64,000 bases of DNA, taken from contig JAUMWB010000005.1 of NCBI GenBank assembly GCA_030529845.1, forward strand, positions 124,001-188,000. The letters run 5' to 3'. The position numbers and the translations under genes are program-made. The DNA is from Rothia sp. (in: high G+C Gram-positive bacteria) (lineage in GTDB: Bacteria; Actinomycetota; Actinomycetes; Actinomycetales; Micrococcaceae). Below the pieces are notes generated by a model. The model worked only from the letters and a program-made list of their open reading frames with translations. It was not told the DNA's origin and did no database searches. Shown in pieces: positions 1 through 64,000 of the stretch (position 1 is the stretch's first letter; each line of letters opens with the position of its first letter).

Positions 1-666
1 CCGGATGGAACAATCGTAGGGATTTCTCCGACCACTGGACATTACAAAAATGACGGAGTTGAAGAAAAAATTCTTGTCACAATTGATGAGAAGGAAGAAA
101 AAGAAAAACTAGTTCTTAATTTTCCTAACTACCATACCCCTGCAAACGACTTGCACTGCCGGGACGGAAAAGTATTTGCCCTGGGTACACTGCCTGAAGA
201 GAATGAATACGGTAGCTACCAGTACGGCGATGTGCTCACTTTCGACCTTGAAACAAGAGAGTTCTTAGCGGTCCCTGTGACGGATGAAGAAGGGGACCCC
301 CTACCTCTTACCCATGAAGACGGCACTGGAGTAGCACACGCTCAAGCTATAGATAATGAAGCTATCAAAGATGGCAAACTGTCCTGGTACCTGGGGAATA
401 CCATCTATGAGACTGATGTCGCTACAGGCGTGACCAAAGAGCTCTTCGACATCTCCGCAACTAAACAAGGGCTGTCCAACTCACAGGTTGTTTTCAGGGA
501 AGTCGATATCGTCGTCTTCTCTTACAACCAAGACGAAGAAATCCAGATGGTTCGTTACGACCGCTCAACTGGGCATGAACTTGACCGTGTTCAAGTCGAC
601 GGTCTAACTGAGAAAACCTCAGTCAAGATGATACCCCGAGGGTTCGCCGCTAAACCACTAACCTGA
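1..666 (+). CDS. Hypothetical protein, 3' part only
   Basis: The reading frame is open from the first base of the window and ends at a TGA at 664-666, so the 5' end lies outside. About 221 residues are visible. I do not recognise the family. The sequence is acidic and has short recurring units of the type 'DGK-x-aromatic ... TFDLETRE' and 'DGKLSWYLGNTIYETDVATG', which look like blades of a beta-propeller; this is an inference only. The coding sequence is clearly AT-richer than the genes that follow, which may indicate transfer. An internal TTG at 151 could be mistaken for a start, but the upstream frame codes for similar sequence. A hairpin terminator follows directly. Confidence 0.6.
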   Translation, partial: PDGTIVGISPTTGHYKNDGVEEKILVTIDEKEEKEKLVLNFPNYHTPANDLHCRDGKVFALGTLPEENEYGSYQYGDVLTFDLETREFLAVPVTDEEGDPLPLTHEDGTGVAHAQAIDNEAIKDGKLSWYLGNTIYETDVATGVTKELFDISATKQGLSNSQVVFREVDIVVFSYNQDEEIQMVRYDRSTGHELDRVQVDGLTEKTSVKMIPRGFAAKPLT

Positions 667-678
667 GCCCTCGCACAG

Positions 679-720
679 AAGGGTGGGCTTCTATCCCAGG
701 AGCCCACCCTTCGTATCTTT
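679..720 (+). terminator. Hairpin terminator after the first gene
   Basis: Perfect 11-bp arms AAGGGTGGGCT (679-689) and AGCCCACCCTT (701-711) with an 11-nt loop, followed by CGTATCTTT. It sits between two convergent genes and probably stops transcription from both sides. Confidence 0.75.
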
Positions 721-728
721 ACCCCGCC

Positions 729-1865
729 CTAGGCAGCGTCCAGGGCAGAGGTCATATCCTCCAGCAGGTCCTCAACGTCCTCAATACCGACGGCTACGCG
801 CACCAGGCGGGTGGTGAGGCCGGCATCGTCACGGTCTTCTGGGGAGTAGGCGCCCTGGGTCATGGTGGTGGGTAGGCAGACCAGGGACTCAATGCCGCCG
901 AGGGAGACAGCGAAGGTGAAGACCTTGAGGGAGTCGAGGAAGGCCTTGATGTCGTGGCCTTCCTTGACGGTGAAGGAGAAGAGGGCGCCCTTGCCGGTGG
1001 CCTGTTCAGCCTGGATCTGAGCTTCCTCGGCGCTGTAGGAGCCGGGGAAGTAGACGGTCTCTACGGCGGGGTGGGCGGCGACAGCCTCGATGATGGCTTC
1101 GGCGTTGGCCTGCTGGCGTTCCATGCGCAGGGCCAGAGTTTTGACGTTCTGTAGCAGGCGGTAGGAGTCGATGGGTGAGAGCACGCCGCCGGAGATCAGC
1201 TGGGCCTTGAAGAGCTTGTCGGCCAGGTCGGTGTCGTTGGTGGTGGCGACGCCCGCGAGCAGGTCACCGTGACCGGCCAGGTACTTGGTGGCTGACTGCA
1301 CGACGATGTCGGCACCCAGTTCCAGGGGCTTTTGCAGGTAGGGGGTCATAACGGTGTTATCAACGACCAGCAGGGCCCCGTGGCGGTGGGCCAGCTCGGC
1401 GACCTTCTTGATGTCGGTGACGCGCAGGGTGGGGTTGGAGGGGGTCTCAATGAAGACCATGCCCACGTTTTTACCCTCGAAATGGGCGTCGGAGAGGGTG
1501 GAGAGGTCGTAGACCAGTTCGTGTGCGACTCCGCGCTTGGGCAGTTCGATGGTAGCGAAGCGGTAGTTGCCGCCGTAGACGGGCATGCCCATGAGCAGGG
1601 TCTGACCGTGTTCCAGGATTCCCATGGCGGCGGTGGTGGCTGCCATGCCGGAGCCGTAGAGGAAGGCATGCTCGGCACCCTCGATGGCGGCGAGGGTGGT
1701 TTCTGCCTTGGAGCGGGTGGGGTTGCCGCCGCGCTGGTATTCGAAGGGGCCTTCGGTGCCGTCGGTGGGCTGGCCGAAGGTGGAGGCGGTGTAAATCGGG
1801 GGTACGACGGCCTGTTCTTCGTTAGAGTGCACGGCGTGGATTGCGCGGGTGGTAAAGCCTGCCAC
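729..1865 (-). CDS. Trans-sulfuration PLP-dependent enzyme (cystathionine gamma-synthase / lyase family)
   Basis: A 378-residue cytoplasmic enzyme of the Cys/Met metabolism PLP family, handling cystathionine, homocysteine or methionine. Seen: the N-terminal TRAIH motif, PPIYTASTF, the YGSGMAA segment, ETPSNP, the PLP-binding region DNTVMTPYLQKPLELGAD, the Schiff-base lysine in QSATKYLAGHGD, and SLGGIESL near the C-terminus. Length fits the family. The subtype (CGS, gamma-lyase or methionine gamma-lyase) cannot be settled by eye. I chose the GTG at 1865 because a GAAAGGA ribosome-binding site lies six bases upstream and the protein then begins right before TTRAIH; the frame extends upstream to 1997 but that part is unlike the family. 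A second sulfur-metabolism PLP enzyme, MetY, lies at 17696. Confidence 0.88.
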   Translation of the reverse strand: MAGFTTRAIHAVHSNEEQAVVPPIYTASTFGQPTDGTEGPFEYQRGGNPTRSKAETTLAAIEGAEHAFLYGSGMAATTAAMGILEHGQTLLMGMPVYGGNYRFATIELPKRGVAHELVYDLSTLSDAHFEGKNVGMVFIETPSNPTLRVTDIKKVAELAHRHGALLVVDNTVMTPYLQKPLELGADIVVQSATKYLAGHGDLLAGVATTNDTDLADKLFKAQLISGGVLSPIDSYRLLQNVKTLALRMERQQANAEAIIEAVAAHPAVETVYFPGSYSAEEAQIQAEQATGKGALFSFTVKEGHDIKAFLDSLKVFTFAVSLGGIESLVCLPTTMTQGAYSPEDRDDAGLTTRLVRVAVGIEDVEDLLEDMTSALDAA

Positions 1866-2162
1866 AGTGATTCCTTTCGGTGTCAAGAAAAAAGCGTATT
1901 TATAGAGCCTATACCTGCTATCTGCAAGGCAGAGAATTAATGTTACGTGTTTATGACGTTGCTCTTGGACAAACACAAGAGGTATAGCCAAAGGCACATC
2001 CGCGCCAGCACACGAGCCTCACCGGCACACACTCCCTGCTCCCGGCTGCCCCAGCCGGTATTCTTAAAGAATGAGATACAGGCCCTGCGCCCGCTCGTCC
2101 GCTGTCGCTCAGGGCCGTATTTACCTCGCACACATCCCCCTACACCACACAAAGAGTTCTCT
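1866..2162. other. Divergent intergenic region, ~300 bp
   Basis: Separates the leftward PLP enzyme from the rightward metalloprotease. It must carry promoters for both. I see no riboswitch and no long inverted repeat. Open frames cross it in both directions but carry no family signal. Confidence 0.4.
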
Positions 2163-4385
2163 ATGCCCTCCTCCCCCATCCATCGCCGCGCCCTCATTCA
2201 CGGCGCAGCCTGGTCTGCCCCCACCATCATCGCCAGCTCGGCGGTGCCCGCCTACGCCGCATCAACGCCGTCCGCCGACCTTTTTGCCACCCTGGCAGCA
2301 GAACTAGGCGGTATCTCCTTCACCGAGTCGCAGACCGTCTACAACTCACTCTCACCCACCGTTCGCTTTACCAACATCACCAACAAGCGGCTAGAGATTT
2401 CCCGCCGCACCGGGCGTCCTTTCAACTCCGTAACCGAGGCAGAGGCCCGCGCTGAGCTCCAGCCCGAGGTGCTCAAAGCTACCGGCCTTGAGAAGCAGTT
2501 CAACGTCTCAAAGCTGCTGGCCCAAAACACCCTCACCGCGATTGCCGCAACCCCCCTCTACGCCCATCTCTCACCCCAAGAGCGCGAAACCCTAATCACC
2601 AATAAGGTCAGCGGGCGCAAGGAGCAGTTCCTGCTAGGCCTGGCCTACCTGCGGTCGCTCTACTCCTTCGAGCTGGGCGGCGTGAACGTGGCCGAGGCCC
2701 TCATTGCTAACCCTGAGCAGTTCGGCATCACCGGGGTTGACCCGATTGACTACATTCTCAACATTGGCTCCCAGCGGGCTAACGTACTGGCCTTCAGTAA
2801 CTCCCCCACTGCCCACCGCACCGTGGTGCGCCTGCCGGAGCTCACCAGCTTCATTGCCGACCGGGCAGGCACCAGCGACCTGGACGCCTGGATGCGGGAG
2901 CAGAGCGGGGCCATCATTGCGGACGCCGCCGCCCCGCTCTACAGCAAGCTGGCGGCAGCCCCTGCCTCCCACCGCTTTATCCTGCCCCTGCTTTCGCAGG
3001 AGAATGACGGGGTCTATGTTGCAACAACCCCGGCCTCTATCACCTTCGGCCACACCTACACCTATATAGACCCCGCCACCGCAGGTAGCAGCACCGCTGA
3101 AAAGACCGCCTTCATCGACGAACTCAACCGCCGGGCAGCCGAGCAGAACGCCTTTGTGGAACTCTGGACCCGCTTGGCTCCCGCCTATGCTGGTGAGCTC
3201 ACCGGCAACCGCCTGGCGATTGATACCTTCCAGGGCTACAAGGCCCAGAACATCTCAGCCTCCTGGCTGCCCAAGACCAACCCCGGAGCTATCAGCGACT
3301 TCTTTGCGCCCCTCAACCTCTGGGTACCCTACACTCAGGCAACCGCCCAGGCCGAGGGCACCGGCATGCGCTACTTCATGGGCAAGGCCATCTCTGCCAA
3401 CGGTGTGACCACCTACGGCCACGAGATGACCCACCTCATCGACGACACCCTGCTCACCAACAGCGGTGGCCTGCGCGACGGTTTTGGCCCCGAAACAATC
3501 GCCCGAGGCATCTTCGAGGGCCCCGATAGCCCCACCTCAGCTATCGTTGGCTTCAACCAGCACTTCGACTGGACCTCAGTCGCCGACCGCCTGCACAACG
3601 GCAGCCCCGAGCAGTTCGCCACCAAGCAAGACCTCTCTGCCTACATGCGCCAGCAGCTCGACACTCTCTACCTGCTGGATGCCCTCGAGGCAGAAGCTAT
3701 CCTGCGCCGCCCGGCCGAGGAGCGTGCCGTCCTGCTCAACCGCCTGAGCCAGACCCCGCGCGGCACCACCGGCCACACCGATGACACCTTCAGCACCATC
3801 ACCGTGGACGAGGCAGCCGCCCTCTCAACAGTGGAGGACTTCACCGCCCAGGGTCTGGTGGTCTCCCGCTACCAGTGGCGTGGTATCAGCACCATCGGCA
3901 CAGCACCGGCGAACAGCTACTACACCATTCCCCTCTTTGACCCCGCCTACGGTGCTTACACTCCCTCCACCGGTGCGCCTGGCGATATCACCGTCCGCCG
4001 TCAGGCCTTCGACCTGCTGGCTTACAAGGGCTACGACGAAGGCCTGGTGCCCTACATCTCCAACCAGTACAAGACCGCTGCCGGCGGGGCGCTCTCGGAT
4101 AGCTTCATCATGGGGCAAATCGGCATCGCCGACTATGCTGCCGACCGCGCGTCTCGCTACCATCAGGGGCTTCAGCGGGCGGAGGCGTCCGCGGTCTTCC
4201 CCTTCACCTACCGCGGGCAGACCATTGCCTCCCTCGGCGACCTGCGAGCCCAGTTTGACCAGGCCCTTGCCGCCGACCTGCCCCACCTACAGCAGGCTCG
4301 GGCAGGCTCTACCAGCGCTATCTGGTCGGTGACTGCCGTGCGCGAGCTCAAGGCCTCCTTCTACCGGGCGGCTATGCAGCTCTAG
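2163..4385 (+). CDS. Secreted M26-like (Zmp-type) zinc metalloprotease
   Basis: 740 residues. The N-terminus has paired arginines (HRRALIHGAAW) before a hydrophobic stretch ending AVPAYAAS, a Tat-like signal peptide. The zinc site is H420-E-M-T-H424, followed 20 residues later by E444 in GPETIARGIFEG. This spacing and the flanking sequence (YGHEMTHLID ... glycine-rich turn ... E) match peptidase family M26, known from streptococcal IgA1 protease and ZmpB/ZmpC. Here the protein is much shorter, lacks G5 and LPXTG segments, and ends without an anchor, so it is probably released. ATG 2163 is chosen because the signal peptide starts there; the frame runs open further upstream but has no signal. 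Role (host protein cleavage, or wall processing) is not shown. A strong terminator follows. Confidence 0.8.
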   Translation: MPSSPIHRRALIHGAAWSAPTIIASSAVPAYAASTPSADLFATLAAELGGISFTESQTVYNSLSPTVRFTNITNKRLEISRRTGRPFNSVTEAEARAELQPEVLKATGLEKQFNVSKLLAQNTLTAIAATPLYAHLSPQERETLITNKVSGRKEQFLLGLAYLRSLYSFELGGVNVAEALIANPEQFGITGVDPIDYILNIGSQRANVLAFSNSPTAHRTVVRLPELTSFIADRAGTSDLDAWMREQSGAIIADAAAPLYSKLAAAPASHRFILPLLSQENDGVYVATTPASITFGHTYTYIDPATAGSSTAEKTAFIDELNRRAAEQNAFVELWTRLAPAYAGELTGNRLAIDTFQGYKAQNISASWLPKTNPGAISDFFAPLNLWVPYTQATAQAEGTGMRYFMGKAISANGVTTYGHEMTHLIDDTLLTNSGGLRDGFGPETIARGIFEGPDSPTSAIVGFNQHFDWTSVADRLHNGSPEQFATKQDLSAYMRQQLDTLYLLDALEAEAILRRPAEERAVLLNRLSQTPRGTTGHTDDTFSTITVDEAAALSTVEDFTAQGLVVSRYQWRGISTIGTAPANSYYTIPLFDPAYGAYTPSTGAPGDITVRRQAFDLLAYKGYDEGLVPYISNQYKTAAGGALSDSFIMGQIGIADYAADRASRYHQGLQRAEASAVFPFTYRGQTIASLGDLRAQFDQALAADLPHLQQARAGSTSAIWSVTAVRELKASFYRAAMQL

Positions 4386-4416
4386 AGCCCCCTAGCGTTA
4401 GAGCCCGAAGAACTGA

Positions 4417-4452
4417 AAAAGTCCCGCTCCCTGGTGAGGGAGCGGGACTTTT
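4417..4452. terminator. Bidirectional hairpin terminator
   Basis: Perfect 16-bp arms AAAAGTCCCGCTCCCT (4417-4432) and AGGGAGCGGGACTTTT (4437-4452) with a 4-nt loop. The A-tract/T-tract ends let it work on both strands, between the convergent metalloprotease and NlpC/P60 genes. Confidence 0.9.
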
Positions 4453-4481
4453 CTCAAGAAAAGATGCTGTTGGCGGTTGCC

Positions 4482-5411
4482 TTAGCTGTTGTAGCCAGCG
4501 GGTGATACGAAGATCGGTGCGGACGCGGTGGGCAGGTTCACCGAGAAGATGGAGGTGCCCATGCCGTTCCAGCCGCCGTGTACAGCCTGGCCGTTGCCAA
4601 TGTAAACGGCGATGTGCTGCTGACCGAAGCCGTTGGACTGGTAAAGAACCAGGTCGCCGGGCTGGGGGTTGGAGGTTACGGTACCCAAGGCCATGTACTC
4701 CATGGGCCAGCCGTGGAAGTTGATGCCAGCGGCGCGCAGGGAGTTGGTTGCCAGCATGGTGCAGTCGGTCTGAGCGTTGACGGCTGCGGCACCCAGGGCG
4801 GCTGCTACAACAGCATCGCGCTTAGCCTGATTGGTGGCAGTGGAAAGAGTGGGGGCTGCTGCGGGTGCAGCGGTGGTTGCTGCGGGTGCAGGAGCAGGTG
4901 CCTGGGTTGCTACAGGAGCTACGGTTTCAACGGGTGCAGGAGCAGGAGCTGCTTCTACAACCTCAACGGTCTCGGACTGAACAGCAACGGTGGCTTCTTC
5001 AACAGGAGCTTCGACGGGTGCTTCTTCAACAACCGGAGCTTCTACAGGAGCCTCTTCAACGACGGGGGCTTCCTCAACGGGAGCTTCCTCGATAACGGGG
5101 GTTGCTTCAACGGGCTTTTCGGGAGCTACGATGTAAGCGGGAACGCCCCAGCTTACGACCTTGCCTTCACCTGCAACGGCGAATGCCTTGAGCAGGGGGG
5201 TTGAAACGGCTGCACCGTTGTCTACGGTGGTCTGCGGGGCTTCATTTACCGATGCGTTTGCTGCTGCGAGAACAGCGCCGGAGAGGATGACACCTACCGC
5301 ACCTACTGAGAGTGAACGACGCAATGTTGTACCTTTCGTCTCTTCTTGAGATTTCGCAGCCGGGTTGCTGCTACTGCTGGGTGGCCCGTATGTGGGGTTG
5401 TGGGCTCCCAT
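4482..5411 (-). CDS. Secreted NlpC/P60-like cell-wall hydrolase with Pro/Ala/Glu linker
   Basis: 309 residues. After a short hydrophilic start comes a signal peptide (LRRSLSVGAVGVILSGAVLA), then a long low-complexity linker of EEAPVEAPV-type repeats, then a C-terminal domain of about 110 residues. That domain has the expected order for NlpC/P60 cysteine peptidases: cysteine in TDCTMLA, histidine in GQQHIAVYIGNG, and a third polar residue in AVHGGWNG, with the PQPGDLVLY strand between. Such enzymes cut peptidoglycan stem peptides. Two starts are possible: ATG at 5411 (GAGGGA just upstream) and TTG at 5324 (AAAGG seven bases upstream), the latter giving a signal peptide at the very N-terminus. 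A large palindrome lies upstream. Confidence 0.8.
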   Translation of the reverse strand: MGAHNPTYGPPSSSSNPAAKSQEETKGTTLRRSLSVGAVGVILSGAVLAAANASVNEAPQTTVDNGAAVSTPLLKAFAVAGEGKVVSWGVPAYIVAPEKPVEATPVIEEAPVEEAPVVEEAPVEAPVVEEAPVEAPVEEATVAVQSETVEVVEAAPAPAPVETVAPVATQAPAPAPAATTAAPAAAPTLSTATNQAKRDAVVAAALGAAAVNAQTDCTMLATNSLRAAGINFHGWPMEYMALGTVTSNPQPGDLVLYQSNGFGQQHIAVYIGNGQAVHGGWNGMGTSIFSVNLPTASAPIFVSPAGYNS

Positions 5412-5446
5412 GCTTCCCTCGGAAGCTGATTGGACTTTGAACAGCC

Positions 5447-5484
5447 TATAACGATTTGGTAACGATGTATACCAAATCGTTATA
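5447..5484. promoter_or_regulatory. 38-bp palindromic operator upstream of the NlpC/P60 gene
   Basis: Perfect 15-bp arms TATAACGATTTGGTA (5447-5461) and TACCAAATCGTTATA (5470-5484) around 8 nt. It also contains TAACGAT twice in direct orientation 11 bp apart (5449, 5460) plus an inverted copy at 5476-5482. The end nearest the gene is 36 bp from ATG 5411. One-turn spacing suits an OmpR-family response regulator such as MtrA, which controls wall hydrolases in actinobacteria; that assignment is inference. Confidence 0.6.
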
Positions 5485-5627
5485 AAAAGTTGATTTTTCT
5501 GCCCTATGTCACGTCTTGACGGGTCCCCCGGATAGCCTGGAAATCAGCTGTTAAGACTGGTCACGGCTGGTTAATGGCGAGTAGCCTGTGCGGCAAGAAC
5601 ACACCGAAATAATCTGCGACACGGCAA

Positions 5628-5668
5628 CGGCCGGGTCACGGTTTCATGACAAAACCGCGGCCCGGCCG
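5628..5668 (-). terminator. GC-rich hairpin downstream of the pirin gene
   Basis: CGGCCGGG (5628-5635) pairs with CCCGGCCG (5661-5668), with an inner GGTTT/AAACC stem. No T-tract. Probably ends pirin transcription. The rest of the gene-free stretch 5412-5725 holds the operator above and nothing else I recognise. Confidence 0.5.
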
Positions 5669-5725
5669 ACAACTTTCAGGTACCGCGCAAGCGGACGCGC
5701 TCCCGTCCGCCCCTCTACCCGGGGG

Positions 5726-6848
5726 CTAGTCGCCGCGCAGTTTCAGGCGGGCGTTGGGGAGCTCCGGGGCGGGAATGACGGAGGTGCGGGGCTTTTCGTC
5801 GTATTCACCGGGCAGTAGCACCACCCCGCCGAAGCGGGGGTGATCGGCGGTAGCGCCCTGACCGGCGGCAAGGGCGCCACCGGTCACGATGTCAGCACCA
5901 GAGGCACCCGCCGGCGCAGTGACAGCCTCGAAGCTGTCAGCCTGGGCGTTCCAGGCGGCGCGGGCCTCGACGATGTCTTCATGGGTGCGGCCGATGAAGT
6001 TCCACCACATGGTGATTTTTTCACCGAAGGGGGCGCCTCCGAGCAGGATCAGGCGGGTAGCGCCGATGGCCTCGATGGTCAGCTCTTCGGTGCCGGGTTC
6101 AATGAAGAGCATCTCGTCGGCGGCGACGCGCTGGCCCTTAATAAGGAGGGCACCGGTATCGACCACAAACCCGTGCTCAAACTCGGGATTCAGAGTCAGG
6201 GTGAGGGTTCGGCGCGGGGCATCTTCTGCCGGGTTCTTGTCGGCCCGAGGATCTGAGCCGGGAGCACCCACCAGAATTTCCGCGCCCAGCAGGGGCGAGA
6301 AGGTGGTAACGGGGGGACGAGCCGGTCTTGGTTTCCTCATCGACAGTCACACCCAGTTCCCCCAGGAAGACGCGGGCCTGCACTCCAGCCGGGGCGGACG
6401 CGTCCTGCCCGCTCCCCTGCCCGCCGAAGGTGAGGGCTTCGGGCACGAAGTTTTCGAAGGCGGGGGCGGTGTTCATGTCGTCGCGGGGCAGGGCGATCCA
6501 GAGCTGGATGCCGTGCAGCACGGTGGTGTCTGGCGTGGAGTATTCGGAGTGGTTGATGCCGTAGCCGGCGGTCATGAGGTTGAGTTCGCCGGGGCGGACG
6601 TCGGCGACGGTGCCGAGGGAGTCGCGGTGTTCGATGGTGCCGGTGAAGATCCAGCTGGCGGTTTGCAGGCCGGTGTGGGGGTGCGGGGCGACGCGCATGC
6701 CGCCGGTGACGGCGACGTCGTCGGGGCCGTAGTGGTCGATGAAGCACCAGGCGCCGACCATACGGCGGTCGCGGGAGGGCAGCAGACGGCGGACGGTCAT
6801 GGCGCGCAGCCCACCCAGGGGCACGGGGCGGGGCTCAATGAGTTTCAT
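5726..6848 (-). pseudogene. Pirin family protein, split by a frameshift
   Basis: Two overlapping frames together make one pirin (cupin fold, cytoplasmic). The N-terminal part starts at ATG 6848 and carries the metal ligands PHPHTG and GYGINHSEYS (three His, one Glu). The C-terminal part, in another frame, has GFVVDTGALL and the typical RLILLGGAPFGEKITMWWNF segment. The frames meet at a run of six G (6311-6316, C on the coding strand). Removing one base joins KTGSSP to VTTFSPLL without a gap. So this is one extra base in a homopolymer: a sequencing error, a fresh null mutation, or a phase-variable run. Apart from this the gene looks intact and full length. Confidence 0.8.
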
Positions 6849-6925
6849 GGGTTTAGTGTACGCCGGGGCGGACGGGGGTGGGTGGGGATGAAGGTTGGGG
6901 CAAGCGGACGGTAGAGGGGCAGATA

Positions 6926-6998
6926 CGCCGAATGCGACTCCTTTTCCCGAGCGGGCGTTGTTTTAACGTCCTGTTGGGAAAAGGAGTCGCATTCGGCG
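6926..6998 (-). terminator. Long inverted repeat ending the Cascade operon
   Basis: Perfect 23-bp arms: CGCCGAATGCGACTCC... at 6926-6948 and its complement at 6976-6998, with a 27-nt loop. It begins 8 nt after the cas5e stop and probably ends the leftward cas operon. Confidence 0.7.
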
Positions 6999-7005
6999 GT
7001 GCGCC

Positions 7006-7731
7006 CTAGGCAGAGAGGACGGTCTTGCGACGCTTTAGCTGAGTGCCAACGTCCTTCAGCCAAGTCCCACGATTAGAAACCGCAGGAACTTCCGTAGTGA
7101 ATGGAGCTATAGCCTGATTCTGCACGAACTCATGGATAGTGACTAACGCTTTTTCCTGACCTTTTCTCGTGGCAACTGTAGGAAGCTGATAGAGCAGCTC
7201 TGAGTTACCTACGCCTAGGTAGAAGGGAAAAACCGCAGGGAAGGCTTTTCGTCCGAGATAAGTGGAGAATCGTGGGCTACGCAGAGCCTGATCGATTTCT
7301 TCGGTACGACCTTCGGCTGTAATACGGACAATAAATTCCGTGTCTGCCAGGTAGGTGCGATTGACTATAGATGTGCCGCCCTGAGCGTCAGGAGTAAAAA
7401 CTAGATTTTTAGCGCTACTAGCTTTCATCCCCTGAGCCAAGAGCAACCGACGCCGAAATTTCTCTTCACCAGTACGTTGATTGATGGTGTGAAAATCATC
7501 TACAAAAATCGCTCTGCGTTCTTGTCGTACAGTAAAATGGGTGCTTTCAAGCCATATCGGCATTTCATTATCACGCTTGTACCCCATAGCCCCTGCAAGA
7601 AGGCCTCGTAGACTGCGCGGGGACGGAACTTCTTCAGTGCGGACAATGTTGCCTGTTACCGCGGCTCCTGCCCAGGACTGTAGGGGCCCAGCAAGCCGGA
7701 TGTAGACGGAATCACTCACTGCTGGATCCAT
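7006..7731 (-). CDS. cas5e: Type I-E Cascade subunit Cas5e (CasD)
   Basis: 241 residues. The N-terminus (SVYIRLAGPLQSWAG) is the typical Cas5 RAMP start, with the TEEVPSPRSLRGLLAGAMGY segment behind it; PFYLGVGNSEL fits the family's 'LGRRS' region. Cas5e caps the 5' handle of the crRNA in Cascade. It overlaps the 3' end of cas7 by 16 bp, so the two are translationally coupled. Last gene of the leftward operon. Confidence 0.93.
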   Translation of the reverse strand: MDPAVSDSVYIRLAGPLQSWAGAAVTGNIVRTEEVPSPRSLRGLLAGAMGYKRDNEMPIWLESTHFTVRQERRAIFVDDFHTINQRTGEEKFRRRLLLAQGMKASSAKNLVFTPDAQGGTSIVNRTYLADTEFIVRITAEGRTEEIDQALRSPRFSTYLGRKAFPAVFPFYLGVGNSELLYQLPTVATRKGQEKALVTIHEFVQNQAIAPFTTEVPAVSNRGTWLKDVGTQLKRRKTVLSA

Positions 7732-8780
7732 TCGACTACAGTATCGATGAACTCCTTAAGGGAGATGGCTTTGAGGTCACCGAACTGACCGTCGAGCCCC
7801 TCGTAGGTTCCGGTCAGCGCTTCAACAGGGCCAAAATTATCGGAATCAAAGCTACGAGCCTGACGGTACTGCTTGGCAAGGTATTCTACGCTGGGAGCCA
7901 AGTAGCCACCATCCTTACCATTGAGCACAGGGGTTTCAAAGTCATAGGCAGTGCGGTACTGCTGTTCCTCTGCAAGGACGAGAGCAGGCTGAATATAGGG
8001 AGCAGTGCTATTTTCCTTGCCACGAGGCAGACCGTAGATAATTGCGGTAATAAGGTCGCGAAGGTTGCCTTCAGAACGTTCCTGGCCAAATCCGGTCCAG
8101 GATTCTTTGAGCTGGGCCTTATCGATGCTGATGGTGCGATAGAAGATTCCATTGGTGTACTGGGCAACGCCAAGGAAAGTCGCACCGGTTTCCCCCTTGC
8201 GCTCCTTCACATCATCTACCGTTGAGAAGTAGTCAGTTTCAATAGTAGCAGCGTGGGTTGTCACCCCAGGTGAAACACTTAAAGCTGCCTCAGTATTCTT
8301 CTGCGGAGCATTGGCGAACATCCGACCAAAGCTGGCTATTGCGAGGGACCCGGTCTTACCTTCCTTGATAAAGTCAGCATCGGTTTTACCCAGGATAGTT
8401 GTTGCGGCAGTAGTAATTTCTTCTTCACTGAGCCAAGATGAACGTGCAGATCCACCCTCGTCATCCCCCTCTTTACCGCTGCCCTTAGTAAGCGTACCGA
8501 CAAGAGTTTTCGCTGCTTTTAAGAGAGTTTTCTCATCTGTATCAGGAGAAATTTCCAGAGCTTTAGCTACTACCTCACCAGCAAGATCCCCTGAGCGTAC
8601 GGAGCGATCCAAGGAAGCATTTTCGTACGCAGTACGAATACCACGCTTAACTGACTGGGATGAATGAAGGGCGCGCAGGGCGCCGCCAACGGTAACGCGC
8701 TTGGGCGTTCCGTTATCATCCCGGTTGAGATTGGAGTAAGGGACGGAGGTCAGAATGCTGATAGTTAGATGGTTTGACAT
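7716..8780 (-). CDS. cas7e: Type I-E Cascade backbone subunit Cas7e (CasC/Cse4)
   Basis: 354 residues. Starts NHLTISILTSVPYSNLNRDD with GTPKRVTVGGALRALHSSQSVKRGIRTAYE, the characteristic N-terminus of Cse4/Cas7e. Six copies form the crRNA backbone in Cascade. The start ATG at 8780 is preceded by AAGGAT. Twelve bases separate it from cse2. Confidence 0.94.
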   Translation of the reverse strand: MSNHLTISILTSVPYSNLNRDDNGTPKRVTVGGALRALHSSQSVKRGIRTAYENASLDRSVRSGDLAGEVVAKALEISPDTDEKTLLKAAKTLVGTLTKGSGKEGDDEGGSARSSWLSEEEITTAATTILGKTDADFIKEGKTGSLAIASFGRMFANAPQKNTEAALSVSPGVTTHAATIETDYFSTVDDVKERKGETGATFLGVAQYTNGIFYRTISIDKAQLKESWTGFGQERSEGNLRDLITAIIYGLPRGKENSTAPYIQPALVLAEEQQYRTAYDFETPVLNGKDGGYLAPSVEYLAKQYRQARSFDSDNFGPVEALTGTYEGLDGQFGDLKAISLKEFIDTVVEWIQQ

Positions 8781-8792
8781 GGTCAGTTATCC

Positions 8793-9410
8793 TTACTGCT
8801 CATCGGCCGATGAGTTTTCCTCGGCCTGTGGAAGGGTGTAGTTGAATGAAGAGTAGTAATCTCGAAGCACCTGGCGACGATTATTTTGCGAGGCTGGAGA
8901 TAATCCGTTCCCCCAGTAAATGATGGTTTTTGCCAGGTTGTATTTATCGAGAGACGGTGGGTTTTGCAATCCATTAGCAAGAGCCAATAACCGCCTAATA
9001 CTCAAAACAGCCTCCTCAAGTGGCTGCGTATGAAGGTAGGCAAGACGCTGACCCACAACATCAGGCTTGTCAGGGTTTAGTACTGCTTGTTTTCCCTCTG
9101 CAAGATGCTTCGACAGGTGATAGCACCAGGAACCGAAGGAACGGTAGCCTGCTCCATTACCTCTATCAAATGTTGGAATATCCCTGTACTCTGCGAGCAT
9201 CGCAGCAACTCTCAAAAGGGCTGTCTTTTGATCTGCAGACTTAAAATCTGTCGCATAAGGCAACACGTAAGGGTAGGCGTAATGTTCAGTTATAGGGCTA
9301 TTCCCGCGACGCAAAGCAGAAATCTCTTTGGCATAACCGCTTTCTTGCTCTGCTATCCAGCTCACCTTTTTGATGAGGTGATACCAAACAGCTAGCTCTT
9401 TATTCACCAT
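8793..9410 (-). CDS. cse2: Type I-E Cascade small subunit Cse2 (CasB/Cas11)
   Basis: 205 residues, mostly helical, with ALRRGNSP, a Cse2 signature, near the N-terminus and a conserved QRLAYLHTQPLEEAV helix. It stabilises crRNA and displaced DNA strand in Cascade. The start overlaps the cas8e stop by 11 bp (coupling). Confidence 0.9.
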   Translation of the reverse strand: MVNKELAVWYHLIKKVSWIAEQESGYAKEISALRRGNSPITEHYAYPYVLPYATDFKSADQKTALLRVAAMLAEYRDIPTFDRGNGAGYRSFGSWCYHLSKHLAEGKQAVLNPDKPDVVGQRLAYLHTQPLEEAVLSIRRLLALANGLQNPPSLDKYNLAKTIIYWGNGLSPASQNNRRQVLRDYYSSFNYTLPQAEENSSADEQ

Positions 9411-11025
9411 CGTCTCCCTCCTGACTAGGGGTTTCCTTGATAATGTTCATTGCTTTCCTAAGACGCGCATAAAGCTGCCCACGCACATATTCAATACGGG
9501 CCACATTTAGGTTACGGTAAGGCAAAACGGTTGCGTCATATGCCCCTATAGCCGCTCGCAACGCATCTTCAAGAAGCGAGTTTGGTAAATAGCCTCGGTC
9601 CTCGCAGTCGTGCTGAAGGAAACGTATATAGACGGGGGTAATAGCCCTCCAATAATTCTCAGAGGCATCCGGCCTGAGTTGCTCCAAATCATCAAGAACA
9701 ACAGGTGCATACCCCTCTAGGGCACGTTTTTCATCTCCAGCGTTTTTCCGTCTAAAAGGTGAACAGACAATAGCGTGCATCTGCTGCACCACGCGAGCCT
9801 GTTCTTGGATAAGCTCCTGAACATCTTCATTTTGCCCAAAAGCCCACCGCTCCGGATCCGGCGTATACACCTGTGAAGCACGAATGCTAGGCGACGATGC
9901 AGTTCCTTCAATCTGATGACGGATAAAAGCTAATCTCGATTCATCTGATGAATAGAAGCAGTCATCTCGTCGCTCTTTAGCTGCCACAGACTTATGTGCC
10001 GCTGCCCATTCGACAGCTAAATCTGTAGCATCTCTTCCTAAGTCAAGCCGCTGGGCTTTAAGGTCTCCTTGCTCGTTCCTCATGTAGAGATACAAGGGAT
10101 CGCGGGTATTGCGATGATCCCACCAGTCCTTGCGAGTATCCTTATCTTGACCCATAGCAGGTAGATACCACTCCTGAGGAATACCGCCAATTCGCACACC
10201 AACTAAACGGTCACCTTCCCACAAGCAAGCTGCTGTATTGGAGCTCCAGGTACCCGCCCACAGGGGGTGTTCCGTCCCATCATCCAGCAGGGCTGTAGCT
10301 CCCAGTCGATCGCACCAAGCTGGCAAGGCATCTCCCTGAACCCAAGTTTTAGGCAATGACTGTAGGAGAGTTGCTAACAGGCTTTTCTCTTCCCAGAAAA
10401 TCTCTGTAGAGGTGTTTCCCTTCCCGAGGAAACGAACACCGGGGGAGCCCATAGCGCACTTTTCACCATCATAGGTATTGTTTCCGGCCATGGAATAGTG
10501 ATGGTGCACTGCGAGATTTTGCACTGCTTCCACCAGACCCAAGCTAGCTTGCTGGGCTACTGATAGGTTCCAGAAATCTTCACCCTGATCTGCCGGCATA
10601 GCAGGAAGCAGTTTTTTAACGGGTTGCTTGCCAAGGGCAAGTAGCCGTGCAGAGTCTCTGGAAGATGTGGGCTCTAATGGTGGGCGCTGCAGGAAGGGGA
10701 AACTAGGTGAAAAAACATCTACACCCATCTCCAGCTGTTTGAGACCTTGATTTACAGCTGATTCGCTCAATCCCTGCTCAAGAATCTTTTTCGCCAGCTT
10801 CTTTTCTCGGCGCGGCTCATACCCCTCCTCGTAACGCAACACTACTGCAAGTACGTCTCTGAGAATCCGCATCTGAGCCCCCAGGAAGTACCCAGGTGTC
10901 TTTTTATCGAGAGCTGCCCCTTCTTGGTGGGAAGACAAGAGCGCGTCCCTTATAGTGACACTAGACACTTCCTTATTGGCTTCAAGGCGAATCCAAGGAA
11001 TGTCGGTTAAAGCATTAGATAGCAA
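9400..11025 (-). CDS. cas8e: Type I-E Cascade large subunit Cas8e (Cse1/CasA)
   Basis: 541 residues, normal length for Cse1, which recognises the PAM and recruits Cas3. Seen: LTDIPWIRLEA at the N-terminus, FPFLQRPP, AVHHHYSMAGNN (the loop region typical of Cse1), ALLDDGTEHPLWAGTW and a C-terminal four-helix part. Start is TTG at 11025, with an AGGAGGT site five bases upstream, which is unusually strong. First gene of the leftward Cascade operon cas8e-cse2-cas7e-cas5e. Confidence 0.94.
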   Translation of the reverse strand: MLSNALTDIPWIRLEANKEVSSVTIRDALLSSHQEGAALDKKTPGYFLGAQMRILRDVLAVVLRYEEGYEPRREKKLAKKILEQGLSESAVNQGLKQLEMGVDVFSPSFPFLQRPPLEPTSSRDSARLLALGKQPVKKLLPAMPADQGEDFWNLSVAQQASLGLVEAVQNLAVHHHYSMAGNNTYDGEKCAMGSPGVRFLGKGNTSTEIFWEEKSLLATLLQSLPKTWVQGDALPAWCDRLGATALLDDGTEHPLWAGTWSSNTAACLWEGDRLVGVRIGGIPQEWYLPAMGQDKDTRKDWWDHRNTRDPLYLYMRNEQGDLKAQRLDLGRDATDLAVEWAAAHKSVAAKERRDDCFYSSDESRLAFIRHQIEGTASSPSIRASQVYTPDPERWAFGQNEDVQELIQEQARVVQQMHAIVCSPFRRKNAGDEKRALEGYAPVVLDDLEQLRPDASENYWRAITPVYIRFLQHDCEDRGYLPNSLLEDALRAAIGAYDATVLPYRNLNVARIEYVRGQLYARLRKAMNIIKETPSQEGDDGE

Positions 11026-11079
11026 CGATTACCTCCTTCGGTATCTACACACCAGAATAGACAGCAAATTTAAACTTCA

Positions 11080-11118
11080 CAAGTACTAGTCTATAAATAT
11101 TGTTATTCTGATTATCAG
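11080..11118 (-). promoter_or_regulatory. Candidate cas8e promoter with small palindrome
   Basis: On the minus strand, TATAGACT (about 11088-11095) is a plausible -10 box, and the odd palindrome CTGATTATCAG (11108-11118) lies at about the -35 position, so it could be an operator. The 10-mer CAAGTACTAG (11080-11089), just past the -10 box, recurs at 11176-11185. Promoter boxes are judged by eye. Confidence 0.4.
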
Positions 11119-11133
11119 CTACTACACTGAAAA

Positions 11134-11213
11134 GCAGAATCCCCCCGCAAACGACGGGGAAGGTCTCGGACTGCCCAAGTACTAGGAACTACCCCGCGCA
11201 TAGCAGGAACCCG
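11134..11213 (-). other. Two CRISPR-repeat-like sequences flanking a short spacer-like segment (possible cas-regulating RNA)
   Basis: Read on the minus strand, 11185-11213 matches the array repeat at 18 of 29 positions without gaps, including 10 of the last 11 (GGGGTAGTTCC against GGGGTATTTCC). About 20 nt later, 11134-11163 has CTTCCCCG...GCGGGGGGATT, again like the repeat with a stem of CCCCG/CGGGG. The segment between begins TAGTACTTGG. With the last C of the first pseudo-repeat, its first ten bases CTAGTACTTG also occur at 11080-11089, beside the likely cas8e -10 box. This layout resembles CreR-type guide RNAs that direct Cascade to repress its own promoter. The resemblance is seen; the function is inference. 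Confidence 0.45.
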
Positions 11214-11264
11214 AGGCAAGAATAACTTTACCAACCCCAACCGATACAATCAGAAAGAAGGCAA

Positions 11265-11960
11265 ATGAAAGTGTCTCGCACAGTGTTCCTCACTAAGTAC
11301 CCAGTCCATGAAGCGCTTATGGTAGATCACCCCTCTAAGCCCAAACATGGCTGGGATATCAACTCCCCTATTTTTCGACACCGAGCCACTATGCACCTTT
11401 TTCCTGAGCTTGCTGGCACTACCCCACGCGCAACCTCCAGTATTCTTTTCCGTCTGGATACTGTTGCCGGTAGCGCGCCCTACTTTCTCATCCAGTCTGA
11501 TATCGCACCGACAGAGGGAAATCCGGTAGAGACAAAGCAGATTGAGCTTGTTTCACCTCCAGTAGGAGCACATATATCTTTCCGTCTGGCCGTTAACGCC
11601 ATCAAGAGGAAGGGGAGCGCAGCAGGTAGCAGTCATAAAAGAGGGTATGGAGTCACTCCGATTCCTTTTGACGGCGATGCCGAAGCAGACGAACGGCTAC
11701 CTCGCATGAGTGAGTGGCTAGCAGATAAACTCTCCCCCGCCCTTGGTGAAGTGACCATCATGAACCATCAACGTCAGGCTCTAGGCACTGACCGTTTCGG
11801 TCGATCACAAGTCAGCCCCTTCGTAGTACAAGTTGATACGATTGATGGCTTTGCCCGCGTCGAAGATACTGCGCATTTGGAATACCTACTGCTAAAAGGT
11901 GTCGGACGGGCAAAATCATACGGCTGCGGCCTACTCTCGATTCGCCCACTAGTCGACTAG
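11265..11960 (+). CDS. cas6e: Type I-E crRNA endoribonuclease Cas6e (CasE/Cse3)
   Basis: 231 residues. The N-terminal KYPVHEALM holds a candidate catalytic histidine, and the C-terminal glycine-rich loop GVGRAKSYGCGLLSI is the Cas6e RNA-binding signature. It cuts pre-crRNA at the base of the repeat hairpin and stays bound as part of Cascade. Here it is not in the Cascade operon but leads the opposite operon, nine bases ahead of cas3. An AGAAAGAAGG site precedes the ATG. Confidence 0.93.
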   Translation: MKVSRTVFLTKYPVHEALMVDHPSKPKHGWDINSPIFRHRATMHLFPELAGTTPRATSSILFRLDTVAGSAPYFLIQSDIAPTEGNPVETKQIELVSPPVGAHISFRLAVNAIKRKGSAAGSSHKRGYGVTPIPFDGDAEADERLPRMSEWLADKLSPALGEVTIMNHQRQALGTDRFGRSQVSPFVVQVDTIDGFARVEDTAHLEYLLLKGVGRAKSYGCGLLSIRPLVD

Positions 11961-11969
11961 GAAATACCC

Positions 11970-14600
11970 GTGAAGGCTCACCCTTACATCTGGTCGAAGC
12001 AGAACGGCCTCATCCAAACTTATCCTCTTTTAGCCCATTTACTTGACACTGCGGCAGTTGCCCTAGCCCTCCACGATCATTGGCTCAGGCCAGGTCTACA
12101 GGCTCTCCTTGCGGACGAGTTAGGTAAAGAAAGCAAAAAGATTATTCAGTGGATCGCAGGATCTCATGATGTAGGAAAAGCGTCTCCCATTTTTCAAGCT
12201 CAGCCTCGGTTCAAAAAACCTGAATGGGAGCAAATACGAAAATCCATTTCTGAGAACGAACCGGCCTGTGCTTTTCTTGATGAGAGAACCCTTGCAGACA
12301 TCGCACGAAGCGGTAATAGATTCCTGCATAGGCATGAGCAAATAGGTGCTTTCACGATCTCGAATGGAGAGCTGACAGATCGTAATGATGATGCATCAGA
12401 CTTTTGGTTTGCTCTTCCGGCGCTAGGGCATCACGGCGCCTTCACTTTCCCGGATCAGGGAGATAACAAAGTCACCCGGCGAAGGTTCCAAAAAGCACTT
12501 GCAGCAGGTTGGTCTGACGCGCAATCTGATTTACTCGATATTTTATCCGAGTCCCTGGGCATTTCCCCCAATGATTTCCCTGAAGAAGTCTCCCCAACCG
12601 TCATTGTCTTGCTCTCCGGTCTTGTTATTCTCGCCGACCGTATCGCATCGGGCACCGACTGGGTTACCCAAAACCAAGAACTTATGAATCAGGGGAAGCT
12701 CTCTCTCGATAAACCTGCAACATGGGTTGAACTGTGTACTGGCCGAGCCCTGCAACGTATCAAAGATACGGTAGGTCTTTACCACAGCTGGGAAAGCACT
12801 GACGCAGCTCTTTCTTCTATTTTGGGGGACCATAGTCCACGCCCCTTACAACAAGAAGCCCTGGCTGCAGGCGAAGGTATTTGGAATGCGATGGCGCCAA
12901 CCGGCAATGGAAAAACTGAAGCAGCGTTGCTCCGCCACTCACTCAAAGACGAGCGGCTTATCTTTCTTCTTCCTACCCAAGCTACAACGAACGCTCTTAT
13001 GCGGCGAGTCCAAAAAGCTTACAAGTCCACACCTAATGTCGCTTCCTTAGCCCACGGTCTTTCTTCCATCGAAGATTTCTACACCCGGCCTATAACCTTA
13101 TTCTCTGACACCTGCAACGGCCATGACAGTGGCGGACTCTACCCCACTGAATTTGTTAAATCTGGGGCTGCCCGTCTACTAGCCCCCGTCTGCGTTGGTA
13201 CCATCGATCAGCCGCTCATGGCATCTATCCCCATGAAATGGACCCATCTACGCCTATTAGCACTTGCTAACTCTCACGTAGTCATTGATGAAATTCATAC
13301 TTTAGACCATTACCAGAGCGAACTGCTCGTTCCCTTACTTACCTGGTTTGGCCTAACTAACACTCGCGTGACCTTCTTATCCGCAACGTTCCCTCAATGG
13401 CAACGAGACCGCTTCATGCAGGCTTACACAGGAACAAATCCAGAACAGAAAGCCATTTTTCCTGCAGTTGAAACCGTCAGTTCAGAGTCTCCTAAGCCTC
13501 AGCAAACCGTGCTTTCTGTACCTGAATACACCATTGACTTCACTTTCTCAGAACCAGATTTTACAGATTTAGAATCCACGCATATTCAATGGGCTAGCGA
13601 ACAAAGACGCTCATTCCCTCTAGCAAGACTAGGCATTATCTGCAATACGGTGAAAAGGGCACAGGCTATTGCACAGGAGCTATCTAACCGGGGAGAGACA
13701 GTTATTTTGTTACATTCGCGGATGACCGCAGAACACCGCAAACGTAACGCCGAAATTCTTGAAAAAACAATTGGAGCTGGCGGTCTGGGAACTTCACTAA
13801 CTGTCGTTGGTACCCAGGCAATAGAAGCATCTCTAGATATCGATCTCGATCTGCTCTCGACAGATCTCTGCCCTGCTCCGTCCTTAATTCAACGTGCAGG
13901 GCGCGTATGGCGACGAGAAGACACCAGGAGGGAACAGAGAATACCTGGGGTGCCCAATCTAACGATTCATGTCATAACTCCTCACGATGCCGAAAGTTGG
14001 ATGCTCAAGCCCTACTACGCGGCTGAACTGCAACGAACCTGGGATTTCTTACAAGAGCACTCCGCTTTTAGTTGCCCATCTATGAATCAAGCTTTCGTTG
14101 ATGCAACAGCCGTAACCCTTGATTCTATTCTCACCTCTGAAGACCAGGACCAGTTTGTTGAAAATATTGCCTCTCTAAAGAAGGGTAAGGATAAGTCAAA
14201 ACACCTGGCTACCGCTCTACACCCGCTCAGCACTATCAAAGAATTCAGCGATATAACTGACAAAAATATCAACGACACAGAAGATGGTGCTTTCACCCGA
14301 CTCATTAACAGCGAGATCCGTCAAGTAATCGTTGGTGGCAATCCAAAACAGATACCCGGCGCTTGGGAAGGTTCTCTGGAAGATTTGCTCTCTCTTACTG
14401 CACACAACCAGCAAGAAATTCAAAAAGCACTACGGGCGTCCTTGCCCATTGTTGTTTCTAAGAATAACCGTGAATATCTCAATGGCCTGCCTGCGCTCTC
14501 TGACTCTAAGACCCTCCTCAACCGCTATTACTATATGCAGGTACCTGAAGGCAACACATACGACCACGTTCTCGGCTTTATAGGAGTCAGCGAAGAATGA
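11970..14600 (+). CDS. cas3: CRISPR-associated nuclease/helicase Cas3
   Basis: 876 residues, start GTG. N-terminal HD nuclease: H23 in LAHLLDT and H66-D67 in AGSHDVGKA. Superfamily 2 helicase: Walker A APTGNGKTEAAL (near residue 310), DEIHTLDHY (about 440), SATFPQWQRDRF (about 471), and motif VI QRAGRVWRRE. It degrades DNA flagged by Cascade. All catalytic motifs are present, so it looks active. The stop overlaps the cas1 start (ATGA). Confidence 0.95.
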   Translation: MKAHPYIWSKQNGLIQTYPLLAHLLDTAAVALALHDHWLRPGLQALLADELGKESKKIIQWIAGSHDVGKASPIFQAQPRFKKPEWEQIRKSISENEPACAFLDERTLADIARSGNRFLHRHEQIGAFTISNGELTDRNDDASDFWFALPALGHHGAFTFPDQGDNKVTRRRFQKALAAGWSDAQSDLLDILSESLGISPNDFPEEVSPTVIVLLSGLVILADRIASGTDWVTQNQELMNQGKLSLDKPATWVELCTGRALQRIKDTVGLYHSWESTDAALSSILGDHSPRPLQQEALAAGEGIWNAMAPTGNGKTEAALLRHSLKDERLIFLLPTQATTNALMRRVQKAYKSTPNVASLAHGLSSIEDFYTRPITLFSDTCNGHDSGGLYPTEFVKSGAARLLAPVCVGTIDQPLMASIPMKWTHLRLLALANSHVVIDEIHTLDHYQSELLVPLLTWFGLTNTRVTFLSATFPQWQRDRFMQAYTGTNPEQKAIFPAVETVSSESPKPQQTVLSVPEYTIDFTFSEPDFTDLESTHIQWASEQRRSFPLARLGIICNTVKRAQAIAQELSNRGETVILLHSRMTAEHRKRNAEILEKTIGAGGLGTSLTVVGTQAIEASLDIDLDLLSTDLCPAPSLIQRAGRVWRREDTRREQRIPGVPNLTIHVITPHDAESWMLKPYYAAELQRTWDFLQEHSAFSCPSMNQAFVDATAVTLDSILTSEDQDQFVENIASLKKGKDKSKHLATALHPLSTIKEFSDITDKNINDTEDGAFTRLINSEIRQVIVGGNPKQIPGAWEGSLEDLLSLTAHNQQEIQKALRASLPIVVSKNNREYLNGLPALSDSKTLLNRYYYMQVPEGNTYDHVLGFIGVSEE

Positions 14601-15532
14601 GTTACTCAGAAGAAGCCCTAGCGTTCTCCACTATTCCTACCGATCATCAAGTCAGGCTAGAAGACCGAGTATCCTTCCTTTATCTGGAATACTGCGTAAT
14701 CCGGCAAGACAAAACAGGTGTTATTGCCTACGGGGGCGATACCGAGAAAGGCGTTATAGCTGGCAAAAGAGTTCAGCTACCAGTCAGTGGACTTTCAGTA
14801 CTTATGCTTGGGCCAGGAACAAGCATCACTCAGCCCGCTATAACCTCGTGCACTCGTGCAGGAACAACTGTCATGTTCACTGGAGGAGGCGGAGTACCCG
14901 CCTATTCGCATGCCACCCCGCTGACCTCATCCGCACGCTGGGCTATTGCACAAGCCCGACTCATTGCTCAAGAAAAGAATCAGCGTATCGCTGCCCTAGT
15001 CCTATATAAAAAACAACTCGGCATTGAGCATATGCCCGGGGGAACTATCGCCGCTATGCGTGGATTAGAGGGGAGAACTATCAGAAACCTCTACCGTGAC
15101 ACAGCCAAGAAACACAAAATTACGGGGTTCCGCAGACAAGTCGATGCTGACGATAACGTGAATATGGCACTTAATATTGCCAACTCTATACTCTATGGGT
15201 GTGCGGCAGCAGCCTGCGCCGCTATCGGAGTAAACCCGGCTCTAGGAATTATTCATCGAGGTGATGCCCGGTCTCTTCTTTTCGACCTTGCTGATCTCTA
15301 CAAACCTTCACTATCAATTCCTGTTGCTTTTGCATGCCATAACAGCACTAATCTCGCTGAAGACGTTAGGACAGGAGTCCGAAAAGAACTTGTCAAACAG
15401 CAGGTCCTCAAAGGTATGCTCCAAACGTTAATGGAAGTGCTTACACCACACCTACCGAACAGAGATGATGATCGGCTTATTTCAGACCGTGGCGAAGAGG
15501 TCGACGGGCATACCCAATACGGAAGCGAATAA
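14597..15532 (+). CDS. cas1: CRISPR adaptation endonuclease Cas1 (type I-E)
   Basis: 311 residues. Metal ligands by position: Glu in MRGLEGRTIRNLYRD, His in GIIHRGDARSLLFD, and Asp of LFDLADLYKP. The N-terminal beta domain (DRVSFLYLEYCVI) and the TGGGGVPAYSH segment are typical of I-E Cas1. It integrates new spacers with Cas2. It overlaps cas3 by 4 bp. Confidence 0.95.
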   Translation: MSYSEEALAFSTIPTDHQVRLEDRVSFLYLEYCVIRQDKTGVIAYGGDTEKGVIAGKRVQLPVSGLSVLMLGPGTSITQPAITSCTRAGTTVMFTGGGGVPAYSHATPLTSSARWAIAQARLIAQEKNQRIAALVLYKKQLGIEHMPGGTIAAMRGLEGRTIRNLYRDTAKKHKITGFRRQVDADDNVNMALNIANSILYGCAAAACAAIGVNPALGIIHRGDARSLLFDLADLYKPSLSIPVAFACHNSTNLAEDVRTGVRKELVKQQVLKGMLQTLMEVLTPHLPNRDDDRLISDRGEEVDGHTQYGSE

Positions 15533-15537
15533 TAGAT

Positions 15538-15849
15538 ATGTTTGTGGTTCTCTCTGCAACAGCCATACCTGAGCATCTGCGCGGGTACCTCAGCAGATTT
15601 TTATCAGAAGCAACGACTGGACTGTATGTTGGTAACGTATCAAAACGAGTACAAGAAAATCTTTGGATAAGGTGTACCCTCGCTGCGAAGGAAGGATCAT
15701 TCACAATGATTACCAGTGACCGGAAGACAGAGCAGGGTTTCACCATTCAGTCAGTAGGTGCCCAGAGCCGTCCTGTCATTGAACTAGATGGTCTCTCAAT
15801 GACTTATCTTCCAGTACCTAAAAACAGCGAAAATTCAGATTTAAGCTGA
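15538..15849 (+). CDS. cas2: CRISPR adaptation protein Cas2 (type I-E)
   Basis: 103 residues, E. coli-type Cas2: FVVLSATAIPEHLRGYLSRF, TGLYVGNVSKRVQENLW, and the QGFTIQSVG strand. Forms the Cas1-Cas2 integrase. Five bases separate it from cas1. Its stop is only 21 bp from the first CRISPR repeat, so the array's leader must lie largely inside this gene. Confidence 0.93.
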   Translation: MFVVLSATAIPEHLRGYLSRFLSEATTGLYVGNVSKRVQENLWIRCTLAAKEGSFTMITSDRKTEQGFTIQSVGAQSRPVIELDGLSMTYLPVPKNSENSDLS

Positions 15850-15870
15850 TAAAATCGCAAGTCAGATAGT

Positions 15871-16996
15871 CTCTTCCCCGCTCAGGCGGGGGTATTTCCC
15901 ATGCCGCACACCGCCAGCATCACACGCTCACCTCTTCCCCGCTCAGGCGGGGGTATTTCCGGAAAATTTCGTGGCCGTCAGCGCCTGCTCTACTCTTCCC
16001 CGCTCAGGCGGGGGTATTTCCGTCGCGCCACCCGGTATCTCCGTAGGTGACCTCTCTTCCCCGCTCAGGCGGGGGTATTTCTCAAACTCGGTCTTACGAG
16101 CCTGCGCCTGCTTCTCTTCCCCGCTCAGGCGGGGGTATTTCCGGGTCATGCGCAGGGTCGAGTAAGTATCTCGGCTCTTCCCCGCTCAGGCGAGGGTATT
16201 TCCACAGGTGTGACACTTATAGATATGCCCATTGACTCTTCCCCGCTCAGGCGGGGGTATTTCCCTACCGCACGAACACCCTCTTGGAGTATGCGCCTCT
16301 TCCCCGCTCAGGCGGGGGTATTTCCGAACGGGGCGGCCTTCCTTGACCAGGTGGCGCCTCTTCCCCGCTCAGGCGGGGGTATTTCCATGACCTGGTCGGA
16401 GCAGATGACCCGCTACCCCTCTTCCCCGCTCAGGCGGGGGTATTTCCGGGGTGGTGACTTGGTCAGACTCGCTACTTTGCTCTTCCCCGCTCAGGCGGGG
16501 GTATTTCCTTCGGGGCCAACAATCCTGTAAGTGTTCTCCTCTCTTCCCCGCTCAGGCGGGGGTATTTCCGGGTTTCTTCTTGGGTACTCATTTACTGGCC
16601 TCTCTTCCCCGCTCAGGCGGGGGTATTTCCGTCATGCAGCTGTGCCTGGCATACGTCGGTGACTCTTCCCCGCTCAGGCGGGGGTATTTCCGTCATGCAG
16701 CTGTGCCTGGCATACGTCGGTGACTCTTCCCCGCTCAGGCGGGGGTATTTCCGTGGAGAAGCCCCAGCAAACTTTTGTACCCCGCTCTTCCCCGCTCAGG
16801 CGGGGGTATTTCCGGCGCGGGCATACCAGCCCATCAGAGCTTTCTCTCTTCCCCGCTCAGGCAGGGGTATTTCCGGCTAGGCCTACCAGCCCCTTGCTAA
16901 TGCCTCCTCTTCCCCGCTCAGGCGGGGGTATTTCCGACCATATCGCCGTAGGAATCGACGTTGTTGCCTCTTCACCGCTCAGGCGGGGGTAGTTCT
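15871..16996 (+). CRISPR. Type I-E CRISPR array: 19 repeats, 18 spacers
   Basis: 29-nt repeats beginning CTCTTCCCCGCTCAGGCGGG and ending GGTATTTCC, with a CCCCGC/GCGGGG hairpin in the same sense as E. coli I-E repeats, so transcription is rightward from cas2. Repeats start at 15871, 15932, 15993, 16054, then 16114 and every 61 bp to 16968. Spacers are 32 nt, except the fourth (31 nt, after a repeat whose last base is T). Point changes occur in repeat 6 (16175, GCGAGGG) and repeat 17 (16846, GCAGGGG). The last repeat (16968-16996) has three changes and marks the trailer end. The 13th and 14th spacers (16631-16662, 16692-16723) are identical. Confidence 0.98.
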
Positions 16997-17033
16997 GTTG
17001 GTAACCCACACCTATGAACTCGACTTAACCATT

Positions 17034-17049
17034 CTCCGCAAAAGCGGAG
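17034..17049 (+). other. Small hairpin in the CRISPR trailer
   Basis: CTCCGC AAAA GCGGAG, 38 bp past the last repeat, without a T-tract. Could end array transcription weakly; otherwise 16997-17131 holds nothing I recognise. Confidence 0.35.
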
Positions 17050-17131
17050 GAATGCCTTAGCGATACCCTTATCTGTACCAAACGCAGTGCAAAAAAGAGT
17101 TCAATGCTTTCAAGAAATACCCATTTAAACC

Positions 17132-17162
17132 AGAAATGACCACCTAGTTCGTGGTCATTTCT
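17132..17162 (-). terminator. Hairpin terminator of the CoA-binding gene
   Basis: Perfect 12-bp arms AGAAATGACCAC (17132-17143) and GTGGTCATTTCT (17151-17162), 7-nt loop, 27 bp past the stop at 17189. It also faces the end of the CRISPR array. Confidence 0.7.
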
Positions 17163-17188
17163 GATGTAGATGGTACCTACCCCAGGGG

Positions 17189-17692
17189 TTAGGCCAGTAC
17201 CTGCCGCTTGGACGAAATCACGCCGGTCACGAACCCAGCCAGGTGCAGGCCGCCGTGGAAGCGGGCGTGCTCAATCTTCACGCACCGGTCCATCACCACG
17301 TTCAGCCCGGCGTCCTCACCCAGGCGCGCAGCCTCCTCATTCCAGGAGCCCAGCTGCATCCACACCGTCTTCGCGCCCACCTCAATGGCCTCCTGCACCA
17401 CACCGGGCAAATCCTCGTTGCGCCGGAAAATCTCCACCAGGTCAGGGGCCTCAGGCAGGTCAGCCAGCGACGCGTACACCTTCTGCCCCAGCACTTCCTT
17501 ACCCTTAGCCGCCAAAATCGGGTTCACAAAATACAGGGTGTAAGGGCTCGACGACTGCAAATACGTCGCCACAAAATAGGAAGAGCGGGAAATCTTGTCA
17601 GACATACCCACAATCGCAATGGACTTAGTCTCGTGCAGAATCTTTAGTCGCTCCGGTGCGCTGGGGCCTTCCCAGGTACGAATCTCAGTCAC
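17189..17692 (-). CDS. CoA-binding domain protein (YccU-like)
   Basis: 167 residues, a single Rossmann-type CoA-binding domain. Seen: KSIAIVGMSDKISRSSYFVA (nucleotide-binding start), YFVNPILAAKGKEVLG, DLVEIFRRNEDLPGVVQEAI, GAKTVWMQLGSWNEEAA, and MDRCVKIEH near the end. Length is normal for this family, whose precise role is unknown. It follows metY by only 3 bp and is surely co-transcribed with it; the same pairing suggests a link to sulfur or CoA metabolism but does not prove it. Confidence 0.85.
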   Translation of the reverse strand: MTEIRTWEGPSAPERLKILHETKSIAIVGMSDKISRSSYFVATYLQSSSPYTLYFVNPILAAKGKEVLGQKVYASLADLPEAPDLVEIFRRNEDLPGVVQEAIEVGAKTVWMQLGSWNEEAARLGEDAGLNVVMDRCVKIEHARFHGGLHLAGFVTGVISSKRQVLA

Positions 17693-17695
17693 GGC

Positions 17696-19210
17696 TTAGG
17701 CCTCCTTCTTGGGTGCAGGGATCTCGCAGGCAGGCGCGGACGCCGGGGCGGACGTCCCTGCCCCCTCCCGCGCGGCGCGTTCAGCGGCGTGGGCGGCAGC
17801 GTCCGCCTCCAAGGCAGCCTTCTGGGCAGCAGCCTCAGCCTCGGCAGCCTCACGTCGGGCCACCAGCTCATCAGCGCTAGCAACACCAACGACCTCACCG
17901 GCGTGGTTGCGGCCGGAGGCAATGGTCAGGGCCTGGTCCAAATCCCAGATGATATCGACGGCGTCTTCCAGACCCACCGAAATACGAATCAAGTCCTCGC
18001 CCACGCCACCGGCAGCCAGCTGCTCAGCGGTCAGCTGCTGGTGGGTGGTGGAGGCCGGGTGCAGAATCAGGGTGCGGGCGTCACCAATATTTGCCAGGTG
18101 GGAGGCAAGCTGCAGGTTCTTGATGAACTCGGCGCCCACGTCGCGTCCGCCCGCCTTCCCAGTGCCGGCAACGCCGAAGGAGAAGACCGACCCAACACCC
18201 AGCGGCAGCAGCTTCTGCGCCCGCTCATAGTGGGGGTGCTCAGGCAGGCCGGCGTAGTTAACGTAGGAGACGCGGGGGTCCTCGTTTAGCCAGGCAACGA
18301 CCTCCTTGGCATTAGCCAGGTGGGCGTCCATACGCTGGGGCAGGATCTCAACACCCTGTAGCAGGTTGAAAGCTGCCTGGGCTGAGAGGGAGGGGCCAAA
18401 GTCGCGTAGCTGCTCACTACGCAGTTTGGTCAAAAAGCCGTACTCACCGAAGTTCCCCCACCAAGAAATGTTGTTGTAAGAGGGAATCGGCTCGGTCATG
18501 GTGGGGAACTTGCCGTTGCCCCAGTTGAAGCGGCCCGACTCGACAACCACACCGCCCAAGGTGGTGCCGTGCCCGCCCAGGAACTTAGTGACCGAGTGAA
18601 TCACAATGTCAGCGCCGTGTTCAATGGGGCGAATCAGGTAGGGGGTAGAGAGGGTGGCATCCACGACCAGGGGAATGTCGTTCTCGTGGGCCACGCGGGC
18701 CAGGCCTTCCAGGTCAGCGACCTGACCCGAGGGGTTAGCTACGATTTCGGTGTAGAGGGCCTTGGTTTCAGGACGAATGGCGGCAGCATAGTCAGCCGGG
18801 TCAGTGCCGTCCACGAAGGTAGTGTCGATACCGAACCGGCGCAGGGAAACATCCAGCTGGGTAATAGTGCCGCCATAGAGGTTGGACGAAGCAACAATAT
18901 GGTCCCCAGCCTGGCAGAGTGCCGCAAAAGTAATGAACTCAGCGGCCATACCCGAAGCGGTCGCCACCGCACCGATACCGCCTTCCAGCGAAGCGATACG
19001 CTCTTCTAGCGCCGCCACAGTGGGGTTACCCAGGCGGGAGTAGATGTTGCCGTACTTCTGCAGGGCAAAAAGGTTGGCGGCGTCGTCCGCGTCCTTAAAA
19101 ACAAAGGAGGTGGACTGGTAAATCGGAACCGCACGAGCACCGTGCTCGGCGTCGGGGGTACCGCCCGCGTGCAGGGCACGGGTGCGGAAGCCAAAAGTAT
19201 GCTCAGCCAT
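17696..19210 (-). CDS. metY: O-acetylhomoserine sulfhydrylase with Ala/Glu-rich tail
   Basis: 504 residues. O-acetylhomoserine plus sulfide gives homocysteine; PLP-dependent, cytoplasmic. Seen: TRALHAGGTPD, YQSTSFVF, YSRLGNPTVAALEERIA, GMAAEF, and the PLP lysine in HSVTKFLGGHGTTLGGVVVESG followed by FNWGNGKFP, which is specific to OAH sulfhydrylases. The C-terminal ISVGLEDAVDIIWDLDQAL would normally be the end, at about residue 435. Roughly 65 more residues follow, rich in Ala and Glu (EAEAAAQKAALEADAAAHAA), probably a helical or disordered tail. Leads the operon with the CoA-binding gene. No SAM riboswitch is visible upstream. Confidence 0.92.
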   Translation of the reverse strand: MAEHTFGFRTRALHAGGTPDAEHGARAVPIYQSTSFVFKDADDAANLFALQKYGNIYSRLGNPTVAALEERIASLEGGIGAVATASGMAAEFITFAALCQAGDHIVASSNLYGGTITQLDVSLRRFGIDTTFVDGTDPADYAAAIRPETKALYTEIVANPSGQVADLEGLARVAHENDIPLVVDATLSTPYLIRPIEHGADIVIHSVTKFLGGHGTTLGGVVVESGRFNWGNGKFPTMTEPIPSYNNISWWGNFGEYGFLTKLRSEQLRDFGPSLSAQAAFNLLQGVEILPQRMDAHLANAKEVVAWLNEDPRVSYVNYAGLPEHPHYERAQKLLPLGVGSVFSFGVAGTGKAGGRDVGAEFIKNLQLASHLANIGDARTLILHPASTTHQQLTAEQLAAGGVGEDLIRISVGLEDAVDIIWDLDQALTIASGRNHAGEVVGVASADELVARREAAEAEAAAQKAALEADAAAHAAERAAREGAGTSAPASAPACEIPAPKKEA

Positions 19211-19439
19211 GGACTCTCCTGACAGTAGGCCTAGTTATCTACCCTCCATAGTCACCCATGCCCCCGCGCCGACGGTAACTTATTTCACCGTGTGAACAGG
19301 TTACGCAGCATTACTACAACGTGACCAAAACCCCCAGCCTCTCTACAAGCTAGCTCATAGGAAAACACAGGGTTCTACGAGAGAATAGAGAAAGTTTTGT
19401 CACCGGGCGGCTGCCCGCACTCGCAGAGAAAGGGCACTC

Positions 19440-20066
19440 GTGCTCCAGAACATTATCGACTGGGTTATCTCCGTCATGGAAGCCATCGGTTCCCCCGGCG
19501 TTGGCCTGGCCGTCTTCCTTGAGAACGTCTTCCCGCCCATCCCCTCCGAGGTCATCCTGCCACTGGCCGGCTTCACCGCCTCCCAGGGCTCCATCAACGT
19601 AGTGGCCGCCTTTATCTGGGCGACCGTCGGCTCGCTCACCGGCGCCTACTTCCTCTACTACCTAGGTGCAGCTATCGGCGCTAACCGCCTGCGCAAGATC
19701 GCGGCCTGGATGTGGCTGGTCAAGGTTGAGGACGTCGACAACGCCCTGGCCTGGTTCGACAAGTACGGCAAGGCCTCCATCCTCATCGGCCGCGTCATCC
19801 CCGGCATTCGTTCACTCATCTCGATTCCCGCCGGTATCGACCGCATGAACCCGCTGACTTTCGGTCTTTATACTCTGCTCGGTTCCTCCATCTGGAATGC
19901 CCTGCTCATCTACTGCGGCTGGGTCCTGGGCGAAAACTGGCATGCTGTTGAAGGCGTCATCGACCAGTACTCCAAGGTGGTCTACGCCCTGGTAGCCCTG
20001 GCCCTGGTGGCCGTCTTCATCTGGCTGCTGCGCCGCGCCCGCCAGGAAAAGCGTGACGTAGCCTAA
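19440..20066 (+). CDS. DedA family membrane protein
   Basis: 208 residues, start GTG. DedA/SNARE-associated domain: GLAVFLENVFPPIPSEVILPLAGF (the signature E and P-rich loop), then GRVIPGIRSLISIPAGIDRM (the conserved R-x-x-PG-R-S motif), and hydrophobic helices to the C-terminus, which ends in basic residues. DedA proteins are implicated in lipid flipping and membrane homeostasis. Single-gene unit, followed by a large palindrome. Confidence 0.9.
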   Translation: MLQNIIDWVISVMEAIGSPGVGLAVFLENVFPPIPSEVILPLAGFTASQGSINVVAAFIWATVGSLTGAYFLYYLGAAIGANRLRKIAAWMWLVKVEDVDNALAWFDKYGKASILIGRVIPGIRSLISIPAGIDRMNPLTFGLYTLLGSSIWNALLIYCGWVLGENWHAVEGVIDQYSKVVYALVALALVAVFIWLLRRARQEKRDVA

Positions 20067-20126
20067 CGGCGGGCGTCCGCACGGCTTAAACTGAGCCCCG
20101 CGCCCGCACCTGCTCCCCTCGCCCAT

Positions 20127-20189
20127 GGGGACCTTAAAACCTAAAAGGGACCGCATAATACGCGGTCCCTTTTAGGTTTTAAGGTCCCC
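20127..20189. repeat. GGGGACC palindromic element, copy 1
   Basis: Perfect 28-bp arms: GGGGACCTTAAAACCTAAAA... (20127-20154) and complement (20162-20189), loop ATAATAC. It lies between convergent genes (DedA, RNase H-like) and may terminate both. Related copies are at 24571, 26048 and 32400. Confidence 0.85.
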
Positions 20190-20225
20190 TTTGAGGAAGT
20201 AAGGCGCCCTACGGCAGCGGCCCCG

Positions 20226-21431
20226 CTACTTCCACAAGCGGTTGCGGGCGTGCACCACCGACGGGCGAATCTGAATCCAATCCGCACAAGGCAGACGCAG
20301 AGCCTTCTCACACCCAGACAGGGCAGTAATAATAGACTCGCACCGCTTGTTGAACTCAGAGACATGCCCCTTATCCACAATCTGCCCGGGGAAATGCCGG
20401 TGCATCTTCGACACAGAATCCGACGACTCCTGCAGCCCGTGCCCGGTATGCCCCGGGATGTGCTTCACCAACACCCGGCGCTCACGAATGGCCTCGGTCA
20501 GCCGCCCCATCTCGTCCAAAACCTGCTGGTTCTGCACGCCCTCTTCAACCCAGGTGTTGTAAACCCAGCGGTTGTGCGCCAGGCGCAGCACAAAGGTCAG
20601 AGCCCCCAGTGAATCGGTGTGAATAATCAGCTGGCGGCCACCGTGGTAGAAGATATTAAAAGCAGCCAACATAGCCGAGAGCTCCCCGGTCATAATGTTC
20701 GTAGCATCATAGTGGGAGTGGAAGAAGAAGCCATCTTCGCTCACCCCGCCGATACCCATGCGTCCGCCCTTTAAATACCTCTTATTGTTGGTTGACCTGT
20801 ACGAACAGTCAGTAAAGACGCTGTACTCCACCAGCTTTTCCACCGGCAGCTGGGCGGTGTTCTTCTCAAGCTCGGTGTGGGCCAGACGCGAGGCCTCGTC
20901 CATAAAGTGCGGCATGAGCTCACCTGCCGGGGTGCCAATAAGCTTCACGTGAATCTCGCCCAGCGAGTGCGACTCGTAGGGGTTCATGACCTTATCAATG
21001 GACCGGTATTCTAAGAAGTCGCGGAAGGCCGTGAACTTGCGGAAGAGCAGCTTGAGGTAGTGCTTATCGGCTGCCACGGTGATGAGGTTGGTCTTATACT
21101 CCTCGGGGATGGCGTCCATGGTCGCCAGAATCGCGCGCCCCAGCATGTCGGTGTGTACGGTGTCGCAGGGGTCCATGAGGCTATGTGTCAGAGACTCAGC
21201 CACAGGTTCGCTCTCAATGACCTCTCGCTCGCCATTTTCGCGCGAGATAAAAGCGAAGGACGTCAGCCCCACATGGCAGTCACCGGCTGCTCGCACCTGA
21301 TCCATGACCACCACGATGACAGCCACACCCTGCTCGGTGAAGCCTGCCGGGTATGAGCTGGTGTAATCCGGCGGCTCCCAGGTCAGCTCACATTTCTTGA
21401 TATGTGCAGGCGTAATTTCCACATTATTCAT
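20226..21431 (-). CDS. RNase H-like protein, possibly with two RNase H folds
   Basis: 401 residues. The C-terminal half has a full RNase HI-type active site: D208 (VFTDCSY), E250 (MTGELSAM), D273 (IHTDSLGA), H328 (GHTGH) and D338 (ESSDSVSKM), with normal spacing. It would cut RNA in RNA-DNA hybrids. The N-terminal half follows a similar strand and acid pattern: VVVMDQ (D44), TDMLGRAILATM (D95), LITVAADKHYLKLL (D122), then VKLIGTPAGELMPHFMDEASRL (D178), which echoes VKHIPGHTGHGLQESSDSV. So it may be a divergent tandem copy; this is my reading by eye. The ATG at 21431 sits directly on an AGGAG site, so the real start may be a few codons in. Confidence 0.65.
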   Translation of the reverse strand: MNNVEITPAHIKKCELTWEPPDYTSSYPAGFTEQGVAVIVVVMDQVRAAGDCHVGLTSFAFISRENGEREVIESEPVAESLTHSLMDPCDTVHTDMLGRAILATMDAIPEEYKTNLITVAADKHYLKLLFRKFTAFRDFLEYRSIDKVMNPYESHSLGEIHVKLIGTPAGELMPHFMDEASRLAHTELEKNTAQLPVEKLVEYSVFTDCSYRSTNNKRYLKGGRMGIGGVSEDGFFFHSHYDATNIMTGELSAMLAAFNIFYHGGRQLIIHTDSLGALTFVLRLAHNRWVYNTWVEEGVQNQQVLDEMGRLTEAIRERRVLVKHIPGHTGHGLQESSDSVSKMHRHFPGQIVDKGHVSEFNKRCESIITALSGCEKALRLPCADWIQIRPSVVHARNRLWK

Positions 21432-21638
21432 CTCCTAAGGGGTGTCTATAGTTGTTTTGCTTACTCTTTAAAGCTATACCAACTCCACGCCCTTTTGCCA
21501 ACAGCTAGAGCCGCATCGGCTGCCCGTTCACTCTCTCGGTGAACGTCCACGGTTCTCGCGTGACGTCCACCCCGCGCGTAAGCACCGCGCGAGTCTGGTG
21601 GGCCCTCACGGACGGACGGGCGGACGCGCCCCCAACAC

Positions 21639-21683
21639 AAGGACGCCCGCCCCGGCTTGCGCAAGCCGGGGCGGGGCGTCCTT
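21639..21683 (-). terminator. Hairpin terminator of ilvD
   Basis: Near-perfect palindrome, AAGGACGCCCGCCCCGGCTT... (21639-21660) against its complement (21661-21683), 22 bp past the ilvD stop. The rest of 21432-21638 holds no gene I can support. Confidence 0.8.
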
Positions 21684-21704
21684 ATTGTGGGTGAAAACCG
21701 AGGT

Positions 21705-23543
21705 TTACTCAGGGACGATACGCACTGCGCCCTTATCGGCGCTGGTGACCATGGAGGCGTAGGCGCGCAGGGCGCTGGAGACCTGACGTTCGCGGGGCTT
21801 GGTGGGCTTCCAGGGGGCAGGGCCCTTCTTGGCGCGACGCTCGGACAGCACCTCGTCGGAGACGTTCACGCGCAGGATGCGGTTGTGAACATCGATCTCA
21901 ATTTCGTCGCCGTGCTCGATCAGACCCACAGCGCCACCGGCAGCTGCCTCGGGAGAGATGTGGCCGATGGAGATACCGGAAGTACCGCCCGAGAAACGGC
22001 CGTCGGTAATCAGGGCGCACTTCTTACCCAGGCCCAGGCCCTTGAGGTAGGAGGTGGGGTAGAGCATCTCCTGCATGCCGGGGCCGCCCTTGGGGCCCTC
22101 GTACTGAATGACGACAATGTCGCCTTCTTTCACGTTCTTCGACAGGATCTCGAAGACGGCTTCGTCCTGGGATTCGACCACAAAAGCCTTACCGACAAAG
22201 TGGAAGAGCTCTTCGTCAATACCGGCACTCTTGATGATGGCGCCGTCTTCAGCGATGTTACCGTAGAGAACCGCCAGGCCGCCGTCCTTGGTGTAGGCGT
22301 GCTCCACAGCGCGGATGCAGCCGTTTTCGGCATCGGTTTCGTGGGACTCGTACTTGTTGGCGGTGGAGAAGGCCTGGGTGGTGCGGACGCCGCCGGGGGC
22401 AGCTAGGAAGAGCTCCTTGGCGGTGTCGGTGGCGGCGCCGGAGCGGATGTCCCAGTCAGACAGCCACTGTTCCAGGGAGCCGGAGTGTACGGAGTGGACG
22501 TCGCGGTTCAGCAGACCGGCGCGGTCCAGCTCGCCGAGCAGGGCGGGAATACCGCCTGCGCGGTGCACGTGCTCAATGTGGTACTTGGTGGAGTTGGGGG
22601 CGACCTTAGCCAGGCAGGGCACCTTGCGGGAAATTGCGTCGATGTCGCGCAGGGTGAAGTCAACACCGGCTTCGTGGGCAATCGCCAGAATATGCAGAAC
22701 GGTGTTGGTGGAGCCGCCCATGGCAACGTCCAGAGCCATAGCGTTCTCGAAGGCGGCCTTGGTGGCGATAGAGCGGGGAAGTACGCTCTCGTCGTCCTGC
22801 TCGTAGTAGCGCTTGGCCAGCTCAACAATCTTAGTGCCCGCTTCAAGGAAGAGCTCCTTGCGGGCAACCTGGGTGGCCAGGGTGGTGCCGTTACCGGGCA
22901 GGGCCAGGCCGATTGCCTCGTTGAGGCAGTTCATGGAGTTAGCGGTGAACATACCGGCGCAGGAGCCACAGGTGGGGCAGGCATTCTTTTCGACCTGGGC
23001 TAGGGCGTCGTCGCTGACGCTGTCGTCCACGGCCATGACCATGGCGTCCACCAGGTCAAGGCGGTGCTCAACGACCCCCTCGATGCCTTCGCCGGATTCC
23101 ATGGGCCCGCCGGAGACGAAGATGACGGGGATGTTCAGGCGCATAGCTGCCAGGAGCATACCGGGGGTGATCTTGTCGCAGTTAGAGATACAGACCAGGG
23201 CGTCGGCGCGGTGGGCGTTGACCATATATTCGACCGAGTCGGCGATCAAATCGCGGGAGGGCAGGGAGTAGAGCATACCGTCGTGACCCATGGCGATGCC
23301 GTCGTCCACAGCGATGGTGTTGAATTCCTTGGCTACGCCGCCTGCTTCGCGGATAGCACCGGCGACCAGTTCGCCCATGTTCTTCAGGTGCACGTGGCCG
23401 GGCACGAACTGGGTGAAGGAGTTGGCGATAGCGATGATGGGCTTGCCGAAGTCGTCGTCGCCCATGCCGGTGGCGCGCCACAGTGCGCGGGCACCTGCCA
23501 TGTTTCTGCCGTGGGTTGATGTGCGCGAGCGCAGTTCTGGCAT
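21705..23543 (-). CDS. ilvD: Dihydroxy-acid dehydratase
   Basis: 612 residues, full length. Catalyses dehydration of 2,3-dihydroxy-3-methylvalerate and -isovalerate, the third step of isoleucine/valine synthesis. Fe-S ligands and signatures: [36 protein letters not shown], and the C-terminal [14 protein letters not shown] with [11 protein letters not shown]. Starts [27 protein letters not shown], typical for the family. Stands alone, with its own terminator. Confidence 0.97.
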
Positions 23544-23646
23544 CGATAGCTCCCAAGAAAGTTTGTGGTTGGAGGTTTGGGTACTAGTCTACGCCTGAGC
23601 GCGGGTAGTCCACAGGGTGGGAAGCGGCGTTCTCATATAGTGAAGA

Positions 23647-23667
23647 TAGGGGCGGACGGTCTCCCCC
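23647..23667 (+). repeat. 21-bp direct repeat, copy A
   Basis: Begins TAGGGGCGGACGGTCTCCCC; the same 21 bases occur at 24538-24558. The two copies bracket the GNAT gene pair at 23716-24476. Confidence 0.6.
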
Positions 23668-23715
23668 ACTCCCCTACCAAGGGGTAGGGACGGCAGGACG
23701 GGCGTCCGCGGGACG

Positions 23716-24225
23716 CTACTCCAGTAAACCTCGCATAAATCTCAGCGCATATTCCAGAAGCTGGGGGTGGCTATCGTCAACTAGGGTAAATCCGAAGCGC
23801 TCAAAGGCCCGTTGAGACTTTGTATTTCTGCGGTCGATAGCGCAGGTCATGATGTCACTGGTGAGGTCTTTAAATTTGGGGTGCTCTTGGGCTGTGATAA
23901 CGCATTGCTGAATAAGCTGTTGTGCAATTCCCTGGTTTTGGGCGTGGGCGGCCGTAGAGATATAGGTAATGTCGAAGACATCATCATAGGGGCGATATGT
24001 AATGAGAGCGGCAGCTGCTATCTGCTCCTCCAAGAAAGCTCCGATAGAGACCTTGTAGGGATCTCGGGCAATTTTCTGGGGCTGAGTTTCCCGGACGAAG
24101 CTTTGAACCTTTAGCTCCCATTCCGCGGGGTGTGAAGCGGTGTGGTAGTGCCGCTTGGCAGGGTAGGTGCAGACCCATTGTTGAAGGGCCGGTATATCGC
24201 TTGTGCTGAGCTCTCGAAAATACAC
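23716..24225 (-). CDS. GNAT-family N-acetyltransferase
   Basis: 169 residues, start GTG. GNAT fold: strand TYISTAAHAQNQGIAQQLIQQC holds the acetyl-CoA site (Q-N-Q-G-I-A in place of the usual R/Q-x-x-G-x-G/A), and the C-terminal NTKSQRAFERFGFTLV helix-strand is typical of the family. Substrate unknown. It follows an 80-residue small protein by 8 bp, so they form a two-gene unit. GNAT toxins of the TacT/AtaT type are paired with a small upstream partner, but the partner here does not look like a ribbon-helix-helix antitoxin; the idea stays open. Confidence 0.75.
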   Translation of the reverse strand: MYFRELSTSDIPALQQWVCTYPAKRHYHTASHPAEWELKVQSFVRETQPQKIARDPYKVSIGAFLEEQIAAAALITYRPYDDVFDITYISTAAHAQNQGIAQQLIQQCVITAQEHPKFKDLTSDIMTCAIDRRNTKSQRAFERFGFTLVDDSHPQLLEYALRFMRGLLE

Positions 24226-24233
24226 GTAGGCCC

Positions 24234-24476
24234 CTAGTTTTTGAGGGCTAATCCTACTGGGGTAGGCTCGAGCTGCTCAAGGGCTCTGCGATGCTGAACC
24301 GAAAAAGCCCGGTTCTGCTGGGTTTCGTATTCCGATGCGAGGGTTTTTCGCTCTGTATCCGTTAGGCCGTCATTCCCGATAGCCGTGGTGTGATGGCGCA
24401 GAATTTTTTGCAGGGTTTGACGGGCCGCTCGATGAGTGGGCTGCCAGCGATTTGCATCTTTAGCGTTTACGGTCAT
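24234..24476 (-). CDS. Small hypothetical protein upstream of the GNAT gene
   Basis: 80 residues, hydrophilic, basic at the N-terminus (RWQPTHRAARQTLQKILRHH) with predicted helices. The middle DGLTDTERKTLASEYETQQNRAF could be a short helical hairpin. A GGAAAGGAGCAG site precedes the ATG, which supports real translation. I do not recognise the family. It is the first gene of the pair with the GNAT enzyme. Confidence 0.6.
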   Translation of the reverse strand: MTVNAKDANRWQPTHRAARQTLQKILRHHTTAIGNDGLTDTERKTLASEYETQQNRAFSVQHRRALEQLEPTPVGLALKN

Positions 24477-24537
24477 AGTTCTGCTCCTTTCCTTGGTCTT
24501 GTTGTTTCGAGTCTAACAAGTAGCTCTTGGGGATGAC

Positions 24538-24558
24538 TAGGGGCGGACGGTCTCCCCC
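24538..24558 (+). repeat. 21-bp direct repeat, copy B
   Basis: Identical to 23647-23667. It lies in the gene-free stretch 24477-24818, together with the palindrome at 24571 and the tandem 9-mers at 24656. Confidence 0.6.
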
Positions 24559-24570
24559 CGCGCCCTCTCA

Positions 24571-24637
24571 AAGGGGACCTTAAAACTTAAAAGGGACCGC
24601 ATAATATGAGGTCCCTTTTAAGTTTTAAGGTCCCCTT
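24571..24637. repeat. GGGGACC palindromic element, copy 2
   Basis: Perfect 28-bp arms (24571-24598 and 24610-24637) starting AAGGGGACCTTAAAACTTAA, 11-nt loop. Unlike copies 1, 3 and 4 it lies between divergent genes, so it is upstream of both and cannot be explained as a terminator for either. Confidence 0.85.
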
Positions 24638-24655
24638 GCGATGAGGCAGGCGCTC

Positions 24656-24675
24656 ATGACGCGCGTATGACGCGC
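24656..24675 (+). promoter_or_regulatory. Tandem 9-bp direct repeats, 11-bp spacing
   Basis: ATGACGCGC at 24656-24664 and again at 24667-24675, one helical turn apart, in the region shared by the divergent small-protein and MetE-like genes. A possible regulator site; no family assigned. Confidence 0.35.
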
Positions 24676-24818
24676 ATCCGTCACCGAAGTTCATTTTTGA
24701 AATATGCCGCCTTAGGGCCTGGAGGGCTTGGGCGCTCGCCGGGTGGGGGTGTTAGCTGGGTTTATGGCCGCTGACGTAAGCAGCCTCTACAGCCGTAGGA
24801 CTACCCCAGGAGCAGACC

Positions 24819-26024
24819 ATGCCCATTAATACCGACCGTATTCTGACCACCCACGTTGGTTCTCTGCCGCGCAGCCAGCGCCTGATTGAAGCTAACGCCT
24901 CCCGCCGCGGCGGCAGCATCGACGAGGCAGATTTCCAGCAGATCCTGACCGAGGAAACCCAGGCAGTGATTGACCGCCAGGTAGATATCGGTATCGACAT
25001 TGTGAACGACGGCGAGTACGGGCATGCCATGAGTCAGGCGGTGGATTACGGTGCCTGGTGGCACTACTCCTTTGCCCGCACCGGCGGTTTGAAGCTGCTG
25101 ACCGAGGGCAACCCCACGAACGAGGTGCACCGCTCTGAGCCGGGCAAGCTCAAGTACACAAGCTTTGCCGACCGCCGCGACTGGACCCGTTTCCAGGACT
25201 TTTACACCGCGGAGCTCGACCTGGGCAACGACCCTGACCGCAGTTTCCCCGTCACCGTTGCCCCGCTGACCTACCAGGGGCAGGACGAGGTGGGGAGGGA
25301 CGTCCGCAATCTCGCTTCCGCGACCGAGGGCAAGGAGGCGCACAGCGCTTTTGTGGCGGCCCTGTCGCCGGGCTCTGCTGCCCGCGTGGGTAACCTCTAC
25401 TACCCCACCGATAAGGAGCACATCTACGCCTGGGCGGAGGTGCTGAAAGAGGAGTATAAGGCCATCACCGATGCCGGTTTCACCCTGCAGATTGATGACC
25501 CGTCGGTGGCTGAGGGCTGGGACCAGATCAACCCTGAGCCCAGCGTCCGCGACTACCTGGATTTTATTCAGGTGGCCGTTGATGCCCTCAACTACGCGCT
25601 GGAGGATATTCCGACCGAGCAGACCCGCTTCCACCTGTGCTGGGGGTCCTGGCATGGGCCGCACAGCACCGACCTGGAATTCAAGCACCTGGCCGACACC
25701 CTGCTGTCTATTGACGCGGCCGGTTACACCTTTGAGGCCGCTAACGCGCGGCACGCCCACGAGTGGAAGGTCTGGGAGAACCTGGAGCTGCCCGAGGGCA
25801 AGTACGTGATTCCCGGTGTTGTCTCGCACTCGACCAACCTGATTGAGCACCCTGAGCTGGTTGCCCAGCGCATCGAGCAGTTTACTCAGGTGGTGGGCAA
25901 GGAGAACGTGGTGGCGTCAACCGACTGCGGTCTGGGCGGACGCCTGCACCCCGACCTTGCCTGGGCCAAGCTGGAATCGCTGACGGCAGGTGCCCGCATC
26001 GCCAGTGAGCGCCTCTTCGGCTAG
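24819..26024 (+). CDS. MetE C-terminal-domain-like methyltransferase (cobalamin-independent methionine synthase family)
   Basis: 401 residues, about half of a full MetE, matching the stand-alone MetE-C/COG0620 class. Seen: TTHVGSLPRSQRLIEA at the start; HLCWGSWHGPHSTDLEF with the zinc ligands His and Cys; and VVASTDCGLGGRLHPDLAWAKL with the last zinc cysteine. The N-terminal MetE half that helps bind folate is absent. Possible roles are methyl transfer to homocysteine from another donor, or a coenzyme-type thiol transfer; substrate unproven. The gene is bracketed by palindromic elements at 24571 and 26048. A true metE seems lost elsewhere in the window (36823). Confidence 0.85.
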   Translation: MPINTDRILTTHVGSLPRSQRLIEANASRRGGSIDEADFQQILTEETQAVIDRQVDIGIDIVNDGEYGHAMSQAVDYGAWWHYSFARTGGLKLLTEGNPTNEVHRSEPGKLKYTSFADRRDWTRFQDFYTAELDLGNDPDRSFPVTVAPLTYQGQDEVGRDVRNLASATEGKEAHSAFVAALSPGSAARVGNLYYPTDKEHIYAWAEVLKEEYKAITDAGFTLQIDDPSVAEGWDQINPEPSVRDYLDFIQVAVDALNYALEDIPTEQTRFHLCWGSWHGPHSTDLEFKHLADTLLSIDAAGYTFEAANARHAHEWKVWENLELPEGKYVIPGVVSHSTNLIEHPELVAQRIEQFTQVVGKENVVASTDCGLGGRLHPDLAWAKLESLTAGARIASERLFG

Positions 26025-26047
26025 GGCTAGACCCCACCCCACCGTTA

Positions 26048-26114
26048 AAGGGGACCGCATAACTTCAAAGGGACCTCATAATATGCGGTCCCTTTGAAGT
26101 TATGCGGTCCCCTT
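26048..26114. repeat. GGGGACC palindromic element, copy 3
   Basis: Perfect 28-bp arms (26048-26075, 26087-26114) beginning AAGGGGACCGCATAACTTCA, 11-nt loop TCATAATATGC. Its inner arms differ from copies 1 and 2, yet both sides changed together, so pairing is kept. It is 24 bp past the MetE-like stop and could end that transcript. Confidence 0.85.
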
Positions 26115-26273
26115 GCTGCGGGGTGAGGGGGAGGCGGGCGGACGCGGGTGGGGGCCGCTTCTTACAACCGGAGAGTGCGTTTCGCGCCGCATTTCCATCA
26201 GGGGTGCTCTCACTAACCAAAGTTTTTGCAGGTCAAACTCGTACCCTCCTGGAAAAAACCAGCATGTCATATT

Positions 26274-26286
26274 CCTGTCTAACGTG
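26274..26286. promoter_or_regulatory. Candidate TreR operator 1
   Basis: CCTGTCTAACGTG. Its first ten bases equal the complement of the palindrome at 27190. It lies about 135 bp upstream of treR, within the gene-free stretch 26025-26421. Confidence 0.4.
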
Positions 26287-26400
26287 TGACACACATTTAC
26301 ATGTGGGTCTCTCGCAAACATCGAGGCTGCGCCCTAGACTATAGGGAAACACAATCACCGTGTGAAACTCTCACTCCATCTCGCACAACGTGCTCTCGCA

Positions 26401-26413
26401 CCTGTTATATAGG
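26401..26413. promoter_or_regulatory. Candidate TreR operator 2 at the treR start
   Basis: CCTGTTATATAGG, 11 of 13 bases the same as the palindrome at 27190 and itself nearly symmetric. It overlaps the AGGGG ribosome-binding site of treR, which fits autorepression. Confidence 0.5.
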
Positions 26414-26421
26414 GGAACCAA

Positions 26422-27156
26422 ATGGGAAAGTTTGAACGCATCTACCACGACCTGGCTCGTGATATTGATGAAGGTAAATACGGCGTGGGCGACCTGCTGC
26501 CCAGCGAAAAGAAGCTGACCGAAAAGTACAACGTCTCTCGTGAGACCGCCCGCAAGGCTCTGGCAATCCTGACCGACCGCGGCTACATCCAGCGCATCAT
26601 GGGCAAGGGCTCCCTGGTCATTGACCACAAGCGCTACTCCATTCCCGTGTCATCACTGGTCAGCTACAAGGAATTTGCTGAGTCAGCCAGCCGCGACACC
26701 CAGACTGAACTGGTTGAGCTTGAAGACGCCCTGCTGCCGCATGTGCCCTTCCAGGCCCTGACGGACGGCTCCGTAGAGCAGGTGCCCGTCACCCACATCA
26801 TGCGAGTTCGCCACATGGACGGCGCACCCGCCATCATCGACCATGACTACATCATCAAGAGCGTAGTAGCCGAAATTCCCCGCGAGGTCGCTGAGGATTC
26901 CCTCTACCACTACTTCGAGGGTGAGCTGGGCCTGAGCATCGTTTCCTCCGCCAAGCAGATTACCATCGAGCAGGCCACCCCCAACGATGCCAAGTACCTG
27001 AACCTGCACGCTGGCGAGTACGTTGCTGTGACCACCTCTATCACTGTGCTTGAGGATGGAACTGCCTTCCAGTACACCATTTCCCGCCACCGCGCCGATA
27101 AGTTCCGTTACCTGGACTTCGCGCACCGCCGCCAGGAAATTCCGGTTTCTGAATAA
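26422..27156 (+). CDS. treR: GntR-family trehalose operon repressor
   Basis: 244 residues. N-terminal winged helix: LARDIDEGKYGVGDLLPSEK, LTEKYNVSRETARKALAILT, YIQRIMGKGSLVID. C-terminal UTRA ligand domain ends TISRHRADKFRYLDFAHR, as in TreR proteins, which sense trehalose-6-phosphate. The next gene on the same strand is the phosphotrehalase, 159 bp away, which supports the name. Three related 13-bp sites lie before and after the gene. A hairpin follows, so the two genes are probably separate transcripts under the same control. Confidence 0.88.
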   Translation: MGKFERIYHDLARDIDEGKYGVGDLLPSEKKLTEKYNVSRETARKALAILTDRGYIQRIMGKGSLVIDHKRYSIPVSSLVSYKEFAESASRDTQTELVELEDALLPHVPFQALTDGSVEQVPVTHIMRVRHMDGAPAIIDHDYIIKSVVAEIPREVAEDSLYHYFEGELGLSIVSSAKQITIEQATPNDAKYLNLHAGEYVAVTTSITVLEDGTAFQYTISRHRADKFRYLDFAHRRQEIPVSE

Positions 27157-27188
27157 AGTTCCACATCGGCTGTAACAAAGGCCGAAGC

Positions 27189-27203
27189 ACCTGTTAGACA
27201 GGT
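27189..27203. promoter_or_regulatory. Candidate TreR operator 3, upstream of treC
   Basis: ACCTGTTAGACAGGT, arms ACCTGT/ACAGGT around TAG. The best of the three sites; 113 bp upstream of the phosphotrehalase ATG. Confidence 0.5.
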
Positions 27204-27208
27204 AAGGT

Positions 27209-27253
27209 TAAGGAGCGTACCTCGCTTTGACGGGGCACGCTTCTTTTCTTTTA
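27209..27253 (+). terminator. Imperfect hairpin with T-rich tail after treR
   Basis: GCGTACCTCG pairs with CGGGGCACGC (two imperfect pairs), loop CTTTGA, then TTCTTTTCTTTT. Confidence 0.55.
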
Positions 27254-27315
27254 CCCCACCTAACCTACCGGGCGCAGCCACCTCAGCACCGGCGTCCTAC
27301 CCTTTGGAGCACACC

Positions 27316-28965
27316 ATGAGCTTTCACGATAAGGTCATCTACCAGGTCTACCCCAAGTCCTTCTACGACTCAACGGGCAACGGGGTGGGCGACTTACGGG
27401 GCATTATCGAGAAGGTCCCCTACATTGCCTCCCTGGGAGTGGACATGGTCTGGTTCAACCCCTTCTTTGTCTCCCCCCAGAACGATAACGGCTACGACAT
27501 CGCCAACTACTACGAGGTAGACCCCGAGATGGGCACCATGGCGGACGCCGAAGAGCTGATTGCAGCCCTGGGGCGAGAAGGAATCGGGGTTATGTTCGAT
27601 ATGGTGCTCAACCATGTCTCAACCGAGCACGAGTGGTTCCAGCGGGCTCTGGCCGGCGAGAAGGAGTACCAGGACTTCTTCTACCTGCGCCCCCTACAGG
27701 AGGACGGCTCCCTGCCGACCAACTGGGAATCCAAGTTCGGCGGCCCGGCCTGGTCACAGTTTGGCAACACCGACCTCTACTACATGCACCTCTACGACGT
27801 GACCCAGGCAGATCTGAACTGGCACAACCCCAGGGTGCGTGAAGAACTCTTTAAGGTCGTGAATTTCTGGAAGGACAAGGGCGTCCGCGGCTTCCGCTTT
27901 GACGTGCTCAACGTGATTGGCAAGGATGAGGACCTGCGAGATGCCGCGCCCGGCGAGAACGACAAGCTCATCTACACCGACACCGACCGCGTCCACCCCT
28001 GGGTGCAGGAACTGCACCGGGCCACCTTTGGCGACACCGAGGGCACCGTGACCGTGGGTGAGATGTCATCGACCACCATCGAAAGCAGCGTGCGCTACAC
28101 CAACCCGGCCAACCAGGAGCTGGACATGGTCTTCTCCTTCCACCACCTCAAGGTGGACTACGACGGTGCCGAAAAATGGTCTGATGTGCCCTTTGATTTC
28201 ATGGCTCTTAAGGGTCTGCTGACCGACTGGGCGGTAGGTATTCAGGCTGGAGGCGGCTGGCAGGCGTCCTTCTGGAATAACCACGACCAGCCCCGCGCCA
28301 TCAACCGCTTTGGCGCTGTGGAACGTTACCGGGCAGAGTCCGCCACCATGCTGGCTGCCGCCGTGCACCTGACCCGCGGCACCCCCTACATCTACCAGGG
28401 TGAAGAAATCGGCATGGTTGATCCGGTCTATTCATCCATGGATGACTACGTGGATGTTGAATCCCACAACGCCTTTGCCATTCTGCAGGAACGGGGTGTG
28501 AGCGAGGCCGAGGCCTTCCGCATTGTCACCAAGAAGTCCCGCGACAACTCCCGCACCCCCATGCAATGGGATTCTTCCGAATTCGCCGGCTTCTCGCGGG
28601 TAAAGCCCTGGCTCATGCCCACCTCGCAGGCCGACATTAACGTGGAGCGCGAAGAGGCCGAGGGCACCATTCTGCCCTTCTACCGGGAGCTGGTGTGCCT
28701 GCGCCATACGATGCCTCTGATTGCTGAGGGGTCCTACGAGCCCTTTGCCCGCGAGCACGAGAGCGTCTACGGGTTTGTACGAGAGTATGAGGGTCAGCGC
28801 CTGCTGGTGCTCTGCAACTTCTACGGTAAGGACGCCCCCGTGCAGCTGCCTGCCGAGTTCGCGGCGGGGTCTGTGCTTCTGTGTAATTACAAGAATGAGC
28901 CTGAGCTGGGAACCAGCGAGCTGGTCTTGCGGCCCTATGAGGCGGTAGCGGTGCTGGCTGGCTAA
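27316..28965 (+). CDS. treC: Alpha,alpha-phosphotrehalase (trehalose-6-phosphate hydrolase)
   Basis: 549 residues, GH13. Hydrolyses trehalose-6-phosphate to glucose and glucose-6-phosphate. Seen: VIYQVYPKSFYDSTGNGVGDLRGI, the nucleophile region GFRFDVLNVIGK, the acid/base region TVTVGEMSST, and NNHDQPRAINRFG. GEMSST and the HDQPR context are typical of TreC rather than oligo-1,6-glucosidase. ATG 27316 is chosen because TTGGAG lies six bases upstream; a TTG at 27304 is in frame but weaker. No trehalose PTS gene is visible in the window, so the sugar importer must be elsewhere. The 3' end overlaps the convergent tetR by 4 bp. Confidence 0.9.
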   Translation: MSFHDKVIYQVYPKSFYDSTGNGVGDLRGIIEKVPYIASLGVDMVWFNPFFVSPQNDNGYDIANYYEVDPEMGTMADAEELIAALGREGIGVMFDMVLNHVSTEHEWFQRALAGEKEYQDFFYLRPLQEDGSLPTNWESKFGGPAWSQFGNTDLYYMHLYDVTQADLNWHNPRVREELFKVVNFWKDKGVRGFRFDVLNVIGKDEDLRDAAPGENDKLIYTDTDRVHPWVQELHRATFGDTEGTVTVGEMSSTTIESSVRYTNPANQELDMVFSFHHLKVDYDGAEKWSDVPFDFMALKGLLTDWAVGIQAGGGWQASFWNNHDQPRAINRFGAVERYRAESATMLAAAVHLTRGTPYIYQGEEIGMVDPVYSSMDDYVDVESHNAFAILQERGVSEAEAFRIVTKKSRDNSRTPMQWDSSEFAGFSRVKPWLMPTSQADINVEREEAEGTILPFYRELVCLRHTMPLIAEGSYEPFAREHESVYGFVREYEGQRLLVLCNFYGKDAPVQLPAEFAAGSVLLCNYKNEPELGTSELVLRPYEAVAVLAG

Positions 28966-29495
28966 CGCCCCTTGAGCTGTTCTACCACCTCAAGCAGGGC
29001 CTCCATATCGCCGCTGAGAGCAAGGTTGGGGCGGGACTCACTACTGGCGACCGCCGCGTTGTAGTAGAGCCCGTCCCCCATCAGCAAGATTGCGCGGGCC
29101 GCCGCGTCCGAGAGCACCTCAGCCCGGATCATCTCAAACCAGCGCCCCTGGATTCTGTCGTAGACCTCAGCAACCTTCTCAGCGGCGTCCTGACGCAAGC
29201 GCGAAGCGGCCACAAACACCCGGTCAAAAGGGGTGTCCTGGTACATAGAGGTGCGCACATAGTAGGCACAGGCCCCGGCAGGGTCGCCCGCCATAGCCTT
29301 AAAGTCCTGCTCAGCGAGCACCCAGGCCCGCCCCAGCAGCCCGTCAATCAGGGCTGTCTTATCGGGGAAATGGTAGAGCAGCCCTCCCTTGGACACCCCG
29401 GCACGGGCGGCAATGGCGTTCAAGGACGCTGCCCGCTCCCCCTCCTCAATCAGTAGGGCTTCGTAGGCGTCGAGGATTTTTTCGCGAGAACTCAT
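28962..29495 (-). CDS. TetR-family transcriptional regulator
   Basis: 177 residues. N-terminal helix-turn-helix: REKILDAYEALLIEEGERAASL, IAARAGVSKGGLLYHFPDKTALIDGLL. The C-terminal part has the TetR_C form seen in QacR-like regulators (GDGLYYNAAV). Start ATG 29495 puts the HTH at the normal place; the longer frame to 29576 runs through the operator. It is divergent from an MFS multidrug pump, with a palindrome between them, so it most likely represses that pump. Confidence 0.88.
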   Translation of the reverse strand: MSSREKILDAYEALLIEEGERAASLNAIAARAGVSKGGLLYHFPDKTALIDGLLGRAWVLAEQDFKAMAGDPAGACAYYVRTSMYQDTPFDRVFVAASRLRQDAAEKVAEVYDRIQGRWFEMIRAEVLSDAAARAILLMGDGLYYNAAVASSESRPNLALSGDMEALLEVVEQLKGR

Positions 29496-29531
29496 GTGCC
29501 CCACCCTACCGCCTCCCCACTTGAAAACAAA

Positions 29532-29545
29532 ACCGTCCAGACGGT
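29532..29545. promoter_or_regulatory. Candidate operator of the TetR regulator
   Basis: ACCGTC-CA-GACGGT, perfect 6-bp arms, in the divergent region between tetR and the MFS gene. The sequence and position are typical of TetR-family efflux operators. Confidence 0.6.
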
Positions 29546-29670
29546 ACAGTAACAAGTGTGCTCCCCCACCGAGCACCCCGCTACCGATGAGCGGCCAAGC
29601 GTACCCAGGCGTCCTGCCCGGTACCGCGCCCGCACCAACCCCAGGTAGCCGTCCTCACGAAAGAGCAGAC

Positions 29671-31212
29671 ATGCACCCCGCAACCGGCCAGATGAGAGCC
29701 GTCACCACTGAAGAATCCTCAATCACACCCTATTCCCGTCGCTGGGCGGCCCTGGCCGTCCTCATGCTGCCGGTACTGCTAGTCTCGGTCGATAACACCG
29801 TGCTCTCTTTCGCCCTGCCCGAGATTTCAGCCCAGCTCTCCCCCAGCGGCACCCAGCTACTCTGGATTAACGACGTCTACCCCCTGATTCTCTCGGGCCT
29901 ACTCATTCCCGCAGGTAGCATGGGCGACCGCTTCGGCCGCCGCACCATGCTGCTACTGGGCGGCTTCGGCTTTACCGTGATTTCAGCTACCGCAGCCTTC
30001 GCCCCCACCGCCGCCTGGCTCATTGCCGCCCGCGCCGGTATGGGTATCTTCGGGGCCATGCTCATGCCCGCGACCCTCTCCATCATTCGCAACATGTTCA
30101 CCGACGCCACCGAACGTCGTACCGCCATCGCCATCTGGGCCTCAGGCTTCGCAGGTGGCGCAGCCCTGGGCCCGGTCGTCGGCGGGTTCCTGCTGGAGCA
30201 CTTCTACTGGGGCTCGGTCTTCCTCATGGCCGTGCCCGTCCTGCTGCCCATGCTCCTGCTAGGCTTCTGGCTGATCCCTAACTCCAAGGACCCGGCCCCC
30301 GGCGCCATCGACTTCGTCAGCATCGCCCTGATCATGGCGACCATGACCCCTTTCGTCTACGCCATCAAGCACTTTGCCCACGACGGCTTCGACCTGCTCA
30401 CCGTCGCCCTGCTGCTGGTAGCAACCATCTGCGGTCTTGTCTTCACCCGCCGCCAGCTGGCCCGCACCAACCCCATGCTGGACGTCCGCCTCTTCACCAA
30501 CAAGCAGTTCACCGGTGCGGTACTGACCAACCTCATGGCGATTTTCTCACTGGTTGGCTTCCTTTACTTCGTCTCCCAGCACCTGCAGTTGGTCAGCGGC
30601 CATTCCCCCTTCAGTGCCGCCCTCCTGCTGCTGCCCGGCCTGGCACTGACCGTTATTGCGGGCCTGGTAGTTGTCTATATCGTTAAAGTCCTCAAGCCCT
30701 GGATCGTCATTTCAGCTGCCCTCCTGATGAACGCGGCAGCCTTCGGCCTGGTCTTCTTCACCGCCGATTCAGGCTCTGATACCGGTATTCTGGTGGCGTT
30801 TGCCCTGCTGGGCATGGGCATTGGTTTTGCTGAAACCCTGACCAACGACATCATCTTGGCCGCTGTTCCCCCGCATAAGGCGGGTGCGGCGTCCGCTATC
30901 TCGGAGACCGCCTACGAGACCGGCTCGGTCATGGGAACGGCGATTCTGGGGTCAATCCTGAACGCGGCCTACGTTGCCCACCTGGTGGTACCCGAGGGGG
31001 TTAGTGCTGCGGACGCGGACGCCGCCCGCGAAACCCTAGGTGGGGCAGCTGAGGTGGCTGAGAACATCGGCGGAGAGACCGGTGCCGCTCTACTGGCCTC
31101 AGCCCAGCACGCCTTCGACTCGGGCGTGGTCTACACCTCGGCTATCGGCGTGGTGCTCATGCTTCTCAGCGCTGTGATGGTGGTGCGCACCCTGCGCGGG
31201 GTGAAGATGTAG
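29671..31212 (+). CDS. MFS multidrug efflux transporter, DHA2 (QacA/SmvA-like)
   Basis: 513 residues, about 14 hydrophobic segments. Motif D1-like VLLVSVDNTVLSFALPEIS in the first helix, WINDVYPLILSGLLIPAGSMGDRFGRRTMLL (motif A), and GMGIGFAETLTNDIILAAVP near the end. Proton-driven export of cationic drugs is known for this family; the substrate here is not shown. ATG 29671 is preferred (GAAAGAG upstream) over the open frame reaching 29494. Controlled in all likelihood by the divergent TetR regulator. Confidence 0.88.
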   Translation: MHPATGQMRAVTTEESSITPYSRRWAALAVLMLPVLLVSVDNTVLSFALPEISAQLSPSGTQLLWINDVYPLILSGLLIPAGSMGDRFGRRTMLLLGGFGFTVISATAAFAPTAAWLIAARAGMGIFGAMLMPATLSIIRNMFTDATERRTAIAIWASGFAGGAALGPVVGGFLLEHFYWGSVFLMAVPVLLPMLLLGFWLIPNSKDPAPGAIDFVSIALIMATMTPFVYAIKHFAHDGFDLLTVALLLVATICGLVFTRRQLARTNPMLDVRLFTNKQFTGAVLTNLMAIFSLVGFLYFVSQHLQLVSGHSPFSAALLLLPGLALTVIAGLVVVYIVKVLKPWIVISAALLMNAAAFGLVFFTADSGSDTGILVAFALLGMGIGFAETLTNDIILAAVPPHKAGAASAISETAYETGSVMGTAILGSILNAAYVAHLVVPEGVSAADADAARETLGGAAEVAENIGGETGAALLASAQHAFDSGVVYTSAIGVVLMLLSAVMVVRTLRGVKM

Positions 31213-31251
31213 GGTTGCCAACCCTGCCCCTGCGAGTAGGTACCATCTACA

Positions 31252-31286
31252 TCAGAAAAACCCACGAACTAGGTGGGTTTTTCTGA
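31252..31286. terminator. Bidirectional hairpin terminator
   Basis: TCAGAAAAACCCAC (31252-31265) and GTGGGTTTTTCTGA (31273-31286), 7-nt loop, 14-bp perfect stem with A/T tracts. Lies between the convergent MFS and corA genes. Confidence 0.9.
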
Positions 31287-31354
31287 GTTAAATGGTCTTT
31301 TCCGGCCAGGGGAAACGGGGGCAGGCGCAGGCAGGCCTGGGGCTCATCTAGCCC

Positions 31355-32368
31355 CTACAGCCACTCCTTCTTCTTGAACACCAGCCACAGCCCGAAGGAC
31401 ACCGCAACCATGAGCAGCAGGGAGGCCGGGTAGCCGAAGGTCCAGTGTAGCTCGGGCATGACGTCGAAGTTCATACCGTAAATCGACCCAATGACGGTAG
31501 GGGCCACCAGGATCGCAGCCCAGGCCGAGATTCTCTTCATGTCGTCATTCTGGCGTTCCGCCACAATCGTTGAGTTCACCGCCAGGGCATTCTCTAGCGA
31601 AGACCGCAAGTCGTCCACCCGGTCTACCACGCTGATGACGTGGTCTTTCACGTCGCGGAAGTGGCGGAGCAGCTCAAGCTGGTGCTCATCGCCGGTCTCA
31701 GCCTGAATACGAATGCGCCCCATGAGCAGGTCCAGCATCTGCCCCACCGGCTTGACCGCCCGTTTGAAGTCACTGACCTCGTTCAGCAGGCTGTAGATGC
31801 GCTGCGATATCTCGCTAGCTTCAGAGTTGTCGGCGAAGAGGGCGTCCTCGATTTCATCGCCGTCATTTTCTAGGCCCTCGATGACGGGGAAGTAGCCGTC
31901 CACAAGCATGTCGAGCACCCGGTGCAGGAAGGCCAGTGGGTAGGCCTGCATGGCGGGACTCTCCAGCGCGCTCGAGAAGACCGCGTCCATGCTGCGCTGG
32001 GTGGTATCGATAGAGCGCAGAGCGTCTTTGACAAGCCAAATCGCAAAGTTCTGACCCACAAACATGTGGGTTTCACCGAAACGGATTTCTTCGATGTCAT
32101 CGAGGTAGACCGCCGGGCGGAGCACCAGATAGTAGGTGTTGCCGTAGCGATCAAGCTTGGAGCGCTGGTGGCCCTGCTCGGAGTCTTCAACGGCGAGGGG
32201 GTGCAGGTCGAAGAGGCCGGTGAGGGTGGTGAGATCATCGCGGGAGGGGTCAACCAGGCCGATGTAGGCGCAATCGGTGCCGGGTGTGAAGGCCCGGGCA
32301 AGGTCGGTGAGGGAGTCGTAGCCGGTGACAGCCCCGGTGGTGTGGTTGAGTGTGTTGAGCAAGGGCAT
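31355..32368 (-). CDS. corA: CorA-family magnesium/cobalt transporter
   Basis: 337 residues. A large cytoplasmic N-terminal domain, then two C-terminal membrane helices with the signature loop SIYGMNFDVMPELHWTFGYP (GMN motif). Ends in basic residues KKKEWL, as usual for CorA. Forms a pentameric Mg2+ channel. Single gene between two hairpins. Confidence 0.92.
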   Translation of the reverse strand: MPLLNTLNHTTGAVTGYDSLTDLARAFTPGTDCAYIGLVDPSRDDLTTLTGLFDLHPLAVEDSEQGHQRSKLDRYGNTYYLVLRPAVYLDDIEEIRFGETHMFVGQNFAIWLVKDALRSIDTTQRSMDAVFSSALESPAMQAYPLAFLHRVLDMLVDGYFPVIEGLENDGDEIEDALFADNSEASEISQRIYSLLNEVSDFKRAVKPVGQMLDLLMGRIRIQAETGDEHQLELLRHFRDVKDHVISVVDRVDDLRSSLENALAVNSTIVAERQNDDMKRISAWAAILVAPTVIGSIYGMNFDVMPELHWTFGYPASLLLMVAVSFGLWLVFKKKEWL

Positions 32369-32399
32369 GGTATCTATCGTAGTCCTCTCTTACTCCCGC

Positions 32400-32467
32400 A
32401 AGGGGACCTCAAAACCTAAAAAGGACCGCATAATATGCGGTCCTTTTTAGGAAATCTGGTCCCCTTG
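32400..32467. repeat. GGGGACC palindromic element, copy 4
   Basis: Outer arms AAGGGGACC/GGTCCCCTT and inner arms CCTAAAAAGGACCGCA/TGCGGTCCTTTTTAGG are perfect; the middle (TCAAAA against AAATCT) does not pair. It lies 27 bp past the purA stop and could terminate it. Confidence 0.8.
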
Positions 32468-32493
32468 CAGGAAAGGGGGAGCGGACGTCCGCC

Positions 32494-33789
32494 CTACTTC
32501 TCCTCGTCGATCAGGTCGCGCACCACAATGGTCTGCTCGCGGCCGGGGCCAACGCCGATAGCCGAGATACGGCAGCCGGAGATTTCTTCCAGCTTCTCCA
32601 GGTACTTGCGGGCGTTCTCGGGCAGTTCATCGAGGGTCTTAGCCTCGGTGATGTCTTCAGTCCAGCCGTCGAAGTACTCGTAGATGGGCTTAGCGTGGTG
32701 GAAGTCTGACTGGGTCATGGGCATCTCGTCAAAGCGAACACCATCTACGTCGTAGGCTACACAGACAGGGATTTTCTCCAGGCCGGTGAGCACATCGAGC
32801 TTGGTGATGAAGAGGTCGGTGAAGCCGTTAATGCGCACGGCCTGGCGGGCCAGAACCGCGTCGTACCAGCCGCAGCGGCGGGGCCTGCCGGTGTTCACGC
32901 CAAACTCACCACCGGTGGTACGCAGGAATTCGCCCATGTCATCAAAGAGTTCGGTGGGGAAGGGGCCGGCACCCACGCGGGTGGTGTAGGCCTTCTGAAT
33001 ACCGATGACGCGGGAGATGCGGGTGGGGCCAACCCCGGAGCCGACTGAGGCGCCACCTGCGGTGGGGTTAGATGAGGTGACGAAGGGGTAGGTGCCGTGG
33101 TCAACATCGAGGAAGGTGGCCTGACCGCCTTCCATCAGCAGGGTCTTGCCTTCATCCAGGGCATTATTCAGCAGCTGGGTTGACTCAACGATCATAGGGG
33201 CAAGACGGTCGGCGAAGCTCATGAAGTAGTCAACGATTTCTTCGACCTCAACGTGGCGGCGGTTGTAGACCTTGACCAGCAGTTCGTTCTTCTGGCGCAG
33301 GGCACCTTCGACCTTCTGGCGCAGGATAGACTCGTCGAGGATGTCCTGCACGCGAATACCCAGGCGGCCAACCTTGTCCATGTAGGTGGGGCCGATGCCG
33401 CGGCCGGTGGTACCGATGGCGCGCTTGCCGAGGAAGCGTTCGGTGACCTTGTCCATGGTCTGGTGGTAGGGCGCTACCAGGTGGGCGTTGGCTGAAATTT
33501 TGAGCTTGGAGGTGTCTGCCCCGCGCGCTTCGAGGCCGTCGATTTCTTCGAAGAGGGCTTCGGGGTTGACGACCACGCCGTTGCCGATGACGGGTACAGC
33601 GTTTTCTGAGAGGATGCCGGCGGGAAGGAGCTTGAGCTCGAACTTCTGGCCGTTGACGACGACGGTGTGGCCGGCGTTGTTGCCGCCGTTGGGCTTGACG
33701 ACGTAGTCGACGCGGCCGCCGAGTAGGTCGGTTGCCTTGCCCTTACCTTCGTCGCCCCACTGGGCGCCTACAATCACAATTGCTGGCAT
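32494..33789 (-). CDS. purA: Adenylosuccinate synthetase
   Basis: 431 residues, full length. IMP + aspartate + GTP gives adenylosuccinate, first committed step to AMP. Seen: [17 protein letters not shown] (P-loop and catalytic Asp), [10 protein letters not shown] with the catalytic His, [34 protein letters not shown], and [11 protein letters not shown]. An AGGAG site lies upstream of the ATG. Confidence 0.97.
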
Positions 33790-34051
33790 AAGTCTTACTC
33801 CTGAATAGGGTGGTCACCTGCCGGGTTTCACGGCGGTGGGGTGGGGCTGCGCGGCCTGTGCAGACGGCGCGGACGCAGGGCACACCATTCTTAAGGATAG
33901 CAAGGGTGGTTTGTGTTTGGGTGGGTGTTCCAGGTTTTGCGCTACTAGCGGTAGAGGGTGGGCGGACGCCGGTGGCAGGTTCCCAGGAATCACCAAGAAA
34001 TAATCCGACATGTGACCAGCAGGAACCGGGATTGTCTTTAAGCTGGGAAGT

Positions 34052-34981
34052 ATGAGCGAAAACCCATACACACCTAACACTCCGTCTTCTCAGCCCGATC
34101 AGCCCGGTGGGCCTTCATCGTCTGCCGGGGCTTATACCGCACCGGGCCAGTACCCCTATCAGGACCCCTACGCCTCAACCCAGCAACCTAACGGCAAAAA
34201 GCCTAAGAATGTGGTTGGCCTGGTAGCTCTAGGCTTAGGTGTACTTGGCTTTATTTTGGCTTGCATTCCCGGCATCATGTTCCTTGGCTGGCTCTTGCTG
34301 TTTGCAGCTTTTGTGACCTCTATCGTCGGTCTATTCCAAAAGGGTAAAGAGAAGGTTTCATCTATTGTTGCCCTAGTCCTATCGATCGTTGGGTCGATTG
34401 TTTCAACTATCGTCCTGATTTTTGTTGTGGCTAATGCTGTGGCAACCGACCCTGAATTTGAGCAGGCAATAGAAGATCTTGAGTCGGCTATAGCAACTCC
34501 CTCTGCCGTCGCATCTGTTAGCCCCGGAGTATCTTCTTCCGAACCTGCCGCTGAAGACTCTGCTGCAGCTCCTGACTCAGCAACTGCCATTGATGGTGTC
34601 TTGCAGTTCGGCGACACGGCAGAGTTTGAGGACGGTCTGCGCCTTACTGTCTCCGAGCCTCGCACCGATTATGTTCCCAGCGAGTACGCCTCACGTTTAG
34701 ATGAGTCTTTGACAGATTACGTGGCTTTCACCGTGACGATTGAGAACGGTACCAGCGAGCCCTTTGAGCCCCTCTTCTATGCTGAAGGTAATTCAGGGGG
34801 TAAGGCTGTTGATCAGATTTTTGACTCTGAGCAGAACATCGGTTCAGCTCCTAGCGGCCGTATCCTGCCCGGTGAATCTGTCACCTTTGATGTTGCCTTT
34901 GGTGTAGCTGATCCGGCGAGCGTTACCCTTGATGTTTCTGCAGATTTCGATCACGATGCCGTCCTGTACAGCAATAAGTAG
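34052..34981 (+). CDS. Membrane protein with DUF4190-like helices and DUF4352-like C-terminal domain
   Basis: 309 residues. A Pro/Gln/Ser-rich cytoplasmic N-terminus (about 50 residues), then hydrophobic helices (VVGLVALGLGVLGFILACIPG, LLLFAAFVTSIVGL, IVALVLSIVGSIVSTIVLIF), then an Ala/Ser/Pro linker and an extracellular beta-rich domain of about 120 residues (LQFGDTAEFEDGLRLTVSEP, YVAFTVTIENGTSEPF, GRILPGESVTFDVAFGV), the pattern of DUF4352. Function unknown. Less GC-rich than its neighbours. Confidence 0.75.
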   Translation: MSENPYTPNTPSSQPDQPGGPSSSAGAYTAPGQYPYQDPYASTQQPNGKKPKNVVGLVALGLGVLGFILACIPGIMFLGWLLLFAAFVTSIVGLFQKGKEKVSSIVALVLSIVGSIVSTIVLIFVVANAVATDPEFEQAIEDLESAIATPSAVASVSPGVSSSEPAAEDSAAAPDSATAIDGVLQFGDTAEFEDGLRLTVSEPRTDYVPSEYASRLDESLTDYVAFTVTIENGTSEPFEPLFYAEGNSGGKAVDQIFDSEQNIGSAPSGRILPGESVTFDVAFGVADPASVTLDVSADFDHDAVLYSNK

Positions 34982-35012
34982 GTTCTTCGTCTAGTTGTTT
35001 CTACGCTGATGC

Positions 35013-35060
35013 AAGCCCCACTCGTTCTACCGCCCTGCGGTAGGGTGAGTGGGGCTTTTG
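35013..35060 (+). terminator. Two-stem terminator
   Basis: AAGCCCCACTC (35013-35023) pairs with GAGTGGGGCTT (35047-35057), with CTACCGC/GCGGTAG nested inside, then TTG. Ends the membrane-protein transcript. Confidence 0.75.
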
Positions 35061-35098
35061 TGTAGGTAGAAGTTCTTAGCGGGCCATATGATGGAGCT

Positions 35099-35524
35099 AT
35101 GACTTCTATCCCCCACGTTCTTTTTATCTGCCAGTCCAATAAGGGTAAGTCTCAGATGGCTGAGGCCCTGATGAACCTTCACGCGCAAGGACGCGTGCGG
35201 GCGACCTCCGCAGGCACCAAGGCTGCGGTGGGCAGTGCGGTCAACGCTGAATCTGCCGCTTCGCTCGCTGAAGTCGGTGCGGATATGAGCAAGGGTACGC
35301 CCAAGTTTGCGAGCGCCGACGACCTGGCTGCTGCTGACCGGATCGTCATTCTGGGTGGGGCGGCCCAGCTTGAGACGACGGACGAGAAGGTGCTGGCTAA
35401 GACCGAACGCTGGAATACCGTTGAGCCCTCCCACGATGGAATTGAGGGGGCTGAGCGTATGAACCTGATTCGGGACGACATCGACGCTCGCGTCCGCGCC
35501 CTGCTGGCTGAGCTTACTGCCTAG
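35099..35524 (+). CDS. Low-molecular-weight phosphatase / arsenate reductase-like protein with altered P-loop
   Basis: 141 residues, LMW-PTP fold. The P-loop reads CQSNKGKSQMAEAL: the catalytic Cys is present, but the usual Arg of C-x5-R is Lys. SAGTKAAV and GIEGAERMNLIRDDIDARV follow as in arsenate reductases. I recall similar C-x5-K variants among actinobacterial 'low molecular weight phosphatase family' proteins, so this is probably a subfamily trait rather than decay. Whether it reduces arsenate with mycothiol, acts on phosphotyrosine, or neither is open. No ars genes are nearby. Confidence 0.75.
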   Translation: MTSIPHVLFICQSNKGKSQMAEALMNLHAQGRVRATSAGTKAAVGSAVNAESAASLAEVGADMSKGTPKFASADDLAAADRIVILGGAAQLETTDEKVLAKTERWNTVEPSHDGIEGAERMNLIRDDIDARVRALLAELTA

Positions 35525-35529
35525 TTCGG

Positions 35530-35607
35530 CATACAACGGCGCCCCATCTTTCTTTCCACGCACCGGAGTGCTGCGGGAAAGAGGGAAGGGGCGTCGTTTG
35601 CTGTATG
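35530..35607. terminator. Long imperfect hairpin between convergent genes
   Basis: GGCGCCCC with its flanks (35530-35545) pairs with GGGGCGTC and flanks (35588-35607); TCTTTC/GAAAGA pair inside. Lies between the ArsC-like and aldo/keto reductase genes. Confidence 0.55.
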
Positions 35608-35614
35608 GGGGGGG

Positions 35615-36601
35615 TTAGAAGAGCGCCACTTTCGGCGGTGCCGGGAAAATCTCGTCGAGCAGGGCGAGCTCGTCCGCGTCGAACCGGCGGACGATAGCCG
35701 CCGCGTTAGCGCGCACCTGCTCTTCGGTGGTGGCCCCGGCGATCACAGAGGCAACCGGCTCCTGCTGGGCCAGCCACGAGAAGGCAACCTGAACCTCGGT
35801 CAGGCCGCGCTCGGCGGCAAAGGCTGAGAAGGCTTCGAGCTGGTCCCAGTTAGCGCCGTCCAGGATGTCAGGTTTGATGCGGGTCAGACGACCGTCCGCC
35901 GGGGCAAAAGAGCGCGAATATTTGCCCGTTAATAGCCCGTTAGCCAGGGGGAAGTAGGGCAACACACCCAACCCGAACTCGCGGGAGGCGGGCAGCACCT
36001 CAAGCTCAGCGCGGCGATCCAGCAGGTTGTAGTGGTTCTCCGCCGCAACGTAGCGGTGCCCCAGGGCCCGGCCCAGGTGCTCAGCGTGGGCGATCTGCCA
36101 GCCGGTGTGGTTGGACGACCCGATGTAGCGCACCTTGCCCTGCTCAATTAGGGTACCCAGAGCTGAGAGAGTTTCTTCAATGGGGGTTGCCGGGTCGGGG
36201 GTGTGATGGAAGTAGAGGTCGATGTAGTCAGTGCCTAGGCGGCTCAGGGAGGCCTCAACCGCCCGCATAATATACCGGCGGGAGCCTCGTACCCCGTGGT
36301 CGGTGCCGTTGGCCCCTCCCATGTCCATGCCGAATTTAGAGACAATCACGATCTCGTCGCGGTCAATCCCGGTCTCCTGCAGAGCCTTCCCAAACATGGT
36401 TTCAGAAACCCCCGGTGCAGACCCGTAAATATCGGCCACATCAAAGAGGGTGATTCCGGCTTCAACGGCGGCGGTGAGGACGGCGTTGGTTCCGCTTTGC
36501 GTTTCGGTGGCGGTTGTGGCGCGGCCCAGGTTGTTGCACCCCAGACCTACGTTTGAAACGGTGAGGCCGCTTTTTCCCAGTTGACGGTATTCAATGCTCA
36601 T
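35615..36601 (-). CDS. Aldo/keto reductase
   Basis: 328 residues from ATG 36601 (another ATG lies three codons upstream). NADPH-dependent oxidoreductase fold: LTVSNVGLGCNNLG at the start, catalytic Asp and Tyr in LFDVADIYGSA, Lys in IVSKFGMD, His in LYFHHTPDP, then the SNHTGW strand and VASVIAGATTEEQV for the cofactor. Length is that of the YhdN/Kv-beta-like group. Substrate unknown. Confidence 0.9.
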   Translation of the reverse strand: MSIEYRQLGKSGLTVSNVGLGCNNLGRATTATETQSGTNAVLTAAVEAGITLFDVADIYGSAPGVSETMFGKALQETGIDRDEIVIVSKFGMDMGGANGTDHGVRGSRRYIMRAVEASLSRLGTDYIDLYFHHTPDPATPIEETLSALGTLIEQGKVRYIGSSNHTGWQIAHAEHLGRALGHRYVAAENHYNLLDRRAELEVLPASREFGLGVLPYFPLANGLLTGKYSRSFAPADGRLTRIKPDILDGANWDQLEAFSAFAAERGLTEVQVAFSWLAQQEPVASVIAGATTEEQVRANAAAIVRRFDADELALLDEIFPAPPKVALF

Positions 36602-36716
36602 ACCCGTCATATTACTGCCATGTGTCTCAACACACCCGACGCAGAGTCAAAAAGGTACATAGAGCGGCGGTTTCTTGCCAGCGCCCTACCTGCGCTTTTA
36701 GTGTAGAACCATCAAA

Positions 36717-36802
36717 TCTATCCAGAGCGACCGAGAGACCTAGCTCAACGACGTCGCAGCAACCACCCCTTGGGGAAAGGTGCTCCTGCTAGGACCGATA
36801 GA
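36717..36802 (+). promoter_or_regulatory. SAM-I type (S-box) riboswitch
   Basis: Closing stem TCTATC (36717-36722) pairs with GATAGA (36797-36802). Between them are the S-box core elements: CCGAGAGAC, CGCAGCAACC, then a CCCC-TT-GGGG hairpin, AAGGTGCT and CTAGGACC. This order (GAGAG ... CAGCAACC ... GGTGCT) is the S-adenosylmethionine aptamer. It normally controls methionine genes. Here the only thing downstream is a MetE 3' remnant, so the switch looks orphaned. Confidence 0.85.
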
Positions 36803-36822
36803 GTGCATCATCAGCAGGACGC

Positions 36823-37134
36823 GTGGCGGTGGGGGGTGGCTGCCTACCCCTGATTCCAGGCATTATGCCGGTCACCAGCCTACGCAGGCTCACCACGCTC
36901 TGTTCACTAGCGGGCCTACCTGTATCCCAGAAGCTGGCCTATGACCTAGAAACAGCAGGCAGTGACGCTGAACGTCACCGGCGACCCCCGCATCTTCACC
37001 GCCCTGCCCGCCAGCTCTGGGTCAACCCCGACTGCGGCCTGAAGACCCGCGCTTACAAGGAAACTAAGGCTTCTATCGAGTCCCTGGTTGCCGCAACCGA
37101 GGCGGTGCGAGCCAGCTTGACGGTGGCGATCTAG
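36823..37134 (+). pseudogene. metE: metE remnant (last ~40 codons) behind its riboswitch
   Basis: The last part of this frame reads [33 protein letters not shown] when joined, which is the C-terminal end of cobalamin-independent methionine synthase, including the zinc cysteine of NPDCGLKTR. The first ~60 codons do not resemble MetE in any frame I tried. A full metE needs about 2.3 kb, so almost all of it is gone by deletion. Intact MetE would make methionine from homocysteine; the organism must use another route or take methionine up. Confidence 0.75.
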
Positions 37135-37161
37135 GCCCCCGGGGGGGGGTAGAGGGTCAGC

Positions 37162-37224
37162 AGAAGGACGCCGCCTCCCGCTCTACCTGCCAGATGGCAG
37201 GAGGGCGGGGGGCGGCGTCCTTCT
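37162..37224. terminator. Strong two-stem hairpin terminator
   Basis: AGAAGGACGCCGCC... (37162-37181) pairs with the complement (37205-37224, one or two imperfect pairs), with CCTGCC-AGAT-GGCAGG inside. Lies between the convergent metE remnant and MFS gene. Confidence 0.85.
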
Positions 37225-37274
37225 GTTCAGGGATTACCGGGACTTAGTGGGCCGGGCTAGCTCTAGTGGATCAT

Positions 37275-38792
37275 CTAGTGAACCATGGGCGCAGAGCCAG
37301 CTGCCTGCTTACCTGCGGGCACCAGCAGGGCCACCACGATAGAGCCCAACGACATGAAGGCTGCCACCAGGAAGGCAAGGTGCACACCTGCCATGTAGGC
37401 CTCGGTGCCGGTGCCACCGTGGGCTGCTGAACCGATGCCCAGTAGAGCCACAAAGAGGGCGGTCGCGGCGGCGCCTGAGACCTGCTGGAAGGTGGTCATA
37501 GCCGAGGAACCAAAAGCGTGCAGCTCGTGCCCCAGAGAGCCTAGACCCAGCGACATCAGAGGGGTGTTAATGAGCGGCAGGGCGAAGGTCATGAGCATGT
37601 AGGTGCCCACCAGGTACCAGACCGGGGTGGTGGCGCTGAAGGTGCTCATCAGCCAGATAGAGGCGCTAAAGAGAACTGCGCCGGGAATCACCAGGGTGCG
37701 GGCACCGAAGCGGTCCGACAGACGACCCACAACGGGGCTCAATACTGCCATGAGCACACCACCGGGCAACAGCATCAGACCGGTCTGCAGGGCACTCAGA
37801 CCCAATACGTTTGCGGCGTAGAGGGGAATCATGATTGCGGTTCCCAGCATGACGCCCATGCCCAGGGAGGTCATAATGACGGTGAGGGTGAAGGGGCGGG
37901 CGCGGAAGATACGCATATCCATGAAGGGGCCGCGGTCCTGTAGCTGAATCTGGCGGTGTACGAAGATCGCAAGGAGCACCGCAGCTACCGCCACAACAAC
38001 CCAGGGGTTGACGGGCAGGTGGGCACCACCGTGGGAGGAATCTCCGCCCATAGATGAGAGGCCCAAGACCAGGCCGCCGAAGCCCAGGGTGGAAAGCACG
38101 ATGGAGAAGATGTCGAGTTTCTGTGAGGTGCCTTCGGGCTTTTCAGCAGGTGCCAGACGCAGCCCGATTAGCAGAGCGATAATGCCGATGGGCAGAATCA
38201 GCCAGAAGAGCCAGCGCCAGCTAGCGGCGTTCAAAATGATGCCTGAGACAGTCGGGCCAGCTGCGGGAGCAGCTGAGATCACCATGCCGATGATGCCCAT
38301 AGCCTGACCGATTTTGCTGGGGGCAACCAGGCGCATCATGGTGGTCATGAGCAGGGGGATCATCACGCCGGTACCGCCAGCCTGGAGCACACGCCCGACC
38401 AGCAAGAGCGCGATGCCGGGGGCGGTAGCTGCTACCAGGGTGCCGACGGAGAAGAGCGCCATAGCTGCGACAAAGACGGTGCGAATGGAGTAGCGGGAGA
38501 TGATGAAACCGGAAGCCGGTGTCACCACGGCCATGGTCAGCATGAAGCCGGTGGAGGTCCACTGGGCGGTTGAAGCGCTGATGTTCAGGTCTGCCATGAT
38601 GTCGGGCAGAGCCACACCCAGCAGGGTTTCATTCAGAATGAGCACGAAGGCCGCAATCACCATGATGGCCAGGAGCAGGAACTCGTGGCGCTCTAGCTTG
38701 CGGGCGACGGGCATTGATACGGTGTGCGCTGCAGGTTCGGTGACCGGGTGCGCTCCAGTTTCGGGGTGAGAGTGTGTTTGCGTAGAAGACAT
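37275..38792 (-). CDS. MFS drug transporter, DHA2 (LmrB/EmrB-like)
   Basis: 505 residues. A His/Pro-rich cytoplasmic N-terminus of about 35 residues, then some 14 hydrophobic segments. First-helix motif LILNETLLGVALPDIMADL (Asn-Glu-Thr instead of Asp-x-Thr, as in LmrB-like pumps), QWTSTGFMLTMAVVTPASGFI, and motif C-like GRVLQAGGTGVMIPLL and ISAAPAAGPTVSGIIL. Family role: export of drugs or toxic compounds. No regulator gene adjoins it. Confidence 0.88.
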   Translation of the reverse strand: MSSTQTHSHPETGAHPVTEPAAHTVSMPVARKLERHEFLLLAIMVIAAFVLILNETLLGVALPDIMADLNISASTAQWTSTGFMLTMAVVTPASGFIISRYSIRTVFVAAMALFSVGTLVAATAPGIALLLVGRVLQAGGTGVMIPLLMTTMMRLVAPSKIGQAMGIIGMVISAAPAAGPTVSGIILNAASWRWLFWLILPIGIIALLIGLRLAPAEKPEGTSQKLDIFSIVLSTLGFGGLVLGLSSMGGDSSHGGAHLPVNPWVVVAVAAVLLAIFVHRQIQLQDRGPFMDMRIFRARPFTLTVIMTSLGMGVMLGTAIMIPLYAANVLGLSALQTGLMLLPGGVLMAVLSPVVGRLSDRFGARTLVIPGAVLFSASIWLMSTFSATTPVWYLVGTYMLMTFALPLINTPLMSLGLGSLGHELHAFGSSAMTTFQQVSGAAATALFVALLGIGSAAHGGTGTEAYMAGVHLAFLVAAFMSLGSIVVALLVPAGKQAAGSAPMVH

Positions 38793-38926
38793 AGGCGTTA
38801 AGCCTACTCTTTGCGGCGCGCTCGCGTAATAGCTAGTTGCTCACAGACCCAGGTCACATAGGGTTTTTGTAGACGAGTAACCGTGCCGTATGGGAGCCAT
38901 ACAGGGGGTACTCGCGGCCACTAGGT

Positions 38927-38950
38927 GGGGACCAGATTACTCTGGTCCCC
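38927..38950 (-). terminator. Short GGGGACC hairpin
   Basis: GGGGACCAGA (38927-38936), TTAC, TCTGGTCCCC (38941-38950). 22 bp past the stop of the ChaB/Rho-N gene. Its GGGGACC ends match the larger palindromic elements. Confidence 0.7.
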
Positions 38951-38972
38951 TGTGGTAGTTTCTGGAGGTTTC

Positions 38973-39665
38973 CTACTGAGCGGCGCGTACCGCAATCAGC
39001 AGATCACCCTTATTCATAGACGAGCGGCCCGGCACCTCAAGCTGCTTAGCCAGCTCGTAGAGCTCGGCGCGGGTGAGCTCCGCCAGGGGGCGTACCTCTG
39101 CAACCAGGAAGGTCTGGTCGTCGTCCTGCAGGTCAGGGGCGGACGCCGCATCCTCCTGGGCAGGGGCCTCGGCCAGGGGTTCGGTGGTCAGGTCTTCGTC
39201 GAAGTCAGCGGAGTTAACAAGCTCCGGGCTCTCAGCTGTCTCAGCCAGAATCAGCTCAGTCTCCCGCTGGGCCGCGCTCTTTGTGCCCTTCTTGGTTTTC
39301 TTCTTGGGCTCAGCTTTCTTAGCCTTCTGGGGCTTCTTGATCTCGACCTTCTTCGAGTCCTTCTTGTCAGACTTCTTCTCTGCCTTTACCTTCTCAGCTT
39401 TCTTCTTGCCTTTACCTGCAGCGAGGGTGGCGGCGTCCTTGCCCTTGTCTTTACCCTTGGGGCCAGACTGGGGCTTGTCGGCAATCTTTTCGTACTTCTT
39501 GCCCACCAGCTCGTACTTCTTCTCAAGTTTCTTCTGGGCCTTCTTGCGGGCCTTCTTTTCATCGCCGTACTTGTCCAGGGCCTTGGCATATGCCTTCACG
39601 TAGCGCTTTTGTGCCTTGTCGCTAGAGCGCTTGAGTGCCTTGCTGAGTTCTGGCTTCTTGCCCAT
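38973..39665 (-). CDS. Lysine-rich protein with ChaB-like N-terminus and Rho-N/SAP-like C-terminus
   Basis: 230 residues. Residues ~10-55 (SSDKAQKRYVKAYAKALDKY ... KKLEKKYELVG) follow the ChaB pattern. A very Lys/Ala-rich middle (~60-130, KKPQKAKKAEPKKKTKKG) resembles histone-like tails and probably binds nucleic acid. An acidic linker follows. The last ~38 residues (LAELTRAELYELAKQLEVPG, then RSSMNKGDLLIAVRAAQ) form a Rho N-terminal/SAP-type helix-extended-loop-helix. Likely a small nucleoid- or RNA-binding protein; function is inferred from composition and domains only. Confidence 0.75.
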   Translation of the reverse strand: MGKKPELSKALKRSSDKAQKRYVKAYAKALDKYGDEKKARKKAQKKLEKKYELVGKKYEKIADKPQSGPKGKDKGKDAATLAAGKGKKKAEKVKAEKKSDKKDSKKVEIKKPQKAKKAEPKKKTKKGTKSAAQRETELILAETAESPELVNSADFDEDLTTEPLAEAPAQEDAASAPDLQDDDQTFLVAEVRPLAELTRAELYELAKQLEVPGRSSMNKGDLLIAVRAAQ

Positions 39666-39765
39666 GGTTCACCTTCCAGTTATCAGTGTTCTTACTGTCT
39701 AAGCGTAGTCCCGGTCACGCGCCACCCCAAGCGCGGCACGGTTTGGTTACGACCCTCCTGCCAAC

Positions 39766-39821
39766 TTTGTACCGCGCTCTGCCCACTTTTAACCCAAAAA
39801 GTGGGCAGAGCGCGGTACAAA
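39766..39821. repeat. 25-bp perfect inverted repeat
   Basis: TTTGTACCGCGCTCTGCCCA... (39766-39790) and complement (39797-39821), 6-nt loop. It lies between divergent genes (ChaB/Rho-N and M13 peptidase), so it is not a terminator for either. Confidence 0.75.
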
Positions 39822-39935
39822 ATAGCGGGGCGACAATACGGAGTAGCGGAAGGGGGTAGAACAGCCTCTCACGCTCTGAGCCGAACCCGCGCAGGGCACC
39901 TGACGGGTGGCGTCCGCACCCCTAAACTAGGTGAT

Positions 39936-41912
39936 ATGACTAACTCAGGTATCGACACTAGCTTCCTTGACCCCGCCACCAGCCCCGCTGACGATTTCTT
40001 CCGCCACGTCAACGGCACCTGGTACGACTCCCACGAGATCCCCGCCGACCGCTCCCGCGACGGCGGCATGTACTTCCTGCGCGATGCAGCCGAGGAACAC
40101 GTGCGCGACATCGTCGAGAAGTTCGCCGCCGAGCAACCGTCCTCACGCATTGGCGCCCTCTACTCCTCCTTCATGAACACCGAGAAAATCGAGGCGGACG
40201 CCGCAGCCCCGCTGCACGCCGAAGTGCAGCCGGTTCTGGAGGCAGCTACCCCCGAAGACTTCGTGCGTGTGATGGCTGAACTTGACCGTCAGGGCCACGG
40301 CGGCCCCTTCGGCTGGTACACCAGCATCGACGCCAAGAACCCCGAGAAGTACGTGCTCTACCTGGCGCAGACCGGCCTGGGTCTGCCCGATGAGTCCTAC
40401 TACCGCGACGAAAAATACGCCGACCTGCGTGAGGCCTACGTCGCCCATATTGAGCGCATGTTTGAGCTAACCGGCCTGGCCGATAACTTCGGACTTGAAC
40501 CGGCAGACGCCGCCCGCGCCGTCTTCGCCCACGAAACCGAAATTGCTTCTCACCACTGGGATAACGTGCGCACCCGCGACGCCGACGCCCGCTACAACCC
40601 GGTCGACGCCGCCGAGCTAGATGAGAAGTTCCCCGGCTTCCCCTTCACCACCTGGCTGGCAGGCATGGGTATTTCTACCGAGAAGGCCGGCACCGTTGTG
40701 GTCAACCAGCCCTCCTACTTTGAGGCAGCCGCCCAGCTATGGGCCACCGCTCCCCTCTTCATCTGGAAGCTCTGGTACATCTGGCACATGGCCCACTCCC
40801 GTGCCCCCTACCTCAACCAGGCCATCGTCGAAGAGAACTTTGACTTCTACGGCCGCACCCTCTCAGGCTCCGAAGAACTGCGCGACCGTTGGAAGCGCGG
40901 CGTCGGCCTGGTCGAAGGCTCCCTGGGTGAGGAGCTGGGCAAGGAATACGTAGCTATTCACTTCCCGCCCACCCACAAGGCCAAGATGATGGAACTGGTC
41001 GACGACCTGCTTGAAGCCTACCGCCGTTCCATCATCGACCTGGATTGGATGACCGACGAAACCCGCGCCCGCGCCCTCGAGAAGCTCAGCAAGTTCGTCA
41101 CCAAGATTGGCTACCCCGACAAGTGGCGCGACTACTCCGCCCTGGAACTGACCGACGACCTCTTCGAAAACCTGCGCCGCTCCGGCGTCTTCGAGCACGA
41201 GTTCCAGATCAACCGCATCAACGATCCCGTTGACAAGACCGAATGGCTCATGACCCCGCAGACCGTCAACGCCTACTACATGCCCCCGGCCAACGAAATC
41301 GTCTTCCCCGCCGCAATCCTGCAGGCCCCCTACTTCGACGTGGACGCGGACGCCGCCGTCAACTACGGCGCTATCGGCGGCGTCATCGGGCACGAGATTG
41401 GCCATGGCTTTGACGACCAGGGCTCCAAGTATGACGGCACCGGTGCGCTTAATAACTGGTGGACGGACGCCGACCGCGAAGAGTTCACCGCCCGCACCAA
41501 GGCCCTGGTGGAGCAGTACAACGGCTACACCCCCACCGGCCTGGACCCCGAAAAGTTCACCGTCAACGGCGAGCTGACCCTGGGTGAAAACATCGGCGAC
41601 CTGGGCGGCCTTTCCATCGCGCTCAAGGCCTACCAGATTTACCTGGAACGCCAGGGCCTCACCCTTGAGACCGCCCCCGTCATCGACGGGCTGACCGCCA
41701 CTCAGCGCGTCTTCATCTCCTGGGCCCAGGGCTGGCGCATGAAAACCCGCCCGCAGACCGCCGAGATGTTCCTGGCGATCGACCCGCACTCCCCCGAGGA
41801 GTTCCGCGTCAACGGCGTGGTCCGCAACATCGACGAGTTCTACACCGCCTTCGATGTGCAGCCCGAGAACGCCCTCTACCTGGCACCGGAGGAGCGCGTA
41901 CGCATCTGGTAG
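39936..41912 (+). CDS. pepO: M13-family zinc metallopeptidase (PepO/neprilysin-like)
   Basis: 658 residues, no signal peptide, so cytoplasmic as for actinobacterial and lactococcal PepO. Zinc site H486-E-I-G-H490 with E551 in LGENIGDLGGL and D555; the substrate-binding NAYYMPPANEIVFPAAIL strand precedes it. The N-terminal domain has ADDFFRHVNGTWYDSHEIPADRS. The C-terminal NIDEFYTAFDVQ-ending and final basic-aromatic RIW match the family. Cleaves oligopeptides. ATG 39936 is where homology starts; the frame stays open far upstream across the opposite-strand gene, but that part is only its antisense. Confidence 0.93.
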   Translation: MTNSGIDTSFLDPATSPADDFFRHVNGTWYDSHEIPADRSRDGGMYFLRDAAEEHVRDIVEKFAAEQPSSRIGALYSSFMNTEKIEADAAAPLHAEVQPVLEAATPEDFVRVMAELDRQGHGGPFGWYTSIDAKNPEKYVLYLAQTGLGLPDESYYRDEKYADLREAYVAHIERMFELTGLADNFGLEPADAARAVFAHETEIASHHWDNVRTRDADARYNPVDAAELDEKFPGFPFTTWLAGMGISTEKAGTVVVNQPSYFEAAAQLWATAPLFIWKLWYIWHMAHSRAPYLNQAIVEENFDFYGRTLSGSEELRDRWKRGVGLVEGSLGEELGKEYVAIHFPPTHKAKMMELVDDLLEAYRRSIIDLDWMTDETRARALEKLSKFVTKIGYPDKWRDYSALELTDDLFENLRRSGVFEHEFQINRINDPVDKTEWLMTPQTVNAYYMPPANEIVFPAAILQAPYFDVDADAAVNYGAIGGVIGHEIGHGFDDQGSKYDGTGALNNWWTDADREEFTARTKALVEQYNGYTPTGLDPEKFTVNGELTLGENIGDLGGLSIALKAYQIYLERQGLTLETAPVIDGLTATQRVFISWAQGWRMKTRPQTAEMFLAIDPHSPEEFRVNGVVRNIDEFYTAFDVQPENALYLAPEERVRIW

Positions 41913-41928
41913 AAGAAACTACACAAAG

Positions 41929-42042
41929 TGCGGTGACGGCCGCGCTTCCGCCTGCTGACCCTCTCGCAGCTCGCCCTGGAGGGCTCGCAGCGATTCACGC
42001 CAGCCCCGCGCCAACAGGCTTCCAGCATGGCCGCCACCGCAC
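41929..42042 (-). repeat. Hairpin family R, copy a
   Basis: Closing stem GTGCGGTGACGGCC (41929-41942) with GGCCGCCACCGCAC (42029-42042), one mismatch. Inside, on the minus strand, is the conserved core CGGGGCTGGCGTGAATC, GCGAGCCCTCCAGGGCGAG and GAGAGGGTC. Same core in copies at 50727 and 55778, with unrelated closing stems. Could be a structured RNA or a mobile palindrome. Together with the next element it fills the 390-bp gene-free stretch 41913-42302. Confidence 0.7.
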
Positions 42043-42082
42043 CTCTATAGCAACCTACCCGAACACTCATTCCTGGTGGGTA

Positions 42083-42238
42083 CAGGGGGCTTTCCCCGGA
42101 AGGCGACTGGCTGGATGGAGTGAGCGGGTGTGCCAGCACACGAGAGCGAACGGAATCCGCCGTCAGGCGGGGCATGAATCGAGGGAGCGCACCAGCGCGA
42201 GCTCGAGAAGGTTAGTCGCCGGAGGGAAAAGCCCCCTG
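42083..42238 (-). repeat. Hairpin family S, copy d
   Basis: Closing arms CAGGGGGCTTTCCC..GGCGACT (42083-42107) and AGTCGCCGGAGGGAAAAGCC... (42214-42238) are nearly complementary. The inside holds several smaller hairpins. A 38-nt core (42135-42172, minus strand; CCCCGCCTGACGGCGGATTC...) is 33/38 identical to 59607-59644, and GCTCGCGCT precedes it in both. Confidence 0.7.
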
Positions 42239-42302
42239 CGCCCCGCTTAACTAAAAGGACGCCGGTGAACTACTCACCGGCGTCCTTTTGCGTACCCGAG
42301 CG

Positions 42303-43487
42303 CTAGGACATGGCGGGGACGTCCCAGAGGTTCAGCACGGTGCCGATACCCTTGCGGACGGCGTTGCGGTAGACCACAGTGCCCCAGGCGACGTCCTCAA
42401 TCGGCATGCCGCCGACAGAGTAAACGGTAATTTTCTCTTCGTCATCTTCGGGGGCGGGGTGATTGAGGGCTTCACCCATGTCGCGCAGTTCTTCAGGGGC
42501 CATAAGGCCGTTGTGGATGCGGTCGTTGAACTTGCAGCCGATGATGGAAACGTAGTTGTGGGATTTACCGGGTTCGGTTTCTTCTGCCCAGGCGTCGTAC
42601 ATACCGGCGTTATCAACGAGTTTACGCACGTCAGGTTCAAACATGCCTTCGTCGAGGTTGCAGGCGGCGGGCATGGCAAAGAAGGCGCCGGGCTTGACCC
42701 ATTCGCGGCGGACGGTGGGGTAGGTTTCGGGGTCACCCACGTGAATCGAGGTGCAGAAGGTGACGATATCAGAGTCGCGTACAACCTCTTCGAGTTCCTC
42801 AACGGCAATGACGTTCATGCCGGGGTAGGTCTCTTCAACCCAGCTGATGAAGGTGTCAATGCCCTTCTGGGAGCGTCCAAGAACCTTGATGGTCTCAACA
42901 GTGGGGCGGGCTTCAATGAGGGCAGCCACAGTGGCCTTAGCGATGACGCCGGGTCCCAGCAGACCAAGCACCTTTGCGTCCTTGGGGGCGAAGCGGCGGG
43001 CGCCGACGCCGGAGGCGCAGCCGGTGCGGTAGGCCGAGAGCAGGTTAGCGCTCATGTAGGCCAGAGGGGCTCCGGAGGTCGCGTCGTTGAGGGTGAGCAT
43101 GAGAATGGAGCGGGGTAGGCCAATCTCACGGTTGTCGATGTTGGATGCGTAGGTTTTGACGCCCATGGTGCGGAAGGAGCCGCCCAGGTAGGCGGGCATG
43201 GCAACGTAGCGGCGGTCGGGGCCGTCGGCGGGCATACCCTCGTGGGCAGGGTTGACAGGGAACTGCACCTTAGCGCCGTGGGATTCGCCGTTGTGCCCGG
43301 CCATGCGGTAGTCACCGCGGGCGTGCAGGGCCAGGGCTTCTTCCATGGCGTCGGTGCAGGCGGCGACGTCTTCTACGCCCGCCGCGATCATGTCGGCTTC
43401 TGAGAGGTAGCGGAAGTCGATGCGGGGGAAGACGGGGTTAAGTTCGGGGTCAACGGCTGCGTTGAGGTAGGCGTCGTGTGAAGTCAA
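42303..43487 (-). CDS. Ornithine cyclodeaminase / mu-crystallin family protein (TynB-like)
   Basis: 394 residues. NAD(P)-binding Rossmann centre VLGLLGPGVIAKATVAALIEA, N-terminal DFRYLSEADMIAAGVEDVAAC, and a long C-terminal arm. YDAWAEETEPGKSHNYVSIIGC and the family length are close to the protein annotated as tyramine oxidase subunit B in Arthrobacter relatives; I offer that as a possible name only. TTG 43487 is preferred because GGAG lies nine bases upstream; the TTG five codons earlier has no good site. Stands alone, with no amine oxidase gene nearby. Confidence 0.8.
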   Translation of the reverse strand: MTSHDAYLNAAVDPELNPVFPRIDFRYLSEADMIAAGVEDVAACTDAMEEALALHARGDYRMAGHNGESHGAKVQFPVNPAHEGMPADGPDRRYVAMPAYLGGSFRTMGVKTYASNIDNREIGLPRSILMLTLNDATSGAPLAYMSANLLSAYRTGCASGVGARRFAPKDAKVLGLLGPGVIAKATVAALIEARPTVETIKVLGRSQKGIDTFISWVEETYPGMNVIAVEELEEVVRDSDIVTFCTSIHVGDPETYPTVRREWVKPGAFFAMPAACNLDEGMFEPDVRKLVDNAGMYDAWAEETEPGKSHNYVSIIGCKFNDRIHNGLMAPEELRDMGEALNHPAPEDDEEKITVYSVGGMPIEDVAWGTVVYRNAVRKGIGTVLNLWDVPAMS

Positions 43488-43701
43488 GCGGGGGATCTCC
43501 AACTGTGAGTGTTAAAAGTTCAGACGAATCAACATAACACTTTTAAACGCCGCTGATAAATGAGTTTTTGGGCATACCCGATAGCTGGGTGGACGCTATT
43601 TTGCGTGCTTCCGCTATAAAGTCGCTTCATCTGCCAAACAGGTTGGGCAAGAATTCATTTGCTGCTGAGCAAAAATCAAACCCTTCTCTGACTGGCCTTG
43701 G

Positions 43702-44259
43702 CTATTTCAGTACCTTCAGAACCATAGGATAAGTGAACACTTCGCCGTTATTGGCTTTGACCGCAGCAAGAATATGCACGACGATGAGGGCCACCCACAC
43801 CGCTATGAAAACAATCCAGGTAAAGAGACCTGCTAGCCCGAAAGTCACGATAGTAAGTACCCAGGCAGCAATATTGACCAACCAGAGGGTGAAGCTGAAA
43901 TTGAAAGCCCCTGCGGCAGCTACGCGCACAAACCCGTAGCCCGGCTTGTCCTTGTAGATAGCCCAGAAAATCAGGGGCCCGATAAAGCTGGCAAAAGATG
44001 CGGTCAGAACCAGGCCCAGCAGGCCCGAGAGATGGGCAAACATAGCCATGCTTTTAGCATCAGCAGGAATGACGTTGCCGTAAGCATCGTAGGTAGGGGC
44101 GCCAAAGCCAGGCTGCTGCCAGTAACCGTACTGACCTCCCTGAGGCTGTCCCTGCATGCCGGGCTGCTGCTGAGAGGGCTGGCCTTGCTGCGGGTGCGAA
44201 GGGCCATTCTGGCCCTGCTGATTGTAGTTACCGTAGGGGTTCTGGTTCTGCTCAGTCAT
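43702..44259 (-). CDS. DUF4870 membrane protein with Gln/Gly/Pro-rich N-terminus
   Basis: 185 residues. About 70 residues of Asn/Gln/Gly/Pro-rich sequence (NQNPYGNYNQQGQNGPSHPQ), then the DUF4870 core: DAKSMAMFAHLSGLLGLVLT, SFIGPLIFWAIYKDKPGYGF, and three to four membrane helices ending VVHILAAVKANNGEVFTYP. Function unknown. ATG 44259 fits the usual start; the upstream open frame adds 27 unlikely residues. 43503-43701 upstream of it holds nothing I recognise. Confidence 0.85.
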   Translation of the reverse strand: MTEQNQNPYGNYNQQGQNGPSHPQQGQPSQQQPGMQGQPQGGQYGYWQQPGFGAPTYDAYGNVIPADAKSMAMFAHLSGLLGLVLTASFASFIGPLIFWAIYKDKPGYGFVRVAAAGAFNFSFTLWLVNIAAWVLTIVTFGLAGLFTWIVFIAVWVALIVVHILAAVKANNGEVFTYPMVLKVLK

Positions 44260-44503
44260 GGTGGCGTGCCTTTGCTTCTTGTGCGGTGTAATAACTAGCC
44301 TATCCGGCCACGCCCTTTTAGGACGGTAATCACAATCCATTTCTACGGACTTGCCCTCTAGAAATGTAGGGGGTTAATCCTTGCCTCCCAATTATTTTCG
44401 TACATATTTTGAGAAACTCTTGACAGAGACCCACCTCACAACGGTTAGATAGGAGTGACACTCACCACCCGTGGGAGTTAATACACACACCCTAAGGAAA
44501 CCC

Positions 44504-47500
44504 ATGAAGAAGAATCCTATGCGAAGGAAGGCTGCACAAGGCAGTGCAGCTGCCCTGCTTGGTCTCGCGCTTTCCTTGCCCATGGCTGCTCCCCCAGCCC
44601 AGGCATACGACGTAGACCTCAACCCCTCTACACAAGCCAACGACGTCACCAGTAAGATTGGTGGATCACTGGCCGAGGCAGAAGGCACTATTGAAGTCTT
44701 CGTGCAGTTCCGCGGTAACGGTGCCTACGAAAGCACCCAGCCCCGCAACGTCCTCTCCGGCGAAAGCAAACCTGTGCAGGCGCAAGCCCAGGTTGAAGCT
44801 ATCGCCCAGCGCGTAGAATCCCAGACCCAGCAGGTAGCGGTTCAGGCTAATGCTGAAGTCATCTACACTACCCACAACGTCCTGCGAGGAACCGCCCTGC
44901 GTGGTGATGCCGAAGATCTCCGTGCCCTCGCCCAGCGTAGCGACGTCGTTCGTATCTCTCGCATCGTTCCCAAGGAACGCACCAACGGCGGTACCGCTAT
45001 TACCACTGAGGCTCTCAACACCTGGGTACAGACCGGCAAGACCGGTAAGGACGTCACCATTGCCGTTATCGACTCCGGTGTAGATTACACTCACGCAGCT
45101 TTTGGTGGCCCGGGTACCGTTGAAGCCTACAATGAAGCCAAGGCTTCAACTGAGATGCCCGCCGCAAATAGCGGGCTCTACGATCCTGAAAAGTTCGTCG
45201 GCGGCTACGACCTCGCAGGTGACGACTACATCGGCTCCAATGCACCCACGCCCGACAGCAACCCCCTCGACTGCACTTACAACGGCCACGGTACCCACGT
45301 AGCAGGTAGCGCAGCTGGGTTCGCCGTTAACGCAGACGGTAGCACCTTCCGCGGTGACTACACCAAGCTCACCCAGGACGATGTCATGGGGATGAAGATT
45401 GGCCCCGGTGCAGCTCCCGAAGCTAAGGTAGTTGGCCTGCGCGTCTTCGGCTGCGATGGTAGCACCAACCTCACAGGCGAAGCCCTCGACCGTGCCCTCG
45501 ACCCCAACGGTGATGGCGACTTCTCCGATAAAGCAGACATCGTCAACCTCTCTTTGGGCTCAGATTTCGGCGCAGTAGATGACCCCGAGAACTACATTAT
45601 CGACTCTCTTTACCGCCAGGGCGTTCTTTCCGTCATCGCAGCAGGTAACGCTAACAGCTACAAGGGCCAGGGCGATACCTACTCCATCCTGGGCACCCCC
45701 GGTAACACCATCTCAGCCCTCACTGTAGCCAACTCACTCGGCACCTACGCCCACGCAGACAAGGCAGAGATTCTCTCCCCTGCAAGCATCGCTGGTCCCG
45801 TCCAGGGCGATTACAGCGTTAGCTTCAACTACGCTGCTGCATCTGAAGACCAGCTCACCGGTGAAGTTGTCATGGCCCCCGAAAGCAACCGCTACGGTTG
45901 TGAAGCTTTCCCCGAGGGCACCAACTTTAACGGTAAGTGGGTTTGGATTGACTGGGCCGAAGACCTCGAAGGTAACTTCCCCTGTGGTTCTGCCGTCCGC
46001 TTCAATAACATTGAGAAGGCTGGCGGTGCAGGTGTCGTCCTTGCTTCCAAGGTGCTCCAAGAAACCTCAAGTATCGCCGGCAACTCAACCATCCCCGGCG
46101 TCCGCCTGACCGTAGCAGATGCAGAGAAGGCTCTGCCTGCTGCCCAGGACGGTACCTTGCGCATCAAGCTGGATTCCGACTGGATCGGTAAGGCCGTATT
46201 TGAGACCGGTGCACTCGATACCCTCAACTCATCGAGCGCCCGCGGCCAGTTTGGCGCAAACGGCTTTACTAAGCCCGATGTTGCTGCGCCCGGTACCTCT
46301 ATTAGCTCCGCTGGTGTTGGTATGGGTTCTGATCCGCTCATCATGACCGGTACCTCTATGTCCTCTCCCCACGTTGCAGGTATTGCAGCCCTCGTGCTGG
46401 AGGCCCACCAGAATTATGGCCCCGCCGAAATCAAGGCTGCTATCATGAACACCGCCACCCACGACCTCGTCACTGATGAGGGCAACATCTACTCGGTTGA
46501 GCGAGTAGGTTCGGGTCGTGTTGATGCCCTGGCTGCGGTCAACACCGATGTTCTGGTCTACAACTCTGACCGACCTGAGCAGGTTTCAACCAGCTTCGGC
46601 GCACCTGAAGTACCTGTCGGTGAGTCCGTGACCATTTCCCGCAACGTCACTGTCGAAAACTACTCTGCCCGTGAACGCACTTTCAATGTGGCTCTTGCTG
46701 ATAGCTCCACTGTTACCGGTGCAACCATCAGCGCTCCGAGCACCGTGGCCGTCCCCGCAGGTGGCAAGGCTCAAATCACCCTGACTGCAACCCTTGATGG
46801 CTCCCAGCTCACCAAAGACCGTGATCCCGCAGCCCTTGAAACCCATATGGAAATTGCTCGCCAGTACCTGGCTACCGCTTCCTCACGTCTTCTCCTGACC
46901 GAGGGTGAGACTCAGCTGCGCGTCCCTGTGCAGGTAGCTCCCAAGCCTGTTGCCGACATGAAGGTAGCAAACTCAGCTATCGAGTTTGATACCAGTTCAA
47001 GCACCTCAAAGGTCACCCTCTCCGGTACTGAACTCAACCAGGGCGGCTACCGCTCCGCTATCGGTGCCTTCCAGCTGGGTGTTGAAAGCCCCCGCATCCC
47101 CACCAGCTCTCTGGGTAGCGTCTCATCGCAGATAGCCGACCTCATGTATGCAGGTGCCAACTCGACCGCTCCCATCCTGGAAGCTCAGGGTGAAGACCCC
47201 ACTACCGGTTACCTCAACATCGGTATCGCTTCTTGGGCCAACTGGGCAACCATCAACAGTACCTGGTTCTACGAGGTAGACCTCGATGTTAACGGTGACG
47301 GCCGCGCTGACTTCTTCGCTATGACCACCCGGGTTCCGGGTATCGACTTTCCCGTCGTCAACCTCTACAAGCAGGTCAATGGTGACTGGACGGTTATCGA
47401 CTCACAGCCCGTCAACGGCACTTTCGGTGACGTAGATACCAACCTGATGGGGTCCAACACCCTGGTTATGCCTCTTAGCCTAGAAGCTCTGAACCTGACC

Positions 47501-48385
47501 TCTGATCAGGCTCAGGCTCTACGTTACAAGATTTACTCAGGCACCTGGTACCACAACGGTGACATCGAAGGTACCGACTGGGTTAAGTACAACCCCTACG
47601 AGCCCGCTCTCTACTTCAGCAGTGATCAGACTGTGGGTACCTCCCTCTTCGTTGACTCACCGGATAATACTCTGATCGCCCACCGTGCAGCAGATACCAC
47701 TGAGACTCGTGCGCTCTTCCTGCACATGCATAACGCCACCGGCGACTTGGCGGGCATCAAGGCTGGTGCTCGCGGCGATAAGGCTCAGGTTGTAAACGTC
47801 AGTGGTCTCAAGACCTCTGTCACTAACAACCCGCGCTTCACCGATGTATCCACCGACCATGTCTTCTACAACGAAATCGCGTGGCTGGCTAACCGCGGTA
47901 TCACCACTGGCTGGTCAGATGGAACCTTCCGCCCCTACGAGCCCGTCAAGCGCGACCAGATGGCAGCCTTCTTCTACCGCATGGCTGGCTCACCTGAATA
48001 CACCGTTCCTGCAAACAGCCCCTTCAAGGATCTTTCAGTAAGCGAGCACGTCTTCTACAAGGAGATTGCTTGGATGGCTGAGCAGGGTATCACCACCGGC
48101 TGGCCCGATGGCACCTTCCGCCCCGCTGCTCCTGTGAACCGTGACCAGATGGCAGCCTTCTTCTACCGCATGGCTGGCTCACCTGAATACACCGTTCCTG
48201 CAAACAGCCCCTTCAAGGATCTTTCAGTAAGCGAGCACGTCTTCTACAAGGAGATTGCTTGGATGGCTGAGCAGGGTATCACCACCGGCTGGCCCGATGG
48301 CACCTTCCGCCCCTACGACCCGGTCAACCGCGATCAGATGGCAGCTTTCATCTACCGCTTTGACCAGAAGGTCCTTAACAAGTAA
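44504..48385 (+). CDS. Secreted S8 subtilisin-like protease with PA insert and three SLH repeats
   Basis: 1293 residues. Signal peptide (MKKNPMRRKAAQ... ending PPAQAYD), an I9-like propeptide (FVQFRGNGAYES...), then the S8 domain: Asp ~188 in AVIDSGVDYTHAAF, His ~261 in NGHGTHVAGSAAG, Ser ~616 in TGTSMSSPHVAGIAALV. A PA-type insert of about 130 residues precedes the Ser (GCEAFPEGTNFNG ... GGAGVVLAS). Next come Fn-like domains. The end holds three SLH motifs (FTDVSTDHVFYNEIAWLAN..., then two of KDLSVSEHVFYKEIAWMAEQ type), which would hold it to the cell wall. AAGGAAA precedes the ATG. Likely a surface or shed broad protease. Confidence 0.93.
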   Translation: MKKNPMRRKAAQGSAAALLGLALSLPMAAPPAQAYDVDLNPSTQANDVTSKIGGSLAEAEGTIEVFVQFRGNGAYESTQPRNVLSGESKPVQAQAQVEAIAQRVESQTQQVAVQANAEVIYTTHNVLRGTALRGDAEDLRALAQRSDVVRISRIVPKERTNGGTAITTEALNTWVQTGKTGKDVTIAVIDSGVDYTHAAFGGPGTVEAYNEAKASTEMPAANSGLYDPEKFVGGYDLAGDDYIGSNAPTPDSNPLDCTYNGHGTHVAGSAAGFAVNADGSTFRGDYTKLTQDDVMGMKIGPGAAPEAKVVGLRVFGCDGSTNLTGEALDRALDPNGDGDFSDKADIVNLSLGSDFGAVDDPENYIIDSLYRQGVLSVIAAGNANSYKGQGDTYSILGTPGNTISALTVANSLGTYAHADKAEILSPASIAGPVQGDYSVSFNYAAASEDQLTGEVVMAPESNRYGCEAFPEGTNFNGKWVWIDWAEDLEGNFPCGSAVRFNNIEKAGGAGVVLASKVLQETSSIAGNSTIPGVRLTVADAEKALPAAQDGTLRIKLDSDWIGKAVFETGALDTLNSSSARGQFGANGFTKPDVAAPGTSISSAGVGMGSDPLIMTGTSMSSPHVAGIAALVLEAHQNYGPAEIKAAIMNTATHDLVTDEGNIYSVERVGSGRVDALAAVNTDVLVYNSDRPEQVSTSFGAPEVPVGESVTISRNVTVENYSARERTFNVALADSSTVTGATISAPSTVAVPAGGKAQITLTATLDGSQLTKDRDPAALETHMEIARQYLATASSRLLLTEGETQLRVPVQVAPKPVADMKVANSAIEFDTSSSTSKVTLSGTELNQGGYRSAIGAFQLGVESPRIPTSSLGSVSSQIADLMYAGANSTAPILEAQGEDPTTGYLNIGIASWANWATINSTWFYEVDLDVNGDGRADFFAMTTRVPGIDFPVVNLYKQVNGDWTVIDSQPVNGTFGDVDTNLMGSNTLVMPLSLEALNLTSDQAQALRYKIYSGTWYHNGDIEGTDWVKYNPYEPALYFSSDQTVGTSLFVDSPDNTLIAHRAADTTETRALFLHMHNATGDLAGIKAGARGDKAQVVNVSGLKTSVTNNPRFTDVSTDHVFYNEIAWLANRGITTGWSDGTFRPYEPVKRDQMAAFFYRMAGSPEYTVPANSPFKDLSVSEHVFYKEIAWMAEQGITTGWPDGTFRPAAPVNRDQMAAFFYRMAGSPEYTVPANSPFKDLSVSEHVFYKEIAWMAEQGITTGWPDGTFRPYDPVNRDQMAAFIYRFDQKVLNK
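47962..48311 (+). repeat. Tandem 189-bp repeat in the SLH region
   Basis: GGCAGCCTTCTTCTACCGCA at 47962 recurs at 48151; about 160 bp are essentially identical at DNA level over a 189-bp (63-codon) period, covering one SLH unit. The first SLH unit (from 47830) is more diverged. Suggests recent in-frame duplication or gene conversion. Confidence 0.85.
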
Positions 48386-48409
48386 TCCGCTTGTGTAAGG
48401 AAGGTTAGA

Positions 48410-48447
48410 AGCGCCCCGACTTCTTTCTCAGAGGTCGGGGCGTCTTT
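48410..48447 (+). terminator. Hairpin terminator of the S8 protease
   Basis: AGCGCCCCGACTTC, loop, GAGGTCGGGGCGTCTTT with a T-rich end, 25 bp past the stop. Confidence 0.85.
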
Positions 48448-48479
48448 CTGTCTGTTGGAGCTAGCAGTAGCATAGAGTC

Positions 48480-49304
48480 ATGCGCGATTTACAGGCTCAC
48501 ATCATTGAAGAACTGGGCGTGAAGCCCTCCATCGACCCCACCGAGGAGGTACGCAAGCGCGTCCAGTTCCTGGTGGATTATCTGAAAGCCACCGGCACCC
48601 GCGGCTTTGTGCTGGGCATTTCGGGTGGGCTGGATTCCACCCTGGCCGGACGCCTGTGCCAGCTGGCCGTGGAGCAGCTGGAGCTAGAGGGCGTTGAGGC
48701 TGAGTTTATTGCCGTCCGTCTGCCCTACAAGGTGCAGGCCGATGAGGACGACGCCCAGGCCGCTCTGCGCTTCATCATGCCCCAGCAGACCGTCACCTAC
48801 AACATCGCCGAGGCAGTGGACGGCTTTGAATCAGCTTTTGCTACCGCAACCGGCCGTCCTATCGCTGACTTCAATAAGGGCAACGTCAAGGCCCGGGCCC
48901 GCATGATCGCTCAGTATGCCCTGGCTGGTGAGAAGAACCTGCTGGTGGTCGGCACCGACCACGGCGCTGAGGCCGTCACCGGTTTCTTCACCAAGTTCGG
49001 TGACGGTGGAGCTGACATCATGCCCCTCTTCGGTCTAAATAAGCGCCAGAACCGGGCCCTGCTCAAGGTACTGGGCGCTGATACCCGCCTGTGGGAGAAA
49101 GTACCCACCGCCGATCTGCTCGACGGCAAGCCCGGCCGTACCGACGAGGACGAGCTTGGCGTTACCTACGACCAGATTGATGACTACCTCGAGGGTAAGG
49201 ACATCGACCCGGCAGCAGCTGAGAACATCGAGGGCAGGTTCCTGCGGTCGCGCCACAAGCGCACTACCCCGGTCACGATTTTTGATTCCTGGTATAAGCA
49301 GTAA
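48480..49304 (+). CDS. nadE: NH3-dependent NAD+ synthetase
   Basis: 274 residues, the short ammonia-dependent form without a glutaminase domain. Converts deamido-NAD to NAD+. P-loop [63 protein letters not shown] (E. coli-like), [17 protein letters not shown], and the C-terminal [14 protein letters not shown]. No strong ribosome-binding site is seen before the ATG. Its last 32 bases overlap the convergent PAP2 gene. Confidence 0.96.
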
Positions 49305-50010
49305 CCAGAACTAGGTGGACCAGGCAGGCGATGGCTAGCCCCAGGGCTAGGCCGCCTAGCACGTCGCTTGCCCAGTGCACCCCCACATAGATACGGGAAA
49401 ACCCGATGGTCATCGCGAGCGCGCCGAGCCCTACCCCCAGGGCGCGGCGTCCTCGCTGGGTCAGGGCCGGGTAGGCAGTGAGAAAAAGTGCAGCGCAGAA
49501 GGCAGCGGTGCTGGTGGAATGCCCCGAGGGGAAAGAAAAAGTTAGCTCCTCCACCAGGCGGTGAGTAAGGGAGGGGCGGGGGCGGTCAATCAGATTTTTG
49601 AGGACGATGACGGCCAAGGGGGCCAGAATCATGGTTCCTCCTAGGGTCGCCAGGGGCCAGGGGTGCCGGTAGAGCCAGGTGAAGATCCCCAAGGCTATCA
49701 GCACATAGATTGTCATGGGAAGGGTATTGAAAGCCTGGGTGAGCGCTGAGAAGAAGGTATCGAGTGCAGCAGTGCGCCAGGTCAGTGAGGCCTGCCAGAT
49801 GGCATCGTCGATAGGGTTCGTGAGGGCCTGGGCGTTGACCAGCCACATGGTCACAAACACCAGTAGACCCGCTAGGCCGGTGCGGGCTAGGTGGGGGCCT
49901 AGTCCCGCCAGCTCGCCGAGGGCAGGAAGGCGGGCGGGAGCGTCCTGGTGTTCAGCGGGCGGACGGACGCGCACCCCACCTGGGCGGGACTGTTGGGGGC
50001 TGTGGTTCAC
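49273..50010 (-). CDS. PAP2-superfamily membrane phosphatase
   Basis: 245 residues, start GTG with GAGAGGT upstream. The three phosphatase motifs are intact: [24 protein letters not shown], and [16 protein letters not shown]. Five to six membrane helices. Such enzymes remove phosphate from undecaprenyl or phosphatidyl lipids; the exact substrate is unknown. A Pro/Arg-rich N-terminus of about 45 residues precedes the first helix. The 3' end overlaps nadE. Confidence 0.9.
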
Positions 50011-50105
50011 GGGGTACCTCTCTTGACGGGAGCACCCTCTAGGATACCGGTTGGCCCGACTGAGCTTCTCTGCCCAGTTCCGGGCCGGGCCAGTGAGCTG
50101 GTGCT

Positions 50106-50699
50106 ATGTCTGATATCCCTAAAGAGTTTTACCTCGATAAGTCCGGCCCGGCAGCTTGGGCAGCTTTTGGTGCCCTCAGCAAGCAGGCTGGTGTTTCAGC
50201 CCGTGCAGCGGGGCTTGATGACCAGCTGATTGAGCTGGTCTGCCTGCGCGTTTCACAGATTAATGGCTGTGCCTACTGCCTGAAGGTGCACACCAAACGC
50301 GCTATTAAGGCCGGGCTGAGCGAGAACCGCCGGGCTCTGGTGGGCGTCAAAACCCGCTTGTCGCCGAACGCGACGAGAGCGGACGCGGCGCCTACGAAAT
50401 CTTTGCTGATAGCTCCGGCAGTCCGGCGGGCTTCACCGAGTTCTTCACCTACACCGAGAGCGGGGGCAAGCAGCGTATCTTCCCCCACACCGTGGTCAAG
50501 GAGGAATTCGGCGGGCACGGTCTGGCCTCCAAACTCGTCAAGAGCGCCCTGGACCAGGCCATTGCAGCCGGCTACGAGCCGGTCATTGTCTGCCCCCCAC
50601 ATCAAGGCCTGGTTGGAGAAGCACCCCGACTATGCCGAGAAGACCCGCAAGCCCGAACCTGCCCACCTGCGCTTTTTGGCACAGGCTATGCGTGGCTAA
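50106..50699 (+). pseudogene. Broken fusion: AhpD-like N-terminal half joined out of frame to a GNAT domain
   Basis: The first ~78 codons encode a carboxymuconolactone decarboxylase/AhpD-like half (LDDQLIELVCLRVSQINGCAYCLKVHTKRA, with the C-x2-C redox pair) and stop resembling it after NRRALVG. From 50357 a second frame codes for a GNAT domain: VAERDESGRGAYEIFADSSG, AGFTEFFTY, HTVVKEEFGGHGLASKLVKS, AAGYEPVIVCP. At the C6 run near 50595-50600 the frame returns to the first one and continues IKAWLEKHPDYAEKTRKPE. So at least one deletion joined two genes, and a homopolymer shift follows. Neither product should be functional as it stands. Confidence 0.75.
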
Positions 50700-50726
50700 G
50701 GCCCAAGCTCCCGGAAGCTAACTAAG

Positions 50727-50858
50727 CGCGAGGGGCAGGCGGAGTGCCGTCGGCCCACGTGGATCGGGGCTGGCGATGAATTTCGACGAGCCCTCCAGGG
50801 CGAGGCGCAAGAATGGTTGCGGGCCTAGGCACCTCTGCCTGACCCTCGGCCCGCAACC
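50727..50858 (+). repeat. Hairpin family R, copy b
   Basis: Core at 50765-50812: CGGGGCTGGCGATGAATTTC, GACGAGCCCTCCAGGGCGAGG, CGCAAGA when read in pieces. The flank GAGGGGCAGGCGGAGTGCC pairs imperfectly with GGCACCTCTGCCTGACCCTC. A competing stem GGTTGCGGGCC (50815-50825)/GGCCCGCAACC (50848-50858) uses part of the same right arm, so two folds exclude each other. Between convergent genes. Confidence 0.65.
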
Positions 50859-50877
50859 TTCGTCGCTTCTTTCCGCG

Positions 50878-52182
50878 TTAGACCCGGTAGAACCCCTCAA
50901 TAGCGCGGGTCAGGTAGGCCATGTCAGCAACGGTGGTGAGTTCACGGGCTGAGTGCATAGAGAGCAGGCCGACGCCGACGTCCACGGTCCGCATGCCTAA
51001 GCGGGTGGCGGTGATGGGGCCGATAGTGGAGCCGCAAGGAACATTGTTGTTGGAGACGAACTCCTGATAGGGCACACCAGCTAGGGCGCAGGCCTGGGCA
51101 AAGATACCGGCGCCGATGGCATCGGTGGCGTAGCGCTGGTTGGCGTTGATTTTCAGCAGGGGCCCACCGCCGGGTACGGGGCGGACGGTCGGGTCGTGGT
51201 GCCCAGCGTAGTTGGGGTGAACCAGGTGGCCAGCGTCGGAGGAGAGGCAGACCGACTCAGAGATGGAGCGGCGGTAGGCTTCGGCGGAGTCGCCGCGGGC
51301 CTCAGAGAGCCGCACCAGGACGTCCTCCAGGAAGGGCCCGGCAGCTCCGGAGCGCGATTCTGAGCCGATCTCTTCGTGATCAAAAGCGGCGAGCACGGCG
51401 GTCTGGGCGGACGCCGCCCCCGACTCGGCGTAACGGATCAAGGCGGTGAGGCCGGCGTGAACGGAGCTGAGGTTATCCAGGCGCCCGGAGGCAAAGAGTT
51501 CATCGTTCTCACCGAAGACGCGGGGTTCGGCGGCGTCGGCGAACATGAGGTCATAGCCCACGATGTTTTCGGAGTCAACGGCCCCGCCTTCAGCCCGTTC
51601 TGCCAGGTAGGCCAGCACATCACCGGTGGAGTCACCAAAGCCCCAGACGGGGTAGAGGTTACCCTGCTTATCGAGTTTGAGGCCCTCGTTGGCGGCGCGG
51701 TCCAGGTGGATGGCGAGCTGGGGGACGCGGGCAATCGGCCCGGTGGCGACCAGGCGGGTTTCGAGCGCTCCGTCTACCAGCACAGTCAGGCGACCGGCCA
51801 GGCGCAGTTCGCGGTCCAGCCAGGAGTTGAGCAGGGGGCCACCGTAGACTTCGACCCCCACCTGGTTCCAGGTCAGGGTGCGCACCGAGGACTTTGGCTT
51901 GACCTTGAAGCCGGGGGAATCGGTGTGGGCCCCCAGCACCCGGTAGCTCTCATGCTGAGCACTACCGGCCCAGGCGATGATGGCACCATCGCGCACCACG
52001 AAGTGCTTGCCGGTCGCAGCTGAGCTGCCCCAGGCGTCCTGCTCGCTCAGCGCGGTGAAACCGGCGGCGGTGAGGCGGCGGGCAGCCTCGGCCGCCGCGT
52101 GGAAGGAGGTGGGGGAGGCGGTCACAAAGGCAGCTAAATCATCAATATTGGATCGGGCATCGAAAGTCTGTGAAAGAGTCAT
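50878..52182 (-). CDS. apeB: M18-family aminopeptidase
   Basis: 434 residues. Removes N-terminal residues; cytoplasmic di-zinc enzyme. Seen: VLGAHTDSPGFKVKP with the first metal His and Asp, the VYGGPLLNSWLDRELRLAGR stretch, ASGRLDNLSS, AFDHEEIGSESRSGAAGPFL with metal Glu pair, and PYQEFVSNNNVPCGSTIGP with a C-terminal MHSARELT holding the last His. ATG 52182 is chosen: it gives the usual N-terminus (TLSQTFDARSNIDDLAAFV) and leaves 10 bp after the CPBP stop. Probably co-transcribed with the upstream CPBP gene. Confidence 0.94.
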   Translation of the reverse strand: MTLSQTFDARSNIDDLAAFVTASPTSFHAAAEAARRLTAAGFTALSEQDAWGSSAATGKHFVVRDGAIIAWAGSAQHESYRVLGAHTDSPGFKVKPKSSVRTLTWNQVGVEVYGGPLLNSWLDRELRLAGRLTVLVDGALETRLVATGPIARVPQLAIHLDRAANEGLKLDKQGNLYPVWGFGDSTGDVLAYLAERAEGGAVDSENIVGYDLMFADAAEPRVFGENDELFASGRLDNLSSVHAGLTALIRYAESGAASAQTAVLAAFDHEEIGSESRSGAAGPFLEDVLVRLSEARGDSAEAYRRSISESVCLSSDAGHLVHPNYAGHHDPTVRPVPGGGPLLKINANQRYATDAIGAGIFAQACALAGVPYQEFVSNNNVPCGSTIGPITATRLGMRTVDVGVGLLSMHSARELTTVADMAYLTRAIEGFYRV

Positions 52183-52192
52183 AGACCACATT

Positions 52193-53341
52193 TTACCGGA
52201 CAGACTGTGCACCCTCAGGGTGGCCGCCCTTGACCCATACCTGGGCGGTACGGGTGCGTTCTATGCCCTTCTTACGGGCCACCCAGATAACCACCAGCAC
52301 GAACAGGCCGTTCGATACCAGTGCCGAGATAAACATGCCCACGGTAGAGCCCTGCTGCAAGAAGGGGTCTGCCATACCCAGCACACCAAAGCTCATAGCC
52401 AGCAGGTTATTCACCACGTGCAGAGCAATAGCCGCTTCAAGCCCACCGGTGCGCCAGGTAATGTACCCGGCAGCCAGGCCCATGACCAGCACGGAAAGCT
52501 GGCCCCACAGGTCGTAGAGGTGCCCCAGCATAAAGAGCGGGGCGGGGATAATAATTGCCCAGGCCGGGTGTTTGAGCCAGCGGCCGATAGTCTGCATGAG
52601 GTAGCCGCGGAAGACCAGCTCTTCGGCGTAGGCCTGCACCGGTACGACCAGGATAATGGCTACCAGCATGGCGATCAGACCGCCGACCGGAAGGGTGGTG
52701 CTGGGAATGTAGCGGGCTCCCAAAACCGTATCGAAGGCCAGAGGCAGAACCACAACGAGCAGAGCCACTAGACCACAGCAGGTTGCCAGCCAACCCCAAC
52801 GCATACGCCCGGCGACCGAGTGGATCAGCCCCCAGGGCTTGGGCCCCAGAATCAGGCGGGCGACCCAGAGAGCGGGGAACATGAGTGCTACCGACCCAAA
52901 AAGGAAGACGAAGGTAGCGGGGCTGCGCAGGGCCTCTTGCTCAAAGATTTCTGAGCTTGCAGCAAGCAGGAGGTAGCTGGGATCAGCGGGCAGGGCAGGA
53001 TCAAGCCCCAGCAGGAGCACGAAGAAGAAGGCAGCTACCAACAGCAGGGAGAGCACCAGGTAGAGCGGCGCCCCGATGGCAGCTTCGACCAGGGGCTTCC
53101 ACCAGGCACCTTTAGGGTCGGCGTGGGAGAGCCGGTGATAGCCCAGCTCCTGCTCTTCTTGCCGGTAGCCGGGTCGCCAGCCGACCGGTGGCAGGGGTAC
53201 CGGGTTGGGGTGGGATGCAAGCGGGTGGGGCACCTGCTCCTGCACGTGGGCGGACGCCGGTGCGGCACCGGGTGCCGCTCCCTGCGCTGGGTAGTGGGCA
53301 GGTGTTTGCCAGGGAATGTACGGGTCGTTGGGAGTGCTCAT
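52193..53341 (-). CDS. CPBP-family intramembrane metalloprotease
   Basis: 382 residues. A Pro/Ala-rich cytoplasmic N-terminus of about 80 residues, then some eight helices. Catalytic motifs: EELVFRGYLMQTIG (EExxxR), HLYDLWGQLSVLVMGLAAG (His of FxxxH), and ALHVVNNLLAMSFG (HxxxN). Family members process prenyl proteins or membrane substrates; role here unknown. Upstream partner of the M18 gene. Confidence 0.9.
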   Translation of the reverse strand: MSTPNDPYIPWQTPAHYPAQGAAPGAAPASAHVQEQVPHPLASHPNPVPLPPVGWRPGYRQEEQELGYHRLSHADPKGAWWKPLVEAAIGAPLYLVLSLLLVAAFFFVLLLGLDPALPADPSYLLLAASSEIFEQEALRSPATFVFLFGSVALMFPALWVARLILGPKPWGLIHSVAGRMRWGWLATCCGLVALLVVVLPLAFDTVLGARYIPSTTLPVGGLIAMLVAIILVVPVQAYAEELVFRGYLMQTIGRWLKHPAWAIIIPAPLFMLGHLYDLWGQLSVLVMGLAAGYITWRTGGLEAAIALHVVNNLLAMSFGVLGMADPFLQQGSTVGMFISALVSNGLFVLVVIWVARKKGIERTRTAQVWVKGGHPEGAQSVR

Positions 53342-53418
53342 GTCTCTACCCTAGCGAAACCCGCCCTGCCCCGTGCAAGGGGAGGGCGGGCGTCCGCGTC
53401 ATAAACCTGTCCGAGGCG

Positions 53419-54696
53419 CTAGACAGCCAGGGCCCGCCGGTAGCGCACCGCAACCGCTACCCAGAGCAGCACTGCGGTGGTGAGGCAGATGATGGGGGCA
53501 GAGGACGCCGCCAGGGCAGTTCTGCTGAGCTCGTCCAGGTTGTGAGTGGCAGGGTCAAAGCGAATGCCGATGCGCATAGGCCCGTAGATGAGCCCGGCAA
53601 AGCCGACGATCGTCAGGGCACCAGCCAGCAGGCGTACCACCCGAGGAGCTACGGCGAAGAAGGTGGGGAAGGCATCCAGCCAGAAGGCTGCAATGAGCAG
53701 GGGTAGCCAGATGTTGTGGTGGGACCAGGAAATGGGCGACATGGCCATCATCAAGAACCCGTTGAGGGCTATCTGGGAGAGCACCATGCCGCGGCGGTGC
53801 AACACCGGGATTAGGTAGGCTACACCCACCAGCAGGGCAAGGATAAGACCGTAGCGCAGGGCCGACAGGAGCGGCCCCTCAACCAGACCCAGGTGCAGGA
53901 GCCAGCCCAGGGTGGAAATGTTATCCACATAAGCGATATTGCCTACGCGGGAGGGATCTGAGATTGCGAAGAACCAGAACTCACGGGCGGTGGCTGGCAT
54001 GAAGATGAAACCGGCGGCAACCGTGGCTGCGAAGGTGGCTCCCAGGGTGAGCACGCCCTTAATGTCTCGGCGCATGAGCAGAATCAGGCCGAAGGCTAGA
54101 GGGGTGAGCTTGATGCCACCGGCAAGACCGATGAGCACGCCGCGGGGCACTCTGGTTGCCGGGCGCAACAGGTCAATGAGCACCAGCAGCAGGATCAGGG
54201 CGTTGATCTGAGCCAGTCCAATGCCGCGGTCCCAGGGGCTGAACATGGTGATGCAGGTAGCCAGCACCACAACCAGTGAGCGGCTCCCCAGCAGGGCTTC
54301 CCCGGGAACGGTGATACCGCGAGCGCGCGCGTGGTTGAGAATGAGCACCGATACCCACAGGGCTGCAAGCACGGCCAGCAGGGTCATGAGCCCGGCACCT
54401 GCCCACAGGGGTAGGAAGGCGAAGGGGGCGAAGACCATGACCGCAAAGGGAGGGTAGGTGAAGGGCAGGGTGATGGGCTGCCCGTCCTCGAGGTAGTAGT
54501 TGTAGAGGGTTTTGCCGGGGTAGAGGTCGCCGAAGACCACGCCTGCGCCGGTGCGGTAGACCTCGAAGTCTTGGCCGTTGAGGATCATGGAGTGGCGGAT
54601 GTGCCACTGCATGACCGCTACGAAGAAGATGCCGGTGAGGGCCGGCCAGATGATGTTCCGGGCGGGTAGGCGATCGGTGAGGCTAAAGAGGGACAC
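53419..54696 (-). CDS. GT87-family polyprenyl-phosphate glycosyltransferase
   Basis: 425 residues, about ten helices. GT87 (DUF2029) marks: an acidic first loop NGQDFEVYRTGAGVVFGDLYPG, FTYPPFAVMVFAPFAFLP, AGGIKLTPLAFGLILL, and SPISWSHHNIWLPLLIAAFW. In actinobacteria such enzymes add mannose from polyprenyl-phosphate-mannose to lipoglycans on the outer side of the membrane. Next gene downstream in this direction is 78 bp away; the upstream small membrane gene is 6 bp away, so these two are one unit. Confidence 0.9.
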   Translation of the reverse strand: MSLFSLTDRLPARNIIWPALTGIFFVAVMQWHIRHSMILNGQDFEVYRTGAGVVFGDLYPGKTLYNYYLEDGQPITLPFTYPPFAVMVFAPFAFLPLWAGAGLMTLLAVLAALWVSVLILNHARARGITVPGEALLGSRSLVVVLATCITMFSPWDRGIGLAQINALILLLVLIDLLRPATRVPRGVLIGLAGGIKLTPLAFGLILLMRRDIKGVLTLGATFAATVAAGFIFMPATAREFWFFAISDPSRVGNIAYVDNISTLGWLLHLGLVEGPLLSALRYGLILALLVGVAYLIPVLHRRGMVLSQIALNGFLMMAMSPISWSHHNIWLPLLIAAFWLDAFPTFFAVAPRVVRLLAGALTIVGFAGLIYGPMRIGIRFDPATHNLDELSRTALAASSAPIICLTTAVLLWVAVAVRYRRALAV

Positions 54697-54702
54697 CTGC
54701 GG

Positions 54703-55224
54703 CTACTTTTCGATGGGGGCGGACGCCGCCGCGCCGCTGTCTGTCTGCTGGGCAGGGGCGGGGCTGGTGGCGTCCTGGTCTGCGGTCTTGCGGACAGCGA
54801 CCAGGTTAGTGCCGCGCTTAGTCTTGGCGCGGCCGGGCAGGCGGCGGCCAACCTTCTCGGAGGATTCAGCGGTAGCCTTCTTGGGCAGGGCGGCGATGCG
54901 CAGGGCTAGTTCAATCACGAGCAGGGCCAGCGCTGCGTAGAAGACGTAGTAGGAGGGGTAGAAGTAGTAGAGGCTGGCGCTCCAGCCGGCGATGGTGGCA
55001 CCCAGGGCAACGACAGCCAGGGCGGCAATGATGATGTGGACCAGGGGGAAGGCGCCGTTGTTCTCAGTGTTACGCCAGGTGATGTAGATGGCCATAAGCG
55101 CAAAAAGGACGGGGAAGAAGATTTGGCCGGAAAGAGCCATGGTGTCTTCGGTGTAGCGGAAGATGCCGAGAGCCTGGACGATGGCGGTGGCAGCAAGGAG
55201 TAGGGAGGCGGGCAGTGTTTTCAC
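54703..55224 (-). CDS. Small four-helix membrane protein
   Basis: 173 residues. Four hydrophobic segments (LPASLLLAATAIVQALGIF, IFFPVLFALMAIYITW, LVHIIIAALAVVALGATIAG, YYVFYAALALLVIELALRI) and a basic then Ala/Pro-rich tail of about 55 residues (GRRLPGRAKTKRG). No family recognised. Located 6 bp upstream of the GT87 gene and 18 bp downstream of the DUF456 gene, so part of one operon; may assist the glycosyltransferase. Confidence 0.7.
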   Translation of the reverse strand: MKTLPASLLLAATAIVQALGIFRYTEDTMALSGQIFFPVLFALMAIYITWRNTENNGAFPLVHIIIAALAVVALGATIAGWSASLYYFYPSYYVFYAALALLVIELALRIAALPKKATAESSEKVGRRLPGRAKTKRGTNLVAVRKTADQDATSPAPAQQTDSGAAASAPIEK

Positions 55225-55242
55225 GGGAAACCAGTCTACCGG

Positions 55243-55746
55243 TTAGGCGGTGATGAAGTAGGTGATAGCGCAGATCGTGAAGATGGTGCCGGTGGTCAGG
55301 GCGGCGGCTAGTTCGATGAGGATGCCGATGCCCATCGATTTGAGGGCAGCCAGGGTACTTCCCGCTGAGGTGGCGATATCGCCCTGGTTGCGCACAGTCT
55401 CGCTCAGCAGCAGGGCAAGGGCAAAGCCAACAAAGAGGCCAACGACGGGGATGACGAACATACCAATGACCGCGCCGAGCACGCCCCAGAGGATTGAGCG
55501 GTTAGGAATGGCCCGCTGTTTGAGGGTTTTGCCCGTCAGCACAGCTTGGGCGGCCATGCCCGCAAGCATGATGGGGAGGCCTAGACCCAGTAGCCACCAA
55601 CCCTCAGGCCCGCGCAGGGTCAACCCCCACAGCAGGGTGCCACCGAGAACTGCGAAAGAGCCGGGCAAAATGGGGTAGACAATGCCCACGATGCCTAGGC
55701 CAATCAGCAGGGCGGATATAAGGGTTATCACGATAGCTAGGGTCAT
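55243..55746 (-). CDS. DUF456 membrane protein
   Basis: 167 residues from ATG 55746, five to six helices. DUF456 signature GIVGIVYPILPGSFAVLGGTLLWGL near the start and VIGMFVIPVVGLFVGFALALLLSE in the second half, each with a conserved Pro/Gly turn. Function unknown. First gene of the DUF456 - small membrane protein - GT87 unit. A family R hairpin lies just upstream. Confidence 0.85.
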   Translation of the reverse strand: MTLAIVITLISALLIGLGIVGIVYPILPGSFAVLGGTLLWGLTLRGPEGWWLLGLGLPIMLAGMAAQAVLTGKTLKQRAIPNRSILWGVLGAVIGMFVIPVVGLFVGFALALLLSETVRNQGDIATSAGSTLAALKSMGIGILIELAAALTTGTIFTICAITYFITA

Positions 55747-55777
55747 ACTGTTCAGTTTACCGGTGCAGTTACTGGCA

Positions 55778-55879
55778 AGCATTGGGCATACCGAAGCCTA
55801 TTGGCCGGGGCTGGCGTGAATTGCGACGAGCCCCAGGCGAGGAGCAAGAGGGTCGATAGGCAGAGGTATGCCCAATGCT
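55778..55879 (+). repeat. Hairpin family R, copy c
   Basis: Closing stem AGCATTGGGCATACC (55778-55792) / GGTATGCCCAATGCT (55865-55879), perfect 15 bp. Inside: CGGGGCTGGCGTGAATTGC, GACGAGCCCCAGGCGAGG, AGCAAGAGGGTC. Lies between divergent genes (DUF456 and the nitrite reductase), so it is not a terminator for either. Confidence 0.75.
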
Positions 55880-55945
55880 GAGCCATCTCATCGTAAAACC
55901 AGACTGATATAATCGGCATTACGCATACAAGTTTTTGGAGTTGAG

Positions 55946-58777
55946 ATGCCTGAGAAGGACGCCGCACCCCAGCCCGGTTACCGTGAGCAGCTGACCCTGG
56001 GTGCGCGTCCGCTCGACGCTCCCGGCGCACCGGTCACCGACCAGCAGGCCCGCGATATCGCCAGCGGCCGCCGCACCTGGCACCGGAAGGCATCTAAGCC
56101 GGTGTCGGTGTGGATGTTCGCCCTCTTCATCGTGCTCATGACCCACAGGTGGATCCCTGAATCCCTCTGGCTGATGGTTCACATGGTTACCCTGGGTCTG
56201 ATTACCAACTCGATTCTGGTCTGGTCCCAGCACTTTACCGAGGCCCTGCTCAAGCACAAGCTCCCCGATAGCGCTAGGCCCGTGCAGCTGGCCCGCATCT
56301 ACACCCTGAACGCCTCAATGGTGGTGCTCATGGTGGGTGTAGTCTTTTCCCTCTACCCGCTGACCGTGCTGGGCTCGGTAGGCGTAGGTGCTGTGGTCAC
56401 CTGGCACGGGGTCGCCCTGCTACAGCAGATGCGCACTGCCCTACCCGCCCGCTTCGGGGTGACGATTCGCTACTACATTGCAGCCTCCTGGCTACTGCCG
56501 GTGGGTGCAACCTTCGGTGCCCTACTGGCCTACGACGGCCTAAACGCCAGCTGGCACGGCCGCCTGCTCCTAGCCCACGAGGCCGTGAACCTGCTGGGCT
56601 TTGTAGGTATCACCGTGGTCGGCACCCTCATGACCCTGTGGCCCACCATGCTACGCACGGTGATGGTGCCGGACGCCGTTGCCCGCTCCACCCGCGCCCT
56701 GGCAGGTCTGTGCGCGGGGCTGGGGCTCATCGTGGCAGGTGCCCTTACCGGCCTTACCTGGCTGGCCGTTGCCGGTCTACTTCTCTACGCAGCCGCCCTG
56801 GCGCTCGTCCTTGCCCTGATGGTGCGCACCACCACCGCCAAGAAACCTTCCGACTACGCCACCTTCTCAGCAGCCGCCGGTATGGCCTGGCTGACCGTCG
56901 GCGTCCTCTTCTCCGCCTACCTGGTGGCGACCTCCCCCTTCGACGCCCTGACCCTGCGCCCGGTCACCCCCATCTTCGTTGCGGGCTTCCTCGCCCAAAC
57001 CCTGCTGGGCGCCATGACCTACCTGCTCCCTGCCCGCATGGGCGGCGGCCCCAAAGCCGTGCGCGCCGCCAACACCGAATTCAACCGCTTCGCCGCAGGC
57101 CGCGCCACCATGGTCAACCTCTCCCTACTCATCTTCATCCTGCCGGTTTCCCTCACCGGCTCCTGGGTGCGTACCGGTGCCTCCCTGCTCGGCGCTTTCA
57201 CCCTCTTCGCCTTCATCCCCCTCATGCTGCGCGGTGTACGGGCCTCGGTGAGCGTCCGCAAGGCCATGATCCAGGCCCGCGCACGCGGCGAAGCCCCCAC
57301 CCCTGACCCGCAAGCCCTCACCCCCGTACCAGCCCCCCACCTGCGCAACGCCCTCATCGGTGCGCTCGCCGTAGCCCTGGTGCTAGCCCTGGGAGTGGCT
57401 CTTGACCCGGCGGCCCGCGCCCGACTGACCGCAGGAGCATCCGCAGCTAGCGCCACCGGCCAGACCACCACCCTGGCCGTTGAAGCCACCGCCGACATGC
57501 GCTTTACCCCCGATACCGTGGAGGTACCGGCGGGCAACCGTCTGGTCATTGAGGTCACCAACACCGACACCAAGAACGCCCACGACCTCACCTTTGCCAA
57601 CGGGGCCACCACCGGCCGTATCGACCCCGGGGCTACCAAGACCGTGGACGTCGGCGTCATCACCGGCGACTTAGAGGGCTGGTGCTCGGTGGTCGGGCAC
57701 CAGGCCATGGGCATGACCTTCACGGTGGTAGCAAGCGGGGCGGACGCCACCCAGGCAGGCTCCAGCGACAGTAGCGGCTCAGCCCACGCCGGGCACAGCA
57801 CAAGCAGCTCAACCCTTGTTTCAAGCGATATTGACCTGCAAGGCGATATCGCTGATGACTACCAGACCCGCGACGCCGCCCTCGCCCCCGTACCCGAGGG
57901 AGAAACCGTGGACGGCCGCACCGTGCACCGCCAGACCCTCGATGTGCAAGAACTCCCCCGCGAAATTGCCCCCGGGGTCACGCTCAACGCCTGGACCTTC
58001 AACGGCTCCTACATGGGCCCCACCCTGCGCGGGCGCGTGGGCGATATTTTTGAAATTACGCTCGTCAACAATGGCAGCATGGGCCACTCGGTGGACTTCC
58101 ACGCCGGAACCGTCTCCCCCGACGAGGTCATGCACACCATCGCCCCCGGCGAATCCCTCACCTACCGTTTTGAGGCAGTGCGCTCAGGTATCTGGCTCTA
58201 CCACTGCTCCACCATGCCCATGAGCGCCCACCTGGCAGCGGGCATGTTTGGGGCGGTTATTATCGACCCCGCCGACCTACCCGAGGTAGACCGCGAGTAC
58301 CTGCTGGTGCAGTCCGAGGTAGCGCTCACCGAAGCTACCGGTAGCCAGAATCCCTCCACTCAGCCGAGCGAGGGCGTCCTCACCGACATCTCACCCGAGG
58401 GGCTGGCAGCAGGCACCCCTACCCTTACCCTCTTCAACGGGCACGCCACCCAGTACCTGCGCGACCCGCTCACCGCCCGCGCGGGCGAGCGCGTGCGCAT
58501 CTGGGTACTCAACGCCGGACCCAACGGGGAGCTGAGCTTCCATGTGGTCGGCAGCCAATTCGACACGGTCTATAAGGAGGGCGGTTACCTGCTCCAGGGC
58601 GGCGTAGATGCCTTCGGCACAAACGGGGGCGGCGCCCAAGCCCTCGACCTTTCTGCAGCCCAGGGCGGATTCGTTGAGATGGTCTTTGAAGAACCCGGCA
58701 CCTACACCTTCGTCAACCACAACTTTGCTGCCGCCGAACGCGGGGCCCGTGGGCAGATCACCGTCACCGGCAGCTAG
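55946..58777 (+). CDS. Membrane - cupredoxin - copper nitrite reductase fusion
   Basis: 943 residues in three parts. Residues ~50-480: about twelve membrane helices with scattered conserved His (VWSQHFTEALLKHKL, ARMGGGPKAVRAAN), reminiscent of NnrS/oxidase-like membrane proteins. ~500-615: a cupredoxin with type-1 ligands (NAHDLTFANG, then GWCSVVGHQAMGM). ~650-943: two-domain copper nitrite reductase with all ligands at normal spacing: H714, H719 (HSVDFHAG, including catalytic D717), H753-C754, H762, M767 (YHCSTMPMSAHLAAGM), H925 (NHNFAAAERGA), and a candidate second catalytic His in LSFHVVGSQF. It should reduce nitrite to NO outside the membrane, with the cupredoxin as built-in electron carrier. 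GGAG lies eight bases before ATG. Confidence 0.88.
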   Translation: MPEKDAAPQPGYREQLTLGARPLDAPGAPVTDQQARDIASGRRTWHRKASKPVSVWMFALFIVLMTHRWIPESLWLMVHMVTLGLITNSILVWSQHFTEALLKHKLPDSARPVQLARIYTLNASMVVLMVGVVFSLYPLTVLGSVGVGAVVTWHGVALLQQMRTALPARFGVTIRYYIAASWLLPVGATFGALLAYDGLNASWHGRLLLAHEAVNLLGFVGITVVGTLMTLWPTMLRTVMVPDAVARSTRALAGLCAGLGLIVAGALTGLTWLAVAGLLLYAAALALVLALMVRTTTAKKPSDYATFSAAAGMAWLTVGVLFSAYLVATSPFDALTLRPVTPIFVAGFLAQTLLGAMTYLLPARMGGGPKAVRAANTEFNRFAAGRATMVNLSLLIFILPVSLTGSWVRTGASLLGAFTLFAFIPLMLRGVRASVSVRKAMIQARARGEAPTPDPQALTPVPAPHLRNALIGALAVALVLALGVALDPAARARLTAGASAASATGQTTTLAVEATADMRFTPDTVEVPAGNRLVIEVTNTDTKNAHDLTFANGATTGRIDPGATKTVDVGVITGDLEGWCSVVGHQAMGMTFTVVASGADATQAGSSDSSGSAHAGHSTSSSTLVSSDIDLQGDIADDYQTRDAALAPVPEGETVDGRTVHRQTLDVQELPREIAPGVTLNAWTFNGSYMGPTLRGRVGDIFEITLVNNGSMGHSVDFHAGTVSPDEVMHTIAPGESLTYRFEAVRSGIWLYHCSTMPMSAHLAAGMFGAVIIDPADLPEVDREYLLVQSEVALTEATGSQNPSTQPSEGVLTDISPEGLAAGTPTLTLFNGHATQYLRDPLTARAGERVRIWVLNAGPNGELSFHVVGSQFDTVYKEGGYLLQGGVDAFGTNGGGAQALDLSAAQGGFVEMVFEEPGTYTFVNHNFAAAERGARGQITVTGS

Positions 58778-58918
58778 AGCTGGCTTAAAGTCGCGGACGC
58801 CACCACCAGCGGGCATCTGGCGATAGCCCCTAGTGCCGGGGTTGGGTGCATCACCCTAGGGCGTGTAGGGCGGGTGAGCGCCTGACGGGCAGGAGGGTTT
58901 TCCAGTAGTCTTGACCTG

Positions 58919-59536
58919 ATGACAAGTGAACGCACCAAGCCCAACCTAGCCCTGCGCATCGGCGCAGGACTGGTCGCGCACTGGCAGATTGTGGCATCAG
59001 CAGTGCTGATGACAGCCGGTGTCGCGGGGCTTTCTGCTACCTACGAGGACTACTGCGGGCAAACTGACCTGGCCTACGCCCCCACCGAGCTGCGGGACGA
59101 TATTGAAGCTGCCGCCCAAGTTTCTGGCTTCCGGGCAGGCGTTCTGGCAGCCCAGCTAGAAACCGAGTCAGGCTGGGTCACTACCGCCGAATCCCACGCG
59201 GGCGCCCACGGCCTGGCCCAGTTCACCCAGGACACCTGGGATATCTGGGGCGAGGGGGACATCAACAGCCCCGAAGACTCCATCGCCGCCCAGGGCCGCT
59301 ACCTGGCCTATCTTTCTGAGCGCCTAGCCCCCTATGTCTCGGCTGAAACTTCACTTCAGGATATTGTGCTGGCAGGCTACAACGCCGGGCCCGGTGCCGT
59401 GGAGGAATTTGGCGGTATCCCGCCCTATTTTGAGACCCAGAACTACGTGGTCAAAATCGACGAGCTGGCTGCCACCAAATATGCGGTGACCTGTGCACCT
59501 GATCCCAGCTTCAAGCAGGCTACCCTGGTGCGCTAG
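58919..59536 (+). CDS. Lytic transglycosylase (SLT domain), membrane-anchored
   Basis: 205 residues. One N-terminal hydrophobic segment (IVASAVLMTAGVAGLSATY) as signal anchor, then a family-1-like goose-lysozyme fold: catalytic Glu in LAAQLETESGW, GAHGLAQFTQDTWDIWG, DSIAAQGRYLAYLSE, VLAGYNAGPGAVEEFGGIPP and FETQNYV. Cuts peptidoglycan glycan strands. Single gene, 141 bp after the nitrite reductase. Confidence 0.9.
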   Translation: MTSERTKPNLALRIGAGLVAHWQIVASAVLMTAGVAGLSATYEDYCGQTDLAYAPTELRDDIEAAAQVSGFRAGVLAAQLETESGWVTTAESHAGAHGLAQFTQDTWDIWGEGDINSPEDSIAAQGRYLAYLSERLAPYVSAETSLQDIVLAGYNAGPGAVEEFGGIPPYFETQNYVVKIDELAATKYAVTCAPDPSFKQATLVR

Positions 59537-59576
59537 GGAAGTCGTAAAATACATATGGGGCTCGGCAAAAGGTTCT

Positions 59577-59698
59577 GCAGGCTCGCGCTCACTGCCGACC
59601 CTCTAGCCCCGCCTAACGGCGGATTCCGCGCCCTCTTGTGTGCTCGCGCGCTCGCACCCGGGCACTTCATCATGCCAGCAGCTTCGCTGCAAGCCTGC
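59577..59698 (+). repeat. Hairpin family S, copy e
   Basis: Contains GCTCGCGCT (59581) and the 38-nt core at 59607-59644 (CCCCGCCTAACGGCGGATTC..., TGTGTGCT), 33/38 identical to the minus strand at 42135-42172. Ends GCAGGCT (59577) and AGCCTGC (59692) are complementary. Sits between the transglycosylase and cupin genes. Confidence 0.65.
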
Positions 59699-59723
59699 TT
59701 CACCAAATCCTCAGGAGGTCCCC

Positions 59724-60125
59724 ATGACCGCATCATCCCTTCCCTCAGACCAGCTCTTCCCGCAGGGCAAGCCCGCGCCTGCCGGTTCTTTCACCGGCCA
59801 GGCCTATATGCACCCGCTGGCACCCAGCAGCCAGCTACAGTCCCTGGCTGTTACCTTCGAGGCCGAAGCCCGCACCAACTGGCATACCCACGACGTCGGC
59901 CAGCTTATTGTGGTGACCTCCGGCATCTGCATTTACCAGCTCGAAGGCCAGGAACCCCAGACCCTCACACCCGGTGAGGCCTTCTTCTTTGAACCGGGCG
60001 TCAACCACTGGCACGGAGCCACCAGCGACGGGCCCATGACCCACATCGCCGTCACCCCCTTCAACGAGGACGGCGAATTCGTCAACTGGGGCGCACCCGT
60101 CGATGAGGCCACCTACACCGGCTAA
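59724..60125 (+). CDS. Cupin domain protein
   Basis: 133 residues, single cupin barrel. Metal motif 1 NWHTHDVGQLIVVTSG (two His) and motif 2 LTPGEAFFFEPGVNHWHGAT. Looks like the (R)-mandelonitrile-lyase/quercetinase-like small cupins; substrate unknown. ATG 59724 follows AGGAGGT by four bases, so the longer frame from 59640, which would run into the repeat element, is unlikely. Confidence 0.88.
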   Translation: MTASSLPSDQLFPQGKPAPAGSFTGQAYMHPLAPSSQLQSLAVTFEAEARTNWHTHDVGQLIVVTSGICIYQLEGQEPQTLTPGEAFFFEPGVNHWHGATSDGPMTHIAVTPFNEDGEFVNWGAPVDEATYTG

Positions 60126-60143
60126 TCCCAGCACACCTCAAAG

Positions 60144-60204
60144 AAGGACGCCGCCACCTGCTCCCCTGCCCTCAGGCAGGAAAGCGGGTGGCGGCGTCCT
60201 TACT
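60144..60204. terminator. Bidirectional hairpin terminator
   Basis: AAGGACGCCGCCAC (60144-60157) and GTGGCGGCGTCCTT (60188-60201), with a nested CCTGCC/GGCAGG stem. Lies between the convergent cupin and DUF1846 genes. Confidence 0.85.
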
Positions 60205-60225
60205 CAGAAGCCCTACCGGGGAAGC

Positions 60226-61719
60226 CTAGCGCTTCTGGTAGAGGGCCTTCTTCTGGAACTTAGGGTCAGAGGTGACCAGCATACCCAGGGAACGGAAGAC
60301 CCCCTCGTCCACCGAGCCCAAAATAGTGGTGGTGTGGACGTCCGCCCCGCGCAGGTTTTTCAGCTGCTCCAGGGCGGCGCGGGCGTCCTCATCGTGAGCC
60401 GCTGAGGTCGAGAGGGCAATCAGCACCTCGTCGGTGTGCAGGCGGGGGTTCTGGCTACCCAGGTGCAGGGTCTTCAGACGCTGGATGGGTTCCAGGGCCT
60501 CGTTCGACAGCAGGTGCTTATTGTCGTCCAAGCCAGCCAGGTGTTTGAGGGCATTGAGTAGGGCAACCGCCGAGCAGCCCAGCAGGTCGGTGGTCTTGCC
60601 GGTGATGATGGTTCCATCTGCCAGCTCGATCGCCGCACCGGGGGCGCCGGTGGTCTCTTCACGCAGGCGGGCGGGGGTAACGACCGGGCGGTCGGTTGCC
60701 TTGATACCGGCCTTGGCCATAACCACAGCAGCGCGGTCTGACTGGGTAGAATCCAGGCCGCCACGGGCCTCGTCCACCAGGGCCTTGAAGTAGCGGCGGA
60801 TGATTTCCTGCTCGGAGGCGTAGCGGCAGGCAGCGTCATCGGTGATGCAGTTACCGGCCATGTTCACACCCATGTCGGTGGGCGACTGGTAGGGGGTAGT
60901 GCCGGTCATCTTCTGCAGCAGCACGTTGAGCAGGGGGAAGGCCTCAACGTCGCGATTATAGTTGACGGTGGACTCGCCGTAAGCGGTCAGGTGGAAGTGG
61001 TCGATGACGTTAGCGTCATCCAGATCAACCGTGGCTGCTTCATAGGCCAGGTTGACGGGGTGCTCCAGGGGCAGGTTCCAGATGGGGAAGGTCTCGAACT
61101 TGGCATAGCCTGCCTTCACACCTCGCTTGTTCTCGTGGTACACCTGCGACAGGGCGGTTGCCAGCTTGCCAGATCCGGGGCCGGGGGCGGTAACAACAAC
61201 CAGGTCGCGGGTGGTTTCGGCGAACTCGTTGCGGCCCAGGCCGTCCTCGCTCACGATCAGGTCGGTGTTGGTGGGGTAACCGGGAATGACGCGGTGACGC
61301 GAGACCTTCAGGCCCAGACGCTCCAGGCGCTGCTTGAAGGCAACAGCCTTGGCGTTGTCGTCCTCCATCTGGGTAAGCACCACGTGCTCCACCAAAAAGC
61401 CGCGGTCGCGGAAGACGTCGACCAGGCGTAGCACGTCGTCCTCGTAGGTGATGCCCAGGTCAGCACGGATTTTGTTGCGCTGCAGGTCTTTGGCGTTGAG
61501 GCAGATAAGAATTTCTACCTCGTCGCGGATTTGCTCCAGCATCGCGATCTTGTTGTCGGGTGTGAAGCCGGGTAGCACACGGGAGGCGTGCATGTCGTCA
61601 AAGAGTTTGCCACCCATTTCGAGGTAGAGCTTGCCGCCGATTTCTTCGCGGCGCTCCTGGATGTGTCGAGACTGCATCTCGATGTACTTCTCACGGTCAA
61701 AACCAATTTTGTTCACCAT
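60226..61719 (-). CDS. DUF1846 domain protein
   Basis: 497 residues, full length for this family. Seen: the start [81 protein letters not shown] (a P-loop-like nucleotide site), and [19 protein letters not shown]. The family is cytoplasmic, oligomeric and of unknown function. ATG 61719 gives the typical MVNKIGFD beginning; the ATG eight codons upstream is less likely. Confidence 0.93.
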
Positions 61720-61796
61720 GGAATTCAAGCCTATCAAGACCATGGGTGCGAGCGCCCGCGCCCCGACCGCGTGGCGGCGGTGAGGGCGGGCACGCT

Positions 61797-62528
61797 TTAC
61801 TTCTCTAGGTGCAGTAGCCGCTCGGGGTAGTCGGTGAAGACGCCGGTGGCGCCCCAGTTTTTCAGCTCGTTGGCGCGAGCGGGGCTGTTGACCGTCCAGA
61901 CGTTAACCTCGTACCCGGCTTCACGCAGGGCGCGGACGGTGGCGCGGGCCAGACCCCGGTCTTCCAGGTGGGCCGCGCTAGCGTCGATGAGTTCTAGCAC
62001 GGAACGCCAGTCGGGCTGGAACATCTCGGTGACGAAAAGGGCCCCCACCGCATATTGGGGAGCCCGGCGCTTGAACTCGGCCAGGAGCAGGTGGTTGAAG
62101 GAGGAGACGATTACTTCCCTCTCCGGCTGTAGGCGGGCCAGCTCTTCAATAACCCTGTCGATGAGCAGGCGGGAGCGCTCCGCCCCCTGCTCGTTGGATT
62201 TCAGTTCGATGTTGAGGTTGAGCCCGCGCTCATTGGCCAGGTCAATGAGCTGGGCCAGGGTGGGCACCGGCTCCCCCGCCGTGTCGGGCGAAAACCAGGC
62301 ACCGGCGTCCGCCCCGGAAAGCTGCTCGGCAGTGTAGCCGTAGAGGGGGCCGGTGAGGTTGGTGGTGCGGTCCAGGTCGGTGTCGTGCAGCAGCACGGGC
62401 GTGCCGCAGGCGGCGATATCGATGTCGGTTTCGATCCAGGTTGCGCCGGAGTCAGCTGCGGCGGCAAAGGCGGCGAGGGTGTTTTCAGGGCGGGTTCCGG
62501 ACGCCCCGCGGTGGGCAAAAATACGCAT
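61797..62528 (-). CDS. Glycerophosphodiester phosphodiesterase
   Basis: 243 residues, cytoplasmic UgpQ type. Hydrolyses glycerophosphodiesters to glycerol-3-phosphate and an alcohol. Seen: [40 protein letters not shown] (metal Glu, Asp and catalytic His), [23 protein letters not shown] and [20 protein letters not shown] with [14 protein letters not shown] 62528 puts the HRG motif at the usual place. Confidence 0.94.
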
Positions 62529-62580
62529 GGCACCAGTATGGGGCAGGGAGGTTAACGGGAGGTGCCCCATCGTAGGTCTC

Positions 62581-62642
62581 TGTGCAAGGTTCTTGGGCTG
62601 TGTGCAGGGAAAACTCTGCACACAGCCCAAGAACCCTGCACA
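62581..62642 (-). terminator. 27-bp inverted repeat
   Basis: TGTGCAAGGTTCTTGGGCTG... (62581-62607) and complement (62616-62642), one mismatch, 8-nt loop. Just past the stop of the McrC-like gene, whose transcript it may end; it may also affect the GDPD promoter. Confidence 0.65.
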
Positions 62643-62673
62643 AGTTGGATATGACTCTCAGAAGAACAGCTGA

Positions 62674-64000
62674 CTAAGAGCCACGAAAGATCTCACGAAT
62701 ACGTTCCCGATATACCTCAGCCAAGCTGAAGTCAGCAGCACCAGGACTAGGAAAGGGCAGGGAAAGGACGCCGATGCGGTGGCTCAGTGCATCCGACCCG
62801 AGTTTTCCATTGGGTGAGCTTCCAGGCTTGGGCAAGTAGAACTCGCTTTGTAGCGGCTCTTGCCCTGGTTTGTGGGGGTAGACCAGGAAGGCATCAGAAG
62901 CCAGACGGTAGGCGTAGGTGGCAAGCTGGTACTGGTCAACCATCGAAGCCTCACCAATGTGTTTTTGACGGAACTTGTACTTGGCGTCATAAACGGTGGT
63001 ACTGTGACCATGCTTGAGCACAATATCAGGTCTCTTGGCTTTAGCCGCCGCACCGTCAGCCTTGTAATAGAGATGAAGGTCAGCCTGTTCTTCCACTTCA
63101 GCCTGTGGGATGCTTTGCCGCAGATAATCAGCAACAATCTTTTCCCAAAGGTCACTAGAAACCACCTTGAGGTTAGCGATAACACCACCTGCGTAGGTTG
63201 GTTCTTCAAACCCTACGCCCAACTGCTTGGCCAGAATGGAACGGGCCAGAAGGTAGGCTTTTCTAAGATGAGAGCCGATGCGGGAAAGCTCTGTAGAACT
63301 CAGTCTCTCACCCAAAAGCTCTGCTGAAGTTCTGATTCCTACATCCCGAAGGTGAGCGTCGATCTCCACAGAATAGGCCTGTAGGTACTGGTCTTCTACC
63401 TGTCCAGCTACCTGTACAGCAGCACGAATTACCTGCCAGATATGGTTATCGGCAGTGAGTGAATCGAACTCACAGAGCACAGGCACTCGATGGTAGATTT
63501 TGCGTTTAATCAGGCCCTGGGGCACCATTCGCCCGCGCACAAAGTTCAGTTCATCCTGGGTTTGCAAGAAGACAGGCTTGCGTTGCCTGACAGCTTCTTC
63601 GGCATGCCTCAGAAATTGCCGGTAAAACTGAATTTTCAGCTCAGGAACATCGGGCAAGATAGAGACACAAGAAGGCGGAAGGTCAATCTTGTCAGCCAGT
63701 GGCACGGGGCTCATGCCGTAGGTGTTGATGAGCTCCCAGAGGGTGTTGGCATGGCCCGTATTGAGGACGCCGAGCGGTTCAGTGTTCGGCCGACTTCTGG
63801 TTTCTGACCAGAGAGGGTCGGTTGCGCCTTCCTCTTCTTCATCTGCTGATTGTTCTTGAAGTTGTGCTGGTGCAACCTTTGAGAAGTGGGCGGCCCAGCT
63901 CTCGTCAAGGGCTACGACGTCCATTTCGTAGACAAAGGTATGAAAGGTTTCTGTGCTGATGCCTTCGGGTAGGGTGAAAACCCTATCGTATGTGCCCTTA
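62674..64000 (-). CDS. McrC-like PD-(D/E)xK nuclease, 5' end outside the window
   Basis: The frame is open to the right edge (KGTYDRVFTLPEG...), so about 442 residues are seen and the start is missing; the ATG at 63924 is internal. The middle FVRGRMVPQGLIKRKIYHRV, then CEFDSLTADNHIWQVIRAA matches McrC proteins. The nuclease motif is KRPDIVLKHGHSTTVYDAKY (Asp ... D-A-K), followed by DQYQLATYAYRL. McrC is the nuclease partner of the McrB GTPase in modified-DNA restriction, so an mcrB-like gene is expected just to the right. AT-richer than neighbours, as for many defence genes. Confidence 0.82.
   Translation of the reverse strand, partial: KGTYDRVFTLPEGISTETFHTFVYEMDVVALDESWAAHFSKVAPAQLQEQSADEEEEGATDPLWSETRSRPNTEPLGVLNTGHANTLWELINTYGMSPVPLADKIDLPPSCVSILPDVPELKIQFYRQFLRHAEEAVRQRKPVFLQTQDELNFVRGRMVPQGLIKRKIYHRVPVLCEFDSLTADNHIWQVIRAAVQVAGQVEDQYLQAYSVEIDAHLRDVGIRTSAELLGERLSSTELSRIGSHLRKAYLLARSILAKQLGVGFEEPTYAGGVIANLKVVSSDLWEKIVADYLRQSIPQAEVEEQADLHLYYKADGAAAKAKRPDIVLKHGHSTTVYDAKYKFRQKHIGEASMVDQYQLATYAYRLASDAFLVYPHKPGQEPLQSEFYLPKPGSSPNGKLGSDALSHRIGVLSLPFPSPGAADFSLAEVYRERIREIFRGS

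What the first reader, a model, noticed from the sequence alone, without database searches (positions are those of the whole stretch)
11080..11213. Possible self-targeting CRISPR-like guide in the cas8e/cas6e divergent promoter
Seen: on the minus strand two degenerate copies of the array repeat (18/29 matches at 11185-11213; a CCCCG/CGGGG hairpin copy at 11134-11163) flank about 20 nt. The 10-mer CTAGTACTTG at the start of that segment recurs at 11080-11089, next to the likely -10 box of cas8e. Known: in CreR/CreA systems, pseudo-repeats make a guide whose short seed match lets Cascade repress a promoter without cutting. Inference: this locus encodes such an autoregulator for a type I-E system. 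Weak points: a 10-mer match in a 240-bp region has a chance of a few percent, AGTACT is palindromic so it could be a protein operator, and the base 5' of the target (GAC) is not a known PAM here.
Basis: partly seen in the sequence, partly recalled or inferred. Interest (0 to 1): 0.75.

Follow-up and report, generated by a model that had tools for sequence, protein, structure and literature searches.

The report
RNA-guided self-repressor of type I-E CRISPR
In a Rothia bacterium and some of its relatives, a miniature CRISPR unit beside the CRISPR-Cas genes encodes a short guide that matches the switch region of those same genes, so the CRISPR machinery very probably turns down its own production; this kind of self-regulator is already known, and these are new examples with clear evolutionary evidence.

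Summary
On the minus strand a degenerate repeat (11213-11185), a 20-nt guide (11184-11165) and a second degenerate repeat (11164-11136) form a mini-CRISPR. The guide matches a site in front of cas8e (11088-11074). The shared 10-mer occurs only twice in the 2.4-Mb genome, both here. Fourteen of 23 fetched relatives (3 of 3 Rothia, 11 of 19 from family f3, 0 of 1 other) carry the same unit. Guides differ widely, yet each matches its own promoter over positions 1-15, and mismatches concentrate at positions 6 and 12, which type I crRNAs leave unpaired (15/24 there, 5/156 elsewhere). All 15 targets follow [A/G]AC. The best predicted promoter puts the target over the -35 box, not beside the -10. The target promoter runs straight into cas8e, with no convincing toxin gene in Rothia, so CreR is favoured over CreTA. 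It is a CreR-type autorepressor of type I-E Cascade: a new member of a known kind. No transcript or repression was measured.

The parts
11185..11213 (-). Pseudo-repeat 1 (degenerate type I-E repeat); hairpin TCCTGC/GCGGGG; supplies the crRNA-like 5' handle GTAGTTCC (11192-11185)
   Evidence: 18/29 to the array repeat, handle 7/8; a 6-pair stem can be drawn in all 15 loci, with changed pair types
11165..11184 (-). Guide (pseudo-spacer), 20 nt, starting TAGTACTTGGGCAGT
   Evidence: Directly follows the handle; matches the promoter at 13 of positions 1-15, mismatches at 10 and 12
11136..11164 (-). Pseudo-repeat 2: hairpin CCCCG/CGGGG followed by a T-rich tail (3' hairpin of the guide RNA, possibly also terminator)
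   Evidence: 15/29 ungapped, fold -11.6 kcal/mol; terminator-like call at 11161-11141
11219..11249 (-). Candidate promoter of the guide RNA: TTGTAT (11249-11244) - 19 nt - TATTCT (11224-11219); weak
   Evidence: Consensus scan only; a CTGATT/TAAAGT alternative scores slightly higher
11074..11088 (-). Target of the guide in the cas8e promoter
   Evidence: Only zero-mismatch PAM+seed site in the genome; cognate pairing in 15 loci
11089..11091 (-). PAM GAC of the target
   Evidence: All 15 targets follow AAC or GAC; array protospacers favour NAC
11054..11082 (-). Predicted cas8e promoter: -35 TTGTGA (11082-11077), -10 TATTCT (11059-11054)
   Evidence: prediction
9400..11025 (-). cas8e (cse1/casA), first gene of the Cascade operon; TTG start with AAGGAGG at 11038-11032
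   Evidence: NCBIfam TIGR02547, E 1.1e-7, below its curated cut-off; homologues at 72, 57 and 51% in Rothia
8793..9410 (-). cse2 (casB)
   Evidence: TIGR02548, E 8e-6, just below its cut-off
7716..8780 (-). cas7e
   Evidence: TIGR01869 above cut-off
7006..7731 (-). cas5e
   Evidence: TIGR01868 above cut-off
11265..11960 (+). cas6e, the processing endonuclease
   Evidence: TIGR01907 above cut-off
11970..14600 (+). cas3
   Evidence: TIGR01587 and TIGR01596 above cut-off
14597..15532 (+). cas1e
   Evidence: TIGR03638 above cut-off
15538..15849 (+). cas2e
   Evidence: TIGR01873 above cut-off
15871..17028 (+). CRISPR array: 19 repeats of 29 nt, 32-nt spacers (spacer 4 is a base shorter; the end of the last spacer is assumed)

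Best explanation
The locus encodes a CreR-type guide RNA. A minus-strand transcript over about 11215-11130 is cut by Cas6e at the two pseudo-repeat hairpins, giving a crRNA-like RNA with an 8-nt handle, a 20-nt guide and a 3' hairpin. Cascade loads it and binds GAC+TAGTACTTG in the cas8e promoter, pairing over roughly the first 15 nt, too few to expect Cas3 attack. The bound complex covers the -35 box and blocks RNA polymerase, so Cascade represses its own operon. Canonical crRNAs that compete for Cascade, or inhibitors that disable it, would relieve the repression. Shown by sequence: the mini-CRISPR anatomy, preserved hairpins, PAM, a single close genomic target, and guide/target co-change with mismatches at positions 6 and 12. 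Inferred: the promoters, transcription, Cas6e cutting, Cascade loading, repression and relief.
For: Each of 12 non-redundant guides matches its own region better than any other of the 12 regions (cognate 11-13 of 13; non-cognate 7-11). In all 15 loci the guide/target pair reaches the highest pair score anywhere in its region, sometimes tied with other pairs. Match profile over 12 loci: positions 1-5 all 12/12; 6, 4/12; 7-11, 12,12,11,11,12; 12, 5/12; 13-15, 12,11,10; positions 16-25, 0-6/12. Mismatches at 6 and 12 versus the other 13 positions: 15/24 versus 5/156, Fisher p 5e-12; Rothia only 7/8 versus 2/52, p 7e-7 (related loci, so p values are optimistic). PAM [A/G]AC in 15/15 targets; independent array PAM NAC in 10 of 14 protospacer cases at 30/32 or better, and 10 of 19 counting all at 26/32 or better. 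Pseudo-repeat hairpins kept in all 15 loci with changed pairs such as CCCCAT/ATGGGG and CCCCAA/TTGGGG. Predicted -35 box starting between -4 and +18 of the target start: the best promoter of the whole gap in 10 of 15 loci, and the best within 25 nt before to 30 nt after the target start in 14 of 15. Only one close target in the genome. Published precedents: CreA pairs at 1-5 and 7-11 with 6 and 12 free (PMC8501985, passages); CreR autorepression of types I-B, I-E and V-A (PMC13131331, passage).
Against: No expression, processing, binding or repression data. Pseudo-repeat 1 is only 18/29 to the repeat and has two G-U pairs in its stem. Promoters are consensus predictions: in 5 of 15 loci (L009, L010 by a tie, L013, L014, L016) the top promoter of the gap lies elsewhere, and that of the guide RNA is weak. 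Nine of the 24 loci fetched lack a complete unit: no pseudo-repeats seen in L011, L017, L018, L023, L028, L029 and L030; pseudo-repeats but no good target in L027 and L032. In L031 the pairing is 11/13 and 4 of 1000 shuffles reach it. Four of 14 close protospacer cases do not follow NAC (GCC, GAT, CAA, CGC). Some targets hold palindromes an operator would have (AGTACT here, TACAATTGTA in L012; by eye). Small ORFs between target and cas8e exist in some loci, so a CreT-like gene is not strictly excluded.
Confidence: 0.9

Rival explanations
1. Operator pair: a DNA-binding protein recognises the near-palindrome CAAGTACTAG at both sites, and the resemblance to a crRNA is incidental.
For: AGTACT is palindromic; L012 (TACAATTGTA) and, less perfectly, L015 and L021 also have inverted repeats in the target (by eye, sequences). 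Two copies 96 bp apart in a divergent promoter is a common operator layout.
Against: In the relatives the repeated word is different in nearly every genome and often not palindromic (for example GGGTCTAATGGATTG, ATTTACGGACGACGG), but always sits right after a crRNA handle and right after [A/G]AC. Mismatches fall at positions 6 and 12.
Confidence: 0.03
2. CreTA: the guide is the antitoxin CreA and represses a small toxin gene rather than the cas operon.
For: Same guide design; in Haloarcula hispanica creTA lies between cas6 and cas8, and a CreT can be a six-codon ORF (PMC8501985, passage and abstract). Small ORFs lie between target and cas8e in 8 of 15 loci; four related f3 loci share a six-codon ATG ORF.
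Against: The target promoter runs into cas8e: about 15 nt lie between the predicted -10 box and the cas8e Shine-Dalgarno sequence in the window. The window's three small ORFs (7, 11 and 12 codons, GTG or TTG starts) have no Shine-Dalgarno-like sequence upstream, and L012 and L010 have none of 5 codons or more.
Confidence: 0.04
3. Non-functional relic: a decayed array end, with matches left over from an accidental duplication.
For: Pseudo-repeats are degenerate, and units are absent or broken in 9 of 24 fetched loci.
Against: Matching is kept over 13 positions while positions 6 and 12 and the flanks drift, across genomes whose Cas8e is 36-72% identical to the window's; hairpins are kept with changed pairs. 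Decay does not do this.
Confidence: 0.02

Closest known systems
CreR (cas-regulating RNA) of type I-B, I-E and V-A systems
   Same: Mini-CRISPR beside the cas genes whose guide has limited complementarity to the cas promoter; includes type I-E (review passages; the primary 2023 paper is recalled, not read).
   Different: Hosts: Rothia and another family of the same order; guide and target turn over together; complementarity runs through position 15; guide lengths 15 to 32 nt. Whether these loci were listed in the primary paper could not be checked.
CreA of CreTA modules (haloarchaeal type I-B)
   Same: Two degenerate repeats around a pseudo-spacer, PAM-flanked promoter target, positions 6 and 12 free (PMC8501985, passages and abstract).
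   Different: Target lies in the promoter in front of cas8e, no convincing toxin gene in Rothia; 13 conserved pairs in 1-15 instead of 10 in 1-11.
SpyCas9 autorepression (type II-A)
   Same: The effector represses its own expression and anti-CRISPRs relieve it (one sentence in PMC13131331).
   Different: Different effector and guide RNA; no mini-CRISPR (recalled).

Membership tests
CreR | Degenerate repeat - short spacer - degenerate repeat outside the array, near cas genes | tested here: met
   15 of 24 examined loci have the complete unit
CreR | Repeat of the cognate subtype with retained Cas6 hairpin and 5' handle | tested here: met
   Handle 6-8 of 8; six standard pairs can be drawn in 15 of 15, best of the loop lengths allowed
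CreR | Partial complementarity, seed-centred, to the promoter of its own cas operon | tested here: met
   Complementarity. That the site is the promoter is a prediction
CreR | Target flanked by the PAM of the system | tested here: met
   [A/G]AC in 15/15 targets; array protospacers NAC in 10 of 14 close cases
CreR | Guide transcribed, processed and bound by the Cas effector | not testable with these tools
   Needs RNA sequencing and Cascade pull-down
CreR | Effector- and guide-dependent repression of cas, relieved by competing crRNAs or anti-CRISPRs | not testable with these tools
   Needs reporter assays
CreTA | A toxin gene (creT) under the targeted promoter | tested here: inconclusive
   Window: three small ORFs, none with a Shine-Dalgarno-like sequence, not shared by L012 or L010; a six-codon ORF is shared by L014, L020, L021, L022
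Type I-E CRISPR-Cas locus | cas8e, cse2, cas7e, cas5e, cas6e, cas3, cas1e, cas2e | tested here: met
   All eight genes hit type I-E or Cas3 models; Cse1 and Cse2 score below their curated cut-offs

The most novel reading that the evidence does not exclude
These CreR guides load a shortened Cascade that can bind but not recruit Cas3: five of 15 loci have a guide of exactly 15 nt, the same length as the conserved match, and others have 19-20, 27 or 31-32. One such complex, sitting between the two divergent cas operons, represses both. Guide and target are replaced together so that each species carries a private, self-specific regulatory code.
Probability: 0.25. Interest if true: 0.65.

Novelty: new member of a known kind. 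Interest (0 to 1): 0.52.

Why it matters
It shows in natural sequences that type I-E Cascade is very probably used as a programmable repressor of its own genes. The base-flipping geometry of the crRNA can be read directly from guide/target co-evolution. It also gives a likely PAM (NAC, mostly A/GAC) for Rothia type I-E and ready-made test pairs: cognate and swapped guides and promoters from several species.

Tried and rejected
Protein operator, CreTA and relic were considered and set aside, CreTA not strictly excluded (see rivals).

PAM from phage records was inconclusive: four similar but not identical phage stretches (26-28 of 32) gave TCC, TGC, GGC and TAT. Protospacers in other Rothia genomes settled it; I did not check that they lie in prophages. 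In one search I gave 28 of the returned loci (15 for the window's array, 7 for L009's, 6 for L012's); loci that looked like other arrays, two further copies of one repeated place (L099, L103), and matches returned without a locus were not used. The tally is 19 distinct array/spacer/PAM cases at 26/32 or better after collapsing repeats: GAC 4, AAC 3, TAC 2, CAC 1, and nine others once each (GCC, GAT, ACT, TGC, TAT, ACC, CAA, CGC, GAG). One of the 19 lies in the window's own genome (spacer 4, ACT). One spacer of L009 counts twice, with two PAMs. One window candidate (L112, 20/32) was dropped as too weak, and one L012 candidate (L051, 27/32, flank GGA) was left out.

A second target for the conserved last array unit (16968-17028): one hit in each of two genomes, equal to the reversed control, so nothing.

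Strict quantisation of guide length in steps of six from 32 was considered. Lengths 15 (5 loci), 19 (1), 20 (4), 27 (3), 31 (1), 32 (1) are clustered but do not fit exact 6-nt steps, so it is not claimed.

An orientation bug gave wrong pseudo-repeat identities and guide lengths; one search corrected them. The guide/target alignments do not depend on it. Thirteen of the 15 pairs came from the blind scan (which used neither repeats nor PAM; where shifted registers tied, I took the one at the handle); L013 and L031 were placed by eye. On recheck the pair reaches the region's maximum score in all 15, in L013 tied with the two pseudo-repeats. Three redundant loci (L020, L025, L026) were dropped before the 12-locus counts. 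The promoter scan looked only from 25 nt before to 30 nt after the target start; one search repeats it over the whole gap and gives 10 of 15. One search failed with a script error and was redone.

Not fetched: f3 hits G1155 and G1268 (partial cas8e) and weak hits G426, G521 and G773. The primary CreR paper was not found in the library; searches listed reviews and CreTA papers among others. I therefore cannot say whether Rothia or these relatives are already listed in print.

Full report
WHAT THE WINDOW IS. The window lies in a 2.4-Mb genome of the genus Rothia: the one relative that a scan with Cas6e found is Rothia nasisuis 69RC1 (79% identical), whose contig equals that of G021 in length, and G021 is in the same genus as the window. 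The window holds a complete type I-E locus: cas8e-cse2-cas7e-cas5e on the minus strand, cas6e-cas3-cas1e-cas2e on the plus strand (Cse1 and Cse2 score below their curated cut-offs), and an array of 19 repeats. The finding sits in the 239-bp gap between the divergent cas8e and cas6e.

THE OBSERVATION. Minus strand, 5' to 3': pseudo-repeat 1 (11213-11185, 18/29 to the array repeat, last eight bases 7/8), a 20-nt guide (11184-11165), and pseudo-repeat 2 (11164-11136, hairpin intact). Farther on, GAC (11091-11089) and TAGTACTTGTGAAGT (11088-11074) match guide positions 1-9, 11 and 13-15. The shared 10-mer is present only twice in the genome, both here. PAM plus paired positions, with positions 6, 10 and 12 masked, has one zero-mismatch site, the promoter; the guide itself is one mismatch away, in the PAM; everything else has two or more.

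COMPARATIVE TEST. Cas8e homologues, the window's own counted, were found in 4 of 35 Rothia genomes, 5 of 395 genomes of the family (the same four included), 9 of 396 in the order, 3 of 394 in the class, and, without the window, 21 of 213 in another family of the order, f3. I examined 24 loci: 4 Rothia (window included), 1 other genus of the same family, 19 of f3. Fifteen have the full unit: pseudo-repeat, guide, pseudo-repeat, and a matching target behind [A/G]AC. These are all four Rothia and 11 of 19 f3 loci; their Cas8e is 36-72% identical to the window's. Two have pseudo-repeats but no good target: L027, where tblastn finds cas5, cas7 and cse2 (and cas8e) but not cas6e, cas3, cas1 or cas2 in the fetched 20 kb, and L032, best match 8/13. 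Seven show no pseudo-repeats: L011, L017, L018, L023, L028, L029 and L030 (L011 and L018 were only read by eye). L017, L018 and L023 have short gaps.

CO-CHANGE. The guide words differ between genomes: in Rothia TAGTACTTGGGCAGT, ATACAGTTGTAGTGT, TGGCGAGAGGGCATA and AGTTGCCTATAGGTT. After dropping three redundant loci (L020, L025, L026), every one of 12 guides matches its own region best: cognate 11-13 of 13 paired positions, non-cognate 7-11. Shuffles: 0 of 1000 reach the observed score in 11 loci, 4 of 1000 in L031; an earlier run gave 4 of 2000 for the window and 0 of 2000 for the three other Rothia. Across the 12 loci, mismatches within positions 1-15 number 15 of 24 at positions 6 and 12 and 5 of 156 elsewhere. 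At positions 16-25 matching drops to 0-6 of 12. The type I-E crRNA does not pair at every sixth base (PMC12871591, passages), and the CreA guide of haloarchaea tolerates changes at 6 and 12 (PMC8501985, passages). The loci are related, so the Fisher p values (5e-12 for 12 loci, 7e-7 for Rothia alone) overstate the number of independent events, but the four Rothia guides alone show the pattern (7 of 8 versus 2 of 52).

PAM. Spacers of the window's, L009's and L012's arrays hit other places in Rothia genomes (whether these are prophages was not checked). Of 14 distinct cases at 30/32 or better, 10 are preceded by NAC (GAC 4, AAC 3, TAC 2, CAC 1) and 4 are not; of all 19 cases at 26/32 or better, 10. 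Published type I-E PAMs include AAC for Bifidobacterium and AC for Corynebacterium (PMC8482600, table passage). So the regulatory target carries the favoured PAM, while the guide's own gene carries TCC in that place.

STRUCTURE AND POSITION. In all 15 pseudo-repeat 1 copies six standard pairs can be drawn (best of the loop lengths allowed), with changed pairs such as CCCCAT/ATGGGG and CCCCAA/TTGGGG in place of CCCCGC/GCGGGG; minimum-energy folds keep a hairpin in every copy. A predicted cas8e -35 box starts between -4 and +18 of the target start in 14 of 15 loci when the scan is limited to the target's surroundings, and in 10 of 15 when the whole gap is scanned. In the window the best promoter is TTGTGA-17-TATTCT, and its -10 box ends about 15 nt before the Shine-Dalgarno sequence of cas8e. 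Small ORFs lie between target and cas8e in 8 of 15 loci; those of the window lack a Shine-Dalgarno-like sequence and L012 and L010 have none. A promoter towards cas6e may lie just on the PAM side of the target in several loci; this is weak but would let one bound Cascade block both operons.

MECHANISM. Shown by sequence: anatomy, PAM, single close target, co-change, mismatches at 6 and 12. Inferred: promoters, transcription, Cas6e cutting, Cascade loading, steric repression, relief when crRNAs compete or Cascade is inhibited. The inference follows CreR in types I-B, I-E and V-A as described in two reviews (PMC13131331, one passage; PMC12737573, passages). The primary paper is recalled, not read.

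VERDICT. A CreR-type autorepressor of type I-E Cascade, confidence 0.90; new member of a known kind. What adds interest is the clarity of the evolutionary footprint and the turnover of guide/target pairs.

Noticed in passing
window 16968-17060: The last array unit (degenerate repeat, spacer GTTGGTAACC..., then a CTCCGC/GCGGAG hairpin) is nearly identical in R. nasisuis (L012), unlike the two units before it; other spacers were not compared. A PAM+seed pattern search found nothing above control.
   Followed up: partly
window 16083-16113: Array spacer 4 (31 nt) matches the strain's own genome elsewhere at 28 positions (G000:C2:574135-574167), flank ACT, so it lacks the NAC PAM.
   Followed up: partly
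window 16631-16662 and 16692-16723: Spacers 13 and 14 of the array are identical: a duplicated unit.
   Followed up: no
L014, L020, L021, L022, about 45 nt downstream of the target start: Four related f3 loci share a six-codon ATG ORF between the target and the cas8e start; it could be chance, a leader, or a CreT-like gene.
   Followed up: no
L027: Relative with cas8e, cse2, cas7 and cas5 but no cas6e, cas3, cas1 or cas2 found in the fetched 20 kb; its pseudo-repeat 1 handle is degraded and no target match remains, a possible natural loss case.
   Followed up: partly
L032, upstream of cas8e: The start of cas8e (AGAATGGCTATCAAC) is duplicated upstream of pseudo-repeat 1; guide/target match only 8/13.
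   Followed up: no
window 11076-11103: A promoter-like site towards cas6e (TTCACA-16-TATTGT; 0.4 expected in shuffles) overlaps the guide's target; sites just on the PAM side recur in several relatives.
   Followed up: partly
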